From Tautonia marina (GTDB taxonomy: Bacteria; Planctomycetota; Planctomycetia; Isosphaerales; Isosphaeraceae): a stretch of 64,000 bases of DNA. The notes under the pieces are model-generated. The model saw only the letters and a program-made list of their open reading frames with translations. It did not search any database and had not been told where the DNA came from. Position numbers and translations under genes: made by a program. The stretch covers positions 62,001 through 126,000 of the forward strand of contig NZ_WEZF01000021.1 in assembly GCF_009177065.1 (NCBI RefSeq), written 5' to 3'. Below, piece by piece: positions 1 to 64,000 of this stretch; the first letter of the stretch is position 1; every line of letters starts with the position of its first letter.

Positions 1-16
1 TCTCGCGGCTGCGCCA

Positions 17-39
17 CCCCGGTTGGCGAGCAACCGGGG
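17..39. repeat. Perfect 9-bp inverted repeat with 5-base loop
   Basis: CCCCGGTTG, loop GCGAG, then CAACCGGGG, flanked by further partly complementary GGTGGC/GCCACC bases. The gene upstream of the window is not visible, so this may be a terminator or a copy of a dispersed palindromic element. No second copy was noticed in the window. Confidence 0.55.
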
Positions 40-112
40 CCACCCAGGACAACGGGGCGACGCATCATCTGAGCGTAGAAGCGGTACTCGGGCACCTGTC
101 TCGGAGACTCGA

Positions 113-391
113 TCAGGCCAGGGGGGTTTCGGTGTAGAAGATGGCGCGGAGGCGGCCGGGGGTGGTTTCGTCGGGGACGAAGCGGTCGACGATCAGGTCG
201 CCGGAGCGGCCGTCGGAGAGTTCGAGGGTGTAGAGGACGCCCGGCTCCACGGCGGATTCGTCGGAGACGAGGAGGTAGCCGTTCCAGTTCGATCGGGTGC
301 CGTCCTGGGGGCCGAGATATTCGATGTAGACGTTGGCGGGGTCGAGCCGGGGCTCGGAGCCCTCTTTGAGGATGCCGCGGAAGTGGTGCAT
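113..391 (-). CDS. Hypothetical protein, 92 aa
   Basis: A small soluble acidic protein that I do not recognise. No signal peptide or membrane segment is visible. The start is supported by a good ribosome binding site, GGAGG at 400-404, eight bases upstream of the ATG. It begins 95 bases downstream of the stop of the TIM-barrel gene on the same strand, so the two could be cotranscribed. The sequence reads as an ordinary globular protein (it begins MHHFRGIL and contains YIEYLGPQDG), and its codon use favours G/C at third positions like the neighbours. No function is proposed. Confidence 0.7.
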   Translation of the reverse strand: MHHFRGILKEGSEPRLDPANVYIEYLGPQDGTRSNWNGYLLVSDESAVEPGVLYTLELSDGRSGDLIVDRFVPDETTPGRLRAIFYTETPLA

Positions 392-486
392 CGTCCGATC
401 CTCCGCCGGTCGGGCGGGGCTCCCAACGCGGTGAGTGGTCGGGAGCGTCGCGGGTCCGGGTCGTGGGTCGAGGAGGTCAGTCAGAA

Positions 487-1404
487 TCAGAAGGAGTCAC
501 ACTCAATGTAGGCGTTGATGACGGCCAGCTCCCCTTCCTTTCCGGGGAGGGAGTTGCCGTGCTCCATGCCGATGACGCCGTCGAACTGCTTGGCATGGAT
601 GTGCTTGAAGATGTTGGTGTAGTTCATCTCCCCCGTGGTCGGCTCCTTGCGGCCGGGGTTGTCGCCGGTCTGGAAGTAGGCGACCTCGGACCAGGCGGCG
701 TCGATGTTGGGGATGATGTTCCCTTCGCTGATCTGTTGATGATACAGGTCGAACAGGATCTTGCACGAGGGGTGATCGACGGCCCGGCAGATCATGTACG
801 CCTGGGGAATCTGCCAGAGGAACATCTCGGGGTGGTCGCGGAAGTGGTTCAGGGGTTCGAGGACCATGATCAGGCCGCTCGGCTCGAAAATCTCGCAGCA
901 GCGGCGCAGGAGTTCGATGGCGTTGGCGGTCTGGTAATCGAGCGGGAGCCGGTGGTCGAAGGTGCCGGGGGCGATGGTGGTCCACTTCGCATTGACACGC
1001 TTGGCGACCTCAAGGGCGTTGCGGACGTCGGCCAGGACCTTCTCGATGTGCTCGTCCTTGCCGGAGGTGAAAATCGGGTCGGAGAAGCTGGCGGTGGTGA
1101 CGAAAACCCCCATCTCCATGCCGAGACGTTCCATCTCTCGGGCGATTGCCTTCTGCTCCTCGACCGGACGGCGCATCATGCCGTTGTCTTCCAGAGCGCG
1201 GAAGCCAACGTCGGCCATGAACTTCAACTCGTCGAGAACGCCGCCGGGGGCATGATTGCGAAACATGCCGAAATGCGGGGCGTACTTCAGGCGAAAGTCG
1301 CGGTGGGGGACATCCTGCGCAGCGGCCGAGGCACGCGGGACCGATCCCAGGGCAGCACCGGCGGCCAGGCCGGCGGCAACGAAATCACGGCGATTGAGGG
1401 GCAT
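487..1404 (-). CDS. Tat-exported sugar phosphate isomerase/epimerase-like TIM barrel protein (hydroxypyruvate isomerase family)
   Basis: A 305-residue protein with an N-terminal twin-arginine signal (NRRDFVAAGLAAGAALG, then an Ala-rich cleavage region), followed by an AP-endonuclease-2-like TIM barrel. Metal-site residues typical of the family are visible: Glu in VLEPLNH, Asp and His in FDLYHQQ, and a C-terminal Glu in GMEHGNS. Family members isomerise or epimerise small sugars or hydroxypyruvate; the true substrate is unknown. The start at 1404 was chosen over an upstream in-frame codon at 1524 because it places the Tat motif at the N-terminus and has GGAGA upstream. Export of a hydroxypyruvate-isomerase-like enzyme is common in planctomycetes and suggests a role in periplasmic sugar catabolism (inference). 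Confidence 0.88.
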   Translation of the reverse strand: MPLNRRDFVAAGLAAGAALGSVPRASAAAQDVPHRDFRLKYAPHFGMFRNHAPGGVLDELKFMADVGFRALEDNGMMRRPVEEQKAIAREMERLGMEMGVFVTTASFSDPIFTSGKDEHIEKVLADVRNALEVAKRVNAKWTTIAPGTFDHRLPLDYQTANAIELLRRCCEIFEPSGLIMVLEPLNHFRDHPEMFLWQIPQAYMICRAVDHPSCKILFDLYHQQISEGNIIPNIDAAWSEVAYFQTGDNPGRKEPTTGEMNYTNIFKHIHAKQFDGVIGMEHGNSLPGKEGELAVINAYIECDSF

Positions 1405-1435
1405 GAGTGCTTCTCCATCCGTCGATCGGCCGGGA

Positions 1436-1524
1436 GCGTTGTCACCGAACCCGACCCGAGCAGATCGGTGGACAACGCGGCCGTCATCTTTCTTTGAATG
1501 TACCAGGCAGATCGGCCGCGACAA
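1436..1524 (-). promoter_or_regulatory. Candidate promoter and 5' leader hairpin of the TIM barrel gene
   Basis: On the minus strand, TTGTCG (1519-1524) and TACATT (1497-1502), 16 bases apart, resemble -35 and -10 boxes. Between them and the start codon is an inverted repeat: GCGTTGTC-ACCGA (1436-1448) pairs with TCGGT-G-GACAACGC (1465-1478), a 13-bp stem with one bulge. It could be an operator or a leader hairpin. Nothing else is recognised between 1405 and 1699. Confidence 0.35.
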
Positions 1525-1699
1525 TGGGCCGTCGCGGAAGGCGGGCGGTGATCGCCGGACTTGCCATTCGGCGCCGGGCGGAGAATGTCACGATCCGCCT
1601 TGGCAAGATCGGGCGTTTGGCTATGATCGCGAACAACCCCCGATCGAGCCCGTCTCTTGAGAAGGCAGGCCGACTCTTTGTTCCGTCAGGGAGGACGGC

Positions 1700-2779
1700 A
1701 TGAAGGCCCTCGCCCTGGTCGAGGCTCCCGACCACGTCTGCTGCCGATACCGTGTCCGAGCCTTCGCGGAGGCCCTGGCAGCGGCCGGATGGTCGTTGAC
1801 CATTGAGGGCCTGGCCCGAGGGGCACTCGCCCGGCCGAGGCAATTGCGCAGGGCTCGGCAATTCGATGCCGTGATCTTGCAACGCAAGCTTTTAAACCCT
1901 TGGGAGATGGCATTGCTGCGGCGCGCCAGCCGCCGCCTGATCTTCGACCTCGACGACGCGGTCTTCTGGCGAGACTCGTACCACCCGAAAGGGGTGCGGT
2001 GTCCCTCACGTGAACGGCGATTCGCGCACCTGGTCCGACAGGCCGACGCGGTGCTGGCCGGCAATGACTTTCTGGTCGGCAGGAGCTTGCTCGCCGGGGC
2101 GGCTCCGGAGGTTGTTCGACGGCTGCCGACCTGTGTCGAACCGGGGCATTACCCCATCCGCGTCCCTGAGCCGGGATCGCCCGTTCGGCTCGTCTGGATC
2201 GGCTCGTCGAGTACGTTGCGCGGCCTGGAGGAGCAGCAAAGCCTCTGGGACCGGATCGGTCGGGAGGTGCCGGGGGTGATTCTGCGGATCATTTGCGATC
2301 GCAAACCCGAGTTCGGCGCCTTGCCGGTCGAGTTTGTGCCCTGGTCGGAGCCGACCGAGGCCCAGGCGCTGGCCGAGTGCGACATCGGCATCGCCTGGAT
2401 GCCCGACGACCTGTGGAGCCGAGGGAAATGCGGTCTGAAGGTTCTGCAATACCTGGCGGCGGGGCTGCCCGTGGTGGCCAATCCGGTCGGCGTTCACCCG
2501 GAGATGGTCGCCTATCACCATTCGGGAATTCTGGCCGCGACCGAGGATGACTGGGTCGAGGCGGTGACACGACTGGTTGGCGATTGGGAGCTGAGGCGCC
2601 GGATGGGAGCGGCGGCTCGGGAGATCGTAGAGCAATCGTACGCGGTCGATCGGTGGGCCTCGACGTTTGTGGAGGCGGTGACGGGGTCGTTGGGAGGAAT
2701 GCCGGCGCGACCGCATTTTGATGCGATCGGAGGCGTCCGGACGCTCCCCTCGGGCCGGGTCGAGGGGACAGGACGATGA
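1700..2779 (+). CDS. Glycosyltransferase, GT4-like
   Basis: A 359-residue putative cytoplasmic glycosyltransferase. The C-terminal half has the GT-B fold pattern: WIGSSSTLRG opening the second Rossmann domain, then a region around LKVLQYLAAGLPVVANPVGVH that is typical of donor-nucleotide binding in GT4 enzymes. The N-terminus (VEAPDHVCCRYRVRAFAEAL) resembles acceptor-side regions of polysaccharide glycosyltransferases. The start has a strong GGGAGGA ribosome binding site. Its TGA overlaps the ATG of the next gene (ATGA), which implies translational coupling with the double kinase. Sugar donor and acceptor are unknown; cell-envelope glycan or lipopolysaccharide core assembly is the likeliest role, inferred from the kinase partner. 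Confidence 0.85.
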   Translation: MKALALVEAPDHVCCRYRVRAFAEALAAAGWSLTIEGLARGALARPRQLRRARQFDAVILQRKLLNPWEMALLRRASRRLIFDLDDAVFWRDSYHPKGVRCPSRERRFAHLVRQADAVLAGNDFLVGRSLLAGAAPEVVRRLPTCVEPGHYPIRVPEPGSPVRLVWIGSSSTLRGLEEQQSLWDRIGREVPGVILRIICDRKPEFGALPVEFVPWSEPTEAQALAECDIGIAWMPDDLWSRGKCGLKVLQYLAAGLPVVANPVGVHPEMVAYHHSGILAATEDDWVEAVTRLVGDWELRRRMGAAAREIVEQSYAVDRWASTFVEAVTGSLGGMPARPHFDAIGGVRTLPSGRVEGTGR

Positions 2780-4581
2780 GTACGGTCGATCGCGGAACGG
2801 AAACGCGGCGAAGTGCCGCCGAACGGCTCAGGCCGCACGGCCCTGAAGGACGGTTGTTCCAGCCACCCGACTGGCAATGGGCCCATGCGGGGGACGTGGG
2901 ATGGTGGGTTCGGCCCGACTGGCGATCGGTGCTGCTCACCCCGGAAGGGGCCTTGCGGCTCGACGAATGGCGGGCAAAGGGCTGGGTGGAGACGATCAAG
3001 ACGGGGCCGCACCGCATTGTTTCGCGAGTCGCCCTGCCGACCGGGCCGATCTACGTAAAGGAATTCCTCGTGCCGACCTGGCGGGAGATCCTGCGCCAGT
3101 GGTTCCGCCGGGGAAAGGGTCGCAATGAGGCGAAACAGGCAAGGAAGCTGGCGGCGATTGGCGTGCCGACCATCCGGCCCGTCGCGCTCGGCGAGCGACG
3201 CGTTCGCAAGTTCTTGTTTGAAAACACGCTCATTTCCCCTGAAATTCCAGATGCGATCCCTCTCGATCGATTCCTGCGAGATGTTTTGCCGACGATGGAA
3301 CGGCGACGGGCGGTGATTGTCCGGCATCGGCTGGCCGAAGCCCTTGGCGCCTTGACGGCTCGCCTGCACGACGCGGGGATGAGGCACGACGACTTCCATC
3401 CGGGAAACCTGCTGCTGCGGCTCGACCAGGCCGACCAGCCCTGGCTGGCGATGATTGACCTGGATGCGATGCGGGTCGGTAAACCTCTGAGCGCGAAGGC
3501 GGCGGCGGCGAACCTGGCCCGGCTCAATCATGCGTCGCTCTTGCTGGCGACCCGGACCGATCGACAGCGGTTCCTGCGAACTTATGTTGACGTGCGAGGA
3601 GCGGTGATCGGCGATCTGGGACCGTTCACGAAGCGCGTGGTCGGACTGACCCGGCGCTGGGCCGAGCGGCTCTGGAGGCGTCGGGCGCGGCGGTGCGTGG
3701 GGTCGAACACCGACTTCCAGGCGATCCGGGAACGGGACCGCTGGGTGGTTGCCTCACGAGCAATTGATCGGGAGACGTTGGAACATTTCAGAGCGAATCC
3801 GGACGGACCGTTCTCCGATCCTGACGCGGTCTTGCTAAAGCATTCACGAACAACCACCGTTGTTGAAGTGTCGACCCCAGTTGATGGAGTACCGACGCGT
3901 GTCGTGTACAAGCGGTTCAACCGAAAGAAGCGGCTTGAAGCGTTGTTGACGGCGGTTCGGCCGTCGCGGGCCTGGCGGGCCTGGCGGGCGAATCATCACC
4001 TGAGAAGCCGAGGGTTGCCGACGCCTCCGGATCTGCTGGTGCTGGGGCGCGATCACCAATCGGGGCGAATTCGGTTGCCGTCGGGGCCGAGCGAAACGTA
4101 CCTGATGACGGTGAAGGCGGAGCCGTCGATCACGCTCAGCGATTTCCTGATCGCGGAACTCCCAGAGCGTCCCGAGCGGGATCGGATCGCTTCTCGCCGC
4201 CGGCTGGCGGGAGCGTTGGGCCGACTGCTCAGGGACCTGCACGACCGGAGCCTGTCGGATCGGGATCTCAAGGCATCGAACATTTTGATCGAAGGAAATC
4301 CTGATGCGACCCGGCCGAAATTGAGTCTGATCGACCTGGTGGGGGTGCGGCTCATCAGCCCCTTACCCAGGAATCGCCGGGTGCAAAACCTGGCCCGCCT
4401 GGTGGCAAGCCTGGGTGAACATCCCGAGTGGACACGCACCGACTCGCTCCGCATGTTGCAGGCGTATCTGCCTCAGCATGAATCGGCGGCCGGGCGCTGG
4501 AAACAGGTCTGGAGACGGATCGAGCATCGTATCCGCCGCAAACGAGCACGCAACCTGAGACGGGGACGACCACTGTCCTGA
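2776..4581 (+). CDS. Tandem lipopolysaccharide-kinase-like protein (two Kdo/WaaP-type kinase domains)
   Basis: A 601-residue protein with two protein-kinase-like domains of the lipopolysaccharide (Kdo/WaaP/InaA) type. Domain 1, about residues 75-290, has the ATP lysine (K95 in YVKEF), the catalytic loop HDDFHPGN (204-211) and a metal-binding Asp in MIDLD (about 228). Domain 2, about 350-580, has K379 (VVYKRF), a catalytic loop SDRDLKASN (494-502) and Asp 520 in LIDLVG. Both therefore look potentially active, although the first loop (HxDDFHPGN) is closer to WaaP and the second resembles Ser/Thr kinases. It is coupled by an ATGA overlap to the preceding glycosyltransferase, which suggests phosphorylation of an envelope glycan. 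There is no signal peptide. The substrate is unknown. Confidence 0.82.
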   Translation: MSTVDRGTETRRSAAERLRPHGPEGRLFQPPDWQWAHAGDVGWWVRPDWRSVLLTPEGALRLDEWRAKGWVETIKTGPHRIVSRVALPTGPIYVKEFLVPTWREILRQWFRRGKGRNEAKQARKLAAIGVPTIRPVALGERRVRKFLFENTLISPEIPDAIPLDRFLRDVLPTMERRRAVIVRHRLAEALGALTARLHDAGMRHDDFHPGNLLLRLDQADQPWLAMIDLDAMRVGKPLSAKAAAANLARLNHASLLLATRTDRQRFLRTYVDVRGAVIGDLGPFTKRVVGLTRRWAERLWRRRARRCVGSNTDFQAIRERDRWVVASRAIDRETLEHFRANPDGPFSDPDAVLLKHSRTTTVVEVSTPVDGVPTRVVYKRFNRKKRLEALLTAVRPSRAWRAWRANHHLRSRGLPTPPDLLVLGRDHQSGRIRLPSGPSETYLMTVKAEPSITLSDFLIAELPERPERDRIASRRRLAGALGRLLRDLHDRSLSDRDLKASNILIEGNPDATRPKLSLIDLVGVRLISPLPRNRRVQNLARLVASLGEHPEWTRTDSLRMLQAYLPQHESAAGRWKQVWRRIEHRIRRKRARNLRRGRPLS

Positions 4582-4633
4582 CCCCACTCCACCCCACCCG
4601 ATCGAGCAACTCGGACCGACGAAGGAGCCATCC

Positions 4634-5704
4634 ATGACGCGACATCCCCAGACGCAAGCAAACTCCTGTTTCAAAGGTCTGCGTTCGAGTCTCGTTCGAT
4701 CGGTCCCCCTGATGTTGCTCTTGCTGACGGGTGGATGTTCGACGCTGACAACCCGAGACTGGCCGGGGGGTGCGGCAGGTACCTCGTTGATTCCGACCCG
4801 CTATCAGGCCGACGTGGGGGCGTTTCGGGTGGCCTCGAACCTGCCCATGAACGAAGACGACCCCGCGCTCCTGACCCTGGCGGGGTTGGAAGCGCGCCTG
4901 GAGCGGGTGCTGGGCCTACAGATTGATGAGAACGAACCGCCGATCGATGTCTATATTCTTGATGATGACCAGGCATTTACGACCTTTTTGACGTTTCATC
5001 ACCCGGAACTTCCTAATCGTCGGGCGTTTTTCCTGGCGGTGGGAGACGTGGCCGCAGTCTACACGGCCAGAGGATCGCACCTGGAGGAGGACCTGCGGCA
5101 CGAAGCGACTCATGCCCTGTTGCATCGGGCCGTTGGCCATGTGCCCCTCTGGCTTGATGAGGGGTTGGCCGAGTACTTCGAGGTGGAATCTCAGGCGCTT
5201 CCCGCCGAGGCGATCGCTCGCTTCCGAAAGCTCGCGGCGTCGTATCGAGAGGGGTGGCGGCCTGATCTGAAGCGGCTCGAATCGGTCGAGAATGTCGCGG
5301 TGATGTCACCGACCGACTACCGGGAAGCCTGGGCCTGGACCGTCTTGCTCTTGCACGGCCCTCGTCGGCAGACCCTGGTTGCGCATCTGGACGAACTTCG
5401 AATCGAAGGGGACACCACGCTTGCGATCTCGGAACGGTTGCGCAACGACCTCGATCAGCTCAATCGGCAGTTTCTCGCCCAGGTTTCGCCGAACGCTCAA
5501 GGAGACGCGCCAAAATTGACGCGTTTGCAAAGTCCTTCGACCTCTCCGAGAACGGTGCCGAGGCGTGAGGAATCCCCCTCCCCACGCGTGATCGTACTGG
5601 AACCTTCTGATGCAGGACGACCCTTCCCGCTTGAGCCACCGAGAGGTCCGATTGGCCGGTTGCGGGAAGGGATTGGGAACTTCTTCGACCGGCTCATCCC
5701 TTGA
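4634..5704 (+). CDS. DUF1570-like putative metallopeptidase lipoprotein
   Basis: A 356-residue protein with a lipoprotein signal peptide (hydrophobic stretch LMLLLLTGGC, Cys at about residue 35). The central region carries HEATHALLH followed by WLDEGLAEYFE. This is the zinc gluzincin signature (HExxH plus a downstream Glu) seen in DUF1570/MA-like peptidases, here in the form HEATH. The C-terminus is basic and rich in Pro and Ser, with no domain recognised. GAAGGAG lies just upstream of the start. The gene follows the kinase by 52 bases and is possibly in the same transcript. Its last 11 bases overlap the end of the convergent pterin dehydratase gene. Peptidase activity is a family inference. 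Confidence 0.82.
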   Translation: MTRHPQTQANSCFKGLRSSLVRSVPLMLLLLTGGCSTLTTRDWPGGAAGTSLIPTRYQADVGAFRVASNLPMNEDDPALLTLAGLEARLERVLGLQIDENEPPIDVYILDDDQAFTTFLTFHHPELPNRRAFFLAVGDVAAVYTARGSHLEEDLRHEATHALLHRAVGHVPLWLDEGLAEYFEVESQALPAEAIARFRKLAASYREGWRPDLKRLESVENVAVMSPTDYREAWAWTVLLLHGPRRQTLVAHLDELRIEGDTTLAISERLRNDLDQLNRQFLAQVSPNAQGDAPKLTRLQSPSTSPRTVPRREESPSPRVIVLEPSDAGRPFPLEPPRGPIGRLREGIGNFFDRLIP

Positions 5705-6056
5705 GTTCGATCGGGAGTTGATTGATTTTTGCCGCGAGAATGAAGTCATTCTCGGACAATCCGCCAATCGCGTGCGTGGTGAGTTCGATTGTGATCTTCC
5801 GGTAGCCGACAAGATGCAGGTCGGGGTGATGCCCGTCTTCCTCGGCCAGCGCGGCGACCTTGTTCAGAAAGTCGATGGCGGCCATGAAGTTCCTGGCCGT
5901 CCATTCGCGGCGAATGAATTTCCCATCCGACGATATCGACCACCCCTCGACTCTGGCGGCCAGTGCGTTCGCCTCGTCAGGGGTTAATGGGGGAACGCCG
6001 CCCTCGCACGGGAGGCATCGCTTTTGGGTCAGTTCCTCGGCGGTTGTGGGAGTCAT
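5694..6056 (-). CDS. phhB: 4a-hydroxytetrahydrobiopterin dehydratase (pterin-4a-carbinolamine dehydratase)
   Basis: A 120-residue cytoplasmic protein, the usual length of the family. It dehydrates 4a-hydroxytetrahydropterin, recycling the cofactor of aromatic amino acid hydroxylases. The family signature is clear: EEDGHHPDLHLVGY, containing the catalytic HH..H pattern, followed by ELTTHAIGGLSENDF. The N-terminal CLPCEGG motif is also common in bacterial members. No aromatic amino acid hydroxylase gene is in the window. Its 3' end overlaps the convergent metallopeptidase gene by 11 bases. Confidence 0.95.
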   Translation of the reverse strand: MTPTTAEELTQKRCLPCEGGVPPLTPDEANALAARVEGWSISSDGKFIRREWTARNFMAAIDFLNKVAALAEEDGHHPDLHLVGYRKITIELTTHAIGGLSENDFILAAKINQLPIELKG

Positions 6057-6141
6057 GTGGAAGGCTCCGTAAGGGTTTGAACATCCATCGACACACGCGA
6101 TCGACTGCGTGGCAGTCGTTTCCGAGGTGTCCGAGTGAGCG

Positions 6142-7722
6142 TCAGGGTGTCCCCTTCTGCTCGATCATCCGTCTCAGTTCGCTCGCAGCCGCATAAGGGG
6201 GTTTCTTGTCCTCGTCGCGGTCGACAAGGCCGTTGGCGGACCGCATCATTTCTTCATCGATCGATTCGACCAGGGGAGTCAGCGCGTTGATGATGTCGTC
6301 ACGCTCGGCGGCCTCGGGGGAAAGGAGGAGCAAGGCATCGTACGGGGGGATGGCTCCGAGGGGGTCGTCGAGGAGCACGAGGTCGTAGGTGTCGATGCGT
6401 CCATCGGTGGTGAAGGCGGAGATGACATCCACTTCGCCTCGGTAGGCGGCCTCGTACATGAAGGTCGAGTCGTAGGTGACCTCGCGCTCGAAGTCGAGAC
6501 GGTAGCGGCGCTGGATATCGAACCATTCCGGGCGCTCGAAGAATTCGTAATCACCGCCGATTTTGAGGGAGGGGGCGTGACGAGCGAGATCGGCGATGGT
6601 CGAGATACCGAGTTCCTCGGCCTGTTCGCGCCGCATGGCGATGGCGTAGGCGTTCTCGAACCCGAGTCGGCCCAGCGAGCGAATCCCCAGCTCAGAGGAA
6701 AGCCATTCGGAAACCTCGTTGAGCACGATTTCGCGGTCGGCCGAGGCGGGGCGATTCATCGCATTGGCCCAGATGGTGCCGCTATAGTCAACGAAAATGT
6801 CGATTTCGCTGCGGGCAAGAGCATCGAGCCCGACACTGGACCCGAGGCTTTCGTTCCGTCGCGCGGCAATCCCAGCGTCTGCAAGCACCTGCTCGAACAA
6901 GGAGGCGAGAATATACTGTTCGGTAAAGGTTTTCGCGCCAATTCCGACCTGATCGGATCGGTTCACACCGCGCAGGTAGGCGAGTAGGTTCGGCGCGACG
7001 AGCCCTCCACCGAACACCAGAGCGAGCGCGACCGTCGAGGCGATGGCCATGGCGCGCCGACGCTCGGCGGTGGCCTTCTGCAAGGCACCGATGAGGAAAT
7101 CGAGGATCACGGCAAGCACGGCGGCGGCAACGCAGCCGAAGAGCACGGCCACGCGGTTTCGGGTCTGGAGTCCACTGAAGATATAATTCCCAAGCGATCG
7201 CTGACCGATGGGGGTGGCCAGGGTGGCCGTGCCGACGACCCAGACCGTGGCCGTTCGCAAGCCGGCGACGATGACCGGCGCAGCCAGAGGGAGTTCGACG
7301 CGGAGGAGCGTCTGGCGAGGGGTCATGCCGATCCCCTTCGCGGCCTCGGTCAGGGTGGGCTCGACCCCGAGAATGCCCGTGACCGCGTTGCGGACAATCG
7401 GCAGGAGACTGTAGAGCGAGAGTGCCAGCACGGTCGGATAGAAACCGAAAAAGGAAAAGCCGGTGCCCACGGTGCGCTCGGTCAGGTCGCTGAGCATGGC
7501 GAGCAAGGGAACCATCAAGGCCAGAAGTGCGAGACTGGGGATCGTTTGAATCACGCCGATGATGGTCAGAACCGGGTAACGAAGCCTCGGCCGTCGAGCG
7601 ATCAGAATCGAAAGCGGCAGACCGACAATGACGCCGACGGCCAAGGCAATGACCGTAATTTTCAGATGATGCGACAGATTGAGCGGCAGAATTTCAAGCT
7701 GCCGGGCAAGGTTCTGATTCAT
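6142..7722 (-). CDS. Osmoprotectant ABC transporter, permease fused to substrate-binding protein (OpuCB-OpuCC-like)
   Basis: A 526-residue inner-membrane fusion. Residues 1 to about 215 are an ABC permease with several membrane helices and the EAA-type loop (EAAKGIGMTPRQTLLRVELPLA). An additional hydrophobic helix (around AIASTVALALVFGGGL) precedes a C-terminal OpuAC/ProX-type glycine-betaine-binding domain from about residue 260 (IGAKTFTEQYILASLFEQ onward). The extra helix would place the binding domain on the periplasmic side. The start overlaps the stop of the ATPase gene (ATGA at 7719-7722), so the two are coupled. The predicted role is uptake of betaine, choline or carnitine-like compatible solutes; the exact substrate cannot be read from sequence. 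Confidence 0.92.
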   Translation of the reverse strand: MNQNLARQLEILPLNLSHHLKITVIALAVGVIVGLPLSILIARRPRLRYPVLTIIGVIQTIPSLALLALMVPLLAMLSDLTERTVGTGFSFFGFYPTVLALSLYSLLPIVRNAVTGILGVEPTLTEAAKGIGMTPRQTLLRVELPLAAPVIVAGLRTATVWVVGTATLATPIGQRSLGNYIFSGLQTRNRVAVLFGCVAAAVLAVILDFLIGALQKATAERRRAMAIASTVALALVFGGGLVAPNLLAYLRGVNRSDQVGIGAKTFTEQYILASLFEQVLADAGIAARRNESLGSSVGLDALARSEIDIFVDYSGTIWANAMNRPASADREIVLNEVSEWLSSELGIRSLGRLGFENAYAIAMRREQAEELGISTIADLARHAPSLKIGGDYEFFERPEWFDIQRRYRLDFEREVTYDSTFMYEAAYRGEVDVISAFTTDGRIDTYDLVLLDDPLGAIPPYDALLLLSPEAAERDDIINALTPLVESIDEEMMRSANGLVDRDEDKKPPYAAASELRRMIEQKGTP

Positions 7723-8498
7723 GAGGAACTCCCGGTCTGACCAATCAGATGTCCGAGCCGATCGGCCTGGCGCCGGGGGGTTTCCATCAGTTGAGCGACA
7801 TAGGGATCGCTCGGCGAGGCGATTAATTCGGCAGGCTCGCCGAGTTGACGGAGCGTTCCGTTGCTCATCACGGCGATTCGGTCGGCAAGCAAAAGGGATT
7901 CGGTGATGTCGTGCGTAACCATCACGGTGGTGAGACCGAGATCCTGGTGGATTTTCAGATACTCAAGTTGTAAATGATCGCGAGTGATCGGGTCGAGTGC
8001 GCCGAAGGGCTCATCCATCAGAACGATCTTGGGCCGACCGGCCAGCGCTCGGGCGATGCCGACCCGCTGACGTTGACCTCCGGACAGCTCCGCGGGGGAT
8101 CGGGACCGGTAAGTGGCCGGGTCGAGCTGAACGAGCGCGAGCAACTCATCGACGCGCTGCGTTCGATCAGCCCGGGGCCAGCCGAGCAGGCTGGGCACCA
8201 TGGCGACATTCTCAGCAACGGTCAGATGAGGAAAGAGCCCGATCCCTTGAAAGACGTAGCCGATCTGACGACGGAGGGCGACCTGATCGACCGTGGCGAT
8301 GTCGCGGCCGTCGACGACGATCGATCCGGAGGACGGGTTGATCAGACCGTTGATCATCTTCAGGGTCGTCGTTTTTCCACTTCCTGACTCGCCAAGGATG
8401 ACCAGAAACTCACCGGCTCGGACATCGAGGTCGAGTTCGGAAACCGAGAACGTTTGGCCGTTGTCAAAGGACTTCGAAACGGACGAGAGGGAGATCAT
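7719..8498 (-). CDS. Osmoprotectant ABC transporter ATP-binding protein (OpuCA/ProV-like)
   Basis: A 259-residue ATPase that would energise the neighbouring permease-binding-protein fusion. Walker A is GESGSGKTT (about 36-44), the signature is LSGGQRQRVGIARAL, Walker B is IVLMDEPFGALD, and the switch His follows in VTHDITES. The start at 8498 (MISLSSVSKSF) matches family N-termini, and a longer in-frame start at 8621 gives a low-quality extension. No strong ribosome binding site is visible at 8498, so the start is somewhat uncertain. The C-terminal CBS domains found in many OpuCA/ProV proteins are absent: the protein ends shortly after the ATPase core. Confidence 0.92.
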   Translation of the reverse strand: MISLSSVSKSFDNGQTFSVSELDLDVRAGEFLVILGESGSGKTTTLKMINGLINPSSGSIVVDGRDIATVDQVALRRQIGYVFQGIGLFPHLTVAENVAMVPSLLGWPRADRTQRVDELLALVQLDPATYRSRSPAELSGGQRQRVGIARALAGRPKIVLMDEPFGALDPITRDHLQLEYLKIHQDLGLTTVMVTHDITESLLLADRIAVMSNGTLRQLGEPAELIASPSDPYVAQLMETPRRQADRLGHLIGQTGSSS

Positions 8499-8689
8499 GG
8501 TGGTCGATTCAGCGATGGTTCGGACTCCCAGTCGAGGGGGTCGATCACAACGGGGCGGAGACCAAGGGTGGCCCGGCTTGGTCTTGATCAATTTCAGGTT
8601 GGATCGTATGGTTTCGGCCATCGTGGAACAAGCCGGGATCGATTTGCGCGATCGAGTCGGGACAGGGAAGGCCCATTCGAACCATTGCG

Positions 8690-9877
8690 ATGCGCATGAT
8701 TGAGGTAAGGAGACCAGGTCGCTTGCGAGGGGATCGCCTCGTCGTGACGACCCTGACGGTATGCGTGTTGCTGCTCGGGATATCGGGGTGCGCCTCCATG
8801 AGGCGATTGAACCTCAACCGGGACCTGCGGCCGTGTACCGACGGGTTTGCCCAGACGGCGGACGGATGGATGCTCGGCATCCGTCATTATCACCCGGAGC
8901 GACCAGACCCCAACAAGTTGCCGGTCGTGCTTTGTCATGGGCTGGGTCTGAACGGGACCTTCTGGACCATCACCGAGGGGCATTTACCCTCGAAACTGGT
9001 TGACCGCGGCTATGAGGTCTTCGTGGTCGACATGAGGGGATCGGGGGGAAGTTATCGGGACGGGACGCTCGGATGGGTCAACTCGGGATTGCGACAAACG
9101 TTCATTCCTGAGCTTGGCAACGACGAGTGGACCATGGACCACCAGGCCTTCTACGACGTTCCCGCCATTCTCGACTACGTGGAGCAGCAGACCGGGCGGT
9201 CTCAGGTGAACTGGATTGGGCATAGTCTGGGAGGAATGCTGATGTTCGCATTCCTCGAAAAATCGGGGCAGGCCGAGCGCATCGCGAATTTTGTGGCGAT
9301 GGGGAGCCCAGCCTGTGTTGCTCAATCCACCGAGGCCGAGCGCATGCTGCGCGCGAATCGGGGGCTCCGCGTCTTGATGATGGCCATCAGCACCGGGCGA
9401 ATCGCGCGACCGATGTCAATTGCCCGGCCTCCGGGACTCGACCAGATTGACCGATTTTATTACTCGGCCGACAACGTGGACCGAGAGACCGTGAACCGGT
9501 TCTATGGCTCGACACTCGAAGACCCGGGGCCGGGGGCATTGAAACAGCTTGACACCTATCTGGAGACGGGTCGGCTCAAGTCGGCGGACGGAACGATCGA
9601 CTACTTCGAAGGGCTGCCGGAGGTGAAGACGCCGACCCTGTTCATTGCTGGTGACGGGGACATTCTCGCCGATCTTCATTCGAAGTGGCGAACCTATCAG
9701 AGCCTCGGAAGTTCCGACAAGACCTTCCTGCGATTCGGACGGTCGGAGGGACATGTGGCCGACTATGGCCATTGCGACCTGGTCTGGAGCCGGCACGCAA
9801 CGAACGAGATCTTCCCGGAAATTCTCGACTGGCTCGAACCGCGACAGGCAAGGGCGCAGGCCAGTCCTCAGCACTGA
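8690..9877 (+). CDS. Alpha/beta hydrolase lipoprotein, lipase-like
   Basis: A 395-residue protein with a lipoprotein signal (LLLGISGCAS). The hydrolase fold resembles acid/gastric lipase-type enzymes: oxyanion region LCHGLGLNGTFW, nucleophile elbow GHSLGG, an acid candidate in IAGDGDILAD, and the catalytic His in ADYGHCDLVW near the C-terminus. The arrangement supports an active esterase or lipase anchored in the envelope. An alternative in-frame ATG lies six bases downstream of the chosen start. The next gene begins 23 bases after the stop, so they are probably cotranscribed. The substrate is unknown. Confidence 0.85.
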   Translation: MRMIEVRRPGRLRGDRLVVTTLTVCVLLLGISGCASMRRLNLNRDLRPCTDGFAQTADGWMLGIRHYHPERPDPNKLPVVLCHGLGLNGTFWTITEGHLPSKLVDRGYEVFVVDMRGSGGSYRDGTLGWVNSGLRQTFIPELGNDEWTMDHQAFYDVPAILDYVEQQTGRSQVNWIGHSLGGMLMFAFLEKSGQAERIANFVAMGSPACVAQSTEAERMLRANRGLRVLMMAISTGRIARPMSIARPPGLDQIDRFYYSADNVDRETVNRFYGSTLEDPGPGALKQLDTYLETGRLKSADGTIDYFEGLPEVKTPTLFIAGDGDILADLHSKWRTYQSLGSSDKTFLRFGRSEGHVADYGHCDLVWSRHATNEIFPEILDWLEPRQARAQASPQH

Positions 9878-9900
9878 GAGGCCCCCAAGGGAGGCGTTGC

Positions 9901-10713
9901 ATGTTTCTCGCCGCCGCTGTGCAGATGAATGCAACCGCCGATCCCGAGGCGAACGAGGCTCAGGTCGTTCCGCTGATCGAGCGAGCCGCCGGATATGGAG
10001 CCCGGTTCGTTGCGACGCCGGAGCATACCCGAATGCTGGCGACGATGCCGGAGATGGTCCGCGCGGCGGAACCGCTGGATGGGCCGACCTGTCAGCGATT
10101 CGGGGCGCTGGCCAGGAGACTGGGGATTGTGCTCCTGATCGGTTCGATCAACGAACAAGGGTCTGATCCGGACCGGTGTTCGAATACGAGTGTGCTGTTC
10201 GGTCCAGAGGGAACGATCCTCGCGGTCTATCGGAAGATCCATCTGTTTGATGTCGATCTTTCGGAATCGGTCCGATCTCGGGAGTCGGACCATGTCATGC
10301 CGGGCTCGGTCCCGGTGGTGGCTAGGACGCCGCTGGCAAGGGTCGGTCTGTCGATCTGCTATGATCTGCGGTTCGGAAACCTGTACCGGCGCCTCGTTGG
10401 CGAGGGAGCCGAGGTGCTTTGCGTGCCGTCGGCCTTTACGCTCACCACAGGGCGCGCGCACTGGGAGGTCTTGATCCGCGCTCGGGCGATCGAGTGCCAA
10501 AGCTTCGTGATCGCGCCGGCTCAGTGGGGACGACACGAGGACGACAGCCTTCGGGAAACGTTTGGTCATGCGATGATTGTTAATCCGTGGGGGCAGGTGA
10601 TCGCCACGGCAGCCGATGGGCCGGGGCTGGCGATTGCGGAGATTGACCTCGACCGGGTTTCGCAGATCCGGCGCGCGGTTCCGGTGGCCAATCATTTTCG
10701 TCCGAATCTCTGA
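9901..10713 (+). CDS. Nitrilase-family carbon-nitrogen hydrolase (omega-amidase/Nit-like)
   Basis: A 270-residue cytoplasmic amidase of the carbon-nitrogen hydrolase superfamily. The Glu-Lys-Cys catalytic triad is visible as Glu in TPEHTR, Lys in YRKIHLFDVD and Cys in LSICYDLRFGNLYRRL. Length and motifs fit Nit1/Nit2-type enzymes, which act on deaminated glutathione or omega-amides; which of these applies is uncertain. The start at 9901 has GGGAGG a few bases upstream and gives the family N-terminus (MFLAAAVQMNATAD). Longer in-frame extensions would run into the lipase gene. Confidence 0.9.
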   Translation: MFLAAAVQMNATADPEANEAQVVPLIERAAGYGARFVATPEHTRMLATMPEMVRAAEPLDGPTCQRFGALARRLGIVLLIGSINEQGSDPDRCSNTSVLFGPEGTILAVYRKIHLFDVDLSESVRSRESDHVMPGSVPVVARTPLARVGLSICYDLRFGNLYRRLVGEGAEVLCVPSAFTLTTGRAHWEVLIRARAIECQSFVIAPAQWGRHEDDSLRETFGHAMIVNPWGQVIATAADGPGLAIAEIDLDRVSQIRRAVPVANHFRPNL

Positions 10714-10931
10714 TCCGTCCCGATCGTGGTGATCGGATCGGTTGTGAGAGGGATTCGCGTTTGACGGTCGGCTTGTGTGGAACGAGTCGTCGAGGATTGA
10801 ACGCGCACGGGGATCACGGTCGAAGGGTAGTCTGGACGATCGTGCTCGACAACGATCGACCGACGGTCCTGGAGGCGGGGGGATCATCGTGGGGGTGATT
10901 GCCCGGTCGCCGATCGCTCGGGGGCGATCCG

Positions 10932-11444
10932 ATGCGGCTGTTCGCGCGAGCACTTTTCATCGGCGCATACATAAGTGGTCTGATTTATGCAACCTTGATT
11001 CTGAGTCCGCAAGCCGATCCCACACCGAATCTTGAACCGCTGCGAACGATTTCCGCGTGCTGGTCGATGGGAGGTGAAACCCTGGTGGTGAACCTGCTGG
11101 GGAATCTCGCCCTGACGGCACCTCTGGGAATCATCGGTCCGTGGTTCTGCGACCAGGCGAGGTGCGGGATTGGATTGAGGGTGCTGCTCTGTGGATTCGC
11201 AGTGAGCATCGCCATTGAAGCGACCCAGTACGCCTGCGATCATCGCATGGCGGATGTAGATGATGTGCTGCTCAACACGATCGGGGCGGGGATGGGATAT
11301 GGAGCCATCCGGGGCTTCGAAACCGTACGTCGGCTCGGTACCGTAGGGCTTTGGTCCCTGATGATGGAGACGACGGAGCGAGACGGAATGTCTGATCGTG
11401 CGTCGACGATCGGCAAGACGATCGTGATTGATCACCCCGATTGA
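10932..11444 (+). CDS. VanZ-like membrane protein
   Basis: A 170-residue protein with about four hydrophobic segments. The VanZ-family features are the N-terminal helix (LFARALFIGAYISGLIYATL), the stretch VVNLLGNLALTAPLGI and the conserved AIEATQY...ADVDDVLLNTIGAGMGY. VanZ-like proteins are poorly understood; the name comes from a teicoplanin resistance accessory protein, and resistance is not implied here. The ATG at 10932 was preferred to an upstream TTG. The stop lies inside a strong inverted repeat shared with the convergent DUF1080 gene. Confidence 0.8.
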   Translation: MRLFARALFIGAYISGLIYATLILSPQADPTPNLEPLRTISACWSMGGETLVVNLLGNLALTAPLGIIGPWFCDQARCGIGLRVLLCGFAVSIAIEATQYACDHRMADVDDVLLNTIGAGMGYGAIRGFETVRRLGTVGLWSLMMETTERDGMSDRASTIGKTIVIDHPD

Positions 11445-11458
11445 CGAGGTGATCAATC
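11426..11458. terminator. Bidirectional terminator-like hairpin between convergent genes
   Basis: GATTGATCACC (11426-11436) pairs perfectly with GGTGATCAATC (11448-11458), an 11-bp stem spanning the VanZ-like stop codon and lying just beyond the DUF1080 gene. No long T-run follows. Confidence 0.55.
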
Positions 11459-11477
11459 CGGGAGAATTCGTTGCTCA

Positions 11478-12266
11478 TCAGTCGATCGGCAGAATCTCGA
11501 CCCGCCGGAACTGCGTCGGATGGCTCTCGGCCTGCAGGGCGATGTGCCCACCGGTGAGGATAAGATTGTCTCCTTGAATGAGGCGCTGGGCATCCGGATC
11601 GCCAGGGTCGAGCTGGGGCTTTTCGTATTGCAGCACCACCTCGCCATCAACGATGTGGCGAATGACCTCACCGCCTCGGACCTCGATTTCCACCGTGACC
11701 CACTGGTCGCCGCGATAGGTCTTTGAGGAGGAGTTGGTGCAGTGTCGGGTGAGGAGTTCCCCGTCCATGACCACGTGTGTGCCGGGGGTGCAGAGGTTGG
11801 CCGTAGGACGTTCCCCTTCCTCGCCGCCGCCAAGCAGTTGAACCTCGATCGAGACCGGGAAGTTCTGATCCCGGGTCATGCTCTCAGCGGCCTGAGCGTG
11901 GAGCATCAGACCGTTATTTCGAATGGCCCAGCTCGGCCCACCGGGGCACTGATCGCCGATGAAGCGGTACTCGGCGCGGAGGCGATAGTTCGAGAAGGAT
12001 CGATCGGAAATGAGATGACCGAATCGGTTGTCGAAATCGTCATAGTCATCATAGGAAACGGTGAGCAATCCATCGACCACCTGAAAGGTGTTCTTGAAGT
12101 TCTCTCCGGCCTCGGCACGTGCAAACTTGGGAATCCAACCTTCAAGGTCGGTGCCGTTGAACAGCGGGATCCACGTCTCCTCGGAGGTGGGTTCGCTGGC
12201 GATGGCGAGGGACGAGCAGGTGCCCACGAGGGCAAGGGACAACAGGGACGATGCAATGCGCGTCAT
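11478..12266 (-). CDS. DUF1080 (3-keto-disaccharide hydrolase-like) secreted protein
   Basis: A 262-residue protein with a Sec signal peptide (MTRIASSLLSLALVGTCS..AIA) followed by one DUF1080 domain, a jelly-roll related to laminarinase-like folds. Typical family elements are WIPLFNGTDLEGW at the start, NNGLMLH in the middle and a C-terminal beta-strand region (GHIALQAESHPTQFRRVEI). Some family members hydrolyse 3-keto-glycosides. It starts 14 bases after the stop of the permease-binding-protein fusion and so is the last gene of the rhamnose operon, suggesting a role in releasing rhamnose or a related sugar (inference). Confidence 0.88.
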   Translation of the reverse strand: MTRIASSLLSLALVGTCSSLAIASEPTSEETWIPLFNGTDLEGWIPKFARAEAGENFKNTFQVVDGLLTVSYDDYDDFDNRFGHLISDRSFSNYRLRAEYRFIGDQCPGGPSWAIRNNGLMLHAQAAESMTRDQNFPVSIEVQLLGGGEEGERPTANLCTPGTHVVMDGELLTRHCTNSSSKTYRGDQWVTVEIEVRGGEVIRHIVDGEVVLQYEKPQLDPGDPDAQRLIQGDNLILTGGHIALQAESHPTQFRRVEILPID

Positions 12267-12280
12267 GATGGGCCTCGGGG

Positions 12281-14377
12281 TCAGAAGTCAAAATTATCAA
12301 TGTTGTCCGTCGTGAAGATAAATGGTTCACCGAGGAGAATGTTGTCTCCCCGGAGATTGACCGTACCGAGCCGGCCGGCCTCGAACTGTTCATCGCCGGG
12401 CTTCAGGGTTCCTTCCTCAAGCGCCTTGGCGGCTTGAACCGTGAGATAGCCGAGGTCCATCGAGTTCCAGAGGATCACGGCCTCGGTAATCCCTTCGTGA
12501 ACATAGCGGCGGTTGTCGTTGGGAAGGCCAAGGCCGATCACCTTCACATCGTCTCGACCGGACTGCTTGACGGCCTCGGCCGCGCCGGGGACAGCGGGGG
12601 TGCAGATGGCCATGATGAGTTCGACATCGGGGTAGGCGTTCATGATGTTGTTCGCCTCGTCGTAGGCCTTTTGCTGCAGGTCGTCGCAAGGGCGAAGCAC
12701 GGCCATTTCGATGTCGGGGTATTCCTCGGCACGCCGCAGCTCGATCTGTTCTTGCCAGGAAATCATGTTCGCGGCGGTGAGTGAGGCCGTGATGATGGCG
12801 AACTTGCCGGACCCGCCCATGATTTCAGCGGCGGTGTCCATGAGGGCGCGGCCGATTCCTTCAGGGGTGGCCTGGTTGACGAAGAAGGTGCGAGCATCGG
12901 TCGCGGCGTCGGCATCCCAGGTGATGACCTTGATGCCGCGATCCTGGGCCTTCTTGAGAACCGAGGCAATGCCGTCGCGATTTTCGACGGCCACGGCGAT
13001 CACGTCGACCCCTCGGGTGATCCAGGTGTCGATGATTTGATTCTGGCGAGCGGGATCAGGGTCGGTGGGTCCGTCCCAGATGAGGTTCACGCCGAGTTCC
13101 TTGGCAGCCTCCTCGGCCCCCTGGCGGCAGGCGATGAAATAGGCGTTCCCTTTGCTCTTGGGCATCATCGCCACGGTGATTGGTTGATCGTCGGAACGGG
13201 TGGCCTGGCTATCCGCGTTCGAAACGGCATCTCCCCCACCCATCAGGCGATCGGTGAGAGTTCGAACCACATAAACGTTACTGGCCGCAATGATGACCCC
13301 GGCAATCAGGATCACGCCGCAGATAACGGCCACCTGTGAGTTTTTCACGGTCCACTCCCCTTCGGAATCGACTCCTGGTTGATCGTTCAATGGTGGCGAG
13401 CGCGTGGGTCGGCGATCGAGACCGATGGCGGCCAGCAGCAGGACACCGGTCAAGACTCCCGAGAGTTCGCCAGGCTGATCCGCCAGCCTCATCCCATTTT
13501 GCAAGACGGCGATGGCAAACAGGCCGAGCAAGGTGCCCAGCACGCTGCCCCGGCCGCCGAAAATCGAAGTGCCGCCGAGCACGACCGCCGTGATCGCCAG
13601 CAGTTCATAGCCCAGGCCCGCGTCGGCCTTGGCCTGGCCAAGGTGAGCCACATAGATGATGGCCGCAAGGCCGGAGGCGGCCCCCGAAAGCACATAGACA
13701 CTCCAGACGAGTCGATCGACCCGGACCCCGGCATGACGCGCACCTTCGGGAGAATAGCCGATGGCGACCAGCCCTCGACCGACCGTGCTGCGATGCAGGA
13801 AAATCCAGAATCCGATGGCCACGGCGAGGAAGATCGGGACCTGGGTCGGGATGCGTCCGAACACATACCCCTGTCCCAGGAACAGGAACGATTCCGGGAA
13901 CTGAGTGAAATTGTCGACCCCACCGGTCATCCCTTCGGCCAGCCCCCGAAACAGGGAGAAGGTGCCGAGCGTGACGATGAGTGGAGGGATTCGGAGGCGA
14001 GTGATCAAGAGTCCGTTCAAGGAACCGGCCAGGGCGGCCAGCACCAACGTCAGGGCCGCGGCGAGGGGGATCGGCAGGCCGGCGTCACGCCAGAGTTTCC
14101 CAAAGATGACGGCGGAGAGACCCATCAAGGAGCCGACGGAGAGGTCGATCCCGCCGCTGACGATCACCGGCGTAAGGGCGACCGCAAGTAGGCCGATCTC
14201 GACGCTGAGACGGAGAACCTCGAACCCGTTGGCAACGGTGAAGAAGTTGGTGCCGATCAATCCGAAGATGATCACTTCAACCGACAACAAGACGATCAGA
14301 GCAATCTGGGCGGGTTCGAGGCTGTTCGGATGGGCAAGCCGAACACCGCCGATGGTGGATTCGGTGGTCATGGCCAT
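12281..14377 (-). CDS. Sugar (rhamnose-type) ABC transporter, permease fused to substrate-binding protein
   Basis: About 698 residues. The N-terminal 330 residues are a ribose/autoinducer-2-type permease (GGIDLSVGSLMGLSAV is the family loop, with about nine or ten helices). A further hydrophobic helix (AVICGVILIAGVIIAASNVYVV) follows, then a complete periplasmic binding protein of the LsrB/RhaS class (ITVAMMPKSKGNAYF, later VKVIGLGLPNDNRRYV). The extra helix would deliver the binding domain to the periplasm while keeping it tethered. The start at 14377 lies one base after the stop of the upstream permease; a longer start at 14413 would overlap that gene. The adjacent rhaA makes L-rhamnose the probable substrate. 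Confidence 0.92.
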   Translation of the reverse strand: MAMTTESTIGGVRLAHPNSLEPAQIALIVLLSVEVIIFGLIGTNFFTVANGFEVLRLSVEIGLLAVALTPVIVSGGIDLSVGSLMGLSAVIFGKLWRDAGLPIPLAAALTLVLAALAGSLNGLLITRLRIPPLIVTLGTFSLFRGLAEGMTGGVDNFTQFPESFLFLGQGYVFGRIPTQVPIFLAVAIGFWIFLHRSTVGRGLVAIGYSPEGARHAGVRVDRLVWSVYVLSGAASGLAAIIYVAHLGQAKADAGLGYELLAITAVVLGGTSIFGGRGSVLGTLLGLFAIAVLQNGMRLADQPGELSGVLTGVLLLAAIGLDRRPTRSPPLNDQPGVDSEGEWTVKNSQVAVICGVILIAGVIIAASNVYVVRTLTDRLMGGGDAVSNADSQATRSDDQPITVAMMPKSKGNAYFIACRQGAEEAAKELGVNLIWDGPTDPDPARQNQIIDTWITRGVDVIAVAVENRDGIASVLKKAQDRGIKVITWDADAATDARTFFVNQATPEGIGRALMDTAAEIMGGSGKFAIITASLTAANMISWQEQIELRRAEEYPDIEMAVLRPCDDLQQKAYDEANNIMNAYPDVELIMAICTPAVPGAAEAVKQSGRDDVKVIGLGLPNDNRRYVHEGITEAVILWNSMDLGYLTVQAAKALEEGTLKPGDEQFEAGRLGTVNLRGDNILLGEPFIFTTDNIDNFDF

Positions 14378-14378
14378 G

Positions 14379-15314
14379 TCAGCGTCCTCCCCGGTCGAGG
14401 GCATCGGTAGCAACGGCCAGGAGGATGATCATGCCTTGAATCGCCTTTTCCCATTGCGGTTCGATCCGAAGGAAGACGAGGGCGGGGCCGATAATCCCGA
14501 GCAAGGCCACACCGATCAAGGCGCCGAGCGGCATTCCGCGGCCTCCCGAGATGGCGACCCCACCAACGACGACCGCGGCAATGACGCGGAGTTCCAGGCC
14601 CATGCCGGCATTGGGATCAACATCCACGAATCGGACCGCGCTCAGCAAGGCTGCCAGTCCGGTGAGGGCTCCCATGACCATGAAGACGCTGAAGACGACC
14701 CAGGTGGGCCGGACCCCGGCAAGGCGGGCCGCCTCGGGATCGGAACCGGTCGCGTAGACCGCCCGACCCGCCGCAAGATTGCGTAAGGCCCAGGCGAAGG
14801 CGAGGAAGACGACCAGCGCCGCGCCGAGGATGATCCACTGGCCGGCGGTCTGACCAGCGCCGAACCATTGGAACTCGGAGGGCAAATTGCGGACGAACTG
14901 CCCCTGACGGCCGTAGCGCAGGGCCTCGCGACCAATCACCATGGTGGCCAGCGTGACGACGATCGAGGGCAGACCGGCCCGGGCAATCAGCCAGCCGTTG
15001 ACCGCGCCGAACGAGGCCCCAACCAAAAGCGTGCCGAGCAGAACCACGGGAATCGGCAGGCCCGCCTGGGCCATCAATCCCGCGGCAACGCCACACAAGC
15101 CGAATTGAGAACCAATGGAAATGTCAATCTGGCGGCAGAGGATGACCATGGTCATGCCGATGGCAGCCACGACGACAGGGGCATTGCTGACGGCGGTGGC
15201 CATCAGTTGTTCCGGTCGAAAGAACCGCGGAGCGGCCACGGCGAGCAGCACAAGCACTCCAACAAAGGCCACGAAGACCGAAAGTTCTCTCCGATAGCGT
15301 CCGAGCCTCCTCAT
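14379..15314 (-). CDS. Sugar (rhamnose-type) ABC transporter permease
   Basis: A 311-residue integral membrane protein of the ribose/AI-2/rhamnose permease family, with about nine or ten helices and the loop CRQIDISIGSQFGLCGVAAG. Late motifs NAGMGLELRVIAAVVVGG and GGRGMPLGALIGV are typical of RbsC/RhaP/RhaQ. Its ATG overlaps the ATPase stop (ATGA at 15311-15314), and it ends one base before the fused permease begins. With that partner it would form the heterodimeric membrane channel. Confidence 0.92.
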   Translation of the reverse strand: MRRLGRYRRELSVFVAFVGVLVLLAVAAPRFFRPEQLMATAVSNAPVVVAAIGMTMVILCRQIDISIGSQFGLCGVAAGLMAQAGLPIPVVLLGTLLVGASFGAVNGWLIARAGLPSIVVTLATMVIGREALRYGRQGQFVRNLPSEFQWFGAGQTAGQWIILGAALVVFLAFAWALRNLAAGRAVYATGSDPEAARLAGVRPTWVVFSVFMVMGALTGLAALLSAVRFVDVDPNAGMGLELRVIAAVVVGGVAISGGRGMPLGALIGVALLGIIGPALVFLRIEPQWEKAIQGMIILLAVATDALDRGGR

Positions 15315-16828
15315 TGTGGGGCGGCCTCCCCGGCAGGATGACCGAGCGCGAGGTGGAGGATCTCCTCCTGGGTGGCGTCGGCGCGGTCGAGGGTTCCCAC
15401 GATGGTCCCTCCGTGCATCACGGCGATGCGGTCGCTCATGCCGAGAATCTCAGGAAGTTCTGAAGAAATCATGAGAATGGCAAGTCCTGACTGAGCCAGT
15501 TCTCCCATCAAGCGGTGGATTTCCGCCTTGGCCCCCACGTCGATTCCCTGGGTCGGCTCGTCAAGAATGAGCACGCGGGGCTTGCACGAGAGCCACCGCG
15601 CGAGGGCGACCTTTTGCTGGTTGCCGCCTGAGAGATGGCCGACGGGAGTGGAAATTGACGGGGCCTTGACGCCCATCCGGCGCGTCATGGTGGAGGCGAG
15701 TTCCCGTTCCAGGGTGCGGTCGATCAGGCCGCCCTTCGCAATGGTGCGGAGGGTGGCCAGCGTGGTGTTCGCAGCAATGGTCATCGGCGGGATCACGCCG
15801 TGGTGGCGGCGATCTTCAGGAACATAAGCAATCCCCAATGCCACGGCTTCATCGGGAGCGTTGATGGGTTCAGGCCGACCGAGGAGGCGGATCGTCCCCC
15901 GATCGGCCGGGGTCAGGCCGAAGAGGACGCGAGCCAGTTCGGTTCGACCCGCTCCCACGAGTCCGGCGATACCGAGAATCTCACCCGATCGGACGAGAAG
16001 ATTGACCCCGTGGACACCCGACGCCTGGCAGCCGAGCCCCTCGGCCGACAGCACAACCTCGCCCAGGGGGACATCGACCTTGGGAAAGACGGCGGCGAGC
16101 TCTCGGCCGACCATCATGCGAATCAAGGCGGCCCGATCGACCTCGGTCATCGGTTTTGTGTCGACGAGGTGCCCGTCGCGCAGGGCCGTCACTCGATCGG
16201 CAACGAGCGGAAGTTCTTCCAGACGGTGAGAGATGTAGATAATTCCGACCCCTTGCGCCTTCAGTTCCTGGACGACGCGGAACAGGTGCTCGACTTCCTG
16301 GTCGCCGAGGGAGGCCGTCGGCTCGTCCATGATGAGAATGCGGGCCTCAGCGCCGAGGGCTCGGGCGATCTCGACGAGTTGCTGTTCCGGCATGGTCAGG
16401 CGGCGGACCTCGACCTCGGGGTCGATCGCCGCGCCGATGCGATCAAGCAGCAAACGGGCCCTGCGGTGGCGCTCCGCCCATCGGATGCGACGCCAGGGGC
16501 CGCCGGGTTCGAGACCGATGGCGATGTTCTCGGCCACGGTCAGGTCGGGAAACAGCGCGGGTTGCTGGTAAATGGCGGCAATGCCCAAGGAGCGGGAGCG
16601 GACGGGGTCGTTCTCGGTGATGATCCGACCGTTGACCTCGATGGTCCCCTCGTCCGGATCGTGAGCGCCGGTGATGACCTTGATCAGGGTGGACTTGCCC
16701 GCGCCGTTCTCACCGACCAGCGCGTGAACTTCACCGGCCCGCAGGTCGAACGACACGCGATCAAGCGCCTGCACTCCTGCGAACGATTTGCTGATGCCGC
16801 TGAGACGGAGCACAGTCTGCACGGTCAC
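15311..16828 (-). CDS. Sugar ABC transporter ATP-binding protein (RhaT/RbsA-like, two ATPase domains)
   Basis: A 505-residue cytoplasmic ATPase with two tandem nucleotide-binding domains, the normal layout for RbsA/LsrA/rhamnose transporters. Domain 1 has Walker [10 protein letters not shown] (near residue 40) and Walker [13 protein letters not shown]. Its signature loop reads [15 protein letters not shown] rather than LSGGQ, which is normal for the first domain in this family. Domain 2 has a degenerate Walker A region ([10 protein letters not shown]), signature [15 protein letters not shown] and Walker [16 protein letters not shown]. It is coupled by ATGA overlaps to rhaA upstream and the permease downstream. 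Confidence 0.93.
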
Positions 16829-18099
16829 GCCCTCGCACCGGACCGATGAACAAGCACGTCGCGTTCGTAGGATCGAATCGTGTCCATCCAGTCGAGCCCG
16901 ACGGGTACGCCTTGACGGAGACAGTAGGCATCCCAGACGGCCCCCGAGGGGAGCAGCTTGGCCTCCTCCAGCAGGGCCAGCCGGCCGGTCAGGTCGCCGG
17001 AGGCCTCCATCGATCGAAGAAGCTCGATTGGTTCGAGCAAGGCACGCAGCAGGGCTTTCAAGAGGTTGCGGGTGCCGATCACCCAGGCAGCGACGCGATT
17101 GATACTGGCGTCGAAGAAGTCGAGGCCGAGGTGGACGCGGTGCAGAGAGTCGCCCCGGACAAGCTCCTGGGCAATGGCGTCGAGTTCATCGGAAAGCGTC
17201 ACGACATGATCACTGTCCCATCGAACCCCTCGGCTGACGTGAAGCAAGGCCTCGTCGAGGAACCCGAGGACGGCGGAAATCTTGTCGGACAGGACCTCGG
17301 TCGGGTGGTAGTGCCCGGCGTCGAGACAGAGCAAAATCCCTCGGCTCACCGCGTAGGCCAGGTAGAACTCGTGCGAGCCGACGGTGTAGGCCTCGGCCCC
17401 GATACCGAACAGTTTGCCCTCGACGGCGTCTCGATTGAAGGTCGGCGCGATGTGGTCGGCAAAGACCGCATCGAGCGATTCGAGCAGGCGTTCGCGGGGG
17501 CCTTTCCGATCCACCGGAGTGTCTTTCGAGCCGTCGGGAATCCAGACGTTAGTGATGCACGCCGAGCCGGTCGCCCGGCCAAACGCGGCACCGATGTGGC
17601 GGCATGCGATGCCGTGGTCGATCCAGAACCGGCGGATCGTGGCGTCAGGGTGGGAGAGGGTCAGACCGTCGGCGGCGAGCGGGTGGGCGAAGAAGGTGGG
17701 GTTGAAGTCGAGGCCGATCTGCCGGTCGCGGGCCCAGTCGATCCACCGGGCGAAGTGGTCGGGAGTCAGGGCGTCGCGATCGACGGGGGGTCCGGAGTGT
17801 TCGGCGTAACTGGCGTGGAGGTTCAGGCGGTGCGAGCCGGGGATCAGGCGAAGGGCCAGATCGAGGTCGGCCCGCAGTTCGTCGGCGGTCCGGGCTCGGC
17901 CGGGATAGCGGCCGGTGACGGCGAGACCGCCGCCCAGCTCGCCGGCGGTCCCTTCGAAGCCGGCAACGTCGTCTCCCTGCCAGCAGTGGAGCGAAACGGA
18001 GAGGCGGCCGAGAACATCGAGTGCCCGATCCACATCGACGCCAAACTCGGCGTAGCGCTCACGGGCGATCGAGAACGCGTCGTCAATCTTCCGGTCCAT
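16825..18099 (-). CDS. rhaA: L-rhamnose isomerase
   Basis: A 424-residue cytoplasmic enzyme that converts L-rhamnose to L-rhamnulose; the length matches the family (about 420). Metal- and substrate-site motifs are strongly conserved: [34 protein letters not shown] and [21 protein letters not shown]. It is the first gene of an operon whose junctions are ATGA overlaps (16825-16828), followed by the ABC transporter and DUF1080. Rhamnulokinase and rhamnulose-1-phosphate aldolase are not in the window, so the later steps must be encoded elsewhere. No adjacent regulator is seen. Confidence 0.96.
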
Positions 18100-18195
18100 C
18101 GGCCCGACCCCTTCGCACGAACGACTCTCAGAGAAGAGCCTCAGTTTAAGGGGATCGGGCCTCCGATGCGAGCAGTCAGGCCGGCCGGTTGCGAA

Positions 18196-19647
18196 TCAGG
18201 CGAGCAATTCGTTCACGACATGACCGTGAACGTCGGTCAGGCGGAAGTCGCGCCCCTGGAAGCGGTAGGTGAGGCGTTCGTGATCGAAACCAAGCTGGTT
18301 GAGGACGGTGGCCTGCAGGTCGTGGACGTGAACGGGATTCTCGACGATCGAGAAGCCAAGCTCGTCGGTCTCGCCGTGCGAGTAACCGGCTCGAACGCCG
18401 CCGCCGGCCATGAAGATGGCGAAGCAGTCGGGGTAGTGGTCGCGGCCGAGGATGTTGCCGCCGGAGGTTCGGCCTTCGCGGAAGGGAGTGCGGCCGAATT
18501 CGCCGCTCCAGATGACGAGCGTCTCGTCGAGCAAGCCGCGGGCCTTGAGATCCTTGATGAGGGCGGCGACCGGGCGATCCATCGTCGCGCACTTCTTGGT
18601 CAGGCCGTCGCGAAGGTCCTCGCCGGGGCCGGTGCCGTGGAAATCCCAGCCCCAGTCAAAGAGCTGGACGTAGCGGACCCCTTGCTCAACCAGGCGGCGG
18701 GCAAGCAGGCAGTTGTTGGCGAAACTGGCCGCGCCGGGCTGGGCGCCGTAGGCGTCGATGGTGGAGGGGGTTTCGCGGCTGATGTCCATGACTTCAGGAA
18801 CGGACATCTGCATCCGATAGGCCAGTTCGTACTGAGCGATTCGGGTGCTGGTTTCAGGGTGGCCCAGTTCCTCGGCCTGAAGCGCGTTCAGTTCGTTGAG
18901 CGCGTCGAGGCTGCGGCGTCGGAGGGTGCGGTCCATGCCGGGAGGGTCGGAGACGTAGAGGACCGGGTCCCCCTTCGATCGGCACTGCACCCCCTGGTAG
19001 ACCGAGGGGAGGAAGCCGCTGCCCCAGGCCCCCTGGCCGGCGCTCGGCTGCACGCCGCTGGAGATGAGGACGACGAAGCCGGGGAGGTCCTGGCTCTCGG
19101 ACCCGAGGCCATACGTCACCCACGAGCCGAACGACGGGCGACCCTGGCGAGGCGAGCCGGTGAACAGCAACAGCTCGGCCGGGGCGTGGTTGAACTGCTC
19201 GGTATACATCGACTTGACGAGGCAGATCTCGTCGGCCACGTCGTGCAGGCGGGGGATGGCGTCGGACATCCAGATGCCCGACTCCCCGCGGGGGGCGAAG
19301 GTGCGGGGGGTGCCGAGCAGCTTCGGCGTGCCGGAGGTGAAGGCGAAGCGTCGCCCTTCGAGGAAGCGGTCGGGGCAGTCCTCGCCGCTGTGCTTGACCA
19401 GTTCGGGCTTGTAGTCGAACAGGTCGAGGTGCGGCGGGGCGCCCGACATGTGCAGGTAGATGACGTTCTTGGCCTTGGGGGCGAAGTGCGGCGGCCGGAG
19501 CGCCATCGGATCGCCCAGGGAACGATCACTGGCACGGGCCTCGTCGTTGAGCAACGACGAGAGCGCGACGGCGCCGAGGCCCACGGGCATCCCCTTGAGG
19601 AAATGCCGGCGGGTGACGTGCTGCAAGCGTTCGGTGCGCGGGTCCAT
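18196..19647 (-). CDS. DUF1501 domain protein, Tat-exported (second copy)
   Basis: A 483-residue protein with a Tat signal ([22 protein letters not shown]). The DUF1501 domain is related to the alkaline phosphatase/sulfatase fold. Diagnostic stretches are [28 protein letters not shown], seen here in segments, and [14 protein letters not shown]. The function of the family is unknown; genes nearly always pair with DUF1549/DUF1553 cytochrome proteins in planctomycetes, as here, with the PSD1 gene ending 40 bases upstream. It is the last gene of the four-gene cassette and shares end-to-end architecture with the DUF1501 gene at 22198-23673. Confidence 0.93.
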
Positions 19648-19687
19648 GGCGAACGTCCTCCGGGCTTCGGCGCGGTCGATTGAGTGA

Positions 19688-22197
19688 TTAACGCTTCAAG
19701 ACCATTTCATCGAGGTTGAGCAGCACATTGGCCACCACGGTCCAGGCGGCCAGCTCGGCGGGGGATTGGCCCTCGGGCAGGGGGCCGAGCGGGTCGGTGG
19801 CCATCGAGAGTGCGGCCTCCTCGTCGTCCGAGAAGGCGAGCCGGGCATCCTCGACGAGGGCAAGGAGGTGTTCACGCTCGGCGTCCGAGGGGTCTCGGGC
19901 GAGGCAGAGCTGGAACCCGCGACCGATCCGGCCCTCGGCCGTCTCGCCCCCCTCGCGGACCATCCGGCGGGCGAGGGCCTGGGCGGCCTCGACATACACC
20001 GGGTCGTTCAGAGTCACGAGGGCCTGGAGCGGGGTGTTGGTACGCTCGCGCCGAACGATGCAGACCTCGCGGTTGGGGGCGTCGAAGGTGGTCATCGACG
20101 GATACGGATTGGTGCGACGCCATTCGGTGTAAAGACCACGACGGTAGCGATTTTGGCCGGTGCTGGTTTCGCGGTCGATGGCGCTACCGAAGGCGGCATT
20201 CAGGCCCGTGGCCGGTCGCGGGGGATTGACCGGGGCTCCGTGCAACTTCGGGCTGAGCAGGCCCGAGACGAACAGAGCCTGGTCGCGGATCATCTCGGCC
20301 GAGAGGCGGAACCGGGGGCCTCGGGAGAGGAAGATGTTGGCCGGGTCCCGTTCGAGCAGGTCCGGAGTGACGTGAGAGGATTGACGGTACGTGCTCGACG
20401 TGACGAGGAGCTTGAAGAACGCCTTCAGATCCCAGCCGGAGCGCACCAGTTCGGTCGCCAACCAGTCGAGCAATTCGGGATGGGTAGGGGGTTCCCCTTG
20501 CGAGCCGAACTCCTCACTCGTCGGCACCAGGCCCTGGCCGAACACCTGTTCCCAGCATCGATTGGCGATGACTCGGGCGGTTAGGGGGTTCTTGTCGGAG
20601 ACCAGCCAGTGAGCCAGGCTGAGCCGGTCGGGCTCGGCCCCTTCGGGCAAGGGGTGGAACGACTCGGGGACACCGGGAGTGACCTCCTCGCCGAGGTCGA
20701 GGTAGTTGCCACGCCGCTGAACACGGGTCGTCCGTCGCTGGTCACCTTGCAGTTCCCGCATGATGGGGACGGTCGTGTACGGGGCGAGCCGGGCGTCGAG
20801 TTCGGCGAGTCGGGCACGCTCGGCTTGCAGCAGGGGGGTGATCTTGAGGAAGTGGTCGGACAGTTGCTTCGCCTGCTCGTCCGAGCGATCGGCCGCGTCG
20901 ATGCGAAGGATGGCAAGGATCGCATCAGGAACTTTCGGCGCGTTCGGGAAGGGCTCTTCCCCGGCGAGGACCGCACGTTCCCAGTCCTGCTGGGCGTCCT
21001 TCAGTTCGGGGGTGAGATTGGCGAGGGTTTCCCGAAGGGAGCCGGCTTCCGCTTCCCACTCGGCCTTGTGGGCGAGCTGTTCATCGGTGAAGAGGGGGAG
21101 CAACGGGGCCTCGTCGCGGAGGTCGGCGTCTGCGGTGTTGTTTAGAATGGCATAGAGGCGGAAGTAATCGACCTGAGAGATCGGGTCATATTTATGCGTA
21201 TGGCACTGGGCACAGGCCATCGAGGTGCCCATCCAGACGGTCATGGTCGTGTTTACGCGATCGACGACGGCGGCAGAGCGAAATTCCTCGTCGTCGGTGC
21301 CACCTTCGCTGTTGGTCATGGTGTTGCGGTGGAAGGCGGTGGCGATCAGTTGCTCCTCGGCGGGGTCGGGCAACAGGTCGCCGGCGATCTGTTCGATAGT
21401 GAACTGATCAAAGGGCATGTTGGCGTTGAAGGCGTCGATGACCCAGTCGCGGTAGGCCCAGATGGTCCGGGGGGGGTCGTCGGCGTATCCGGCCGAGTCG
21501 GCATAGCGGGCCAGATCGAGCCAAAGCCGGGCCTGATGCTCACCGTAGGATTGCGAGGAGAGCAGACGATCGACGAGACGTTCGAACGCTCCGGGAGCGG
21601 AGTCGGCGAGGAACTCGGCCACCTGCTCGGGAGTGGGCGGCAGTCCGGTCAGGTCGAGCGAGGCGCGCCGAATGAGGGTGGCTCGATCGGCCTCGGGAGC
21701 CGGAGCAAGCCCCTCGGCGTGCAGGCGGTTGAGGATGAAATGGTCGATCGGGTTGCGAGGCCAGGAGGGGTCGGAGACCTCGGGCAGATCCGGCCGTTCG
21801 GGAGGGGCGTAGGACCAGTGGACGGCGTACTCGGCCCCTTGCTCAACCCAGCGCCGGAGGAGTTCGGCTTCCTCGGGAGTGACAGGATTGCCGACGGAGG
21901 GAGGGGGCATGACATCGAGCGCGTCCTCGGACTCGACCCGATAGATCAGCTCGCTCTCGTCGGGATTGCCGGGGACGATCGCGGCGTACCCTTTGCTTGC
22001 GTCGAGGGCATTATCGCGCACATCGAGCCGGAGATCGGCTTTCCGTTCCGCCTCGTCGGGACCGTGGCAAAAGAGGCACTTGTTCGAGAGGATGGGCCGG
22101 ATGTCGCGGTTGAAGTCGATCGGATCGTCGGCAGCAAAGGCCCCGGAGGTGGTCAGGGCGATGGCGGCCGTCACGGTCCCGATGAGTGAGCGAACGA

Positions 22198-22201
<4 letters not shown>
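19688..22201 (-). CDS. PSD1 and planctomycete cytochrome c (DUF1549/DUF1553) protein, 837 aa
   Basis: An exported protein (signal [23 protein letters not shown]) with an N-terminal planctomycete cytochrome c domain holding one haem motif, CLFCH, about 38 residues in. DUF1549 follows ([34 protein letters not shown]), then DUF1553 ([22 protein letters not shown]). The start at 22201 was chosen because it gives a signal peptide and overlaps the DUF1501 stop by ATGA; the in-frame upstream extension is only a shadow of that gene. The function is unknown, and an extracytoplasmic haem-linked oxidation or hydrolysis of glycans has been proposed for such gene pairs (inference). Confidence 0.92.
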
Positions 22202-23673
<1,472 letters not shown>

Positions 23674-23676
23674 GAC

Positions 23677-26600
23677 TCACTCCACGGTGATCGTTTCATC
23701 GAGGTTCAGCAAGGCCCGCGACACGGTCGTCCAGGCAGCCAGCTCCACCGGATTGTCGGATTCAGCGGTCCCGGCGAGGGTCTCGGCGTCCAGCTCGCCG
23801 GCTGCGATCCGATCGCGCTGGGCCTCGTAGAAATCGAGGATCGCGGCCAGTTCCGACGCATCGGGCTCGCGGGAAAGACAGAGTCGGAACGCCCGAGCGG
23901 CTCGAGCCTCGGCGTTCCCTTCGGGCAGTTCCGCGACGATCCGGCGGGCGAGAGCCTGGGCGGCCTCGATGAACACCGGATCGTTGAGCATCGTGAGGGC
24001 CTGGAGCGGGGTATTCGAGCGCTCGCGACGGGTGCAGGTGACTTCCGACGTCGGCGCGTCGAAGGTCGTGAACGCGGCGTAGGGGGCGGTGCGTTTGGTG
24101 AACGTGTACAGGCCGCGGCGGTAGCGATCGGGGCCGGTGCTGGTCGGCCAGCCGGGACCTCCGTAGGCCAGCGCGGTCACCCCTTCGGGTTGAGGCGGGT
24201 AGACGCTTGGGCCGCCGACGGTCGGAGTCAAGAGTCCGCTGGCGGCGAGGGCGAGGTCACGAACCAACTCTGCCTCCAGGCGGAAGCGAGGCCCCCGGGC
24301 GAGCAGGACGTTTTCGCGGTCGCGATCGAGGAGCGACAGGGGCACGTCGGACGATTGCCGGTAAGTGGCGCTGGTGACAATCAATCGGTGGATCGCTTTC
24401 TGGCTCCAGCCCTTGTTGACGAAGGTGACGGCCAGCCAGTCGAGCAGGTCAGGGTGCGACGGCGGCTCGCCCCGGGTGCCGAAGTCGTCGAGCGTGGGAA
24501 CAATTCCGCGGCCAAAGTGACCGGCCCACAGGCGGTTGACCGTGACGCGGGCAACCAGGGGGTTGTCATCGCTGACGAGCCATCGGGCCAGGGTGAGACG
24601 ATTGAGCGGCTCATCCTCGGGAAGCGGATGAAGGACCGAAGGAACCCCCGCCTCGACCGGATTGCCGGTCGCTTGCAGGAACTCACCGCGCTGGTGGATT
24701 TGAGTGGTCCTTGCGTGTTCGGGACGACGCTCCTGCATCACCATGGTGGTCGGCAGCGCGGGCATCGCCTTGCGCAAGGAGGCGATGCGCTGGTGCTGCT
24801 CGCTCAGTTCGGGAGCAACCATCAGGTAATACGCCGTCAACCGGTCGAGTTGTTCGGCGGTTCGCTCGTCACGAGGGATCTGGACGATGGTTTCGATCTC
24901 GGCCGGAAGGCCGGACGCTCGGACGGGCCGGGCATCGGTGGTGACCGAAAGGCGGAAGCGGCCGATGGTCATCTGGTGGATATATTCTTGCCGGAGTGTC
25001 AGGACAAGCCGCGTTGGATTTCCCTCGCCGATCGGCTCGGCAAAGGCGAAGACCGCGGCATGAGGCTGGCCGATGGCCCCCTTGACGTTCCAGCCGGTAT
25101 CGTAGACGCCGTCGATCGCCTTCGCGGCCGGGTGGCCCTTCTCGGCGTAGTCCTCAGAGGCATGGGCAATGGCGACCCGTTCCAGGTCCGCCCCTTCGGG
25201 ACCGGCCTCGACCTCGAATTCGGTCAGCAGGAAGTCGCCCACCGAGAACAACGGGGCGCGGCCGGGTCCGCCGTCGGGGAGACTTTCATGCGGCAGGACT
25301 TCGAGGCGGAGCCCGGTTACGCCTTTCAGGTCGGTTTCGAGTTCGACGGTGTAAACGTCTTGATTCGGCTTGTCGCCACTGACGAGGACCGAGCGGTCGT
25401 CAAGGACTTCCATCGTCGCGCCGTTTTTCGAGGCGAGGGAAGAGGGGGGGATGGGAGTCCAGTCGAAGGTCGAAAGGTCTTCCTCCCATCGGGCCATTGA
25501 GGCGGCCAGGTGCTGCCGGCGGCGTTCGTCGTCGGTCACCGCGTCCTCGCCGGAGGGATCGTCCGGAACAGGGAACAGCGAGGGAAGGGACGCGACAATG
25601 GTGTCGATTTCGGCCTGGATCTCGGCCCGGCGGCGAAGGATTTCCGGATCGGGCAGGGCGAGTTCTGGCTCATCGGCGTTATTGAGGAAGGCAAACAGTT
25701 GATAATATTCGCGCTGGGTGATCGGGTCGTACTTGTGCGTGTGGCACTGGGCACAGCCGACCGTCAGGCCGAGCCAGGTCGATCCGGTGGTGGCGACGCG
25801 ATCGACAACGGCGGCATAGCGGAATTCTTCGACATCGATACCGCCTTCCTCGTTGATCATCGTGTTCCGATGAAAGCCGGTGGCCACCCGTTGATCGATC
25901 GAGGGGTCGGGCAAGAGGTCGCCGGCAAGCTGTTCGATGGTGAACTGATCGAAGGGCAGGTCGTTGTTCAGGGCGTTGATGACCCAATCGCGATAGGGCC
26001 AGATGGAGCGCTGGCGGTCCTTCTCGTAGCCGTTGGTGTCGGCGTAGCGGGCCAGGTCGAGCCATCGGCGTCCCCAGCGTTCCCCGTAATGAGGCGACGA
26101 AAGCAGGCGATCGACAAGGTGTTCGTAGGCGTCGGGGCGGGGGTCGTTGACGAAGGCGTCCACCTCCTCGGGAGTCGGCGGCAGGCCGATCAGGTCGAGC
26201 GAGAGGCGGCGAATCAAGGTGGTGCGGTCGGCCTCGGGAGCAGGGTTCAGCCCCTCGGCCTCCAGGCGAGCCAGGATGAAGTGGTCGATGGGGTTTCTTG
26301 GCCAGGACACGTTCTCGACGACCGGAGGCTCGGGCATCTTTGGGGCCTGAAAGGCCCAGTGATCGCTTGTCGGGGCTTCGGCCGGGGCGCCGGCCTCGGG
26401 CCAGTCGGCTCCCTGGTCGATCCAGGCACGCAGGAGGCCGATTTGCTCGGCGGAGAGTGGATCACCCGAGGGGGGCATGGTCGAAAGCGGATCAAGCCCG
26501 GCCACCTTCTCGATCAGGTAGCTCAGGGTGCTGTCGCCCGGTTCGATCATCGGGCCGGAATCGCCGCCGGCCATGCCGTCGGTCGGATTGTCGAGCCGAA

Positions 26601-26805
26601 GCCCTCCCTTGCGCTGGTCGGGACCGTGGCAAGAGATGCAATGGGCCTCGAAGATCGGCCGGATGTCCGCCTCGAACTCGACCTGGCGATCAGCCGGAGG
26701 CGGGAGGGTCGGAGCCTCATCCTGAGCCATTGCAACCCGCCACGCCGGTGCTGAGATGAAGATCGCCAGCGCGAAGAACGAACGTTGGAGCCAGTTCAAA
26801 ACCAT
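23677..26805 (-). CDS. PSD1 and planctomycete cytochrome c protein with inserted galactose-binding-like domain, 1042 aa
   Basis: An exported protein (signal RSFFALAIFISAPAWRVAMA) with a cytochrome c domain (haem motif CISCH), DUF1549 ([38 protein letters not shown]) and DUF1553 (NPLVARVTVNRLWAGHFGRG). It is about 200 residues longer than its paralogue because of an insertion near residues 520-690. That insertion has a discoidin/F5-8C-like look (AIAHASEDYAEKGHPAAKAI; GVYDTGWNVKG), suggesting carbohydrate binding. The ATG at 26805 gives the signal peptide, and longer in-frame extension is unlikely. It is first in the four-gene cassette, with two palindromes upstream. Confidence 0.92.
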   Translation of the reverse strand: MVLNWLQRSFFALAIFISAPAWRVAMAQDEAPTLPPPADRQVEFEADIRPIFEAHCISCHGPDQRKGGLRLDNPTDGMAGGDSGPMIEPGDSTLSYLIEKVAGLDPLSTMPPSGDPLSAEQIGLLRAWIDQGADWPEAGAPAEAPTSDHWAFQAPKMPEPPVVENVSWPRNPIDHFILARLEAEGLNPAPEADRTTLIRRLSLDLIGLPPTPEEVDAFVNDPRPDAYEHLVDRLLSSPHYGERWGRRWLDLARYADTNGYEKDRQRSIWPYRDWVINALNNDLPFDQFTIEQLAGDLLPDPSIDQRVATGFHRNTMINEEGGIDVEEFRYAAVVDRVATTGSTWLGLTVGCAQCHTHKYDPITQREYYQLFAFLNNADEPELALPDPEILRRRAEIQAEIDTIVASLPSLFPVPDDPSGEDAVTDDERRRQHLAASMARWEEDLSTFDWTPIPPSSLASKNGATMEVLDDRSVLVSGDKPNQDVYTVELETDLKGVTGLRLEVLPHESLPDGGPGRAPLFSVGDFLLTEFEVEAGPEGADLERVAIAHASEDYAEKGHPAAKAIDGVYDTGWNVKGAIGQPHAAVFAFAEPIGEGNPTRLVLTLRQEYIHQMTIGRFRLSVTTDARPVRASGLPAEIETIVQIPRDERTAEQLDRLTAYYLMVAPELSEQHQRIASLRKAMPALPTTMVMQERRPEHARTTQIHQRGEFLQATGNPVEAGVPSVLHPLPEDEPLNRLTLARWLVSDDNPLVARVTVNRLWAGHFGRGIVPTLDDFGTRGEPPSHPDLLDWLAVTFVNKGWSQKAIHRLIVTSATYRQSSDVPLSLLDRDRENVLLARGPRFRLEAELVRDLALAASGLLTPTVGGPSVYPPQPEGVTALAYGGPGWPTSTGPDRYRRGLYTFTKRTAPYAAFTTFDAPTSEVTCTRRERSNTPLQALTMLNDPVFIEAAQALARRIVAELPEGNAEARAARAFRLCLSREPDASELAAILDFYEAQRDRIAAGELDAETLAGTAESDNPVELAAWTTVSRALLNLDETITVE

Positions 26806-26820
26806 CGGTCCACCATGCGT

Positions 26821-26935
26821 TTGGTTCAAACCAATCGGAATCATGCGCACAAAGGAGGGACGAAGCGCGTGGGTGAGCCGGGGAAAAAGGGGGGAGGCTC
26901 TCATCACTGGGATTCTTGGATTATTGTCGGACAAT
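26821..26935 (-). promoter_or_regulatory. Two palindromes upstream of the PSD1/DUF1501 cassette
   Basis: TTGGTTCAAACCAA (26821-26834; six-base arms, two-base centre) lies just ahead of the start codon. ATTGTC-G-GACAAT (26923-26935) lies 118 bases upstream. The second resembles CATTGTC-GTCG-GACAATG at 48806-48823, upstream of an aldo/keto reductase gene. Operator function is inferred from symmetry and position only. Confidence 0.35.
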
Positions 26936-26998
26936 TCGCCGGGAGTTTCAATCACGATCCTTTCAGGTTCGGGATTGTTCGAATCCTTCCCTGTCTCA

Positions 26999-28054
26999 TC
27001 AAGCCCCGGCGAGGGTTCCGCAAGCGGCCTGAATTTCGGCCCCTCCCGAGTAGCGCCGGACGACCGGTTGACCAAGATGCTGGGTGAGCGCATCCCGGAA
27101 TCGGGAAAGCTCGTCGGGCGAGGGGGGCTGGAAGCGGCCGGTCGGGTCGGTCACGTCAATCAGGTCGAGCCGAATCGGGGTGTCGCCCACGAGCCGGGCG
27201 ATGGCCTTGGCGTCGTCTTCGCCAACATTCAGGCCGGAGATGCAGACGTAGGAGATCATGACCCGCTCCTTGCGCGCCTCGGCATGACGGCGGGCGGCGG
27301 CCATCACCTCGACGACAGGGGTACGGGCCGCGAGTGGGACGAGCAGGTGTCGTTTTTCGTCGATCGCCGCCCCAATGCTGATGGAAAGCCGCATCGTGCG
27401 CCGCTCGGCGGTAAAGCGGTCGATTTCAGGCACGAGGCCGACCGTGCTGACCGTCATTGCCTTGGCCGAGAGGGAACCGCCGAAGGGGCATCGCAAGAGG
27501 TCGGCAGCGGCCATGACCCGATCATAATTGAGAAACGGTTCTCCCATTCCCATGAACACGGTGCCGGTCACGCGGCGGCCTTGCGATCGGGCCAGATCGC
27601 GAGCCTGGACCCACTGGTCGATGATTTCCCAGGTCGCCAGGTTGCGGCGGCGTTCCATTCGGGCGGTGGCGCAGAAGGCACAGGCCATCGGACAGCCAAC
27701 CTGAGACGACAGGCAGATGCTCACCGCGCCGGGCTTGTGCAGGGGGATGAGGACCGTCTCAACGGCCAGGTGATCATGCGTTCGGAACAAAATTTTCTGG
27801 AATCCATCGACGGCGGAGGTCTCGATGCGCTCCTGGGTCAATCGGGGCAGCGGAGGCCAGCCGTCGAACAGGCGGCGAGGGAGCTGGAAGCGCTGATTCC
27901 AGGCGATCGGATCGTGTTCCCCGTGACCGAGGATCGCCGCCAGAAGCCGACGGGCCGCCTCGGGAGGGGTCTGGCGGGTGGCGGCAAAGGTGATGAACTC
28001 CTCAGGCAGACAATTTCGGGGGTCAATCATCACCGAGGTGTCGCTCCAGTTCAT
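26999..28054 (-). CDS. RlmN/Cfr-family radical SAM 23S rRNA methyltransferase-like protein
   Basis: A 351-residue radical SAM enzyme. The 4Fe-4S motif is C121-PMA-C125-AF-C128. The two mechanistic cysteines of the RlmN family are both present: C114 seven residues before the cluster (ICLSSQVGC) and C345 in AACGTLAG. FMGMGEPFLNYD and MTVSTVGLVP are family hallmarks. RlmN makes 2-methyladenosine at A2503 of 23S rRNA and A37 of some tRNAs. The N-terminal 90 residues are divergent from standard RlmN, so this could be a second paralogue rather than the housekeeping copy. A possible promoter (TTGTTC, 17 bases, CATACT on the minus strand, about 28110-28138) lies upstream. Confidence 0.87.
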   Translation of the reverse strand: MNWSDTSVMIDPRNCLPEEFITFAATRQTPPEAARRLLAAILGHGEHDPIAWNQRFQLPRRLFDGWPPLPRLTQERIETSAVDGFQKILFRTHDHLAVETVLIPLHKPGAVSICLSSQVGCPMACAFCATARMERRRNLATWEIIDQWVQARDLARSQGRRVTGTVFMGMGEPFLNYDRVMAAADLLRCPFGGSLSAKAMTVSTVGLVPEIDRFTAERRTMRLSISIGAAIDEKRHLLVPLAARTPVVEVMAAARRHAEARKERVMISYVCISGLNVGEDDAKAIARLVGDTPIRLDLIDVTDPTGRFQPPSPDELSRFRDALTQHLGQPVVRRYSGGAEIQAACGTLAGA

Positions 28055-28345
28055 CGAGAGGGTCTGAAGATTCCTTCCACATTGCCCATTGGCCCGATCT
28101 TCCTATAAGTATGGAAGGTGACCGAAGGTCGAACAATGGGAGTCCAGACTTCCGAAATGGATTGCCGATCAAACCTTCCTGGATCGACGATCGTAACGGA
28201 AGAGAACTGGCGACATGAAGGCCCGTCCAGTGCCGGGGTCTGCTTTTCGAGAATTACCATCGACCGTGCCGCTCGATCCCGAACGTTCGGATTGGGGTCA
28301 ACAAGGCCGATCGCCAGCGTTCGTTCATTCAGGAGAATTCAGCGT

Positions 28346-29959
28346 ATGAGACGGAACACAGTCGCCTGGGCGGCACTGGTCGTTTCGACCGTCGCCCTGA
28401 TCGGATCGCAGAACTGGTCTCGCACCGTCCCTGCCGGCCCGCAAATGCCGCAGGAAGGGCTGGAGGAAGCCAAGAAACTGTCGCAAGCGTTCGAGTCGGT
28501 GGCCGACTTCGTCAGCCCGTCGGTGGTGCAAATCAGCGTGCAGCGCGTTCCTCAGATCCGAGGAGAAGGCAACGAGAACGGCCGTCCTCCTCGGGGAGAG
28601 GGGATGCCTCGGGAAATGACACCGGAGCAGATGGAAGAATTCATGGAGCGGTTCCGGCGCTTCTTCCCAGAAGGTGGCCCCGGAATTCCTGAGGAATTTT
28701 TCCGCTTCGAGCCACAGCAAATGCCGATCGAAGGAACCGGCTCGGGCTTCATTTATGATGCTCAGGGGCACATCCTGACCAATAACCACGTGGTCGAAGG
28801 TGCCGGAGAGGGAGACATCGTCGTCAGCTTCTCCGACGGCAGTTCAGCGAAGGCGACCATCGTCGGGCTCGATCCGGCGACCGACGTGGCGGTCATCAAG
28901 GTCAATCCGGCCGAGTTACGGAACGAACCAAGGCCCGCGCAGATCGGCACGAGCGATGATCTGCACGTCGGCCAGTGGGTGCTGGCCATCGGTTCGCCGT
29001 TCGGCCTGAGCCAAACGGTCACGGCCGGGATTATCTCGGCGACGAACCGGCAGGCGGTCGGCATCCTCGACCCGAGAGAGGGGTATGAGGACTTCATCCA
29101 GACCGACGCCGCGATCAATCCCGGCAACTCGGGCGGACCGCTGGTTGATATCGAAGGCCGAGTCATCGGCATCAACTCGGCGATCGCCACGCGAAGCCGG
29201 GCGAACGCGGGGGTTGGTTTCGCCATCCCGATCAAGCTGGCGTCGTATGTCGCCGACAACCTGATCGAAAACGGCAAGGTGCAGCGGGCCCGCCTCGGCG
29301 TGGTCATCTCTCCCTTGACCCCTGAACTGGCCGAGTCGTTCGGGATCGATCCGAACCTCGACGGCATTCTCGTCAACGAGATCGCCCCCGGCAGCCCAGC
29401 CGACAAGGCCGGATTGCGGCCCGGCGACGTAATCGTCGGCTTCAAGGGGCGAGACGTTCGCAGTGTTCCGGGCTTCCGCCTGGAAGTCTCGACGAGCGCC
29501 TTGACCGAAGGGCATGAGCTGACCTACATCCGCGAAGGTCAACGCCAGACGGCCGTCATCAACCTGGCTCCCTCCGAGGAGGTCGAAATCGCCGGGCTCA
29601 ATCGAGTCCCGAGCCGAGGAGGCCCTCGGGAAACCCCCGGCGTTGAGCTGAACCGCTTCGGCCTGGAGCTTCAGGAACTCTCTCCGGACCTGGCCGAGCA
29701 GTTCGGCTACGACGCCGGGACCCAGGGCGTGCTCGTCCGCAACGTCGCCCCCGATTCGCCGGCCGCCACGCAGGGGATCGAGCCGGGCGACCTGATCACC
29801 AAGGTGATCAAGGACCGCAAGCCGCAAGACGTCACCAACCTCGACGAGTTCGAGGCCATGATCAACGATTCGGACAGCCTGGCCGTTTATGTCCAGCCGC
29901 CCGATGCCGCCGGCCGATTCATCGTCTTGAAGGCGACTGAGCCGGACGAGGAGAACTGA
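28346..29959 (+). CDS. HtrA/DegP-type periplasmic serine protease with two PDZ domains
   Basis: A 537-residue envelope protease/chaperone. An N-terminal hydrophobic signal or anchor is followed by a Gly/Pro/Glu/Met-rich low-complexity insertion (about 70-125) within the LA-loop region. The trypsin-like domain carries H148 (TNNHVV), D180 (PATDVAVIK) and S262 (NPGNSGGPL). PDZ1 spans about 320-410 and PDZ2 about 430-530 (VLVRNVAPDSPAATQGIEPGD). AGGAG 11 bases upstream supports the ATG at 28346 over longer in-frame starts. The gene is monocistronic by appearance: an unusually strong hairpin follows the stop. The expected role is degradation of misfolded envelope proteins. Confidence 0.93.
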   Translation: MRRNTVAWAALVVSTVALIGSQNWSRTVPAGPQMPQEGLEEAKKLSQAFESVADFVSPSVVQISVQRVPQIRGEGNENGRPPRGEGMPREMTPEQMEEFMERFRRFFPEGGPGIPEEFFRFEPQQMPIEGTGSGFIYDAQGHILTNNHVVEGAGEGDIVVSFSDGSSAKATIVGLDPATDVAVIKVNPAELRNEPRPAQIGTSDDLHVGQWVLAIGSPFGLSQTVTAGIISATNRQAVGILDPREGYEDFIQTDAAINPGNSGGPLVDIEGRVIGINSAIATRSRANAGVGFAIPIKLASYVADNLIENGKVQRARLGVVISPLTPELAESFGIDPNLDGILVNEIAPGSPADKAGLRPGDVIVGFKGRDVRSVPGFRLEVSTSALTEGHELTYIREGQRQTAVINLAPSEEVEIAGLNRVPSRGGPRETPGVELNRFGLELQELSPDLAEQFGYDAGTQGVLVRNVAPDSPAATQGIEPGDLITKVIKDRKPQDVTNLDEFEAMINDSDSLAVYVQPPDAAGRFIVLKATEPDEEN

Positions 29960-29997
29960 TCGACCCGAGACGAGCCTCAACGCTCCGTGCTCTCAGA

Positions 29998-30059
29998 CGC
30001 CCGGCCGGTCGCGCCGATCTTCACCCCAGAGGATCGGCGTTGACCGGCCGGGCGGTTTG
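29998..30059 (+). terminator. Very strong hairpin after htrA
   Basis: CGCCCGGCCGGTC (29998-30010) pairs with GACCGGCCGGGCG (30042-30054), and inside it CGCCGATC (30012-30019) pairs with GATCGGCG (30032-30039). This gives a 21-bp stem with one small internal loop. A short GGTTTG follows, so it is a probable terminator, although the T-run is weak. Confidence 0.65.
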
Positions 30060-30132
30060 CGATACGGTCCCCCCCTGGATCCGGAAGCCCCGGCGTGCTG
30101 AAGGCTTCAGGACCTTGAGGAGAGTCTCCCCG

Positions 30133-30900
30133 ATGTGCACGGAAGCGACGGTAGCCCGACGATCGGTCAGGGTGATCATCCTGGCCCTCTCTGGCCTCGT
30201 CCTGCCCCTGGCCGTTGGCTGTGGCAGTACCCGGATGACGAACACCGCGAGAACCGGGACCGAACAGCTCTTGCTGACCAATTCCTGGGACCAGGCGTTG
30301 CGGCAGGTCGACTTTCGCCCGTTGATCGGTGTGCCGGTCTTCCTCGACACCACCCACGTCGAGGCGGTCGATAAGGGATGGGTGACCTCCAGCCTTCGCC
30401 AGGCGTTGCTCTCGCAGGGGGTCTTGCTCCGCGAAACAAAAGAAGATGCGCAATGGGTGGTCGAGGCCCGAACCGGAGCCTACGGCACCGATGACTCACA
30501 GCTCCTCATCGGTGTGCCGCAAATGAACATCCCGATGACGATCCCGGGCATTCCGGCCGGAAGTGTGCCGGAAGTCCCCCTCATCAAGAAAAGCGATCAG
30601 CAGGCGGTCACAAAGCTTGCCCTGTTCGCTTACGACCGGGCCAGCGGGCAACTTGTTTGGAACTCGGGGACCGTGCTGGGGACCTCGGATGACAAGAACG
30701 TCCACATTGGTGGGCTCGGACCGTTCCAGTCCGGATCGCTTCGCGGCGGCACCGAATTCATTGGCATGACGATTCCCTTGACCGAGGAGGAGCGGGATCT
30801 CCCCCCTCAGGAACGCAGCGGAGGCGCCGTTCCGTTTACCGACCCGGCCATCCAGGTGCCCGTAGGTGTGCTCGACCGCGATGATTTTCTACCTCGATAA
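30133..30900 (+). CDS. Planctomycete lipoprotein, DUF6655-like
   Basis: A 255-residue protein with a lipoprotein signal (VIILALSGLVLPLAVGCGS). The following segment (MTNTARTGTEQLLLTNSWDQAL) and the later VLLRETKEDAQWVVEARTGAYGTD resemble a planctomycete lipoprotein family that I associate with DUF6655; this is from memory and unverified. The middle holds a Pro/Ile-rich stretch, VPQMNIPMTIPGIPAGSVPE. GAGGAGAG upstream supports the ATG at 30133. No catalytic motif is visible, and the function is unknown. It probably has its own promoter, since it lies beyond the large htrA hairpin. Confidence 0.78.
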   Translation: MCTEATVARRSVRVIILALSGLVLPLAVGCGSTRMTNTARTGTEQLLLTNSWDQALRQVDFRPLIGVPVFLDTTHVEAVDKGWVTSSLRQALLSQGVLLRETKEDAQWVVEARTGAYGTDDSQLLIGVPQMNIPMTIPGIPAGSVPEVPLIKKSDQQAVTKLALFAYDRASGQLVWNSGTVLGTSDDKNVHIGGLGPFQSGSLRGGTEFIGMTIPLTEEERDLPPQERSGGAVPFTDPAIQVPVGVLDRDDFLPR

Positions 30901-31193
30901 CCGGATCAGAAGACCCCGGCTCCACCCCATCGGCCGTTCTGGTTTTTGAATCGTCGCCAACCGAAAGCCGGGGCCTGTTCACGGAGACGGAGAGCCACCT
31001 CCGCTTCGTTCGGATGAGGAGCGCGAGCTGGCTCCGTGCGCGGTCTGCTGGTCCACGCTCCGGTCCTCCTGGAGCGGCACGACTCGACGCGAGACGGGGA
31101 ATCGGCCTATAACGATCGCGGGGGGAACCGTTGCGACCACCTCGGCCGACCTCCTCGTTCTGATGCCTCGACCCTCGCCAAGGACCGCCCCTC

Positions 31194-33659
31194 GTGATTG
31201 CCCTGCTGCTCCGGGCTCGACTCATCCTGTTTGCCGGCACAACCCTCGCGCTGGTCTTGCTTTGGCTCTTCGGCAAGGAGGTTAACTACGATCAGTCGAT
31301 CGAATCCTTCTTTGCCGCCGACGATCCGAACGTGGTCGCCTATCGCCAGGCGTCGTCTCAGTTCGGCAACGATCAGTTCGTCTTCATCGCCTATCACGAC
31401 CCTGACTTGCTGACTCCCGAGGGGATCGCTCGGGTCGCTGAGCTCTCCGGCGCGATTCAATCGGCCGAGATCGAGGGGGTGGTCTCGGTCCAGTCACTCG
31501 ATGCCATGCCCCTGTTCTGGCAGCTTGACGATGCACTGCTGGCGCTGGAAAAGATCCCCGAGAAAAAGCGCCTCTTTCTGCCGAGCCGGGCCGAGGTGCT
31601 CGATCTCATCAAGCAAGGAATCTCCGGAGAAGGGGGGGGCCAGTGGGCCACGCCGACGATCTCCGGCGCCCTGCGATCGACGGCCGATCAGCCCGATCGG
31701 CTGGCCGATCTGCGCGATCGGATCACCGCGCATCCGTTGCTCCTCGGGACGCTCGTGGACCGATCCGGCACCTACACCGCCCTGATGACCCGCCTGAAGT
31801 CGGCCGGAGAGCATGACGTCAAGATCACCGTCGAGGCACTCCGAACGATTGCCGACGACTTCGCCGAGCGGCACGACCTCGACCGAAAGCCGGCCGTCGT
31901 TGGGCCTCCGGTCTTGCTGGCCGACGGCTTCCGGGCGATCGAGATTGACGGCCAACGGCTGGCGACCGTCGGGATGCTGTTGATCGGTGCGGTGACCTTG
32001 ATCGCCACCCGGAGCCTCTGGTGGGCCCTTGTTCCCTTGATTGCCGGGTGGACGGTCTGGCTGGCAACCTCGACCCTTCTGGGCGTGCTCGATCTGAAGC
32101 TCTCGCTCTCCAGTGGACCGATGATCGCCCAGATCATCGTGCTGACGATGCCGGCCGCCAGCCACCTGGCCCTGCACTTCCGCGAAGATCTGCGCCGCAT
32201 GGCCGATCGCCGCGACGCCGCTCGGGAAACCTTGCAGATCGTCTCCGAACCGATCTTCTGGTGTGCCCTGACGACCACCATCGGCTACGGCGCCCTCGCC
32301 ACGAGCAACGTGATGCCGATTCGACAGTTCGGCACCGTGCTGGCCATCGCCACCGCGGCGGCGGCCTTGCTGACCTTGCTCATTTCTCCCGGAGCGATGA
32401 TCCCCCCGTTCCGGATCATGGAGATCCCGGTCCGATTCGGCTCGACCTCCCGGATCGCCGGGGCGATGAGCGGCTTGATCGCTCGGGTCTATCGACGCCC
32501 CGCGCCGATCGTTTTCGGCACCCTGATCGTCGTGACGCCCCTGGCCGCCGGGATGCCGTATCTGCAATACGAATCGAACTACATCAATGCTTTTCGATCC
32601 TCGACCCGAGTGGTCCAGGACTACCGCTTCATCGAGGAGCATCTGGGAGGGATCGGCCTTGCCGGCCTGATCGTTCCGACCGAGGGAGAGCTCACGCCGG
32701 AAACCCTCGACCGGATCCGGACCCTCGACCGCGCCGTGCTGGAGATCGCCCCGCCTCGCAACAGCGAAGGAATTGCCTACGTCACCTCGCTCGCCACGGT
32801 GCTCGATCCGGATGAACGCCTGGCGGAACTCGACCCCGATCGGGCCGCCTGGCTCCTCTCGACGAAGCTCGACCTGATCTCGGCCACGCCCCAGGCCGAG
32901 CTGCTCGGGAGCTTCTGGGACCCGGAAACCGGCTGGGCCCGCTCGATGGTCCGCCTCTCCGAGAGCCAGCCGGCCCCGGCCAAGATTTTCCTGTTCGACC
33001 AGGCCGAGGAACTTGCCCAGGATCGCTACGACGATCGGGCGTATCTAACCGGCCTCTCCCACCTCTTGACGCAAACCACCCGAGGAGTGATCGCAACCCA
33101 GTGGACAACCCTGGCCCTGGCGACCACTGGCATCCTGGTCATGCTCACGCTCGCCTTCCGGGGGCCGAAACTGGCCGTGCTGGCCATCTTACCGACCATG
33201 CTGGCGGTGGGTCTGGTGCTCGGGCTGATGGGATGGCTCGGCGTGAAACTCGACCTGGCCACGGCCCTGGTGGCGAGTGTCGCGCTGGGTTTGTCGATCG
33301 ACGACACCTTTCACTGTCTGCTCCAGTTCCGCAGAAGGAGACAGACCCAGTCGTTCGAAGACGCCCTGTTTACCAGCTACACCGTGACCGGGCCGGGAGT
33401 CTTGCTGTCGAGTCTTGCCGTGGCGCTCGGGTTCACAGTCCTCTGGTTTAGCGAGTTCGTGCCGTTCGCCACCTTCGGGTTGATGGTCGCCATCGCCACG
33501 GTCGGCAGCACGATCGGCAACATCATTCTGCTTCCCGCATGCTTGAGCCTGGCCCATCGGTGGCGCAACGAATCGGGTGCAGACGGCTTCGACGTTCTCA
33601 AACCCGAGGCCGAAAACATCACCCCTGCGCAACCGACTTCGTCACTCCACCGCCCCTGA
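31194..33659 (+). CDS. RND/MMPL-family membrane transporter
   Basis: An 821-residue protein with the RND layout: one N-terminal helix, a large extracytoplasmic loop (about 25-230), a block of helices, a second loop, and a final block of helices, about 12 in all. The signature ALGLSIDDTFHCLLQF in the second block matches the family motif around the proton-relay acidic residues of MMPL/SSD proteins. It starts with GTG. There is no adjacent membrane-fusion protein or TolC gene, so it is more like lipid/hopanoid-type exporters (HpnN/MmpL) than a drug efflux pump. The substrate is unknown. Confidence 0.88.
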   Translation: MIALLLRARLILFAGTTLALVLLWLFGKEVNYDQSIESFFAADDPNVVAYRQASSQFGNDQFVFIAYHDPDLLTPEGIARVAELSGAIQSAEIEGVVSVQSLDAMPLFWQLDDALLALEKIPEKKRLFLPSRAEVLDLIKQGISGEGGGQWATPTISGALRSTADQPDRLADLRDRITAHPLLLGTLVDRSGTYTALMTRLKSAGEHDVKITVEALRTIADDFAERHDLDRKPAVVGPPVLLADGFRAIEIDGQRLATVGMLLIGAVTLIATRSLWWALVPLIAGWTVWLATSTLLGVLDLKLSLSSGPMIAQIIVLTMPAASHLALHFREDLRRMADRRDAARETLQIVSEPIFWCALTTTIGYGALATSNVMPIRQFGTVLAIATAAAALLTLLISPGAMIPPFRIMEIPVRFGSTSRIAGAMSGLIARVYRRPAPIVFGTLIVVTPLAAGMPYLQYESNYINAFRSSTRVVQDYRFIEEHLGGIGLAGLIVPTEGELTPETLDRIRTLDRAVLEIAPPRNSEGIAYVTSLATVLDPDERLAELDPDRAAWLLSTKLDLISATPQAELLGSFWDPETGWARSMVRLSESQPAPAKIFLFDQAEELAQDRYDDRAYLTGLSHLLTQTTRGVIATQWTTLALATTGILVMLTLAFRGPKLAVLAILPTMLAVGLVLGLMGWLGVKLDLATALVASVALGLSIDDTFHCLLQFRRRRQTQSFEDALFTSYTVTGPGVLLSSLAVALGFTVLWFSEFVPFATFGLMVAIATVGSTIGNIILLPACLSLAHRWRNESGADGFDVLKPEAENITPAQPTSSLHRP

Positions 33660-33967
33660 GCCCGCCGCCGGCGAACGGCTCAAATCCCGAGCCGGATCAT
33701 CGCGCTGGTTCCGCATGAGACGGGGGCGGACACGACCCATCGACGCGTCCGTCCCTGGTCATGCCTTGTATTGCACATCTTGGCGGATTCTACTGGGAAC
33801 CGGCACGACGGGGAGCCGCCCAGAGGGTCGGGCGGAAAACCTCCCTGGATCTTTGGGTGAGGCCCGAGCCAGCGCATCGTTCGAGGCGATCGCATTCCGG
33901 AACGAGACATTCGCCTTGGAATCCGATCGGGTCGGGCCTCGTGCAACTCCTTCGTGAAAGGATCTCC
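33660..33967 (+). other. Intergenic region, 308 bases
   Basis: No gene is supported here. A short hairpin (CGGCTC 33676-33681 with GAGCCG 33689-33694) follows the transporter gene. A weak sigma-70-like promoter (TTGTAT 33766-33771, 17-base spacer, TCTACT 33789-33794) could serve the small lipoprotein gene. Confidence 0.35.
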
Positions 33968-34141
33968 ATGCGTTCGCTCTTCCGAACAGGCGCTCTGCTC
34001 GCCTCGATGCTTCCGCTCGGTGCAATTGTCGGGTGTGGCGGCGAGGCGCCAACCATCGAGAATGACACCCCTGCGCCGGTCGTCGAGCCCGGTCAGGTCG
34101 ATCCCGGCCCGCCGACCGCCGCCGAAGGCGGAGCCTATTAA
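33968..34141 (+). CDS. Small lipoprotein, 57 aa
   Basis: A short protein with a lipoprotein signal (RTGALLASMLPLGAIVGCGG) and a mature part of only about 34 residues, rich in Pro, Glu and Ala. AAAGGA lies eight bases upstream of the ATG. A clear intrinsic terminator lies about 220 bases downstream. Small lipoproteins of this kind are common in planctomycetes and have no assigned function. The in-frame upstream extension lacks a signal peptide and is not supported. Confidence 0.65.
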   Translation: MRSLFRTGALLASMLPLGAIVGCGGEAPTIENDTPAPVVEPGQVDPGPPTAAEGGAY

Positions 34142-34364
34142 GGTCCGCTCGACATCCTCTCCCCACTCACTGCCGCGAGCTGGGGTCCACGCCTGAGGAA
34201 TCGGAACACCGATCCTGTCGCCCAAACCTCCAGGCATTCTCCGTTCCGGGCGGATGGGCGCTGCATGGCCTCCCCATCCGCCCGTCCGGTTACATCTCTC
34301 GCTGAAATTGCCGGCTCAACCGGCGTTTGAACAAGATCCTGCTTTAGTTCCAACGGTTTTGTGC

Positions 34365-34388
34365 AGCCATTTTTGGCTTTTTCTTCTT
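34365..34388 (+). terminator. Rho-independent terminator
   Basis: AGCCA (34365-34369), loop TTTT, TGGCT (34374-34378), directly followed by TTTTCTTCTT. It probably ends the transcript of the small lipoprotein. The rest of 34142-34553 holds only the leader structures listed next. Confidence 0.7.
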
Positions 34389-34423
34389 GACCCGGTCGTC
34401 GGGTCGCATTCCAATCAATGAGG

Positions 34424-34494
34424 TCGATCACATTTCATCATCCTGATATTCTTTCAGGAGGTCGTGATCGATTTATGAATGGTTGTGCGCAACC
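34424..34494 (+). promoter_or_regulatory. Nested inverted repeats in the leader of the DUF1559 gene
   Basis: TCGATCAC (34424-34431) pairs with GTGATCGA (34464-34471) and encloses CCTGA/TCAGG. A second hairpin GGTTG-TGCG-CAACC (34481-34494) follows. They lie 60-130 bases ahead of the start codon and could be an operator or a leader RNA structure. Confidence 0.35.
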
Positions 34495-34553
34495 CTTCGC
34501 CAGAGGGGGCAGTCGAGGTTGCGCGCAGACCGAACCCGAGCCAGGGGGAATCG

Positions 34554-35582
34554 ATGCGACGAACCAATGTGCCTCGCGGCTTCACGCTGATCGAATTGCT
34601 GGTCGTCATCGCCATCATCGGTGTGCTCATCGCGCTGTTGCTGCCTGCTGTGCAGTCAGCCCGCGAAGCGGCTCGCCGAGCCCAGTGCGTGAACAATTTC
34701 AAGCAGATGGGCATCGCGCTACACAACTATCACGACACCATGGGCTCGTTCCCCATCGGGCGGATGGGGGTCGGGTACACCTACCCGCCGACCGTCACCG
34801 GGGTGCCCCAGCGACGGACCTGGGCGTTCAGCGTTCTGCCTTACATGGAACAGACGAATCTTTTTGGTGCGATCAACTTCGACCTGCCGTTTTACTTTGC
34901 CCAGAACACCACGGTCATCCGAACTCCCTTGTCGATGTTCCAGTGCCCGAGCGATTCGCCAAGCATCCAGGAACCCGACACCCCCTATCCGCGCGGCAAG
35001 GGGAACTTCGCCGCCAACTGGGGCAACACCCACTTCTGGCAAGACGAGCGACCAACCGAGCCGAACGGCCTGAACCCCTGGAACACCGGCCCGCTCGGAG
35101 TTCAGGGAATGCCGGTCGGCGCGGTCGACCTTCGCTTCACCGGTGCGCCCTTCATGGGCAACCGCGCGACCGGTTTGCGGAACTTCCGCGACGGCACGAG
35201 CAATACCATCCTCATCGGCGAGGTCATCATGGGGGCCAATGCCGCTGGTGGGGCCTACGACCACCGAGGCGACATCTTCAACGACGACCTGAATTGCACC
35301 ATGTTCAACACCTACACCCCCCCCAACTCCCAGATCCCCGACTGGATGGGCGGCGATGCCAACGGCCGACCTTGGTGCAGCTTCGGCTTGATCGGCGGGG
35401 TGCCCCCGTGCACAGGGGGCCAGCCATCCTTCAATGCAGCCCGGAGCCGGCATCCCGGTGGCGTCAACGTTCTGCTCGGAGATGGCAGTGTCCGGTTCGT
35501 CAAGAACACGGTCGATGTGATGACCTGGAGGGCGATCGGCAGCCCCGCCGGGGGTGAAGTGATCAGCGCCGACAACTTCTGA
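34554..35582 (+). CDS. DUF1559 domain protein with type IV pilin-like N-terminus
   Basis: A 342-residue protein of the large planctomycete DUF1559 family. The prepilin motif is clear: RGFTLIELLVVIAIIGVLIA, with the cleavage Gly and Glu+5, followed by LLPAVQSAREAARRAQC, which nearly all members share. The C-terminus has the characteristic HPGGVNVLLGDGSVRFV. These proteins are presumed to be pseudopilins of a type II secretion or pilus-like system and occur in dozens of copies per genome; their role is unknown. The ATG at 34554 has AGGGGGA upstream and puts the prepilin peptide at the N-terminus. Confidence 0.93.
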   Translation: MRRTNVPRGFTLIELLVVIAIIGVLIALLLPAVQSAREAARRAQCVNNFKQMGIALHNYHDTMGSFPIGRMGVGYTYPPTVTGVPQRRTWAFSVLPYMEQTNLFGAINFDLPFYFAQNTTVIRTPLSMFQCPSDSPSIQEPDTPYPRGKGNFAANWGNTHFWQDERPTEPNGLNPWNTGPLGVQGMPVGAVDLRFTGAPFMGNRATGLRNFRDGTSNTILIGEVIMGANAAGGAYDHRGDIFNDDLNCTMFNTYTPPNSQIPDWMGGDANGRPWCSFGLIGGVPPCTGGQPSFNAARSRHPGGVNVLLGDGSVRFVKNTVDVMTWRAIGSPAGGEVISADNF

Positions 35583-35812
35583 CCCAAAACCGGTGGCCTG
35601 CCCCCCTCCCGAACACCCTCCCCGTTCTCATCCAGGGCACCGGTTTCCCCATCCCGAAGAGACGTCGAGCCTTCGGGGGCGCTGGCTTCCAATCGCCCCC
35701 GATCGCCCGACTTCTCGGGCCGATCGACCTCGATAACCCGTTTGGTCTGCCAACCGCCTTGGTCAGGGACCGCTCGAGGGCGACGGATCAAATCGAGCGG
35801 ACGAGCGCAACG

Positions 35813-35837
35813 AAAAAACCCGCCAGAAGGCGGGTTT
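35813..35837 (-). terminator. Rho-independent terminator of tRNA-Asn
   Basis: On the minus strand CCCGCC-TTCT-GGCGGG is followed by TTTTTT. It lies 40 bases beyond the 3' end of the tRNA gene. I see nothing else coding in 35583-35812. Confidence 0.85.
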
Positions 35838-35876
35838 AGCGTGGAGCTACGATCTTGATCGATGGTTGGGGAAAAG

Positions 35877-35949
35877 CTCCCCGACAAGGACTCGAACCTT
35901 GAACCTAGCGGTTAACAGCCGCTCGCTCTACCGATTGAGCTATCGGGGA
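35877..35949 (-). tRNA. tRNA-Asn (anticodon GTT)
   Basis: A 73-base cloverleaf: acceptor stem TCCCCGA/TCGGGGA with discriminator G, D-arm AGCTCAATCGGTAGAGC, anticodon stem-loop GCGGCTGTTAACCGC with GTT, and T-arm with GTTCGAGTC. CCA is not encoded. A terminator follows on the same strand. Confidence 0.95.
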
Positions 35950-36099
35950 ATCGACAGGGGAAAGATACAGGATCGGGACGCGTGAATCAAGGGGGCAGTG
36001 CCAGGAGACGGTCAATCCGAGAGCCATGCGTCGACCGATCGCTTCCATCGTGGTCTACTTCGTCGAGACGAAGGACGATGGAAGCGATGCGAAAGCCAA

Positions 36100-36276
36100 T
36101 CAGCTGGAGAGGTTCTTTTCTTTCGAACCGCTCTTGCTGTGCTGTTCAACCGCCTTCTCCAGGAGACCGACGATCAGTGCGTTCAACGACGCCTTATCTT
36201 CCTTGGCCCAGCTCGCCAGTTGTTCGTGAAGGGCTGGAGGCATCCGAATTTGAAAATGAACGACTGTCTCTGGCAT
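36100..36276 (-). CDS. Ribbon-helix-helix DNA-binding protein, 58 aa
   Basis: A short gene whose protein has the ribbon-helix-helix pattern: a beta-strand VVHFQIRMP, helix 1 (PALHEQLASWAKEDKAS) and helix 2 (LNALIVGLLEKAVEQH), ending in a Ser/Lys-rich tail. This resembles Arc/MetJ-like repressors and antitoxins of the HicB/ParD/CopG class. GGAGG at 36283-36287, seven bases upstream, supports the ATG at 36276. No toxin gene is adjacent, so it may be a solitary repressor. Repeats at 36409-36452 upstream are candidate binding sites. Confidence 0.75.
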   Translation of the reverse strand: MPETVVHFQIRMPPALHEQLASWAKEDKASLNALIVGLLEKAVEQHSKSGSKEKNLSS

Positions 36277-36408
36277 CGATATGCCTCCTTGAATCAGGAA
36301 CCGGAAACGGAGGGAGGCTTAACTCAGGAACACGCTGAGAATTCCTCGGCATGGCCAGTTCGAATCGGCTGGCAACTGAGGCAAGCCAGGATGGGAGAAT
36401 GTCATCTA

Positions 36409-36452
36409 TTCTAACCTCTGATTTGCGTTCTCGCCTAGTATCTTCTAACCTC
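36409..36452. promoter_or_regulatory. Direct repeat, candidate operator
   Basis: TTCTAACCTC occurs at 36409-36418 and 36443-36452, 34 bases apart start to start (about three helical turns). Both copies continue with a near-identical (T)GATTT. They lie between the divergent ribbon-helix-helix and GbsR-type regulator genes. TTGCGT and TAACCT, 17 bases apart, overlap the second repeat and could be a weak promoter. Confidence 0.4.
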
Positions 36453-36608
36453 GATTTTCCCGATCGGTTGATGAGATCCGACGTTGTGTTCCTGGGTGCC
36501 CGCATCATGCCGCGCGAGGCACCGTGCCTGAATGAAGTCATTGAGTCGTTGAGCTCTTTCGGGCATTTCGACTTCTGCCCCATCGCGATGACAGGACGGT
36601 GTTCAAGC

Positions 36609-37214
36609 ATGGCGGAGTCTTCCGAACCTCTCGCGTCAGACGATCCGGATCTCCCCCGGGAGACCCCGGCCGAGGCGGCGGTCATCCGCCAGTTCGTCGA
36701 GCACTGGGGGATGATGGCACGCTCCTGGGGCATCAATCCCACGATGGGAGAACTGTTCGCGCTGCTCTACATTACCGGAACCGACTGGACGGCCGATGGG
36801 CTGCGACATCGGTTGAAGGTTTCGCGGGGAAACGTGAGCATGAACCTCCGCGAGTTGATCGCCTGGGGGGTTGTGCACAAGGTCCACCGCCAGGGGGAAC
36901 GACGCGAATACTTTCGGGCCGAGACGGATATCTGGACCCTCTTTCGCCGCATCCTGCTCGAACGCAAACGGCGAGAACTCGACCCGACCCTGGTCGTCCT
37001 CGATCGCGCTGTCGAGCAAATTTCCGGAGATCCCGAACTCGCCCCGCGCTACCTGAAGCGAATCGGTGCCCTCCGGCGCTTTTTCGCCCTCGTCCACGCG
37101 CTGGCGGCCCGGGTCGATGCCCTCGGTCCGGCAGAACTCGAAGACCTGGTCATGCTCCTGGAACATCACGACTCGGCGGATTCCGACCCTTCCGTGGCGG
37201 ATCCGTCCGCCTGA
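36609..37214 (+). CDS. GbsR/MarR-type transcriptional regulator
   Basis: A 201-residue regulator with the GbsR-type winged helix: GMMARSWGINPTMGELFALLY, then WTADGLRHRLKVSRGNVSMNLRELIAWGVV (recognition helix) and a wing HKVHRQGERREYFRAE. The C-terminal helical region (LLERKRRELDPTLVVLDRAV) would mediate dimerisation. GbsR in Bacillus represses osmoprotectant (choline/betaine) genes; the osmoprotectant transporter here is 28 kb away, so a link is only speculation. The start at 36609 is the best of several in-frame ATGs; 36588 is an alternative. Confidence 0.85.
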   Translation: MAESSEPLASDDPDLPRETPAEAAVIRQFVEHWGMMARSWGINPTMGELFALLYITGTDWTADGLRHRLKVSRGNVSMNLRELIAWGVVHKVHRQGERREYFRAETDIWTLFRRILLERKRRELDPTLVVLDRAVEQISGDPELAPRYLKRIGALRRFFALVHALAARVDALGPAELEDLVMLLEHHDSADSDPSVADPSA

Positions 37215-37332
37215 TCGGCTCGATCCACGACCTCGATCCCTCCCCGTAGCATTCGCCCTGATGGAGGGTTATGTCCGACGGTCCTCCCTCACCCCCGCAA
37301 ACCGTCGAAAGAAATTCTCTGAAAATCGAACT

Positions 37333-37495
37333 GACACCCTTTTCAGACGCAATTGAACGTCTAAAACGAAGTCATGCCCGAAAGGGGCGACACGAACCAG
37401 CGAGCGAACGGTTCCCGTCAGGTCGCTTGCACGTTTTGGGCGGAAGGTGTGAGCAACTCACCTCGGGGGTGAGGACTTGTCGGGACCGTAACGAT
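37333..37495 (+). ncRNA. Candidate structured RNA (unassigned)
   Basis: Within a 672-base gap (37215-37886), several nested stems occur ahead of a strong terminator. CTAAAACG (37370 region) pairs with CGTTTTGG (near 37432). GCCC-GAAAG-GGGC is a small hairpin. GAACC/GGTTC is a hairpin whose loop contains AGCGA, complementary to TCGCT shortly downstream (a possible pseudoknot). GTGAG-CAA-CTCAC is a further stem. No known RNA family was recognised. It could be an independent small RNA or the 3' UTR of the regulator gene. The remaining part, 37545-37886, shows nothing clear except a CATAAT -10-like box at 37652-37657. Confidence 0.35.
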
Positions 37496-37544
37496 CCGGG
37501 GGGCTCGGCTGCGTGAGATCACGCACCAGCCCCCCGGTTTTTTT
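37496..37544 (+). terminator. Strong rho-independent terminator
   Basis: CCGGGGGGCT (37496-37505) pairs perfectly with AGCCCCCCGG (37528-37537). Inside, TGCGTG-AGAT-CACGCA forms a second stem. Seven T residues follow (37538-37544). Confidence 0.9.
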
Positions 37545-37886
37545 GTGGCATGAGCGGGTTTTTGAGGACGGTGACGGGGTCGCGTGCAGCGATCCCACGG
37601 TTCCTGGCGGGTTTAACTGGCAGAAGGCTCCGGGAGTGCATAAACTGGTGCCATAATGGCTCGACAGCCACGACCATCCCCGGACGAGCATCGTTCGTGC
37701 GTCATGCCATGCGTTCCTGATCGACCTGCGGGTCGACGACCTCGGAACGCGTACTGACGGGTTCTGGTAAAGAGGCATCCGTTTGCCTCAGCTCGAATCC
37801 GTGGGGATGCTTTTGTGTGGCGGTCGTCCTCCCGGCCGTTGAGGCCCGGAGCATTTCGCGTCGGAATTTCCTGGAGCCGAGCCGAG

Positions 37887-39038
37887 ATGAGTAGCGCGTC
37901 GGAGGACAACTTTTTCCCCGGTCTTGAAGGTGTGGTCTCCAACGAGACGGCCATTGCCGACATGCAAGGAACGGAAGGTCAGGGCGGCCTGGCCTACCGG
38001 GGATACGCGATCGAGGATCTCGCCGAGAAGGTTTCGTACGAAGAAGCGGCCTTCCTGCTGCTTCACGGCGACTTGCCAACCCAGTCGCAGCTCGACGAGT
38101 TCAACGGTCGGCTCCGGGCCTCCCGGTCGATTCCCGACTCGCTCGTCTCGCTGTTCCGAGCCGTGCCGAGCAACGTTCACCCGATGGACACCCTACGGAC
38201 GGGCGTCAGCGTTCTGGCCCACTACGATCAGGACGTGAACGCCGATCCCAAGGATCACGACGCCAACGTTCGCAAGGCCGAGCGGCTGATCGCCCAGATG
38301 GCCACCGCCGTGGCCGCCGCCGCTCGGATTGCCCGAGGTCAGGACCCGATCGCTCCTCGGGCCGACCTGAGCCACGCCGCCAACTTCCTCTACATGCTCA
38401 ACGGCAGCGAACCGAGCCCGGCCGAGACCGACGCGTTCGACCTCTCGCTGACGCTCTACGCCGAGCACGAGCTGAACGCCTCGACCTTCGCCGCCCGCGT
38501 GACCGCCTCGACCCTCTCCGACATTCACTCGGCAATTGTCTCGGCCGTCGGCACCCTGAAAGGTGCCCTGCACGGTGGGGCCAACGAGCGATCGTGGGAA
38601 GTGCTCGAACGGGTTGGCGCTCCCGATCACGCCGAGCAGTGGATCAAGGACGCCCTGGCCCGCAAGGAACGGATCATGGGCTTCGGCCACCGCGTCTACA
38701 AGACCGGCGACCCCCGCGCCGTGATCCTCAAACGGCACTGCCAGCTCGTCGCCAAGGAGATCGGCGATGATCGCTGGGAACGCACCGCCGAGCCGATCGA
38801 GCGCGCCGTGACCGAGCAAAAAGGCTTGCCCCCGAACGTCGACTGGCCCAGCGCTCGCCTGTACCACTACCTGAAGATCGAGGTGCCGATCTACACCCCC
38901 ATCTTCGCCATGGCTCGCGTCGCCGGCTGGGCCGCCCACGTCATTGAACAGCTCGACAGCAACCGCCTGATGCGTCCGAGGGCCCGCTACGTCGGCGCCC
39001 CGCAGCGATCGGTCAAGCCCATCACCGAGCGCGGTTGA
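37887..39038 (+). CDS. Citrate synthase
   Basis: A 383-residue type II-like short citrate synthase, condensing acetyl-CoA with oxaloacetate in the TCA cycle. Catalytic residues are visible: His229 (LHGGANE), His268 (GFGHRVYK) and Asp319 (NVDW). The C-terminus FAMARVAGWAAHVIEQL..NRLMRPRARYVG is typical of the CitZ/GltA class. The motif around the Asp reads NVDWPSARLY instead of the usual NVDFYSASVY, so a 2-methylcitrate synthase side activity is possible. The start at 37887 was chosen from family N-termini. It stands alone, facing the giant membrane protein gene, with a hairpin between them. Confidence 0.93.
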   Translation: MSSASEDNFFPGLEGVVSNETAIADMQGTEGQGGLAYRGYAIEDLAEKVSYEEAAFLLLHGDLPTQSQLDEFNGRLRASRSIPDSLVSLFRAVPSNVHPMDTLRTGVSVLAHYDQDVNADPKDHDANVRKAERLIAQMATAVAAAARIARGQDPIAPRADLSHAANFLYMLNGSEPSPAETDAFDLSLTLYAEHELNASTFAARVTASTLSDIHSAIVSAVGTLKGALHGGANERSWEVLERVGAPDHAEQWIKDALARKERIMGFGHRVYKTGDPRAVILKRHCQLVAKEIGDDRWERTAEPIERAVTEQKGLPPNVDWPSARLYHYLKIEVPIYTPIFAMARVAGWAAHVIEQLDSNRLMRPRARYVGAPQRSVKPITERG

Positions 39039-39063
39039 TTCGCACCGAACTGCTTTTGATCCG

Positions 39064-39099
39064 GATGTCTGGGGTCAGAATGACATGACCCCAGACATC
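39064..39099. terminator. Perfect 14-bp hairpin between convergent genes
   Basis: GATGTCTGGGGTCA (39064-39077) pairs perfectly with TGACCCCAGACATC (39086-39099), which also spans the stop codon of the minus-strand gene. It is probably a bidirectional terminator, though no T-run follows. Confidence 0.65.
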
Positions 39100-42000
39100 A
39101 GCCTGCCGACGCTTCTTCGAGCAATTCCGGCTCTGCGAACGGCAGGTCGACAACCTGCGATACCGGCGAGAGCCGGTCGTAGCCACCGAGGTTCCAGACC
39201 AGCTCGGTGTAGTGCTGCACGTCGAGCATGGTCAGGGTCTGAACCGCCCGGAGCGTCAGAATCTGGTCGCTCCAGAGATCGGTTCGAAGCATCACCTCGA
39301 TGAATCGGGTCCGAAGCGTTTCGATCGGGTCCGGCCCTCCCTGGCCCCGGATCACCCGGACCCATGCGCGCACCGCGCGTCGGTGCCGTCGCAGGTACGC
39401 CGTGATCCGAAGACGTTGATCGGTCTCGTACTTCGGGAAACAGGGCAATTCGAGCAGGTCGTCCATCGGTCGTCGGACATCCTGGAGCCGATGCCAGAGC
39501 GGCTCACTCAAGTTCGGAGTCTCGGGCAAGCCCTCGGGAAGCTGACGGGGATCGGCCTTGGGATCGGCGGCATGGGCCACGACCCTCCGCATGGCCAGAA
39601 CGGCCAGACCGAGCGTGGAGACGTCGTCGTGGTCAGCCACCCAGGCGGTGACAAGAGCCCGGATTACCTCGCCTCGGCGGTCGGTCAGATGAGGTAGGTC
39701 CCGTTCGAGCAGTTGGAGGAGATGCTCGAAGTTCCAGTCAAACTCGGCCAGCAACTGGTTGAGCCAATCGACCCGACTGCGCTGCCGGTTGCGAAACCGC
39801 TCGGCCATGACCCGCTCATGGCGAGAGGCCCCGATGAAGTCGAGGTCAATCTCCATCAAGGAATCGCTCCCGACACTGATGGGGACCTGCGGCAGCGGCA
39901 GCCCCAGATACTCGACATCGAACCGCGCCCGCATCCAGAGCGCTTCGAGAAACGCCGGCTTGCGCATCCGGTGAATCTTCCGAACGGCCGCCTGATACGA
40001 TTCGCCCGGCTCGTCGGGAGTGGTCGAGACGGTCGGGTTGAGGATCTCCCGAATCACCTTCACGATCCGAACGGCCATGTAGCCGACCCCTCGGAACCCC
40101 CACCAGATCAGGCGAAAGGGCAGGATCAGCAGGCGACCGCCGGCCAGATACGACTCGTAGAGATGGAAGAGGTTGATGGTTCGCTGCGAGATCGGAGCGC
40201 GGTGCAGCGGCAGGCTCCGAAACGCGCTTCGGAGGTTCCGCTCACGGTCGCTCTGAAGTAACGAGGCCACGGCATCTCCGTAGCGGGCTCGGATCAGCTC
40301 GTCTCGCTCCGGATCAGCAATCAAGAAATCGACCGCCGTGAAATCGACGGTTTCGAAGAATTCGTCCGCCTCCGGCCGTCTTCGGCTCGGGGCGAGTCGT
40401 TCCACGAGCGGAATGCGGCCCTTCGGCTCCGGCAAGAGAATCTCATCTTCCTCCTGGTGCAGCCGAGCGGCCAGCCACTTCCGGTAGCGCTTGCGAACCC
40501 CCTCGGGACTGCTGGCCAGTCGGTCGAGCGGCACAGCATTGCGGTTGTAGTCGATCAGGAGCTTGGCCGTCTCCTGCACGATCATCCGCGTGATGTAATC
40601 GAACCAGAGGTACGGCCCCCCGAGCAAGCTCGCCGTCGCCCGACTCATATCCAGCCGATCGAGCCGCCGACGCCCCCTGATGAAGTACGGCAGATTGCTC
40701 AGGCTCAGGTTTCGCAGCGCCAGGTTGCCGAGGAGCTGGGTCGACGCCTTCGTGTCGTTCCGGTGAAACGGAGAACCGTCAAGGTAATCCTGATACAAGA
40801 GCTTGAGCGTCGAAAAGAAGTCCGTTTCCGAAGGCTTCAGCCCCAGATTCTGGATTTGACCATCGAGCGTCCACGACTCGTGGGCACGCTCAAACCCGGA
40901 CAGACCGAGCGCCCCCTGCTCAACGTCGGCCGTCACGTCGTCGGAGGTTCGCAGCCGGATCTCAGGAAGGATGACCCGCTCATCCAGAAATCGCTGATCG
41001 CGTTCCTTGAGTTGCCGCTTGAGCAGCTTTGTCTGGGCGGCAAACTGAGCCTCGACGACCCGTTCGCAAAACTCGGCCGCCTGGTTGGCGATCTTGCGGA
41101 ACCAGCCTCCCAGTTGCATCAACACGAAGCAAATCACGCCGATGACGATGACCGGCAAGCCGAGCTTGTCGGCAAACCATCCCAGCATCGCCCGCAGCCG
41201 CAGTCCGAACCCGTGCAGCAGACCGACCTCTCGGGTCGCCTCTGCGGCCGATCCGGCCACCACCTCACCCGCGTCGCTGGGAACCAGGAGGTAAACCAGA
41301 GCATACAGGGCCGCGAAGGTCAGGCCGAAGCTCAGCAGGCGAATGGCCGGGCGCTTCGTGGCAGAGATGATCGTCCGTCCCAGCTTGTCGAGAAAGAGGG
41401 GGGGAGAAACCGTTGCCTGCAAATCGGCCACGTAGTAGATCACGTCGAGCGTGCGCTGCATGAGATGGCCGAGATAGTTGGCCGCCAGCGCGACGGCCTC
41501 GGCCGAGCCTTGCTTGCGATGTTCGAGGACCGGACGGATGATCGGCAAGCGACGGATCACCGGCAAATCGAGCAGTTGCAGATAATGATCGACCGAGTTG
41601 ACGAAGCTTTGCCCCATCTGCTCGATCAGCTCCTCGGGGGTCAACTCGATGAGCCGCTCGACAACCTCCTCGATCGGAATGTCTCGCGTCTGGTCGTCCA
41701 CGCGTTCCGACCAGTCGGCCGAGGGAATCTCGGCCACCCGAGCTTCCAGATCCTCGATTGCGGCATCGGTCAACCCGAGTCGATCGGCCTCATCCAACGT
41801 GTTGAGATGCTCCGGGGCCCGTCGGTCGTAATGACGCCGGATCACATGGAGCAAATGGTGATTGCGCGAGTCTTCGCAGATTTCCGGCTTCAACTCAAAC
41901 AAGATGATGTTTCGGTTGAAGATCCGAGCATAACGCCGCACCAGGCGATCGGTGAAGCGGAGGGCGAAGATGACAAGGCGAACAAACCGAATCAGCGGCC

Positions 42001-43618
42001 GCATCACCCGCAGGAATCGCAGCAATCGGGGAACTCGGAGCAACCGGAGGATCTGAATGTTGGCAATCAGTGTCGGCCCCGACAGGGCAAAGGTAATGAA
42101 CCCAAACGGAATCGACGGCAACAGGTCGATCACGAAATGCCGGGCCAGATACCTCAGCCGCCCCGTGACCAGTGCGATCTTCAAGGCAAATTCCGAGAGA
42201 AAGACCGCGCAGATTGCCAGGTCGGCCCAGGCAAACACAGCTTCGAGCCGGTGAGTCATCCGTCCCGACTGGTCGATGGCCGTCTCCACAACGAGCAAGC
42301 CCGTCAGGAGCAAGATCAACACCAGGATGACCGCATCGAGCCGCTTGGGGAACCTGGGTCCGAATTTCGACTGCATCCGGGCGGTCAGGTCTTTTTCCTG
42401 CCACTCGTTGCGAGCGGTGCGGGCCATCCGGCCGAAGCGCCGAGCCACCCGGCGCAGGTGGCCGATCGCCGGAGGATCGAGCCCTTCCGCGGCCCCGTCG
42501 TGCCCTGCGGCCAGGCAATCGTCTCGCAACCGGAGCATGTCTTCCCGAGAGAGGCTCAGCAGCCGGCCGCCCTGCGCCGAGTCCACCTCCTCAAGCATCG
42601 AGAGGATTTCGTTCGCCTCCTCCCGAGCATCCGACAACAGCTCATCCCAGGCGGTCAATCTCGCTTCGGGAGAGAGACGATTCAGCTGCTCGACCGCCGA
42701 GACGGCCAGTGCCTCACGACGTTCCACCAGGGCGGCGACGTGGCGTCCCGGTCCAGGAACACGCTGATCCGCCTCCTCGGATGCGTCGGCAGACGGCGGC
42801 ATGGGAATGGTGTCGGGCAGGCCCTCGACTTCCGCCTGAAGCCGGGAGAGCAAGAACCGCCGCGACCAGAGTTCCTCGGCCGTTCCTTCGGAAACGGTCC
42901 CTTCGAGTAACTGGCTGACTCGGCGATCGAGGAGCGACAGCCGCAGCCGGCTCGCTCGATGCTCAAGCTGCCGACGGATCGGGTCGAGTGAGGGGGTCCC
43001 TTCGGCTCGGAGCTGATCGTTCAAGCGATCCAGCTCGATGACCGCCGAGACGGCCGGATGCACCGGCACGTTGCCATCAACCAGCGCGACCAACTCGGAG
43101 AGCCAGGTCAGGTCTCTCCGGAATCGGTCGAGCAGGGCGGCGCGGCGGATCGGTTCCAGATCGGGGCGAGTGAGCAACTCAGACAGATAGGCTTGCTCGG
43201 CTCGGAGCCACTTCGCGGTTTGCGTCGAGAGTTTCGGATCGGGCCCCGACCCGGCGCGCAACACGTCCGCCAAACGATCCGTTGTGGTATCTCGAAGCTG
43301 TTCCAGCAGCGCATCGACTTCAAGATCGCGGGGATGGATCGGGTCGGTGGCCAGCTCGTGGAGAATCCTGCGGAGCCGGGTGCCTTCCTGAATCGACTTG
43401 AGCAAGCGCGACGGCGAAACCTGTCCGTTGCCTGAAATGACCTCAGAGGTCCGAGCGAGCCACGAATTCCGCCACTGAATCGGATCACTCAACGTTCTAC
43501 TCCCCGAGGCAACCGGCGCCGACGTTCCAGAATCGCCGGGCGAGACCTGGTCATTGTCCTTTGATCTCAGATCAGGGTAAACCCCTCGAACCCTTCGATC
43601 GATGTCGCCGGGCGACAC
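39098..43618 (-). CDS. Giant membrane protein with voltage-sensor domain, 1506 aa
   Basis: Residues 1-425 are charged and helical. Residues 428-550 form a voltage-sensor domain: S1 (428-447), S2 with the FLSEFALK motif (473-480), S3 with Asp498 in FVIDLLPSIPFGF, and S4 with Arg at 525, 528, 531, 534, 537, 540, 544 and 547. After a soluble stretch of about 200 residues come two more hydrophobic segments (about 759-779 and 821-838), then about 650 mostly soluble residues with another weak hydrophobic patch (LLILPFRLIWWGFRGVGYMA). No K+ filter (TxGYG/TxGFG) or cation-channel pore motif was found. It starts with GTG; a later in-frame GTG at 43546 is an alternative. Function is unknown: a voltage-sensing channel or regulator is inference. 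Confidence 0.85.
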   Translation of the reverse strand: MSPGDIDRRVRGVYPDLRSKDNDQVSPGDSGTSAPVASGSRTLSDPIQWRNSWLARTSEVISGNGQVSPSRLLKSIQEGTRLRRILHELATDPIHPRDLEVDALLEQLRDTTTDRLADVLRAGSGPDPKLSTQTAKWLRAEQAYLSELLTRPDLEPIRRAALLDRFRRDLTWLSELVALVDGNVPVHPAVSAVIELDRLNDQLRAEGTPSLDPIRRQLEHRASRLRLSLLDRRVSQLLEGTVSEGTAEELWSRRFLLSRLQAEVEGLPDTIPMPPSADASEEADQRVPGPGRHVAALVERREALAVSAVEQLNRLSPEARLTAWDELLSDAREEANEILSMLEEVDSAQGGRLLSLSREDMLRLRDDCLAAGHDGAAEGLDPPAIGHLRRVARRFGRMARTARNEWQEKDLTARMQSKFGPRFPKRLDAVILVLILLLTGLLVVETAIDQSGRMTHRLEAVFAWADLAICAVFLSEFALKIALVTGRLRYLARHFVIDLLPSIPFGFITFALSGPTLIANIQILRLLRVPRLLRFLRVMRPLIRFVRLVIFALRFTDRLVRRYARIFNRNIILFELKPEICEDSRNHHLLHVIRRHYDRRAPEHLNTLDEADRLGLTDAAIEDLEARVAEIPSADWSERVDDQTRDIPIEEVVERLIELTPEELIEQMGQSFVNSVDHYLQLLDLPVIRRLPIIRPVLEHRKQGSAEAVALAANYLGHLMQRTLDVIYYVADLQATVSPPLFLDKLGRTIISATKRPAIRLLSFGLTFAALYALVYLLVPSDAGEVVAGSAAEATREVGLLHGFGLRLRAMLGWFADKLGLPVIVIGVICFVLMQLGGWFRKIANQAAEFCERVVEAQFAAQTKLLKRQLKERDQRFLDERVILPEIRLRTSDDVTADVEQGALGLSGFERAHESWTLDGQIQNLGLKPSETDFFSTLKLLYQDYLDGSPFHRNDTKASTQLLGNLALRNLSLSNLPYFIRGRRRLDRLDMSRATASLLGGPYLWFDYITRMIVQETAKLLIDYNRNAVPLDRLASSPEGVRKRYRKWLAARLHQEEDEILLPEPKGRIPLVERLAPSRRRPEADEFFETVDFTAVDFLIADPERDELIRARYGDAVASLLQSDRERNLRSAFRSLPLHRAPISQRTINLFHLYESYLAGGRLLILPFRLIWWGFRGVGYMAVRIVKVIREILNPTVSTTPDEPGESYQAAVRKIHRMRKPAFLEALWMRARFDVEYLGLPLPQVPISVGSDSLMEIDLDFIGASRHERVMAERFRNRQRSRVDWLNQLLAEFDWNFEHLLQLLERDLPHLTDRRGEVIRALVTAWVADHDDVSTLGLAVLAMRRVVAHAADPKADPRQLPEGLPETPNLSEPLWHRLQDVRRPMDDLLELPCFPKYETDQRLRITAYLRRHRRAVRAWVRVIRGQGGPDPIETLRTRFIEVMLRTDLWSDQILTLRAVQTLTMLDVQHYTELVWNLGGYDRLSPVSQVVDLPFAEPELLEEASAG

Positions 43619-43735
43619 CCCGGACTCAAGCTCTGCTTGTTCCCCAGGCTGGGAACGACTAGCCTAGTCGAGCGGAGCCGAGCGTCCCCCGACCCTGTCC
43701 CGTTTCTCGATTCATCTGTGAGGATTCTTCGCGTC

Positions 43736-44713
43736 GTGAGCCATCCTTTTGAACACGAACGAGCGGTCGCCGCCCAGGCCGTTCAGGAAGCCGCCCGGCT
43801 CTGCCGCGCGGTCCGTGGATCACACGGCCCCGATCCCGTCGCCAAGGGGGACAAAAGCCCCGTCACCGTTGCCGATTTCGGCAGCCAGGCGCTCATCTGC
43901 GCGACCCTCAAGGCCGCCTTCCCGGACGATCCGGTGATGGCCGAGGAAGATGCCGCCGAGCTGCGATCGCCCGACCGCGCCGCCGTCCGAGACCGCGTCG
44001 TGGCCGAGGTCAACGCCCTGCGCCCTGGTTCCGACGCCGAAACGGTTCTCGGCTGGATCGATCATGGCAATCTCAACCGCTTCGCCCCTCGCTTCTGGAC
44101 GCTCGATCCGATCGACGGCACCAAAGGCTTTCTCCGAGGAGAACAGTACGCCATCGCCCTGGCCCTGATCGTCGACGGCCGCATCGAAGTGGCCGCCCTG
44201 GCCTGTCCGAACCTGGAACAATCACGATCGACGGTCGGCCCGGTCGGCGCGGTCTTCCTGGCGGTTCGGGGAGCAGGGGCCACCGTGATCCCGCTTGATG
44301 GGGGCGACCAGGAACGCGCGATCCAGACCTCGGATCGAACCGATCCCTCCCGCGCCCGCCTCTGTGAATCGGTCGAATCGGGCCATAGCGCTCATAATGA
44401 ATCGGCCGTCGTGGCGGCTCGCCTCGGGGTCACCGAGCCTCCCGTCCGGCTCGACAGCCAGGCCAAGTACGCCACCGTCGCCTCCGGCGAGGCTGATGTC
44501 TACCTTCGCCTGCCGACCCGCGCTGACTATCAGGAAAAAATCTGGGACCACGCCGCCGGTGCCCTCATCGTGACCGAGGCCGGCGGCACCGTGACCGACA
44601 TCGACGGCAAACCGCTCGATTTTACCCTCGGCTCGACCCTGGCGAACAATCGCGGTGTCGTCGCCACCAACGGCCCCTTGCACGATCGGGTCCTGGCCGC
44701 CCTGCGCGGGTGA
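43736..44713 (+). CDS. 3'(2'),5'-bisphosphate nucleotidase (CysQ/HAL2-like inositol monophosphatase family)
   Basis: A 325-residue Mg-dependent phosphatase. The metal-binding residues are visible: Glu/Asp in MAEEDA (70-72), Asp124 and Asp127 in WTLDPIDGTKGF, and a later Asp in KIWDHAAGALIVTEAGG. The DPIDGTKGFLRGEQYA form is characteristic of the PAP phosphatase branch, which removes the 3'-phosphate of PAP formed in sulfate assimilation or sulfotransfer. The start is uncertain: GTG at 43736 gives the family N-terminus and has AGGA 11-14 bases upstream; GTG at 43718 is an alternative. It is divergent from the giant membrane protein gene, and a sulfatase gene follows 124 bases later. Confidence 0.9.
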   Translation: MSHPFEHERAVAAQAVQEAARLCRAVRGSHGPDPVAKGDKSPVTVADFGSQALICATLKAAFPDDPVMAEEDAAELRSPDRAAVRDRVVAEVNALRPGSDAETVLGWIDHGNLNRFAPRFWTLDPIDGTKGFLRGEQYAIALALIVDGRIEVAALACPNLEQSRSTVGPVGAVFLAVRGAGATVIPLDGGDQERAIQTSDRTDPSRARLCESVESGHSAHNESAVVAARLGVTEPPVRLDSQAKYATVASGEADVYLRLPTRADYQEKIWDHAAGALIVTEAGGTVTDIDGKPLDFTLGSTLANNRGVVATNGPLHDRVLAALRG

Positions 44714-44837
44714 GCCTCATGCGAGAGGGTGTGGGGGACCGCCTCGCCGGCTGTCCTCCGCCCTCCGCTTGGGGTGCCGTGGGTTCGCGTCGCCTCGGTC
44801 CAGACTTGCAACCCGTCCGAGATCCGGAGAATTCCCC

Positions 44838-46238
44838 ATGCGATCACGTCGCCGATTGCTGATCGGTCTCGGAATGCTCGGCATCGCCTCGCTGGCCATG
44901 GCCAGCCGTTCCGGAGTGCGCGCCCGAGAAGTGCCCGAGCGGCCGAACGTCCTCATCATCCTGGTCGATGACCTGGGCTTCGGCGATCTGTCCAGCTACG
45001 GGGCTCCCGATCTTCAGACGCCGAACATCGATACCCTGGTCGCCTCCGGCCTTCGGTTCTCGAACGCCTATGCCAACTGCCCGGTCTGCTCGCCGACGCG
45101 AGCGGCCCTGCTCTCGGGCCGAACCCCGGATGTCGTGGGAGTTCCCGGGGTGATCCGAACGCACGAGCGGAACAACTGGGGGTTCCTCGATCCCGACGCC
45201 TCCCTCTTGCCCGAGTTGCTCCGCGAGGCCGGTTATCACACCGCGATCGTCGGCAAGTGGCACCTCGGTCTCGAATCGCCGAACACCCCCGGCGAGCGTG
45301 GGTTCGACCACGTCCACGCCTTCCTTGGCGACATGATGGACGACTATTACACCCATCGCCGCCACGACATCAATTACATGCGCCTCGGCGACACCGAGAT
45401 CGACCCCGAAGGCCACGCCACCGACCTGTTCTCCGACTGGGCCATCGACTACCTCGACTCCCGCAAGGGGGCAACAAACCCCTTCTTCCTCTACCTTGCC
45501 TACAACGCGCCTCACACGCCGATTCAACCCCCCGAGGATTGGGTCGAGCGCGTCCGCAAGCGCGAGCCGGGGATTGACGAGGCCAGGGCCCGCCTCGTCG
45601 CCCTGATCGAGCACCTCGACGACAACATCGGCCGCGTGCTCCAGGCGCTCGACGCCAACGGCCAGGCCGAAAACACGCTTGTCCTCTTTGCCAGCGACAA
45701 CGGCGGCCAGCTCAACGTAGGCGCCCGATGCGGCCCCTACCGAGGGGGGAAGGGGGATCTTTACGAAGGCGGCATCCGCATACCGATGGCCGCGCGCTGG
45801 CCTGCTAAGATTGAACCCGGCTCCTCAACCGATCACGTCACCTTGACGATGGATCTGATGCCCACCGTCTGCGACCTGGCCGGCGCGCCGATTCCTGAGG
45901 AAACCGACGGCCAATCGCTCGTCCCGTTGCTCCTGGGTCAATCCCTGCCCGAGGTCGATCGCTCGCTCGTCTTTGTCCGCCGAGAGGGTGGCCCCCGCTA
46001 TCTCGGTCAGGACTACTACGCCATTCGTCAGGGGCCGTGGAAGCTCGTCCAGAATCACCCCTTCGAGCCGTTCCAGCTCTACCACCTCGGCAACGATCCC
46101 CGCGAACAGCACGATCTCATTGCTAAGGAACAGGAGGTCGCCGCCTCACTGGCTCAAACCCTGATGCAGCGCATTCAGCAAGCCGGTCAGGTCCCCTGGC
46201 AACGACCGAAGACGCTGAAAGGCGAAGCCGCTCGCTGA
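44838..46238 (+). CDS. Sulfatase (formylglycine-dependent, arylsulfatase-like)
   Basis: A 466-residue exported sulfatase. An N-terminal signal (RRRLLIGLGMLGIASLAMA, with three Arg, possibly Tat-like) precedes the sulfatase domain. Metal Asp residues lie in LVDDLGFGD, the modification motif is C84-SPTRAALLSGR (Cys to formylglycine), and VGKWHLG and FASDNGG supply further active-site residues. The substrate is probably a sulfated polysaccharide, as for most planctomycete sulfatases, but cannot be read here. GGAGA lies eight bases upstream of the ATG. The neighbouring CysQ-like phosphatase makes a sulfur-related theme possible but unproven. Confidence 0.94.
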   Translation: MRSRRRLLIGLGMLGIASLAMASRSGVRAREVPERPNVLIILVDDLGFGDLSSYGAPDLQTPNIDTLVASGLRFSNAYANCPVCSPTRAALLSGRTPDVVGVPGVIRTHERNNWGFLDPDASLLPELLREAGYHTAIVGKWHLGLESPNTPGERGFDHVHAFLGDMMDDYYTHRRHDINYMRLGDTEIDPEGHATDLFSDWAIDYLDSRKGATNPFFLYLAYNAPHTPIQPPEDWVERVRKREPGIDEARARLVALIEHLDDNIGRVLQALDANGQAENTLVLFASDNGGQLNVGARCGPYRGGKGDLYEGGIRIPMAARWPAKIEPGSSTDHVTLTMDLMPTVCDLAGAPIPEETDGQSLVPLLLGQSLPEVDRSLVFVRREGGPRYLGQDYYAIRQGPWKLVQNHPFEPFQLYHLGNDPREQHDLIAKEQEVAASLAQTLMQRIQQAGQVPWQRPKTLKGEAAR

Positions 46239-46266
46239 CACGGATTCCATCATCGAGACGAGATCA

Positions 46267-46295
46267 GGGGCCGGAGACGGAAGAGCCCCGGCCCC
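46267..46295. terminator. GC-rich hairpin between convergent genes
   Basis: GGGGCCGG (46267-46274) pairs with CCGGCCCC (46288-46295), between the sulfatase and aldo/keto reductase stops. There is no T-run. Confidence 0.5.
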
Positions 46296-46318
46296 CCTTC
46301 ACCGAACATCAACGAGGC

Positions 46319-47305
46319 TCAGGAGCCCGTGTATCGAGGACGGGGCGGAAGGTGGCCGACCTTCGGCTCGATGTCGTCCTTCCAGTCTTCGAGCCGAGGC
46401 CCCTTCAGCGGCTCGGCGCGGGATCGCAGGGCGGCCATTTGCTCGTCGCCGAGCCGCTCCAGGGATTGAGCGATCCGGACGTCATCCTCAAGCTGGCCGA
46501 GCGTCGTGCAACCGACGGCCGTGCAGTGGATCGGCAGATTCAGGACGTAGCTCAGGCAGTCTCGCACGCTGAAGCGCTGCAACAGCTTCGCATTGGCGAA
46601 GTTCTTCATCCCCTGAATGCCCAGCCCTTGCTCGACGGCCAGGGGGAGCACTTGCTGCTCGAAGCTCAGATAATGCGGATCGGCGACGTGCAGGGGCATC
46701 AAGATCGTGTCCCAGCGGTCGAAGGTCCGGAGCATTGCCAGGTGCGCCGCCGGGTTGGTGTGACCGGTGAAGCCGATGAAGCGGCACTTTCCCGCCTTCT
46801 TGGCGGCCTCGAACGCCTCAATGGCCCCGCCGGGAGCGAAGACCTTCTCGACATCCTCCTCGTCCTGAATGCCGTGGACCTGCCAGAGATCGACGTAGTC
46901 GGTCTTCAAGCGTTTGAGCGAAAGATGCAGTTCCTCCTCGGCCCCTTTTTTCGTCCGGTTGGTGGACTTGGTGGTGAGGAAGACCTGATCGCGGCACGCG
47001 GGCAAGACCTCGCCGAAGATTTCTTCCGAGTGGCCGTCCCAGTAGTTGTGTGCCGTATCGAAGTAGTTGATCCCCAGTTCCACGGCCCGACGGGTCAGCG
47101 CGATGGCCTCCTCATCGTTGCCGATCACCGGAAACCGGCCGCTGGCCAGGCCGATGATGGTCAGATCGACCCCGGTCTTGCCGAAGGTCCGCTTCGGGAT
47201 TGCGCCGGGTTCGTCCGAGCGCATCGGGCGAGCCCCGATGGCCCGACTCCCGATCCCGGTGGCCAGGCCCCCGACCAGTCCGCCGATGAGCGTTCTGCGT
47301 TTCAT
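46319..47305 (-). CDS. Aldo/keto reductase, Tat-exported
   Basis: A 328-residue oxidoreductase with an N-terminal MKRRTLIGGLVGGLATG signal (Tat-like, RR). The aldo/keto reductase tetrad is visible: Asp and Tyr in YFDTAHNYWDG, Lys in FLTTKST, and His in LWQVHGIQ. The NADPH-binding C-terminal loop region is present (AVGCTTLGQLEDDVRIA). It is preceded by GGAGGATCGGACG, a good ribosome binding site. It lies downstream of another exported aldo/keto reductase on the same strand, separated by 161 bases. Tat export with a bound cofactor would explain a periplasmic location. The substrate is unknown. Confidence 0.9.
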   Translation of the reverse strand: MKRRTLIGGLVGGLATGIGSRAIGARPMRSDEPGAIPKRTFGKTGVDLTIIGLASGRFPVIGNDEEAIALTRRAVELGINYFDTAHNYWDGHSEEIFGEVLPACRDQVFLTTKSTNRTKKGAEEELHLSLKRLKTDYVDLWQVHGIQDEEDVEKVFAPGGAIEAFEAAKKAGKCRFIGFTGHTNPAAHLAMLRTFDRWDTILMPLHVADPHYLSFEQQVLPLAVEQGLGIQGMKNFANAKLLQRFSVRDCLSYVLNLPIHCTAVGCTTLGQLEDDVRIAQSLERLGDEQMAALRSRAEPLKGPRLEDWKDDIEPKVGHLPPRPRYTGS

Positions 47306-47466
47306 CGTCCGATCCTCCGGTGGGATGGGATGTCAGGAAGCGATGCGCGAGCCGCGATCGGCGCGCATCGGGCAGGCAGACGGCCGGGGATTCGACCGCC
47401 CACGCGTTCGCCGGGACCCCCAACGCCCTCGCGTCGGGGTTCCCGATGGGCAAAACCCAGACGGCC

Positions 47467-48702
47467 TCAGCTCAGGTGCGTGTTGGCCAGTTGAACCAGG
47501 TTGGCCACGGGCAAGCCGTGCGGGCAGGCCCGTTCGGCGGCGGCGAGGTCGGCCTTGGCCAGATCACGAGCCTCAGCGGGTAGGGCCTGATAGAGCGCCC
47601 GAGCCTCAGACCGCTTGCCGTAGGCGGCGTAATAGCGCAGATAGCGCAAGACGGTGGCGACCGGAACTCCCCTCGCGGCGGTTTCGCAGAGGTGGCCGCA
47701 CCCGTGGCAGTAAAGATTGGCCGTCTTCTGCCGGTGTTCTTCCAGCAGGCGGGCCTCCTCGATCGTCAAGGGCTCTCGGCTGGCGGCGACGTTCTCGCGG
47801 AGGTCGCTGAAGTTCGTCATCTCCGAGACAACCACCTGCATCCGGTCGTCGTACCAGACGGATTTGACCGCGGCGACCTCCTTCTTGACCCCCGCCTCTC
47901 GCAGTCGCTTCAGCGCCTGGTCGATGTCGAACAGCTTGCCGTCGTTGTCAATCGCATCGACGACCGCGTCGGCCCCGCGCTGGGTCTTCATGGCGACGAG
48001 GCCGATGTTGGCCTTTGAAGCCTTGTCGATGGCCCGCTGCAGCTTGTCGTGATCGACGGCTCGGAAGCTGTACTGGATCATCACCTGATCGATCCAGCCG
48101 ACCTCGGCCGCTTTTTCGAGGATCTCGGGGAGCATGGCATCGTGGCAGGAAAGCCCGGCAAAGCGGATCTTGCCGGCGGCTTTCAGATTCTCGAAGGTCG
48201 CCTTGATGCTCGGGTCGGAAAGCATGCCGATGTCCCGGCCCGCGATGCCGTGGATGTAGTAGGCATCGACGTAGTCGGTTCGCAGGCGTTCGAGGCTCTT
48301 TTCCAGCTCGCTCGGAAACACGGCGGCCTGGTCGGGCACGCCTCGGTAGCGGGTCGTCTTGGTGACGAGGTAGGTGTCCTTCCGCAGGCCCGTGCGTTCG
48401 AGGACCTGGCCGAGAACCTGTTCGGTCCTGGTGTTCTCGTACGACTCGGAGGTGTCGATGAAGCGAACCCCCGAGAGCAAGGCCGCCTGCACGAAGCTCG
48501 GCGACACGGCCCAGCTCGTCCCCATCCCCAGCTTCGTCACCTTCTGGCCGGTCTTGCCGAGCGTCACGAGCGGGACCTTCGGTTCATCGGCGGCCGCGTC
48601 CTGGCCGAAGCTTCGCAGGGCCGGTGCCGATGCCAGGGCCGCTCCCGTCGCCGCGCTGGTCTTCAGGAACCGTCTCCGGCTGCCGTCGCAGGTTCCGTGC
48701 AT
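47467..48702 (-). CDS. Aldo/keto reductase with C-terminal cysteine-rich (ferredoxin-like) region, Tat-exported
   Basis: A 411-residue protein with a Tat signal (SRRRFLKTSAATGAALASAPA). The aldo/keto reductase core has FIDTSESYENTRTE (Asp, Tyr), LVTKTTRY (Lys) and YYIHGI (His). The C-terminal 80 residues hold CHGCGHLC and, about 50 residues later, CPHGLPV. This spacing recalls the iron-sulfur tail of some bacterial aldo/keto reductases, although the usual CxxCxxC pattern is altered (CxxCxxxC). A palindrome at 48806-48823 lies about 100 bases upstream of the start. The substrate is unknown. Confidence 0.88.
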   Translation of the reverse strand: MHGTCDGSRRRFLKTSAATGAALASAPALRSFGQDAAADEPKVPLVTLGKTGQKVTKLGMGTSWAVSPSFVQAALLSGVRFIDTSESYENTRTEQVLGQVLERTGLRKDTYLVTKTTRYRGVPDQAAVFPSELEKSLERLRTDYVDAYYIHGIAGRDIGMLSDPSIKATFENLKAAGKIRFAGLSCHDAMLPEILEKAAEVGWIDQVMIQYSFRAVDHDKLQRAIDKASKANIGLVAMKTQRGADAVVDAIDNDGKLFDIDQALKRLREAGVKKEVAAVKSVWYDDRMQVVVSEMTNFSDLRENVAASREPLTIEEARLLEEHRQKTANLYCHGCGHLCETAARGVPVATVLRYLRYYAAYGKRSEARALYQALPAEARDLAKADLAAAERACPHGLPVANLVQLANTHLS

Positions 48703-48805
48703 TGCCAGTGCCTCCTCAATTCAAAGGAAAAAGGGAATCCGACGGACGTGACACCGGTAACGGCGTCTCAATCACCCAGCCGACCGCAAGCAGTCGCTGG
48801 CCGCT

Positions 48806-48823
48806 CATTGTCGTCGGACAATG
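48806..48823 (-). promoter_or_regulatory. Palindrome CATTGTC-GTCG-GACAATG upstream of the aldo/keto reductase
   Basis: Seven-base perfect arms with a four-base centre, 104 bases upstream of the start codon. The half-site matches ATTGTC-G-GACAAT at 26923-26935 ahead of the PSD1 cassette. It is a possible operator. Confidence 0.35.
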
Positions 48824-48930
48824 CTCGCCGGTCAACAATTCTTGAACCAATGCCCGGCACTCGGTTCGATTTGGCACGACCTCCGACTCCCGACGGTCGG
48901 CTCACCCCGCTCGCCTCGAGTCAACGACAC

Positions 48931-48962
48931 GGGGGCGGACCCGCCACGACAGGCCCGCCCCC
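48931..48962 (-). terminator. GC-rich hairpin downstream of the TolC-family gene
   Basis: GGGGGCGG (48931-48938) pairs with CCGCCCCC (48955-48962), about 45 bases beyond the stop of the TolC-family gene. There is no T-run. The rest of 48703-49007 holds only the palindrome above. Confidence 0.35.
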
Positions 48963-49007
48963 GCAAGGGACGCAAGAACGAGGAGAGGAAGGACGGCTGC
49001 TCGCCAA

Positions 49008-51488
49008 TCACCCGCCCGGGGGCAGGGGTGGCAGGTCGATCGGCGACGTTTCTGGGATCGACTCGCTCGGCGGCAAGGGCGGTAAGGCCCTGGTGTCCGC
49101 CGGGAGTGATCGCGAGGGGAGGGGAGGGAGCGAGGCAGGGTTCGTCACCGGTGCCGTCGGGGAGATCGGCACCGATCGGCTGGCCGGGGTCAGTTCCCCC
49201 GAGGCTCGGCTTACGGCCGGATCAACGCGCCCCGGGATCTCGGCGACCGGCTGGTTCCGGTTCCGAGCAGGGTTCGTTCCCGAGGCCAGGCTCGGGGTCG
49301 GCTGGGCTCCCACGGTCGAGCCCGATCCGGAGTCCCGCCCCGGTTGGGTCGAGGAGAGCGGAACCGGATCGCCCACCGGAGTCGTCGGGCCGACCGGCAT
49401 GGCCGGTGGGCCGAAGCTGCCGTATGGAGCCGGGAAGAACGGGCTCGGTTCCGGGGGCGTCGAGCCGGGGGGCGACATCGGCGGCAAGGGGTCCTGGATC
49501 GGCGGGGCAACCACCGGCTTCGGCGCGACCGGGCCTTCCGGCTCGATCGGAATGCGGCGGTGGGCCTTCTGCTGGTCGATCGCCTGCACATACGCCTTCG
49601 GCGGTTGCGGCCCTTCAGCCACGGCAATGTTGTTGTAGGCGAGCAACGTCCCCTTGGCTTCTTCCAGGGCGGCGATCGCCGTGTTGTAGCTGGTCTTGTA
49701 TCGAGCCTCGATCGCCACGGCGTTCGACCAGCGGTTCACGGCGTCGAGGTAGCGGTCGATGTTGATCGTCCCGGCCTCAAAGAACGCTTCCTGAGCCTTC
49801 AAGCGACGCTCGGCCGCTTCACGAAGCTGCCCGGCGTACTTCAACAGCTTGTAGTTCGCGTCCACCTCGACAAAGAACCGCGCCAGGGCGTGCACCGACT
49901 GGTGAACGGTCTGCTGGAGGAAGGCCCGCTGACGGAGCAGGGCGTACTGAGCCTGCCTCGTCTCGGCCAGGGGGCCTCGGAAGCCAATCGGCATCGAGAA
50001 GGTCAGGCCGACCTGCCAGGTCTGGAAGTTGTTGTGGAACGTAGGGGCCGGATTCACCCCCGCCGCCGCCTGTTGCTGTGCGATGATCGGGTCGATCGCC
50101 AGCACCGAGCGGCCCGTCATAACCGCGAAGGCTTCGTCGAGGTCCTCGCCGAGGCCGTTGAACTGATACAGCATGTCCAGGTTCAAGGCCGGCAAGAGCT
50201 GGTTGCGAGCGAGGAGCAACTGCAGTTCGGCCACCCGGACCAGAAGCTGTTGCTGCACGATGTCCGGCTGATAACTGATCAACTGCGCGAGGCTGCTCTC
50301 CCAGTCCGGCTGGACCCGGGCGGTCGTCCAGTCGGTGACGGGCACAATCCGCCGACCGTCGTACGGCGGCAGGCCGAGCAGTTCGCGGAACTGGCGCTCG
50401 GTGGTAATCAGGTCGGCGGTCGCCTGCACCAGTTCGAGCTGGAACTGGCGGAGCTGTTCCTCAGCCTCGGCCACGTCCGGTTCCGAGCCGGTGCCGACCT
50501 CTCGCTTCACCACTTCCCGCTCGTAAATCGCCTCGCCGAGCCGCACCGCCTGCTGACGGCTCCAGTACTGCACCTGCTGCTGCGAGAGGGCCCAGTACTG
50601 CTGCTCGACCGAGCGAACCATCGCCATCACCTCGGCCTTGAATCGCCAGACCGAGGCGTCGGCGTTCAGCCGCTGAATGACGATGGGCGCCCGGTTGGCT
50701 TCCAGGCCGCTCGGCCCGGTCTGGTCGGTTCCGCCCAGCAACGGCTGGCTGAATTGCAAGGTCGTCCGTGCGCCGTAGGCCGACGGATAGGTCTGAATCG
50801 GCGAGTTGCCGTAGGTGTAATCGACCTGGTTCGCCACCCGGAACGTGGCACCCGTGGCCGTTCGCTTCGACAGCGCCGCCTCAAAGCTGGGAACGCCCTG
50901 GGGCGCTCCTCGCTGCCGGACGAGGGCCAGGACGTTCGTATCCGCGTCGAAGAAACCGGCCTGAATCGAGTTGTTGACCAGGAAGTCGCGGCTCTCGTAG
51001 AAGAATCGGGTGGTGAGCTGACCATCGAAGACCGACAACGCCCGGGCAATCTGGGTTTCCTGGATCGCCGGGTCATAAATCGTCGCCAGCGTTCCGGCAC
51101 CCAGCGCCGCCCCGGCCTGGGTGTTCAAGGGGGTCGGGGCGAACCCTTCGACCGGAATCCCCTGAGCACCGAGCGAGATCACGCGGATGACCTCCGAGTT
51201 ATCCATCCCGAGCTGGATGGCCTCCTCCAGCGTCATCGGCCAGGGTTCCATGGCCTCGGCATTGTCCGGCGTGCGTGGGGGCACGATGTCGGGCAACTGA
51301 ACGGGAAGATCACTAAAGAAGGCCGCCTGCTGAACGGCTCGGTCTTCATCGGCCACGGCGGAAATCGGGTCATGCGGGACCTGCTTCGTCTGGTCGATGT
51401 AGGGGATCCTTTGGCAACCGGCCAGGGCCAACCATGCCACGGCCACTGCCGCTCGCACGTACCGGTTACCGAATCGGGTCAATCGCAT
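49008..51488 (-). CDS. TolC-family outer membrane lipoprotein with proline-rich C-terminal tail
   Basis: An 826-residue protein. The lipoprotein signal AVAWLALAGCQR is followed by a TolC/OEP-like helical body (about 60-610). The repeat-like helices (for example QQVQYWSRQQAVRLGEAIYE and YALLRQRAFLQQTVHQSVHALA) and the sentence GTINIDRYLDAVNRWSNAVAIEARYKT, read in parts, fit outer membrane efflux factors. A tail of about 200 residues rich in Pro, Ser and Gly, with no fold visible, follows (PPLPPSESIPETSPIDLPPLPPGG region). No inner-membrane pump or fusion protein is adjacent. It probably forms an outer membrane exit duct; the tail could reach peptidoglycan or the cell surface (inference). Confidence 0.88.
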   Translation of the reverse strand: MRLTRFGNRYVRAAVAVAWLALAGCQRIPYIDQTKQVPHDPISAVADEDRAVQQAAFFSDLPVQLPDIVPPRTPDNAEAMEPWPMTLEEAIQLGMDNSEVIRVISLGAQGIPVEGFAPTPLNTQAGAALGAGTLATIYDPAIQETQIARALSVFDGQLTTRFFYESRDFLVNNSIQAGFFDADTNVLALVRQRGAPQGVPSFEAALSKRTATGATFRVANQVDYTYGNSPIQTYPSAYGARTTLQFSQPLLGGTDQTGPSGLEANRAPIVIQRLNADASVWRFKAEVMAMVRSVEQQYWALSQQQVQYWSRQQAVRLGEAIYEREVVKREVGTGSEPDVAEAEEQLRQFQLELVQATADLITTERQFRELLGLPPYDGRRIVPVTDWTTARVQPDWESSLAQLISYQPDIVQQQLLVRVAELQLLLARNQLLPALNLDMLYQFNGLGEDLDEAFAVMTGRSVLAIDPIIAQQQAAAGVNPAPTFHNNFQTWQVGLTFSMPIGFRGPLAETRQAQYALLRQRAFLQQTVHQSVHALARFFVEVDANYKLLKYAGQLREAAERRLKAQEAFFEAGTINIDRYLDAVNRWSNAVAIEARYKTSYNTAIAALEEAKGTLLAYNNIAVAEGPQPPKAYVQAIDQQKAHRRIPIEPEGPVAPKPVVAPPIQDPLPPMSPPGSTPPEPSPFFPAPYGSFGPPAMPVGPTTPVGDPVPLSSTQPGRDSGSGSTVGAQPTPSLASGTNPARNRNQPVAEIPGRVDPAVSRASGELTPASRSVPISPTAPVTNPASLPPLPSRSLPADTRALPPLPPSESIPETSPIDLPPLPPGG

Positions 51489-52100
51489 GGCCAGACCGTC
51501 CTTGTGATTCGCGCCATGGGACGAAGGATGTGACCCGATCGGCCGGGTCTTCGCGGTTCAGACCGCTACGAGCCTTTTCCGGCAACGAGCGGCCTCGCGG
51601 TCCTTCGGTCCGCCGCCCGCAGACAATCCGCCGTCAGGCATTGGGACTGGTCGTTCCAACACCCTTGGGCCTGATCGCCGTCTCTCGGGTTTCCCTCAGT
51701 TCGACCAGGGGATGAATCGGTCGAAACAGATGTGCGTCTTGAGGGGACCCGGAGGATTTTAACGATTTTCCGGGTCGTGCCTAGGGCAACGGTCAACCGG
51801 ATCGCGCAGTGCGCACGCCCGGCAATGTCATCAGGACAGTGAAGCCCATCGACTTCCCGAACGACCTTCGGAAAATCGAGCATCCTTGCTTCCGATCACC
51901 AGCGCACGGAGCATCGTCGTCCCGGCTCGCGGTCCGATCGGCATCTCTCCGCGTGGTTCCGGACCATACCCGGCGCAGACGGAGAACCGGCCGGCTCTCG
52001 AAGGGAACCTTCGTCTCGTCCTCGCCCCGTCCTGGCGATCGGGCAGATTGAGCGCGACCCCGCGCCCCGCCTGATGGATGCGTCCCTCAGCCGGTTGGGC
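51489..52100. other. Intergenic region, 612 bases
   Basis: No gene, RNA or repeat is supported. Short open frames on both strands have no ribosome binding site or recognisable protein. A TTAAAAT box on the minus strand near 51755 is not matched by a well-spaced -35 box. Confidence 0.4.
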
Positions 52101-52439
52101 TCAGGGTTTCTTCGGGTGATGGTTGTTGCTGGGGGTGGGGCTGGAGCCCGACTCGTCGATGGCCTTCTGGATGTCTTCCAGGGCGATCGCGCCGACCTCG
52201 TTGCCCAGCAAGGCGCTGAGTTGAAGACCGACCAGCGTTTCGCTCGGATGAGAACGATCGCCGAGCATTTGCAAGAACGGTTCAGCACCCACCAGAACCG
52301 CCCGAGGCCGTCCGTGGACCGTCAGGACGTAGCGAACGTCGGGGTGCTGAAGTTCGTTGAGAATGGTCGGCAGATTCTGGTGCAATTCCCGACTGCCGAT
52401 AATACGGACGGGGGAATCGGCCTTCTTCTGGCCTGCCAT
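52101..52439 (-). CDS. Phd/YefM-family antitoxin-like protein (orphan)
   Basis: A 112-residue protein. The first 70 residues show the Phd/YefM pattern: VRIIGSRELHQNLPTILNEL, then VRYVLTVHGRPRAVLVGAEPF, matching the DNA-binding N-terminal domain of prevent-host-death antitoxins. The C-terminal part (LLGNEVGAIALEDIQKAIDE plus a Pro/Asn/His tail) would be the toxin-binding region. No toxin gene (Doc, YoeB or PIN type) is adjacent on either side, so it is an orphan or a stand-alone regulator. GGAGG lies 11 bases upstream of the ATG at 52439. Confidence 0.78.
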   Translation of the reverse strand: MAGQKKADSPVRIIGSRELHQNLPTILNELQHPDVRYVLTVHGRPRAVLVGAEPFLQMLGDRSHPSETLVGLQLSALLGNEVGAIALEDIQKAIDESGSSPTPSNNHHPKKP

Positions 52440-52595
52440 GAAACCCGGCCTCCACCGAAGTGTGCAATCACAAAGAACAAAAGAGTCCGGGCCGTCCCTG
52501 AATCCAAGCAAGCGACCCTACCATCCTGAGCGAGACGCAACCGAGCGATTCGGTTCTCTCGAACACAGCGGCCGAATGGCCTTGGGCCTTAACCC

Positions 52596-52622
52596 AAAAA
52601 CGCCGGAACAAGAAGTCCGGCG
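52596..52622 (-). terminator. Rho-independent terminator of tRNA-Ala
   Basis: On the minus strand CGCCGGAC-TTCTT-GTTCCGGCG is followed by TTTTT. It lies 20 bases beyond the tRNA 3' end. Confidence 0.85.
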
Positions 52623-52640
52623 ATGGATGAAAGTGATTCG

Positions 52641-52715
<75 letters not shown>

Positions 52716-52874
52716 GTGCGTTGTGTTGGTAAGGTATCAAGTCGGTTTGGGAAAGTCAACGGTTCGCAGGCCGAAGGTTTTCATCTTCTGCTCGTTTTTC
52801 GAAAAGAACCGCCCAAAATCGCCCGAACATGGCACCCCCTGAACCATCTTCCCGCTCCCAGAAGGACGACATTC

Positions 52875-53690
52875 ATGGATCGAGCCCAGTCTTCCGAAGT
52901 CCGCGTTCCTCACGCCCATCTGGTCCTGACCAACGACGACGGCATCGACGCTCCCGGCATCGACGCCTTGCGCCTGGCGGCCGAACCGCTGGGCGAGGTC
53001 CGCGTGGTCGCCCCGGCCGATCCCTGGTCGAGCAAAGGCCATGCCGTGACCGCCGGCGGCGAGCCGATTCGGGTCGAACGGCGCGGACCTCACCAAATTG
53101 CCGTGGGAGGAACCCCGGCCGACTGTGTCCGCCTGGCCTTGCATCATCTGGCGCCGGGCCCAGCCTGGGTTCTGGCGGGGATCAATCGAGGGGGGAATCT
53201 CGGGGCCGACATCCATCACTCGGGCACGGTCGCGGCGGCCCGCGAGGCGGTCTTGCACGGCTACCCGGCCATTGCCGTTTCGCATTACATCCGGCGCGAT
53301 CGGCCGTTGGACTGGCAACGGGCCGCCTCCTGGACCCGCCAGGTGCTTGAGCTGCTCATGAACCGCCCCTGGACTCCCGGAACCTTGTGGAACGTCAACC
53401 TTCCGCACCCGAATCCCGAGGAACCCGACCCGGACATTGTCTTCTGCCCGATCGATCCGTCTCCTTTGCCGCTCGGTTTCGCCGTCGAAGGGGACGAGGC
53501 CATCTATAATGGCGATTACCACGGCCGAGCACGGGTGCCAGGGGCCGATGTCGAGGTCTGCTTCGGCGGTCGGATCGCGGTATCTTGCGTGCCGATTCTC
53601 CCCGATCCGGCCAAGGTGATCCCGACCCCGACCGAGGTGATCGCCCTGCACACCGACCGCCCCGGCGCATCGGAGCCACTCGGACGGTAG
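52875..53690 (+). CDS. surE: 5'/3'-nucleotidase SurE
   Basis: A 271-residue metal-dependent phosphatase acting on nucleoside monophosphates, in the stationary-phase survival family. Signatures: LTNDDGIDAPGI at the N-terminus (the metal-binding DD), DPWSSKGHAVT, and GINRGGNLGADIHHSGTVAAAREA. Length and motifs are normal for SurE. The ATG at 52875 follows AGGAC; longer upstream starts would overlap the tRNA. It is followed by an FKBP lipoprotein gene 89 bases later. Confidence 0.95.
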   Translation: MDRAQSSEVRVPHAHLVLTNDDGIDAPGIDALRLAAEPLGEVRVVAPADPWSSKGHAVTAGGEPIRVERRGPHQIAVGGTPADCVRLALHHLAPGPAWVLAGINRGGNLGADIHHSGTVAAAREAVLHGYPAIAVSHYIRRDRPLDWQRAASWTRQVLELLMNRPWTPGTLWNVNLPHPNPEEPDPDIVFCPIDPSPLPLGFAVEGDEAIYNGDYHGRARVPGADVEVCFGGRIAVSCVPILPDPAKVIPTPTEVIALHTDRPGASEPLGR

Positions 53691-53779
53691 AATAGTTCTG
53701 ACCTGTGCTTCACAAGGATCGGGGATCATCCTTCCTTTCGAGACTTCCCCCAATGGCGAGACGGGAGCAACGGACAATC

Positions 53780-54388
53780 ATGACGACACCCCTTCGACGA
53801 TGGTCGCTGTGGGCCATCGCCGCGGCGATGGTCGCCCAGGCCGGTTGTGGCCAGCCGCCCCCGATGGTCCCGATGACTCCTGCGGGAGTGGGGGGCGATC
53901 CCCTGACGGTCAACCTCGAAGACGATCAGTACAGGGCCCAGGCCCTCGGTGAAACTCCGGCCTCTCGCGAGAGTACGGTCGCCTCCTCGGTCCCGGCGCC
54001 CAGCGATCTGCCAAAGATCGTCCGCGAGCCGACCGAACCCGGCCAGGAGGTCGAACTCGAAAACGGCCTGCGCTACACCACGCTCAAGCCCGGTGATCCC
54101 GAAGGCCCGATGGCCGAGCTGGGCCGCACGGTCTCCGTCTTCTACCGCGGCACCCTTGCCGACGGCACCGAGTTCGACTCGAACATGGGCGGACAGCCCG
54201 CCGACTTCCCGCTCAATCCTGGCGGCCTGATCCAGGGGTGGATCGAGGGCATCCCCGGCATGCGGGTCGGCGAGCGACGCCGCCTGGTCATCCCGGCCCA
54301 GCTCGGCTACGGCGATCGCGGCGCCCCGCCGAAGATCCCCCCCGGCGCCGAGCTGACTTTCGAGGTCGAACTGGTCGGGGTACGCTGA
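53780..54388 (+). CDS. FKBP-type peptidyl-prolyl isomerase, lipoprotein
   Basis: A 202-residue protein. The lipoprotein signal (LWAIAAAMVAQAGCGQ) is followed by a disordered linker and a C-terminal FKBP domain (about 100-202). FKBP elements are visible: VSVFYRGTLADGTEFDSN, LNPGGLIQGWIEGIPGM, VGERRRLVIPAQLGYG and PPGAELTFEVELVGV. It would catalyse proline isomerisation in envelope proteins, anchored to a membrane. An in-frame ATG at 53753 is an alternative start, but 53780 fits the signal peptide better. Confidence 0.92.
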   Translation: MTTPLRRWSLWAIAAAMVAQAGCGQPPPMVPMTPAGVGGDPLTVNLEDDQYRAQALGETPASRESTVASSVPAPSDLPKIVREPTEPGQEVELENGLRYTTLKPGDPEGPMAELGRTVSVFYRGTLADGTEFDSNMGGQPADFPLNPGGLIQGWIEGIPGMRVGERRRLVIPAQLGYGDRGAPPKIPPGAELTFEVELVGVR

Positions 54389-54468
54389 CCCCCCCGCGAT
54401 CCTGGCTCGGTTCCCATTCCGCAGTGGCTCCTTCACCCTCGATCCCGGTCGATGGCTGCATTCCGTCC

Positions 54469-54496
54469 CCCTCTCCCCGCCTCCGCGGGGAGAGGG
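54469..54496. repeat. Perfect 12-bp inverted repeat (REP-like)
   Basis: CCCTCTCCCCGC, loop CTCC, then GCGGGGAGAGGG, followed by TCGGGGTGAGGG. Elements of this sort recur in many GC-rich genomes; only one copy was noticed here. The rest of the 378-base gap 54389-54766 shows nothing coding. Confidence 0.6.
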
Positions 54497-54766
54497 TCGG
54501 GGTGAGGGTTCCCCGGCCCGCCCTCCTTGCCTTGCGAGCCCACCACCTCCCCCCCTTTTCACCTTCGTCCCTCTTTCTCCGCGACCCGAGCCCAAAAAAC
54601 CGACCGGTCCCGGCCGGAATCGCGCAAACGGTTTCCGACGCGATCCGCCTTGTCGGATCTGGCCGCCTCGGGTACGTTTCCGACCTTATGAATCCCGCAC
54701 AGAAGGTGCGGAGCCACGGCGGACTCCGTGCCATCATCTGGGACGAGCAACGAGGGGGAGGCCGGC

Positions 54767-56014
54767 ATGGAGGCGGGCCCGCACATTCCGATCGGAGCCT
54801 CAAGGCCAGAGACGCCTTCCCGAGCGGTCCGCGCGGCCCTCGTCCACGACTGGCTGACCGGCATGAGAGGCGGCGAGAAGTGCCTGGAAATTCTCTGCCG
54901 GGCCTTTCCGGATGCCCCCTTGTTCACGCTCCTGCACGATCGCGGCCGGATGAGCCCGACGATCGAGGCCATGACCATCCAAACGTCCCCCTTGCAACGC
55001 ATTCCGGGCGTCTTGCGGCACTATCGCCATCTGCTCCCGGTCATGCCCCTGGCCGCGCGATCGTGGCGTCCCGAAGGGGTGGACGTGGTCATCAGCCTGA
55101 GCCACTGCGTCGCCAAGTCGGTCCGCGTCCCTCCCGGCGTGCCGCACCTTTGCTACTGCTTCACCCCCATGCGCTACGCCTGGGAAGGCCGAGCGGCCTA
55201 CCTCGATGGCTGGACCGGCAAGCCGGTTCGCAAGGCGATGGCCGGGGCGGCGCTCGACCGTCTCCGCGCCTGGGACCAGGCCACGGCCCGCGGCGTCACG
55301 CAGTTCGTGGCCATCTCCGAGACGGTTCGCCAGCGGATTGCCCGCTGCTACGGACGAGACAGCCGGGTCATTCCCCCTCCGGTCGACACGGCGTTTTACA
55401 CCCCCGACCCGACCACCCCGCGCGACGGCCCGTATCTGTGCGTCTCGGCCCTGGTGCCGTACAAGAAGCTCGACCACGCCGTCACCGCCTGCTCGGCCAC
55501 CGGTCGGCCATTGGTGGTGATCGGCTCCGGCCCCGAACGGGCTCGCCTGGAGAAGCTGGCCGGACCTTCGGTGCAGTTTCTCGGCTGGCAACCCGACGAG
55601 GTCATCCGCGACCACTACCGACGCTGCCGCGCCTTGCTCTTTCCCGGCGAGGAAGATTTCGGCATCGTCCCCGCCGAGGCCCTCGCCTGTGGCGCTCCGG
55701 TGATCGCCCTGAATCGCGGCGGGGTGGCCGAAACGGTCGATCACCGCACCGGCTGGCGTTACGACCAGCCAGGCCCCGAGCCCCTTTGCCAGGCCATCGA
55801 GGCGTTTGAGGCCGCCGGCCGGCCCCACGACCCCTTCCTCGCCCGCCGCAAGGCCGAGTCCCTGGCGCCGGAGGTCTTCCACGACCGGATCGTGTCCTTG
55901 ATTGACGAGATTCTCTCGGCCTCGCCGACGATTCCCGGTCCCCATGTCCCGATCCGCCCCGGTCCTCGACGCGATCGCCGGCGGCCGTCTGATCGGATCG
56001 CCGAATCCGCTTGA
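54767..56014 (+). CDS. Glycosyltransferase family 4-like protein
   Basis: A 415-residue GT-B fold glycosyltransferase. The N-terminal domain begins AALVHDWLTGMRGGEKCLEIL, which is typical of GT4 mannosyl/glucosyltransferases. Later motifs include ISLSHCVAKSV, CYCFTPMRYAWEG, VVIGSGPERARLEKLA and the donor-site EEDFGIVPAEALACGAPVIALNRGGVAETV. GAGGGGGAGG upstream supports the ATG at 54767; an in-frame ATG at 54728 is less likely. The last 40 residues are Arg/Pro-rich. It lies in no obvious glycan cluster; the acceptor is unknown. Confidence 0.92.
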   Translation: MEAGPHIPIGASRPETPSRAVRAALVHDWLTGMRGGEKCLEILCRAFPDAPLFTLLHDRGRMSPTIEAMTIQTSPLQRIPGVLRHYRHLLPVMPLAARSWRPEGVDVVISLSHCVAKSVRVPPGVPHLCYCFTPMRYAWEGRAAYLDGWTGKPVRKAMAGAALDRLRAWDQATARGVTQFVAISETVRQRIARCYGRDSRVIPPPVDTAFYTPDPTTPRDGPYLCVSALVPYKKLDHAVTACSATGRPLVVIGSGPERARLEKLAGPSVQFLGWQPDEVIRDHYRRCRALLFPGEEDFGIVPAEALACGAPVIALNRGGVAETVDHRTGWRYDQPGPEPLCQAIEAFEAAGRPHDPFLARRKAESLAPEVFHDRIVSLIDEILSASPTIPGPHVPIRPGPRRDRRRPSDRIAESA

Positions 56015-56104
56015 CCGGGCTGAGCGGTTGCGAGGGCTCCGCGGGGCCTTTACGATGACCACCGCAACCAACCCAATCCGCTCTCCCCGGACTTGGCCGA
56101 GCCC

Positions 56105-57535
56105 ATGAGCCGCACGACTTCCCCGGCCTCCGCCGCCGAAGACCCCCGTCTCGGCCAGGTCGATCAGATTCAGGAGCCGCCCCCGACCCTGGGCAAGGCG
56201 CTCCGGCAGATCGGCCCCGGCCTGATTCTCGCCGCGGCCATTGTCGGCACCGGCGAGCTAATCGCCACCACGCACGCCGGGGCCAAGGCCGGATTCGTCA
56301 TCCTCTGGCTGGTCATCATCAGTTGCTTCATCAAGGTCTTCGTTCAGGTCGAGCTGGGACGCTACGCCGTCTCCAGCGGCCAGACGACCTTCTCCGGCTT
56401 CCGATCGCTGCCGGGGCCGGGTCCGTTGCTTGTCTGGTGGTGCGCGATCATGCTGCTGGTCACGCAGTTGCAGATCGGCGCGATGATCGCCGGCATCGGC
56501 CAGGCCGCGTCGATGATCCTGCCCCGAGTGACGGTCTTGCTCGGTGGCAGCCTCGGTCTCAATGAGCGCCCCGAACTGTTCTGGGGAGTGCTCGTCACCG
56601 CCCTGACCGCCGCGATGCTCTGGACCGGCAGCTATCGCCTGGTCGAGCGGACGATGACCGCCTTTGTCGCCGTCTTCACCCTGATGACCGTCCTCTGCGT
56701 CATCCTCTTGCCCCCCGACGTGGCGATCCGATGGGGGCAGTTGGCCGAGGGGCTCACCTTCCGCATTCCGAACGATCCAACGATCATCATGGCCGCCCTG
56801 GCCATGTTCGGCATCACCGGAGTCGGGGCCACGGAACTGCTCAGCTACCCTTACTGGTGCATGGAAAAAGGCTACGCCCGATCGACCGGCCCCCGAGACG
56901 ACTCGAGCGCCTGGATTCAGCGTGCCCGAGGCTGGATGCGCGTCTTGCAGCTCGACGCCTGGGTGAGCATGGTCGTCTACACGATCGCTACGGTCGCCTT
57001 CTTCCTGCTCGGCGCCGCCGTCCTGCACGGCCAGACCGAGGCCGGCGGCCTGCCCGACCGCGTCGATGAGATGATCCTCACCCTCGTGCAAATGTACGAG
57101 CCGGCCCTCGGACCCACCGCGGCCAAGTGGTTCCTCGTCCTTGGCGCCATCGCCGTGCTTTACTCGACCCTCTTTGCCGCCACGGCCGGAACCGGCCGCC
57201 TGCTGGCCGACTTCCTCCGCGTCTGCGACTACTACCCCCGAGACTCCGAGGAATACCGCCGCAAGTGGGTTCGTTTCTTCTGCGTGGCCCTGCCGATCTT
57301 CGGCCTCTTGCTTTATATGGGCCTTGGCAGTCCGGTGCGGATGGTCACGCTCGGCGGCCTGATGCAGGCCATCACCCTGCCACTGATCGCCTCCGCCGCC
57401 GTCTTCCTTCGCTACCGAAGGTCCGACCCGCGCGTCACGGCCGGAAAACTCTGGGATCTCCTGCTCTGGATCTCGATGCTCGGCCTCATCTTCGCCGGCG
57501 GATACCTCGGCGCCTCGCAACTCGGCCTGATCTGA
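56105..57535 (+). CDS. Nramp-family transporter, divergent subgroup
   Basis: A 476-residue protein with about 11 membrane helices and the overall Nramp pattern (IGPGLILAAAIVGTGELIATTHAGA in helix 1, seen in parts; PYWCMEKGYAR after helix 6). The metal-coordinating DPGN of helix 1 reads GTGE and the MPH-type motif of helix 6 is replaced by TGVGATELLSYP, so classical Mn/Fe coordination is not conserved. Similar sequences occur widely in environmental bacteria, and their substrate is not established; Nramp-related Mg transporters also lack DPGN. The ATG at 56105 is preferred over upstream TTG. Confidence 0.85.
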   Translation: MSRTTSPASAAEDPRLGQVDQIQEPPPTLGKALRQIGPGLILAAAIVGTGELIATTHAGAKAGFVILWLVIISCFIKVFVQVELGRYAVSSGQTTFSGFRSLPGPGPLLVWWCAIMLLVTQLQIGAMIAGIGQAASMILPRVTVLLGGSLGLNERPELFWGVLVTALTAAMLWTGSYRLVERTMTAFVAVFTLMTVLCVILLPPDVAIRWGQLAEGLTFRIPNDPTIIMAALAMFGITGVGATELLSYPYWCMEKGYARSTGPRDDSSAWIQRARGWMRVLQLDAWVSMVVYTIATVAFFLLGAAVLHGQTEAGGLPDRVDEMILTLVQMYEPALGPTAAKWFLVLGAIAVLYSTLFAATAGTGRLLADFLRVCDYYPRDSEEYRRKWVRFFCVALPIFGLLLYMGLGSPVRMVTLGGLMQAITLPLIASAAVFLRYRRSDPRVTAGKLWDLLLWISMLGLIFAGGYLGASQLGLI

Positions 57536-57651
57536 AGCGGAACACCTCCGCGCCGTTTTGCCTCTTGATTGCGTGACGGGGGCCGTGCGATGATGCCGCC
57601 CTCGTCTCCGTTTTCTCGATCCCGATTCACGTCCCCTCGGGAACTGCGCTG

Positions 57652-57912
57652 ATGATGCGTCAATTCAAGCTCCCGCTCATCGTCACGGGAGCCGCGCTGG
57701 TGCTTGCGGTGCTTGTCGGTCTGGTCGCCGTCACCTGGATTGACGGGGCGTCCCTCTCCAACCGCCAAAAAGAGCAGCGGGCCCAGCAACTTGGTGCCGC
57801 CACGGCGACGATCGTCTGCGTGGTGATTGCCCCGTTCTGGTTCGTCTCCGCGGCAAAGCTCGGCAAGGAACGCCGGGCCGCCCAGAAAACGAAAAAACCC
57901 TCACGCCGCTGA
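57652..57912 (+). CDS. Small membrane protein, 86 aa
   Basis: Two predicted membrane helices (about 8-29, VTGAALVLAVLVGLVAV; and about 50-68, ATIVCVVIAPFWFVSAA), a short connecting segment rich in Gln/Arg, and a very basic C-terminal tail (KERRAAQKTKKPSRR). No family is recognised. The gene follows the Nramp-like gene by 116 bases and has a strong hairpin after its stop. A second ATG three bases downstream is an alternative start. Confidence 0.7.
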   Translation: MMRQFKLPLIVTGAALVLAVLVGLVAVTWIDGASLSNRQKEQRAQQLGAATATIVCVVIAPFWFVSAAKLGKERRAAQKTKKPSRR

Positions 57913-57936
57913 TCGGTTCATGAGGCGCATGACAAT

Positions 57937-57978
57937 ACCGGGGACTGGCACCGAGCGGTCGAGGTGCCTCTCCCCGGT
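57937..57978. terminator. Two-part hairpin between convergent genes
   Basis: ACCGGGGA (57937-57944) pairs with TCCCCGGT (57971-57978), and inside it GGCACC (57947-57952) pairs with GGTGCC (57963-57968). TTTCGT follows on the plus strand. Confidence 0.6.
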
Positions 57979-58027
57979 TTCGTCATGTGCGATCTGGTCG
58001 ATCGAGCCCCCGATCAAACCGATCCGA

Positions 58028-58750
58028 TCACAGCACGAACTTCAACACCGCGAAGCCGCCGACCAGCAGCAGCGTGAACAGGACCGCGAGCAAGTTGAAG
58101 TATTTCTCAACGAAAAGCCTCGCCGGCGGTCCCCACGTCTTGATGATCCAGGCAACCACGAAGAACCGAAGTCCTCGCGAGGCGATCGAGGCCAGCGTGA
58201 AGACGATCAGGTTCACCTGTGCCACCCCGGCCGTCACCGTCACGAGCTTGTAGGGCAGGGGGGTCAGGCCGAAGATGAACACGATCCAGGCGTTCCAGTG
58301 GTCATAGACCTGGAACAGGTATTCCCCTCCCAGCCGCTCGGCCCCGATCGACTTCAGCAGATAACTCGGCAGCGCAATATCCTCGCGCCCTTCGACCGTC
58401 ACCAGGTCCACATGGGCCAGGTTCTGGACAATCCAGGTCCCCACCGTTTCCCAGGCCGCGAAGCCGATTGCATACCCGAACATCCCGCCCAGCACCGACG
58501 CGACCGTGCACCAGAACGCCAGCCGCACCCATCGCGTGGTCGCGGCCAGCACCAGGGGGATGAGCAACACATCCGGCGGGATCGGGAAGACGCTACTCTC
58601 GATGAACGAGATCGCCATCAAGACCGGCAACCCGTACCGGGTTTCCGCCCAGCTCAAGACCCAGTTGTACATCCGCCGGTGCACGGCCCATTTCGAAACC
58701 GGCGGCGCGGCTTCGGCGGTGATCGAGACAGAGGCGTCGTGCGATGCCAT
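58028..58750 (-). CDS. VTT/SNARE-associated (YqaA/DedA-like) membrane protein
   Basis: A 240-residue inner membrane protein with about five helices. The VTT-domain hallmarks are SFIESSVFPIPPDVLLIPLVLA at the start and FIFGLTPLPYKLVTVTAGVAQVN in the second half, with SRGLRFFVVAWIIK near the end. YqaA/DedA proteins support membrane homeostasis and, in some cases, lipid-carrier transport; the specific role is unknown. The ATG at 58750 was chosen; an in-frame start 18 bases upstream is possible. Confidence 0.85.
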   Translation of the reverse strand: MASHDASVSITAEAAPPVSKWAVHRRMYNWVLSWAETRYGLPVLMAISFIESSVFPIPPDVLLIPLVLAATTRWVRLAFWCTVASVLGGMFGYAIGFAAWETVGTWIVQNLAHVDLVTVEGREDIALPSYLLKSIGAERLGGEYLFQVYDHWNAWIVFIFGLTPLPYKLVTVTAGVAQVNLIVFTLASIASRGLRFFVVAWIIKTWGPPARLFVEKYFNLLAVLFTLLLVGGFAVLKFVL

Positions 58751-58870
58751 GAGCGGGCAAGACTCCACAATGAGGAATGAAGGAAAACGCTCGGCCGAGC
58801 CACCCGCGGAAGCACTTCCCCGGCATCGCTCGCCCTGGGATCGAGTCCACTCAATCCCCGGTCGTTTGAA

Positions 58871-59317
58871 TCACGGCGCGTCGTCCGGAGACGCTGCGGA
58901 TTCCGGTTCCGGTCGCACCAGGAGCGAGACGTTGCGAATCCCGGACGCATCGCAGACCGACAGCACATCGGCCAGATCCTGGAAACTCAGGGTCGCGTCG
59001 CCCCGGATCTGTACCCCTTGCTCGTCGTAGTTTGCCTGGGCCTGTTCCAGAAGGTCGCGGAGCGCCTCCAGGTCGTATTCCTCGGCTCCCACGGCCACCC
59101 GGCCCGGTTCGATCACCGTCAACCTCAGGTCCTCGGGGGCCGAGGTCAGCGGCGCGGCATTGCCGACTTCGGGCACCCGGACCGTAAATTGCAGGTCGTC
59201 CCAATCGTACAGCCGCGAGGCGACCATGAAGAAGATCAAAAGACAGAGCATGACGTCCACCATTGGCGTCATGTTGATAAAGGGCATCTCCTCGGTGTTC
59301 TGTCCATCACCCAGCAT
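58871..59317 (-). CDS. ExbD/TolR-family biopolymer transport protein
   Basis: A 148-residue protein: a short cytoplasmic N-terminus, a single membrane helix with the essential Asp (INMTPMVDVMLCLLIFFMVAS), and a periplasmic domain ending in an acidic Pro-rich tail. It starts 87 bases after the ExbB-like gene on the same strand, so the two form a motor pair. The pair would convert proton motive force into mechanical work for a TonB- or Tol-like partner. No tonB or tolA gene is in the window. Confidence 0.92.
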   Translation of the reverse strand: MLGDGQNTEEMPFINMTPMVDVMLCLLIFFMVASRLYDWDDLQFTVRVPEVGNAAPLTSAPEDLRLTVIEPGRVAVGAEEYDLEALRDLLEQAQANYDEQGVQIRGDATLSFQDLADVLSVCDASGIRNVSLLVRPEPESAASPDDAP

Positions 59318-59404
59318 AAGGGGCCTCGGCTCCGTCTCGGCCTCGGATCATCGTTTCGGTCGTGAAGATCGTTGCATCTCCGAACGGATCAGACCGTCAC
59401 CACC

Positions 59405-60355
59405 TCAAAGGGCTCGCGATTCCGGCCGCCCGCGCTCGGCCGCGGTCAGACCCGGCATCCCCCGCCGATCGTTCCCGGCCCACGTCTCGGCCGAAACCAG
59501 CTCGATCACCCGGCGAACCTGCTCGTCCAGCTCCCTCACCAGCCGGTCGATCCGGTTCAAGAGGGCGTAGTACGCAATGACCGAAACAATCGCGATCACC
59601 AGGCCAAACGCCGTCGCCACCAACGCCAGGCTGATGCCATTGGCCAGCGCCTGGCCTCGTGAGGCATCCTGAATCGCTGGGCCTCCCAGTGCCTCGAATG
59701 CCTCAATCAGGCCAACCACCGTGCCCAGCAAGCCCAGCAGCGGAGCAAGCGTCGCCGTGCCGTTCAGCACCCGCACGTTGCGCTTCATGTCGGCGATTTC
59801 CGACGCCGCGTCCGCCTCAACCGCCTGCCGGATCGCCGTTGCCGGCTGGCCCCAGTAGCGAATCGCATGGCCGAAGATCCGGGCGACCGGGCTTTCATGC
59901 GCCCGACACAGCTCGGCGGCGCGGTCGCGGTCCAGCTTTCCCGCGGCGAGCCGTTCCAGAAACCGCTCGACAAAATCCCTCGGAATCACCCGAGCCCGCC
60001 GCAAGGCCACTGCCCGTTCCAGCGTGAAGCCCACCGTGGCCACCGAGCACAGCACCAGCGGAATCAGCATCGGGTTGACGGTGCGGATCAAGGTCCAAAC
60101 GCTCGACGTCCCCACCGGAGCGGCTTGCGGTTCGGCAGCATCGGCTGCCCCCAGCTCACCATCAGCCCCGATCGGCGGCTCGGTCAGGCGATCCACCACC
60201 ACCTCGGCCACTGGATCGCTCGGGTCGATCGCCTCCGGCTCCGGCGCCTGTTCCTGAGCGGCCGACACCATCGTCATCGTAACGATCAGGCCAACCAGCG
60301 ACGCCAATCGCACCACGAGCCGAAGCCCCGCGACACCTGCTCGGACTCGGCCCAT
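59405..60355 (-). CDS. ExbB/TolQ/MotA-family proton channel protein
   Basis: A 316-residue protein. An N-terminal signal-like hydrophobic stretch (VVRLASLVGLIVTMTMVSAAQ) is followed by an acidic linker (about 33-80), and then the MotA/TolQ/ExbB domain with three helices. Family motifs: LNGTATLAPLLGLLGTVVGLIEAF and ISLALVATAFGLVIAIVSVIAYY. The added signal and periplasmic extension are typical of long ExbB variants. It is paired with ExbD downstream. Confidence 0.92.
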   Translation of the reverse strand: MGRVRAGVAGLRLVVRLASLVGLIVTMTMVSAAQEQAPEPEAIDPSDPVAEVVVDRLTEPPIGADGELGAADAAEPQAAPVGTSSVWTLIRTVNPMLIPLVLCSVATVGFTLERAVALRRARVIPRDFVERFLERLAAGKLDRDRAAELCRAHESPVARIFGHAIRYWGQPATAIRQAVEADAASEIADMKRNVRVLNGTATLAPLLGLLGTVVGLIEAFEALGGPAIQDASRGQALANGISLALVATAFGLVIAIVSVIAYYALLNRIDRLVRELDEQVRRVIELVSAETWAGNDRRGMPGLTAAERGRPESRAL

Positions 60356-60628
60356 CGGGCACCCTCCCGGCCTTTTGTACGATCACGGTCCCGATCCCGT
60401 TTCGCAAGAGATCAAGGCCCGGCCCCCTCCTGGATCGCTCGGGCAAGCACGCCCGCCCGGCACGCCGCGGTTCACCATTCGAGCACGATTCTAGCGGCCC
60501 GGCTCCCCCTGTCAATTCAATCGAATTTCCGGGCCACAACGAACTTGCACCCCCATTCCCTTCGTATACAATACAGGTGTACATCTTGCGCAAACTTGGA
60601 CCTGAAGCGAGGCGAGGAGGTGGGGGTC

Positions 60629-61012
60629 ATGGCTCGATCAATGACCGCGGCGAGGGGTTCTCACGGTTCGAATGCCTCCAGAGGCCGAGCCTATGAGCTT
60701 TATTTGACGATCAACACCTTCCCCTATCTCGTCCGGCCGATCCTGGCCGACCCTCTCCTCGCGTGCCGGGCCTTCCAGTTGACCAAGCCCGACGGCACCC
60801 GGTACGACGTCTCCCAGACCCGTCACGGCGCAACCTGCGACTGCCCCGATTTCATCTACCGACGCGATGGCCTCGACCCGCTCGGCTGCAAGCACATCCG
60901 AGCCCTCGTTGCCTGTGGGCTCATCGAGCGCACCGAGCGGGAAATTGCGGCCGCCGCCTTGCTCTCCGGTGAGCAGACGCACGGGGCTCTGTCCGTCCCC
61001 CGATCCCCTTGA
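60629..61012 (+). CDS. Small SWIM-type zinc finger protein, 127 aa
   Basis: A small protein with the SWIM signature C70-x-C72-x14-C87-x-H89 (ATCDCPDFIYRRDGLDPLGCKHIRAL). SWIM domains bind zinc and mediate DNA or protein interactions in helicases, transposases and other proteins; here the domain stands almost alone after a 65-residue N-terminal region (YELYLTINTFPYLVRPILAD). GAGGAGG nine bases upstream strongly supports the ATG at 60629. Long in-frame upstream sequence is antisense to exbB and is rejected. It ends one base from the stop of the convergent gene. Its role is unknown. Confidence 0.8.
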   Translation: MARSMTAARGSHGSNASRGRAYELYLTINTFPYLVRPILADPLLACRAFQLTKPDGTRYDVSQTRHGATCDCPDFIYRRDGLDPLGCKHIRALVACGLIERTEREIAAAALLSGEQTHGALSVPRSP

Positions 61013-61013
61013 C

Positions 61014-61784
61014 TCAGGTCCACTGTCCCTCGACCAGCGGCTTGAGCATCTTCGGCGATCGATGGAGCTTCAATTCTCGAAGAATCTCGGCCTGATCCAC
61101 GTCTTCCTGTTGAGGGTCGAGATCGATCCCAAGTTCCTCTGCCACGTCGTCGTGAGCCCCAATCAGCATCAGTTCGGCCCCTTCGTGGTTGAGGAAGTTG
61201 GGAGGATCGACCGCCAGAAAGCGCCGCCCGTCGAACCGTTCTTGCAGCGACTTCGGAAACTCCGCCTGCTGCGATTCGGACAGCCCCACCCCTTTCGGCG
61301 ACGACGCCTCTGGGTTCTTCACCGAAAGGATGTAGCTGGCCTGCGGTTCGATGTTCAGTTCCTTCTGCACGGTTCCGGGCGTCTCCGGCAGTTCGAGCGC
61401 GTAGGCCAGGTGCGTATGATCGCCGTGTCGGACGATCGCATACACTCCCTCGCCCGCCGGTCGGGCCGCCGGTTGGTGCCGGGTCCCTCGCGTCTTGGTC
61501 TTGTACGTCTCCGAGGCGAACTCCTCGTGCGCCTCGTCTCGGTTCGCGCAGACCTTCGACACGAAGGCCCAGTGACGCGAACCGCCGTTCTCAAGCTCCG
61601 GCATGCGCTTGCGTCCCAGGGTGATCAGGCGGTATCGCCTGGCCCTCCTCGGATGCAAGACCATGATGAAGCGCTGGATGTCGTCGAGCCCTTCCGGGTC
61701 GCGCTCCTCGACGTCGGGCCGGTAGAGAAAGAAAATGTCTCCACCTTCCAGCAACTCGACCTTGGAGTTTCGAGAGTTGGCCAT
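61014..61784 (-). CDS. Conserved-looking protein of unknown function, 256 aa
   Basis: A soluble protein of 256 residues that I do not recognise. It opens with SKVELLEGGDIFFLYRPDVEER and has well-formed segments (DIQRFIMVLHPRRARRYRLITLGRKRMPE; HWAFVSKVCANRDEAHEEF), read in parts, that look like a real folded domain. There is no signal peptide or membrane helix. The ATG at 61784 has GGAG 12 bases upstream. It shares the string EGVYA(I/V)(V/I)R with the hypothetical protein at 63122-63505, which may be coincidence. Divergent from mqnE with about 185 bases between them. No function is proposed. Confidence 0.75.
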   Translation of the reverse strand: MANSRNSKVELLEGGDIFFLYRPDVEERDPEGLDDIQRFIMVLHPRRARRYRLITLGRKRMPELENGGSRHWAFVSKVCANRDEAHEEFASETYKTKTRGTRHQPAARPAGEGVYAIVRHGDHTHLAYALELPETPGTVQKELNIEPQASYILSVKNPEASSPKGVGLSESQQAEFPKSLQERFDGRRFLAVDPPNFLNHEGAELMLIGAHDDVAEELGIDLDPQQEDVDQAEILRELKLHRSPKMLKPLVEGQWT

Positions 61785-61969
61785 CGTCGGATGCTCCGCT
61801 CGGGACAAATTCGGAAGTCCATACGTCTCCGTTCTGACCCGCAGACCCGATGCCGAACCGCAAGCATCCCGCGCTCGAACCGTGCCTTGATGGTCCGTTC
61901 AATTCCGACTAAACTTACTGACGAAACCGAGTCTTCCGGGACGACCCTCCTCCAACCTGGACCCCACGC

Positions 61970-63121
61970 ATGGCGACCGACGATCCCCGATTGCTGGAGA
62001 TTCGCGAGAAGGTTGAGGCAGGCCGGCGCCTGAGCTTTGACGACGGCTTGGCGCTCTACGCCACGAACGATCTGTTTACGCTCGGGGAAATGGCCAACCT
62101 CGTCCGCGAGCGCTACAACGCCAATTTTGCCTATTACAACGTTAACACTCATATCAATCCGACCAACGTCTGCGTCTACAAGTGCGACTTCTGCGCCTTC
62201 CGCGCCGACCTGAACGACCCGCGTGCTTACACGATGGGCGAATCCGAGATCAAGGAACGGGCCGAACAGGCCCACGCCCGAGGCGCCACCGAGCTGCACA
62301 TCGTCGGCGGTCTGCACCACAAGCTCCCGTTCCAGTATTACGTCGATGTCGTCCGGTGGGTGAAGGAAGCCGCCCCCGAGATTCACGTGAAGGCGTACAC
62401 CGCCGTCGAGTACGAGTGGTTCCGCAAGATCGAACGCGGCTCGTCCCTCCGCGACATTCTTCAACGCCTGCTCGACGCCGGCCTCGGCAGCCTTCCCGGC
62501 GGTGGTGCCGAGATCTTCCACCCCGAGGTCCGCGACCAGATCTGCGGCGCGAAGGCCTCGACCGAAACCTGGCTTGAGGTCCACCGCACCGCCCACCAAC
62601 TGGGCCTGCACTCCAACGCCACCATGCTCTACGGGCACATCGAACGCCCCGAGCACCGGATCGACCACATGATCCGCCTCCGCGAGCTTCAGGACGAAAC
62701 CGGCGGTTTCCAGACCTTCATCCCGCTGGCCTTCCACCCGGACAATTCCCGGATGGACGAGATTCCCAAGCCCTCTGGCGTGATGGATCTGAAAACGATG
62801 GCCATCAGCCGCCTGATGCTCGACAACTTCCCTCACATCAAGGCGTACTGGATCATGCTCGGTATCAAGACCGCCCAGGTCGCCCTCTCCTTCGGGGCCG
62901 ACGACCTCGACGGCACCGTCGTGCATGAGACGATCTACCACGAAGCCGGCGCCGAGACTCCCGAGGAAATGACCATCGACGAGATCCGCCGCCTCATTGC
63001 CGAGGCTGGCCGCGATCCCGTCGAACGCGACACCCTCTACCACCGCATCGAACGCGACGGCGCCCGCTGGTGGCCCGGCGAGCACATCGACGTCCCCGCC
63101 CTCGCCGGCGTCGTTCGCTGA
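61970..63121 (+). CDS. mqnE: Aminofutalosine synthase MqnE
   Basis: A 383-residue radical SAM enzyme of the futalosine menaquinone pathway. It joins 3-[(1-carboxyvinyl)oxy]benzoate to adenosine from SAM, giving aminofutalosine. The cluster motif is C68-VYK-C72-DF-C75 (NVCVYKCDFCAFRAD). Other hallmarks are ELHIVGGLHHKLPFQYY, LPGGGAEIFHPEVRDQIC and FIPLAFHPDNSRM. Length is normal for MqnE. The other mqn genes are not in the window. The finding implies menaquinone is made by the futalosine route in this organism. Confidence 0.95.
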   Translation: MATDDPRLLEIREKVEAGRRLSFDDGLALYATNDLFTLGEMANLVRERYNANFAYYNVNTHINPTNVCVYKCDFCAFRADLNDPRAYTMGESEIKERAEQAHARGATELHIVGGLHHKLPFQYYVDVVRWVKEAAPEIHVKAYTAVEYEWFRKIERGSSLRDILQRLLDAGLGSLPGGGAEIFHPEVRDQICGAKASTETWLEVHRTAHQLGLHSNATMLYGHIERPEHRIDHMIRLRELQDETGGFQTFIPLAFHPDNSRMDEIPKPSGVMDLKTMAISRLMLDNFPHIKAYWIMLGIKTAQVALSFGADDLDGTVVHETIYHEAGAETPEEMTIDEIRRLIAEAGRDPVERDTLYHRIERDGARWWPGEHIDVPALAGVVR

Positions 63122-63505
63122 TCATGTGATCTGTTCGTGATCCAGGAAGAACAGGCCGATGTCCGAGAGTTCCGCCTCTCGGGCATTGGCCTTTTTTTGT
63201 TTCGAATGGATGAACTGATCCACCCAATCCGACGCCTCACCGAGTTTGGCTCGGCTCCAACCCTCGCCCTCGCTCTCGGGGGAGCCGGTGCTCCCGGCCG
63301 CTCCGGCATCATCGGCCGGAGCCCACCCACGATCTCCGCCCCACTCGCACGTCCGAATCACGGCGTAAACACCTTCCCAGATGAAGGTTACGACTTCCCC
63401 TTCGCGGCCTCGTGTCGGACATCCCTCTGCGTCCCAGCCCAGCCCGGCCTGGCACGGACCGAGTAGGTGTACGCACGCAGGCCGCAAAAGATCACCAAGA
63501 AACAT
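63122..63505 (-). CDS. Hypothetical protein, about 127 aa (start uncertain)
   Basis: The C-terminal 90 residues read like a real protein: VVTFIWEGVYAVIRTCEWGGDRGW, then a Gly/Ala/Ser-rich acidic linker, then LGEASDWVDQFIHSKQKKANA and SDIGLFFLDHEQIT. Its stop lies directly against the mqnE stop. The N-terminal part is weak, and no ribosome binding site supports any start (ATG 63505, TTG 63523), so the gene may be a remnant or begin within this stretch. No function is proposed. Nothing else is visible in 63506-63614. Confidence 0.4.
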   Translation of the reverse strand: MFLGDLLRPACVHLLGPCQAGLGWDAEGCPTRGREGEVVTFIWEGVYAVIRTCEWGGDRGWAPADDAGAAGSTGSPESEGEGWSRAKLGEASDWVDQFIHSKQKKANAREAELSDIGLFFLDHEQIT

Positions 63506-63614
63506 GAGATACCAAAGATTCAATCTTGACTAAGACGATCGACTTGGTAATGATCCTGCACCACGTCGCGTCTGGTCGGCGCGTCGGGTGAGAAGTGGAT
63601 CAGAGGACCGCAAG

Positions 63615-64000
63615 ATGAGCCGTCAGGACACACGTCGAGGGGGATACCGGGCTGGAGGTTGGGCGAGCGGGCCGATGCTGCTTGCTCTGGCGATCGGGGG
63701 CCTGGGGTGTTCGGGCGACGATGGCCCGAAGACCTACCCGGTGGAGGGGGTCTTGCGCGTCGGCGGCGAGCCGGCGGCGGGGGCGTTTCTCGTCTTCCAC
63801 CCGACCGACGGCAGTGAGGAGCGTCCTCGGGCGCAGGTGGGACCGGATGGCACCTTCCGGCTCTCGACCTGGTCCGAGGGGGACGGCGCCCCGGCGGGCG
63901 ACTACGCCGTAACTGTGGAATGGTGGAAGCTGCGGTTCGAGCATGGCGAGGCAGTTCCGGGAGCGAATGTCATTCCCCCCCAGTACACCAGCCCCGAGCA
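63615..64000 (+). CDS. Lipoprotein with carboxypeptidase-regulatory-like domain (partial, runs off the window)
   Basis: An open frame from the ATG at 63615 to the window end without a stop. The first 35 residues form a probable lipoprotein signal (MLLALAIGGLGCSG). The following part (YPVEGVLRVGGEPAAGAFLVFHP; VGPDGTFRLSTWSEGDGAPAGDYAV) matches the transthyretin/carboxypeptidase-regulatory-like fold found in many small planctomycete lipoproteins, often next to DUF1559 genes. GAGGA lies about eight bases upstream of the start. The C-terminus lies beyond 64000. Confidence 0.75.
   Translation, partial: MSRQDTRRGGYRAGGWASGPMLLALAIGGLGCSGDDGPKTYPVEGVLRVGGEPAAGAFLVFHPTDGSEERPRAQVGPDGTFRLSTWSEGDGAPAGDYAVTVEWWKLRFEHGEAVPGANVIPPQYTSPE

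Follow-up and report, generated by a model that had tools for sequence, protein, structure and literature searches.

According to the accessible part of PMC13095418, voltage sensors outside channels are found in VSP, Hv1, TMEM266 and SLC9C1, and the last two are described there as animal proteins. HV channels, in the available text of PMC10377628, are recognised by an acidic residue in S1 together with the motif RxWRxxR in S4. In a mainly open literature that was covered in part, no description of a planctomycete voltage sensor, or of a bacterial pore-less one, was found.

The Tautonia marina protein considered here, referred to as the sensor protein, resembles the Kv channels (PF00520, Ion_trans) in its S1-S4, in the S4 arginines at a spacing of three, in the S2 pattern Phe-x-x-Glu and in the S3 Asp, and profile matches relate it to Kv3.1 and to planctomycete Kv channels, including that of its own genome (L001); unlike them, it continues after S4 with a domain of about 200 residues, two other helices and a module of about 650 residues. 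Its likeness to VSP, insofar as the latter is described in the text at hand of PMC13095418, is one of logic only, a sensor being joined to a cytoplasmic part rather than to a pore; it differs by its extra helices and by having no phosphatase family. With Hv1 it shares a sensor that lacks a pore domain. With SLC9C1 and TMEM266, again on the portion of PMC13095418 consulted, it shares a voltage sensor located outside a channel; conversely, neither a Na+/H+ exchanger nor a cyclic-nucleotide-binding domain was found in it by Pfam at E values up to 10. The first-pass annotation had proposed a new class of voltage-responsive protein: this is fair for the protein family, of which the libraries describe the sensor alone, and does not hold for pore-less sensors as such, already known from the four proteins above.

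Gene, neighbourhood and distribution

The window (the whole stretch of DNA that was analysed, 64,000 nucleotides) contains the sensor gene at 39098-43618 on the minus strand, with a GTG start and a TGA stop, encoding 1506 residues; GC content by codon position is 0.69, 0.43 and 0.77. An open frame of 817 codons lies antisense to it (40457-42910, plus strand) and was attributed to the high GC content, the minus strand being preferred by both conservation and dN/dS. In the single pair compared, with the nearest relative L060, the sensor protein is under purifying selection: by the Nei-Gojobori method the whole gene has a dN of 0.080 and a dS of 0.681, a ratio of about 0.12. Among five parts in this one pair, dN is highest for the N-terminus (residues 20-415; dN 0.141, dS 0.655), then decreases through the C-terminal module (0.067 and 0.688), the linker (0.056 and 0.732) and the hairpin (0.049 and 0.609) to the voltage sensor, which has the lowest value (0.038 and 0.743). 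The N-terminal 412 residues (42383-43618, minus strand) are poorly conserved except just ahead of S1.

A conserved partner gene was not found: across 57 loci of unequal length and the window, the most widely recurring flanking family is present in 6. An Inositol monophosphatase-family gene (43637-44713, plus strand) is divergent from the sensor gene, and no signalling role was built on it because among the compared loci it recurs in L060 alone. Beyond the 3' end lies a convergent citrate synthase gene (37815-39038, plus strand), and two adjacent aldo/keto reductase genes occupy 46319-48702 (minus strand), one of which may carry a TAT signal that scores under the Pfam cut-off. In three related genomes (L079, L082, L103) genes for a type II secretion ATPase (T2SSE) and of the secretin group, assigned by scanning one member per group, are placed just upstream on the same strand. 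This adjacency may reflect chance synteny or a connection with the envelope; being limited to three loci and not general, it was not used.

The distribution over Planctomycetota, proposed as a check in the first-pass annotation, is wide: by our own count the sensor-bearing family is present in at least 57 of 392 genomes, own genome included, and in 26 family codes, these genome counts being lower bounds because full scoring was limited to a few candidates in each genome. Of the 88 matches, the remaining 31 fall within residues 383-582 and most probably represent ordinary Kv channels. The sensor-bearing family was found in 16 of the 37 genomes of its own family code (f1), in all three of f4 and in none of the other 19 genomes sampled in the class, three sensor-alone matches being excluded there. 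A single-protein search among close relatives gave one locus, in Tautonia sociabilis GM2012, and plasmid records gave no match. The C-terminal module is so far known from Planctomycetota, the phylum covered by the profile search.

A Kv-type voltage sensor predicted from the family alignment

The elements named by the first-pass annotation are found where they were claimed: the S2 motif FLSEFALK corresponds to residues 473-480, Asp498 is located in S3, and S4 contains eight arginines at 525, 528, 531, 534, 537, 540, 544 and 547, six of them at spacing three. Pfam, in the search of the sensor region that had also been suggested, reports Ion_trans at residues 428-550 (41969-42337, minus strand) with 33.1 bits against a cut-off of 25; the match covers profile positions 5-123 of 241, the half that corresponds to S1-S4, and no other family appears anywhere in the protein at E values up to 10. 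Shuffling the sequence 20,000 times produced a run of six arginines at spacing three in 58 cases; since the protein is rich in arginine, the single-protein run is just moderately striking, and it is the family alignment that makes the case.

This alignment consists of 58 rows, the window protein and one relative for each of 57 loci (L031, L006, L060-L114), taken from stop to stop (1047-1738 residues); at least one row (L081, 1047 residues) is cut N-terminally before position 403. By our own count matches extend past the sensor in 74 genomes, of which the rows represent 58, the other sixteen being outside the alignment for lack of a complete frame or of space (G032, G143, G180, G184, G198, G222, G228, G235, G238, G240, G241, G277, G282, G302, G329 and G367). 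In S4 (about 520-550; 41969-42061, minus strand), Arg or Lys is found at positions 522, 525, 528, 531, 534, 537 and 540 in 36, 49, 55, 39, 49, 47 and 33 rows, respectively, while from 521 to 542 no position in either of the other registers is basic in more than one row; the register then shifts at 544 and 547, which are basic in 47 and 58 rows. Residues D466, P504, R547 and D557 are invariant in all 58. In S2 (about 463-482; 42173-42232, minus strand), position 476 is always acidic (40 Glu, 18 Asp) and position 473 is Phe in 40 rows and Leu in 18, the Leu rows counting against the sensor reading; in S3 (about 494-512; 42083-42139, minus strand), position 498 is always acidic as well (50 Asp, 8 Glu).

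Searching PDB sequences with the family profile gave Kv3.1 (E 3.2e-7), then Nav1.5, Kv4, Kv2, hERG, HCN, Kv1 and others, and the best 60 of 200 matches all lie within profile positions 323-470, corresponding to the sensor. Against four planctomycete Kv channels (L001, L022-L024), profile comparison gave 96% with an alignment confined to S1-S4. In Kv channels, the Phe and Glu of S2 and the Asp of S3 form the charge-transfer centre, and their counterparts were read off the alignment of the family profile to solved channels. On these grounds the sensor protein is predicted to carry an S1-S4 voltage sensor with a charge-transfer centre, in agreement with the complete sensor proposed earlier.

Conservation also bears on a different explanation, namely that S1-S4 is a leftover or structural anchor of a captured channel gene that has lost sensing. 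Basic residues per S4 stretch have a median of 7 and a maximum of 10 over the 58 rows, and seven members retain just four or five (the minimum of four in L089, five in six others), a low charge that counts against sensing and in favour of a leftover. Such loss is nonetheless improbable, given that arginines in one register and their acidic partners are kept across the sampled family and that dN in the single pair compared is lowest for the sensor.

Some structural modelling was attempted. AlphaFold, run with two sequences, gave a pLDDT of 33 for residues 397-1506 and, for residues 400-575, a pLDDT of 55 and a pTM of 0.37, with long helices in the expected order in a model too weak for their packing to be judged. 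A Foldseek search of PDB with the latter weak model returned 13 matches, the best being SLC9C1 at E 2.5, and is not evidential.

Topology and the search for a pore

The two later helices noted in the first-pass annotation appear as hydropathy peaks at 764-779 and 817-836 throughout the family, with a weaker family-wide peak near 1166-1177. Mean loop charge is +2.9 before S1, -0.6 between S1 and S2, +3.7 between S2 and S3, -1.1 between S3 and S4, +2.7 after S4, +3.2 before the fifth helix, 0.0 in the hairpin loop and +0.7, a weak value, after the hairpin. Hydropathy and loop charge thus suggest six membrane helices with both ends inside. S4 is followed by a putative cytoplasmic linker domain (about residues 560-725; 41444-41941, minus strand), then by the ADL motif and the two-helix hairpin (730-850; 41069-41431, minus strand), whose helices lie at about 759-779 and 817-838 and show no P-loop signature.

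The earlier statement that no pore or K+ filter can be recognised was borne out. Neither the K+ nor the Nav selectivity-filter pattern occurs in any of the 58 rows; a bare GYG or GFG followed by Asp or Asn is found in three, always at 1310-1431, far from the hairpin. As a control, the ordinary Kv channel of the same genome (L001, G000:C8) has a full-length Ion_trans match and TTVGYG. An S5-P-S6 pore domain right after S4 was not found in the sensor protein, where the Ion_trans match stops at 123 of 241, and in residues 575-900 of 43 members Pfam detected no family of channel pores at E values up to 1. Scattered Pfam matches in this region and in the C-terminal regions of the same members, in at most 4 of 43 (TrbC, best E 0.012), were rejected, as were three PDB profile matches for residues 575-900, from E 0.22, taken as chance hits.

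A voltage-gated channel with a novel pore, in which the hairpin, perhaps together with the 1166-1177 stretch, would form a pore that has no P-loop, would account for the order of elements, which resembles S1-S4 followed by two helices with both ends inside, and for the near invariance of the second hairpin helix at G827 (58 of 58 rows), C830 (55) and G837 (54). Against it, R547 is separated from P757 by 207-243 residues in the 58 rows; the S4-S5 linker of Kv1-Kv9 is given as about 15 residues in the consulted text of PMC13095418. Moreover, the segment L761-G827, helices included, has a median length of 41 residues (range 23-66; 66 in the window protein), so that in most rows a pore helix and filter would have little space. 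Profile comparison with the four planctomycete Kv channels revealed no pore homology either, giving 0.2% for residues 576-860 and 0.05% for residues 841-1490. Together with the relatives described below, in which the same hairpin occurs in proteins that have no sensor, these results make a novel pore unlikely.

The sensor itself might instead conduct protons or cations in the manner of Hv1, the remainder of the protein being regulatory. A sensor with no detectable pore is indeed present, and the isolated Shaker sensor can conduct, as stated in the accessible part of PMC5092046. Conversely, an Asp or Glu in the middle of S1 (430-442 in the family's own numbering) is missing from all 58 rows, and the motif RxWRxxR, searched as R-x-W-[RK]-x-x-[RK], was found in the S4 region of one row, which is not the window protein; a conducting sensor is therefore considered very unlikely.

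Relatives that have no sensor

The profile A4, made from residues 900-1490, was run on 392 Planctomycetota genomes and matched 61, three of the matches being sensor-less and one a 50-residue fragment. Two weak matches are the short proteins L123 (520 residues; L123:1107-2669) and L124 (572 residues; L124:1672-3390), putative membrane proteins carrying the hairpin and the C-terminal module, with no sensor and no Pfam match at E values up to 10. When both were used for searching, matches were obtained in 22 of the 392 genomes: 18 are weak and all from genomes with the long form, and four have the short form, namely the two queries (G045 and G164), G268 (L128) and G284 (L129, an incomplete frame of 453 codons missing the C-terminal third). 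No long-form match was found in these four genomes of the phylum sample.

When the long family (400-1490) was compared by profile with the four short forms, the probability was 99.7% (E 6.1e-27) and the alignment ran collinearly from the ADL motif to near the end; the 58-row profile matched two short forms in pieces, with 69.6 and 35.9 bits. The hairpin alone is in register between long and short forms, with a weak score (7%, E 0.005); compared by profile with Kv pores, it shows no resemblance (0.2%). The hairpin therefore seems to be part of the C-terminal module and not an S5-S6 leftover, the latter being argued against because hairpin and module exist without the sensor. The same observation backs the idea, already present in the first-pass annotation, that a sensor is attached to a separate module, to which it adds that the two downstream helices would belong to a C-terminal module also found without a voltage sensor.

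In a quick tree of the module the four short forms fall on one side of a branch with an SH-aLRT of 100, on long branches, whose joins are often false. Since this tree has no outside root, gain and loss of the sensor are not distinguishable. A segment at residues 1138-1205 (40004-40207, minus strand), which includes N1149 and the GGRxxLLP stretch with P1167, is conserved in the long form and stands opposite an alignment gap in the short form; this suggests a possible element coupling sensor and module.

The C-terminal module

The C-terminal module, predicted to be cytoplasmic (841-1490; 39149-41098, minus strand), is conserved, with a mean column identity of 33% over 43 rows, and residues such as D1124, R1125, R1130, F1133, N1149, P1167, R1213, R1217, M1218, D1234, R1457 and G1478 are invariant in 52 rows. 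No catalytic pattern was recognised in it, so that either a scaffold or a new enzyme is conceivable for the module. The earlier remark that a phosphatase signature is missing agrees with the Pfam results, which contain no phosphatase family for the window protein or for 43 C-terminal regions. The pattern HCx5R, absent from the window protein, occurs in two of 58 rows (at residue 779 of L090 and 880 of L080), and the looser Cx5R[TS] in seven, at scattered places.

Nothing in Pfam, NCBIfam, PADLOC, PHROGs or PDB sequences matches the module convincingly. A designed diiron protein (E 0.0088) and two weaker matches in the PDB profile search with residues 900-1490 were regarded as chance hits, like two single-member NCBIfam matches among the 43 C-terminal regions; SRP19, reported by NCBIfam for the window protein with E 0.018 and 15 bits where the cut-off is 131, was rejected. 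PADLOC gave nothing for three proteins, and for the same three the PHROGs matches, phrog_7872 across the sensor (E 0.0037) and two others (E 0.25-0.3), were likewise set aside.

Proposed mode of action and significance

The sensor protein is probably a voltage-responsive membrane protein of six helices, in which a Kv-type sensor with no S5-P-S6 is followed by a linker, a two-helix anchor and a cytoplasmic module; the interpretation of the first-pass annotation is thus partly supported. A change in potential would move the arginine-bearing S4 past the acidic centre of S2 and S3. S4 runs on into the cytoplasmic linker domain of about 200 residues, which would carry this movement, and the two-helix hairpin would hold the module of about 650 residues at the membrane. 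In the manner of VSP, with a different effector, the displacement of S4 may then alter the position or the activity of the module, for which both a new enzyme and a signalling scaffold are candidates.

The chances are judged even that these proteins constitute a phylum-wide bacterial system in which membrane potential is converted to cytoplasmic activity through a new effector module and with no ion flow. The same balance applies to the evolutionary side of this voltage-signalling reading, by which a Kv-type sensor would have been added to a module anchored by two helices, or lost in a few lineages. The sensor-less relatives offer a natural control for the sensor-bearing family. If the reading is true, the family would represent a bacterial case in which voltage directly controls something other than a pore, and planctomycetes may convert membrane voltage to an intracellular signal.
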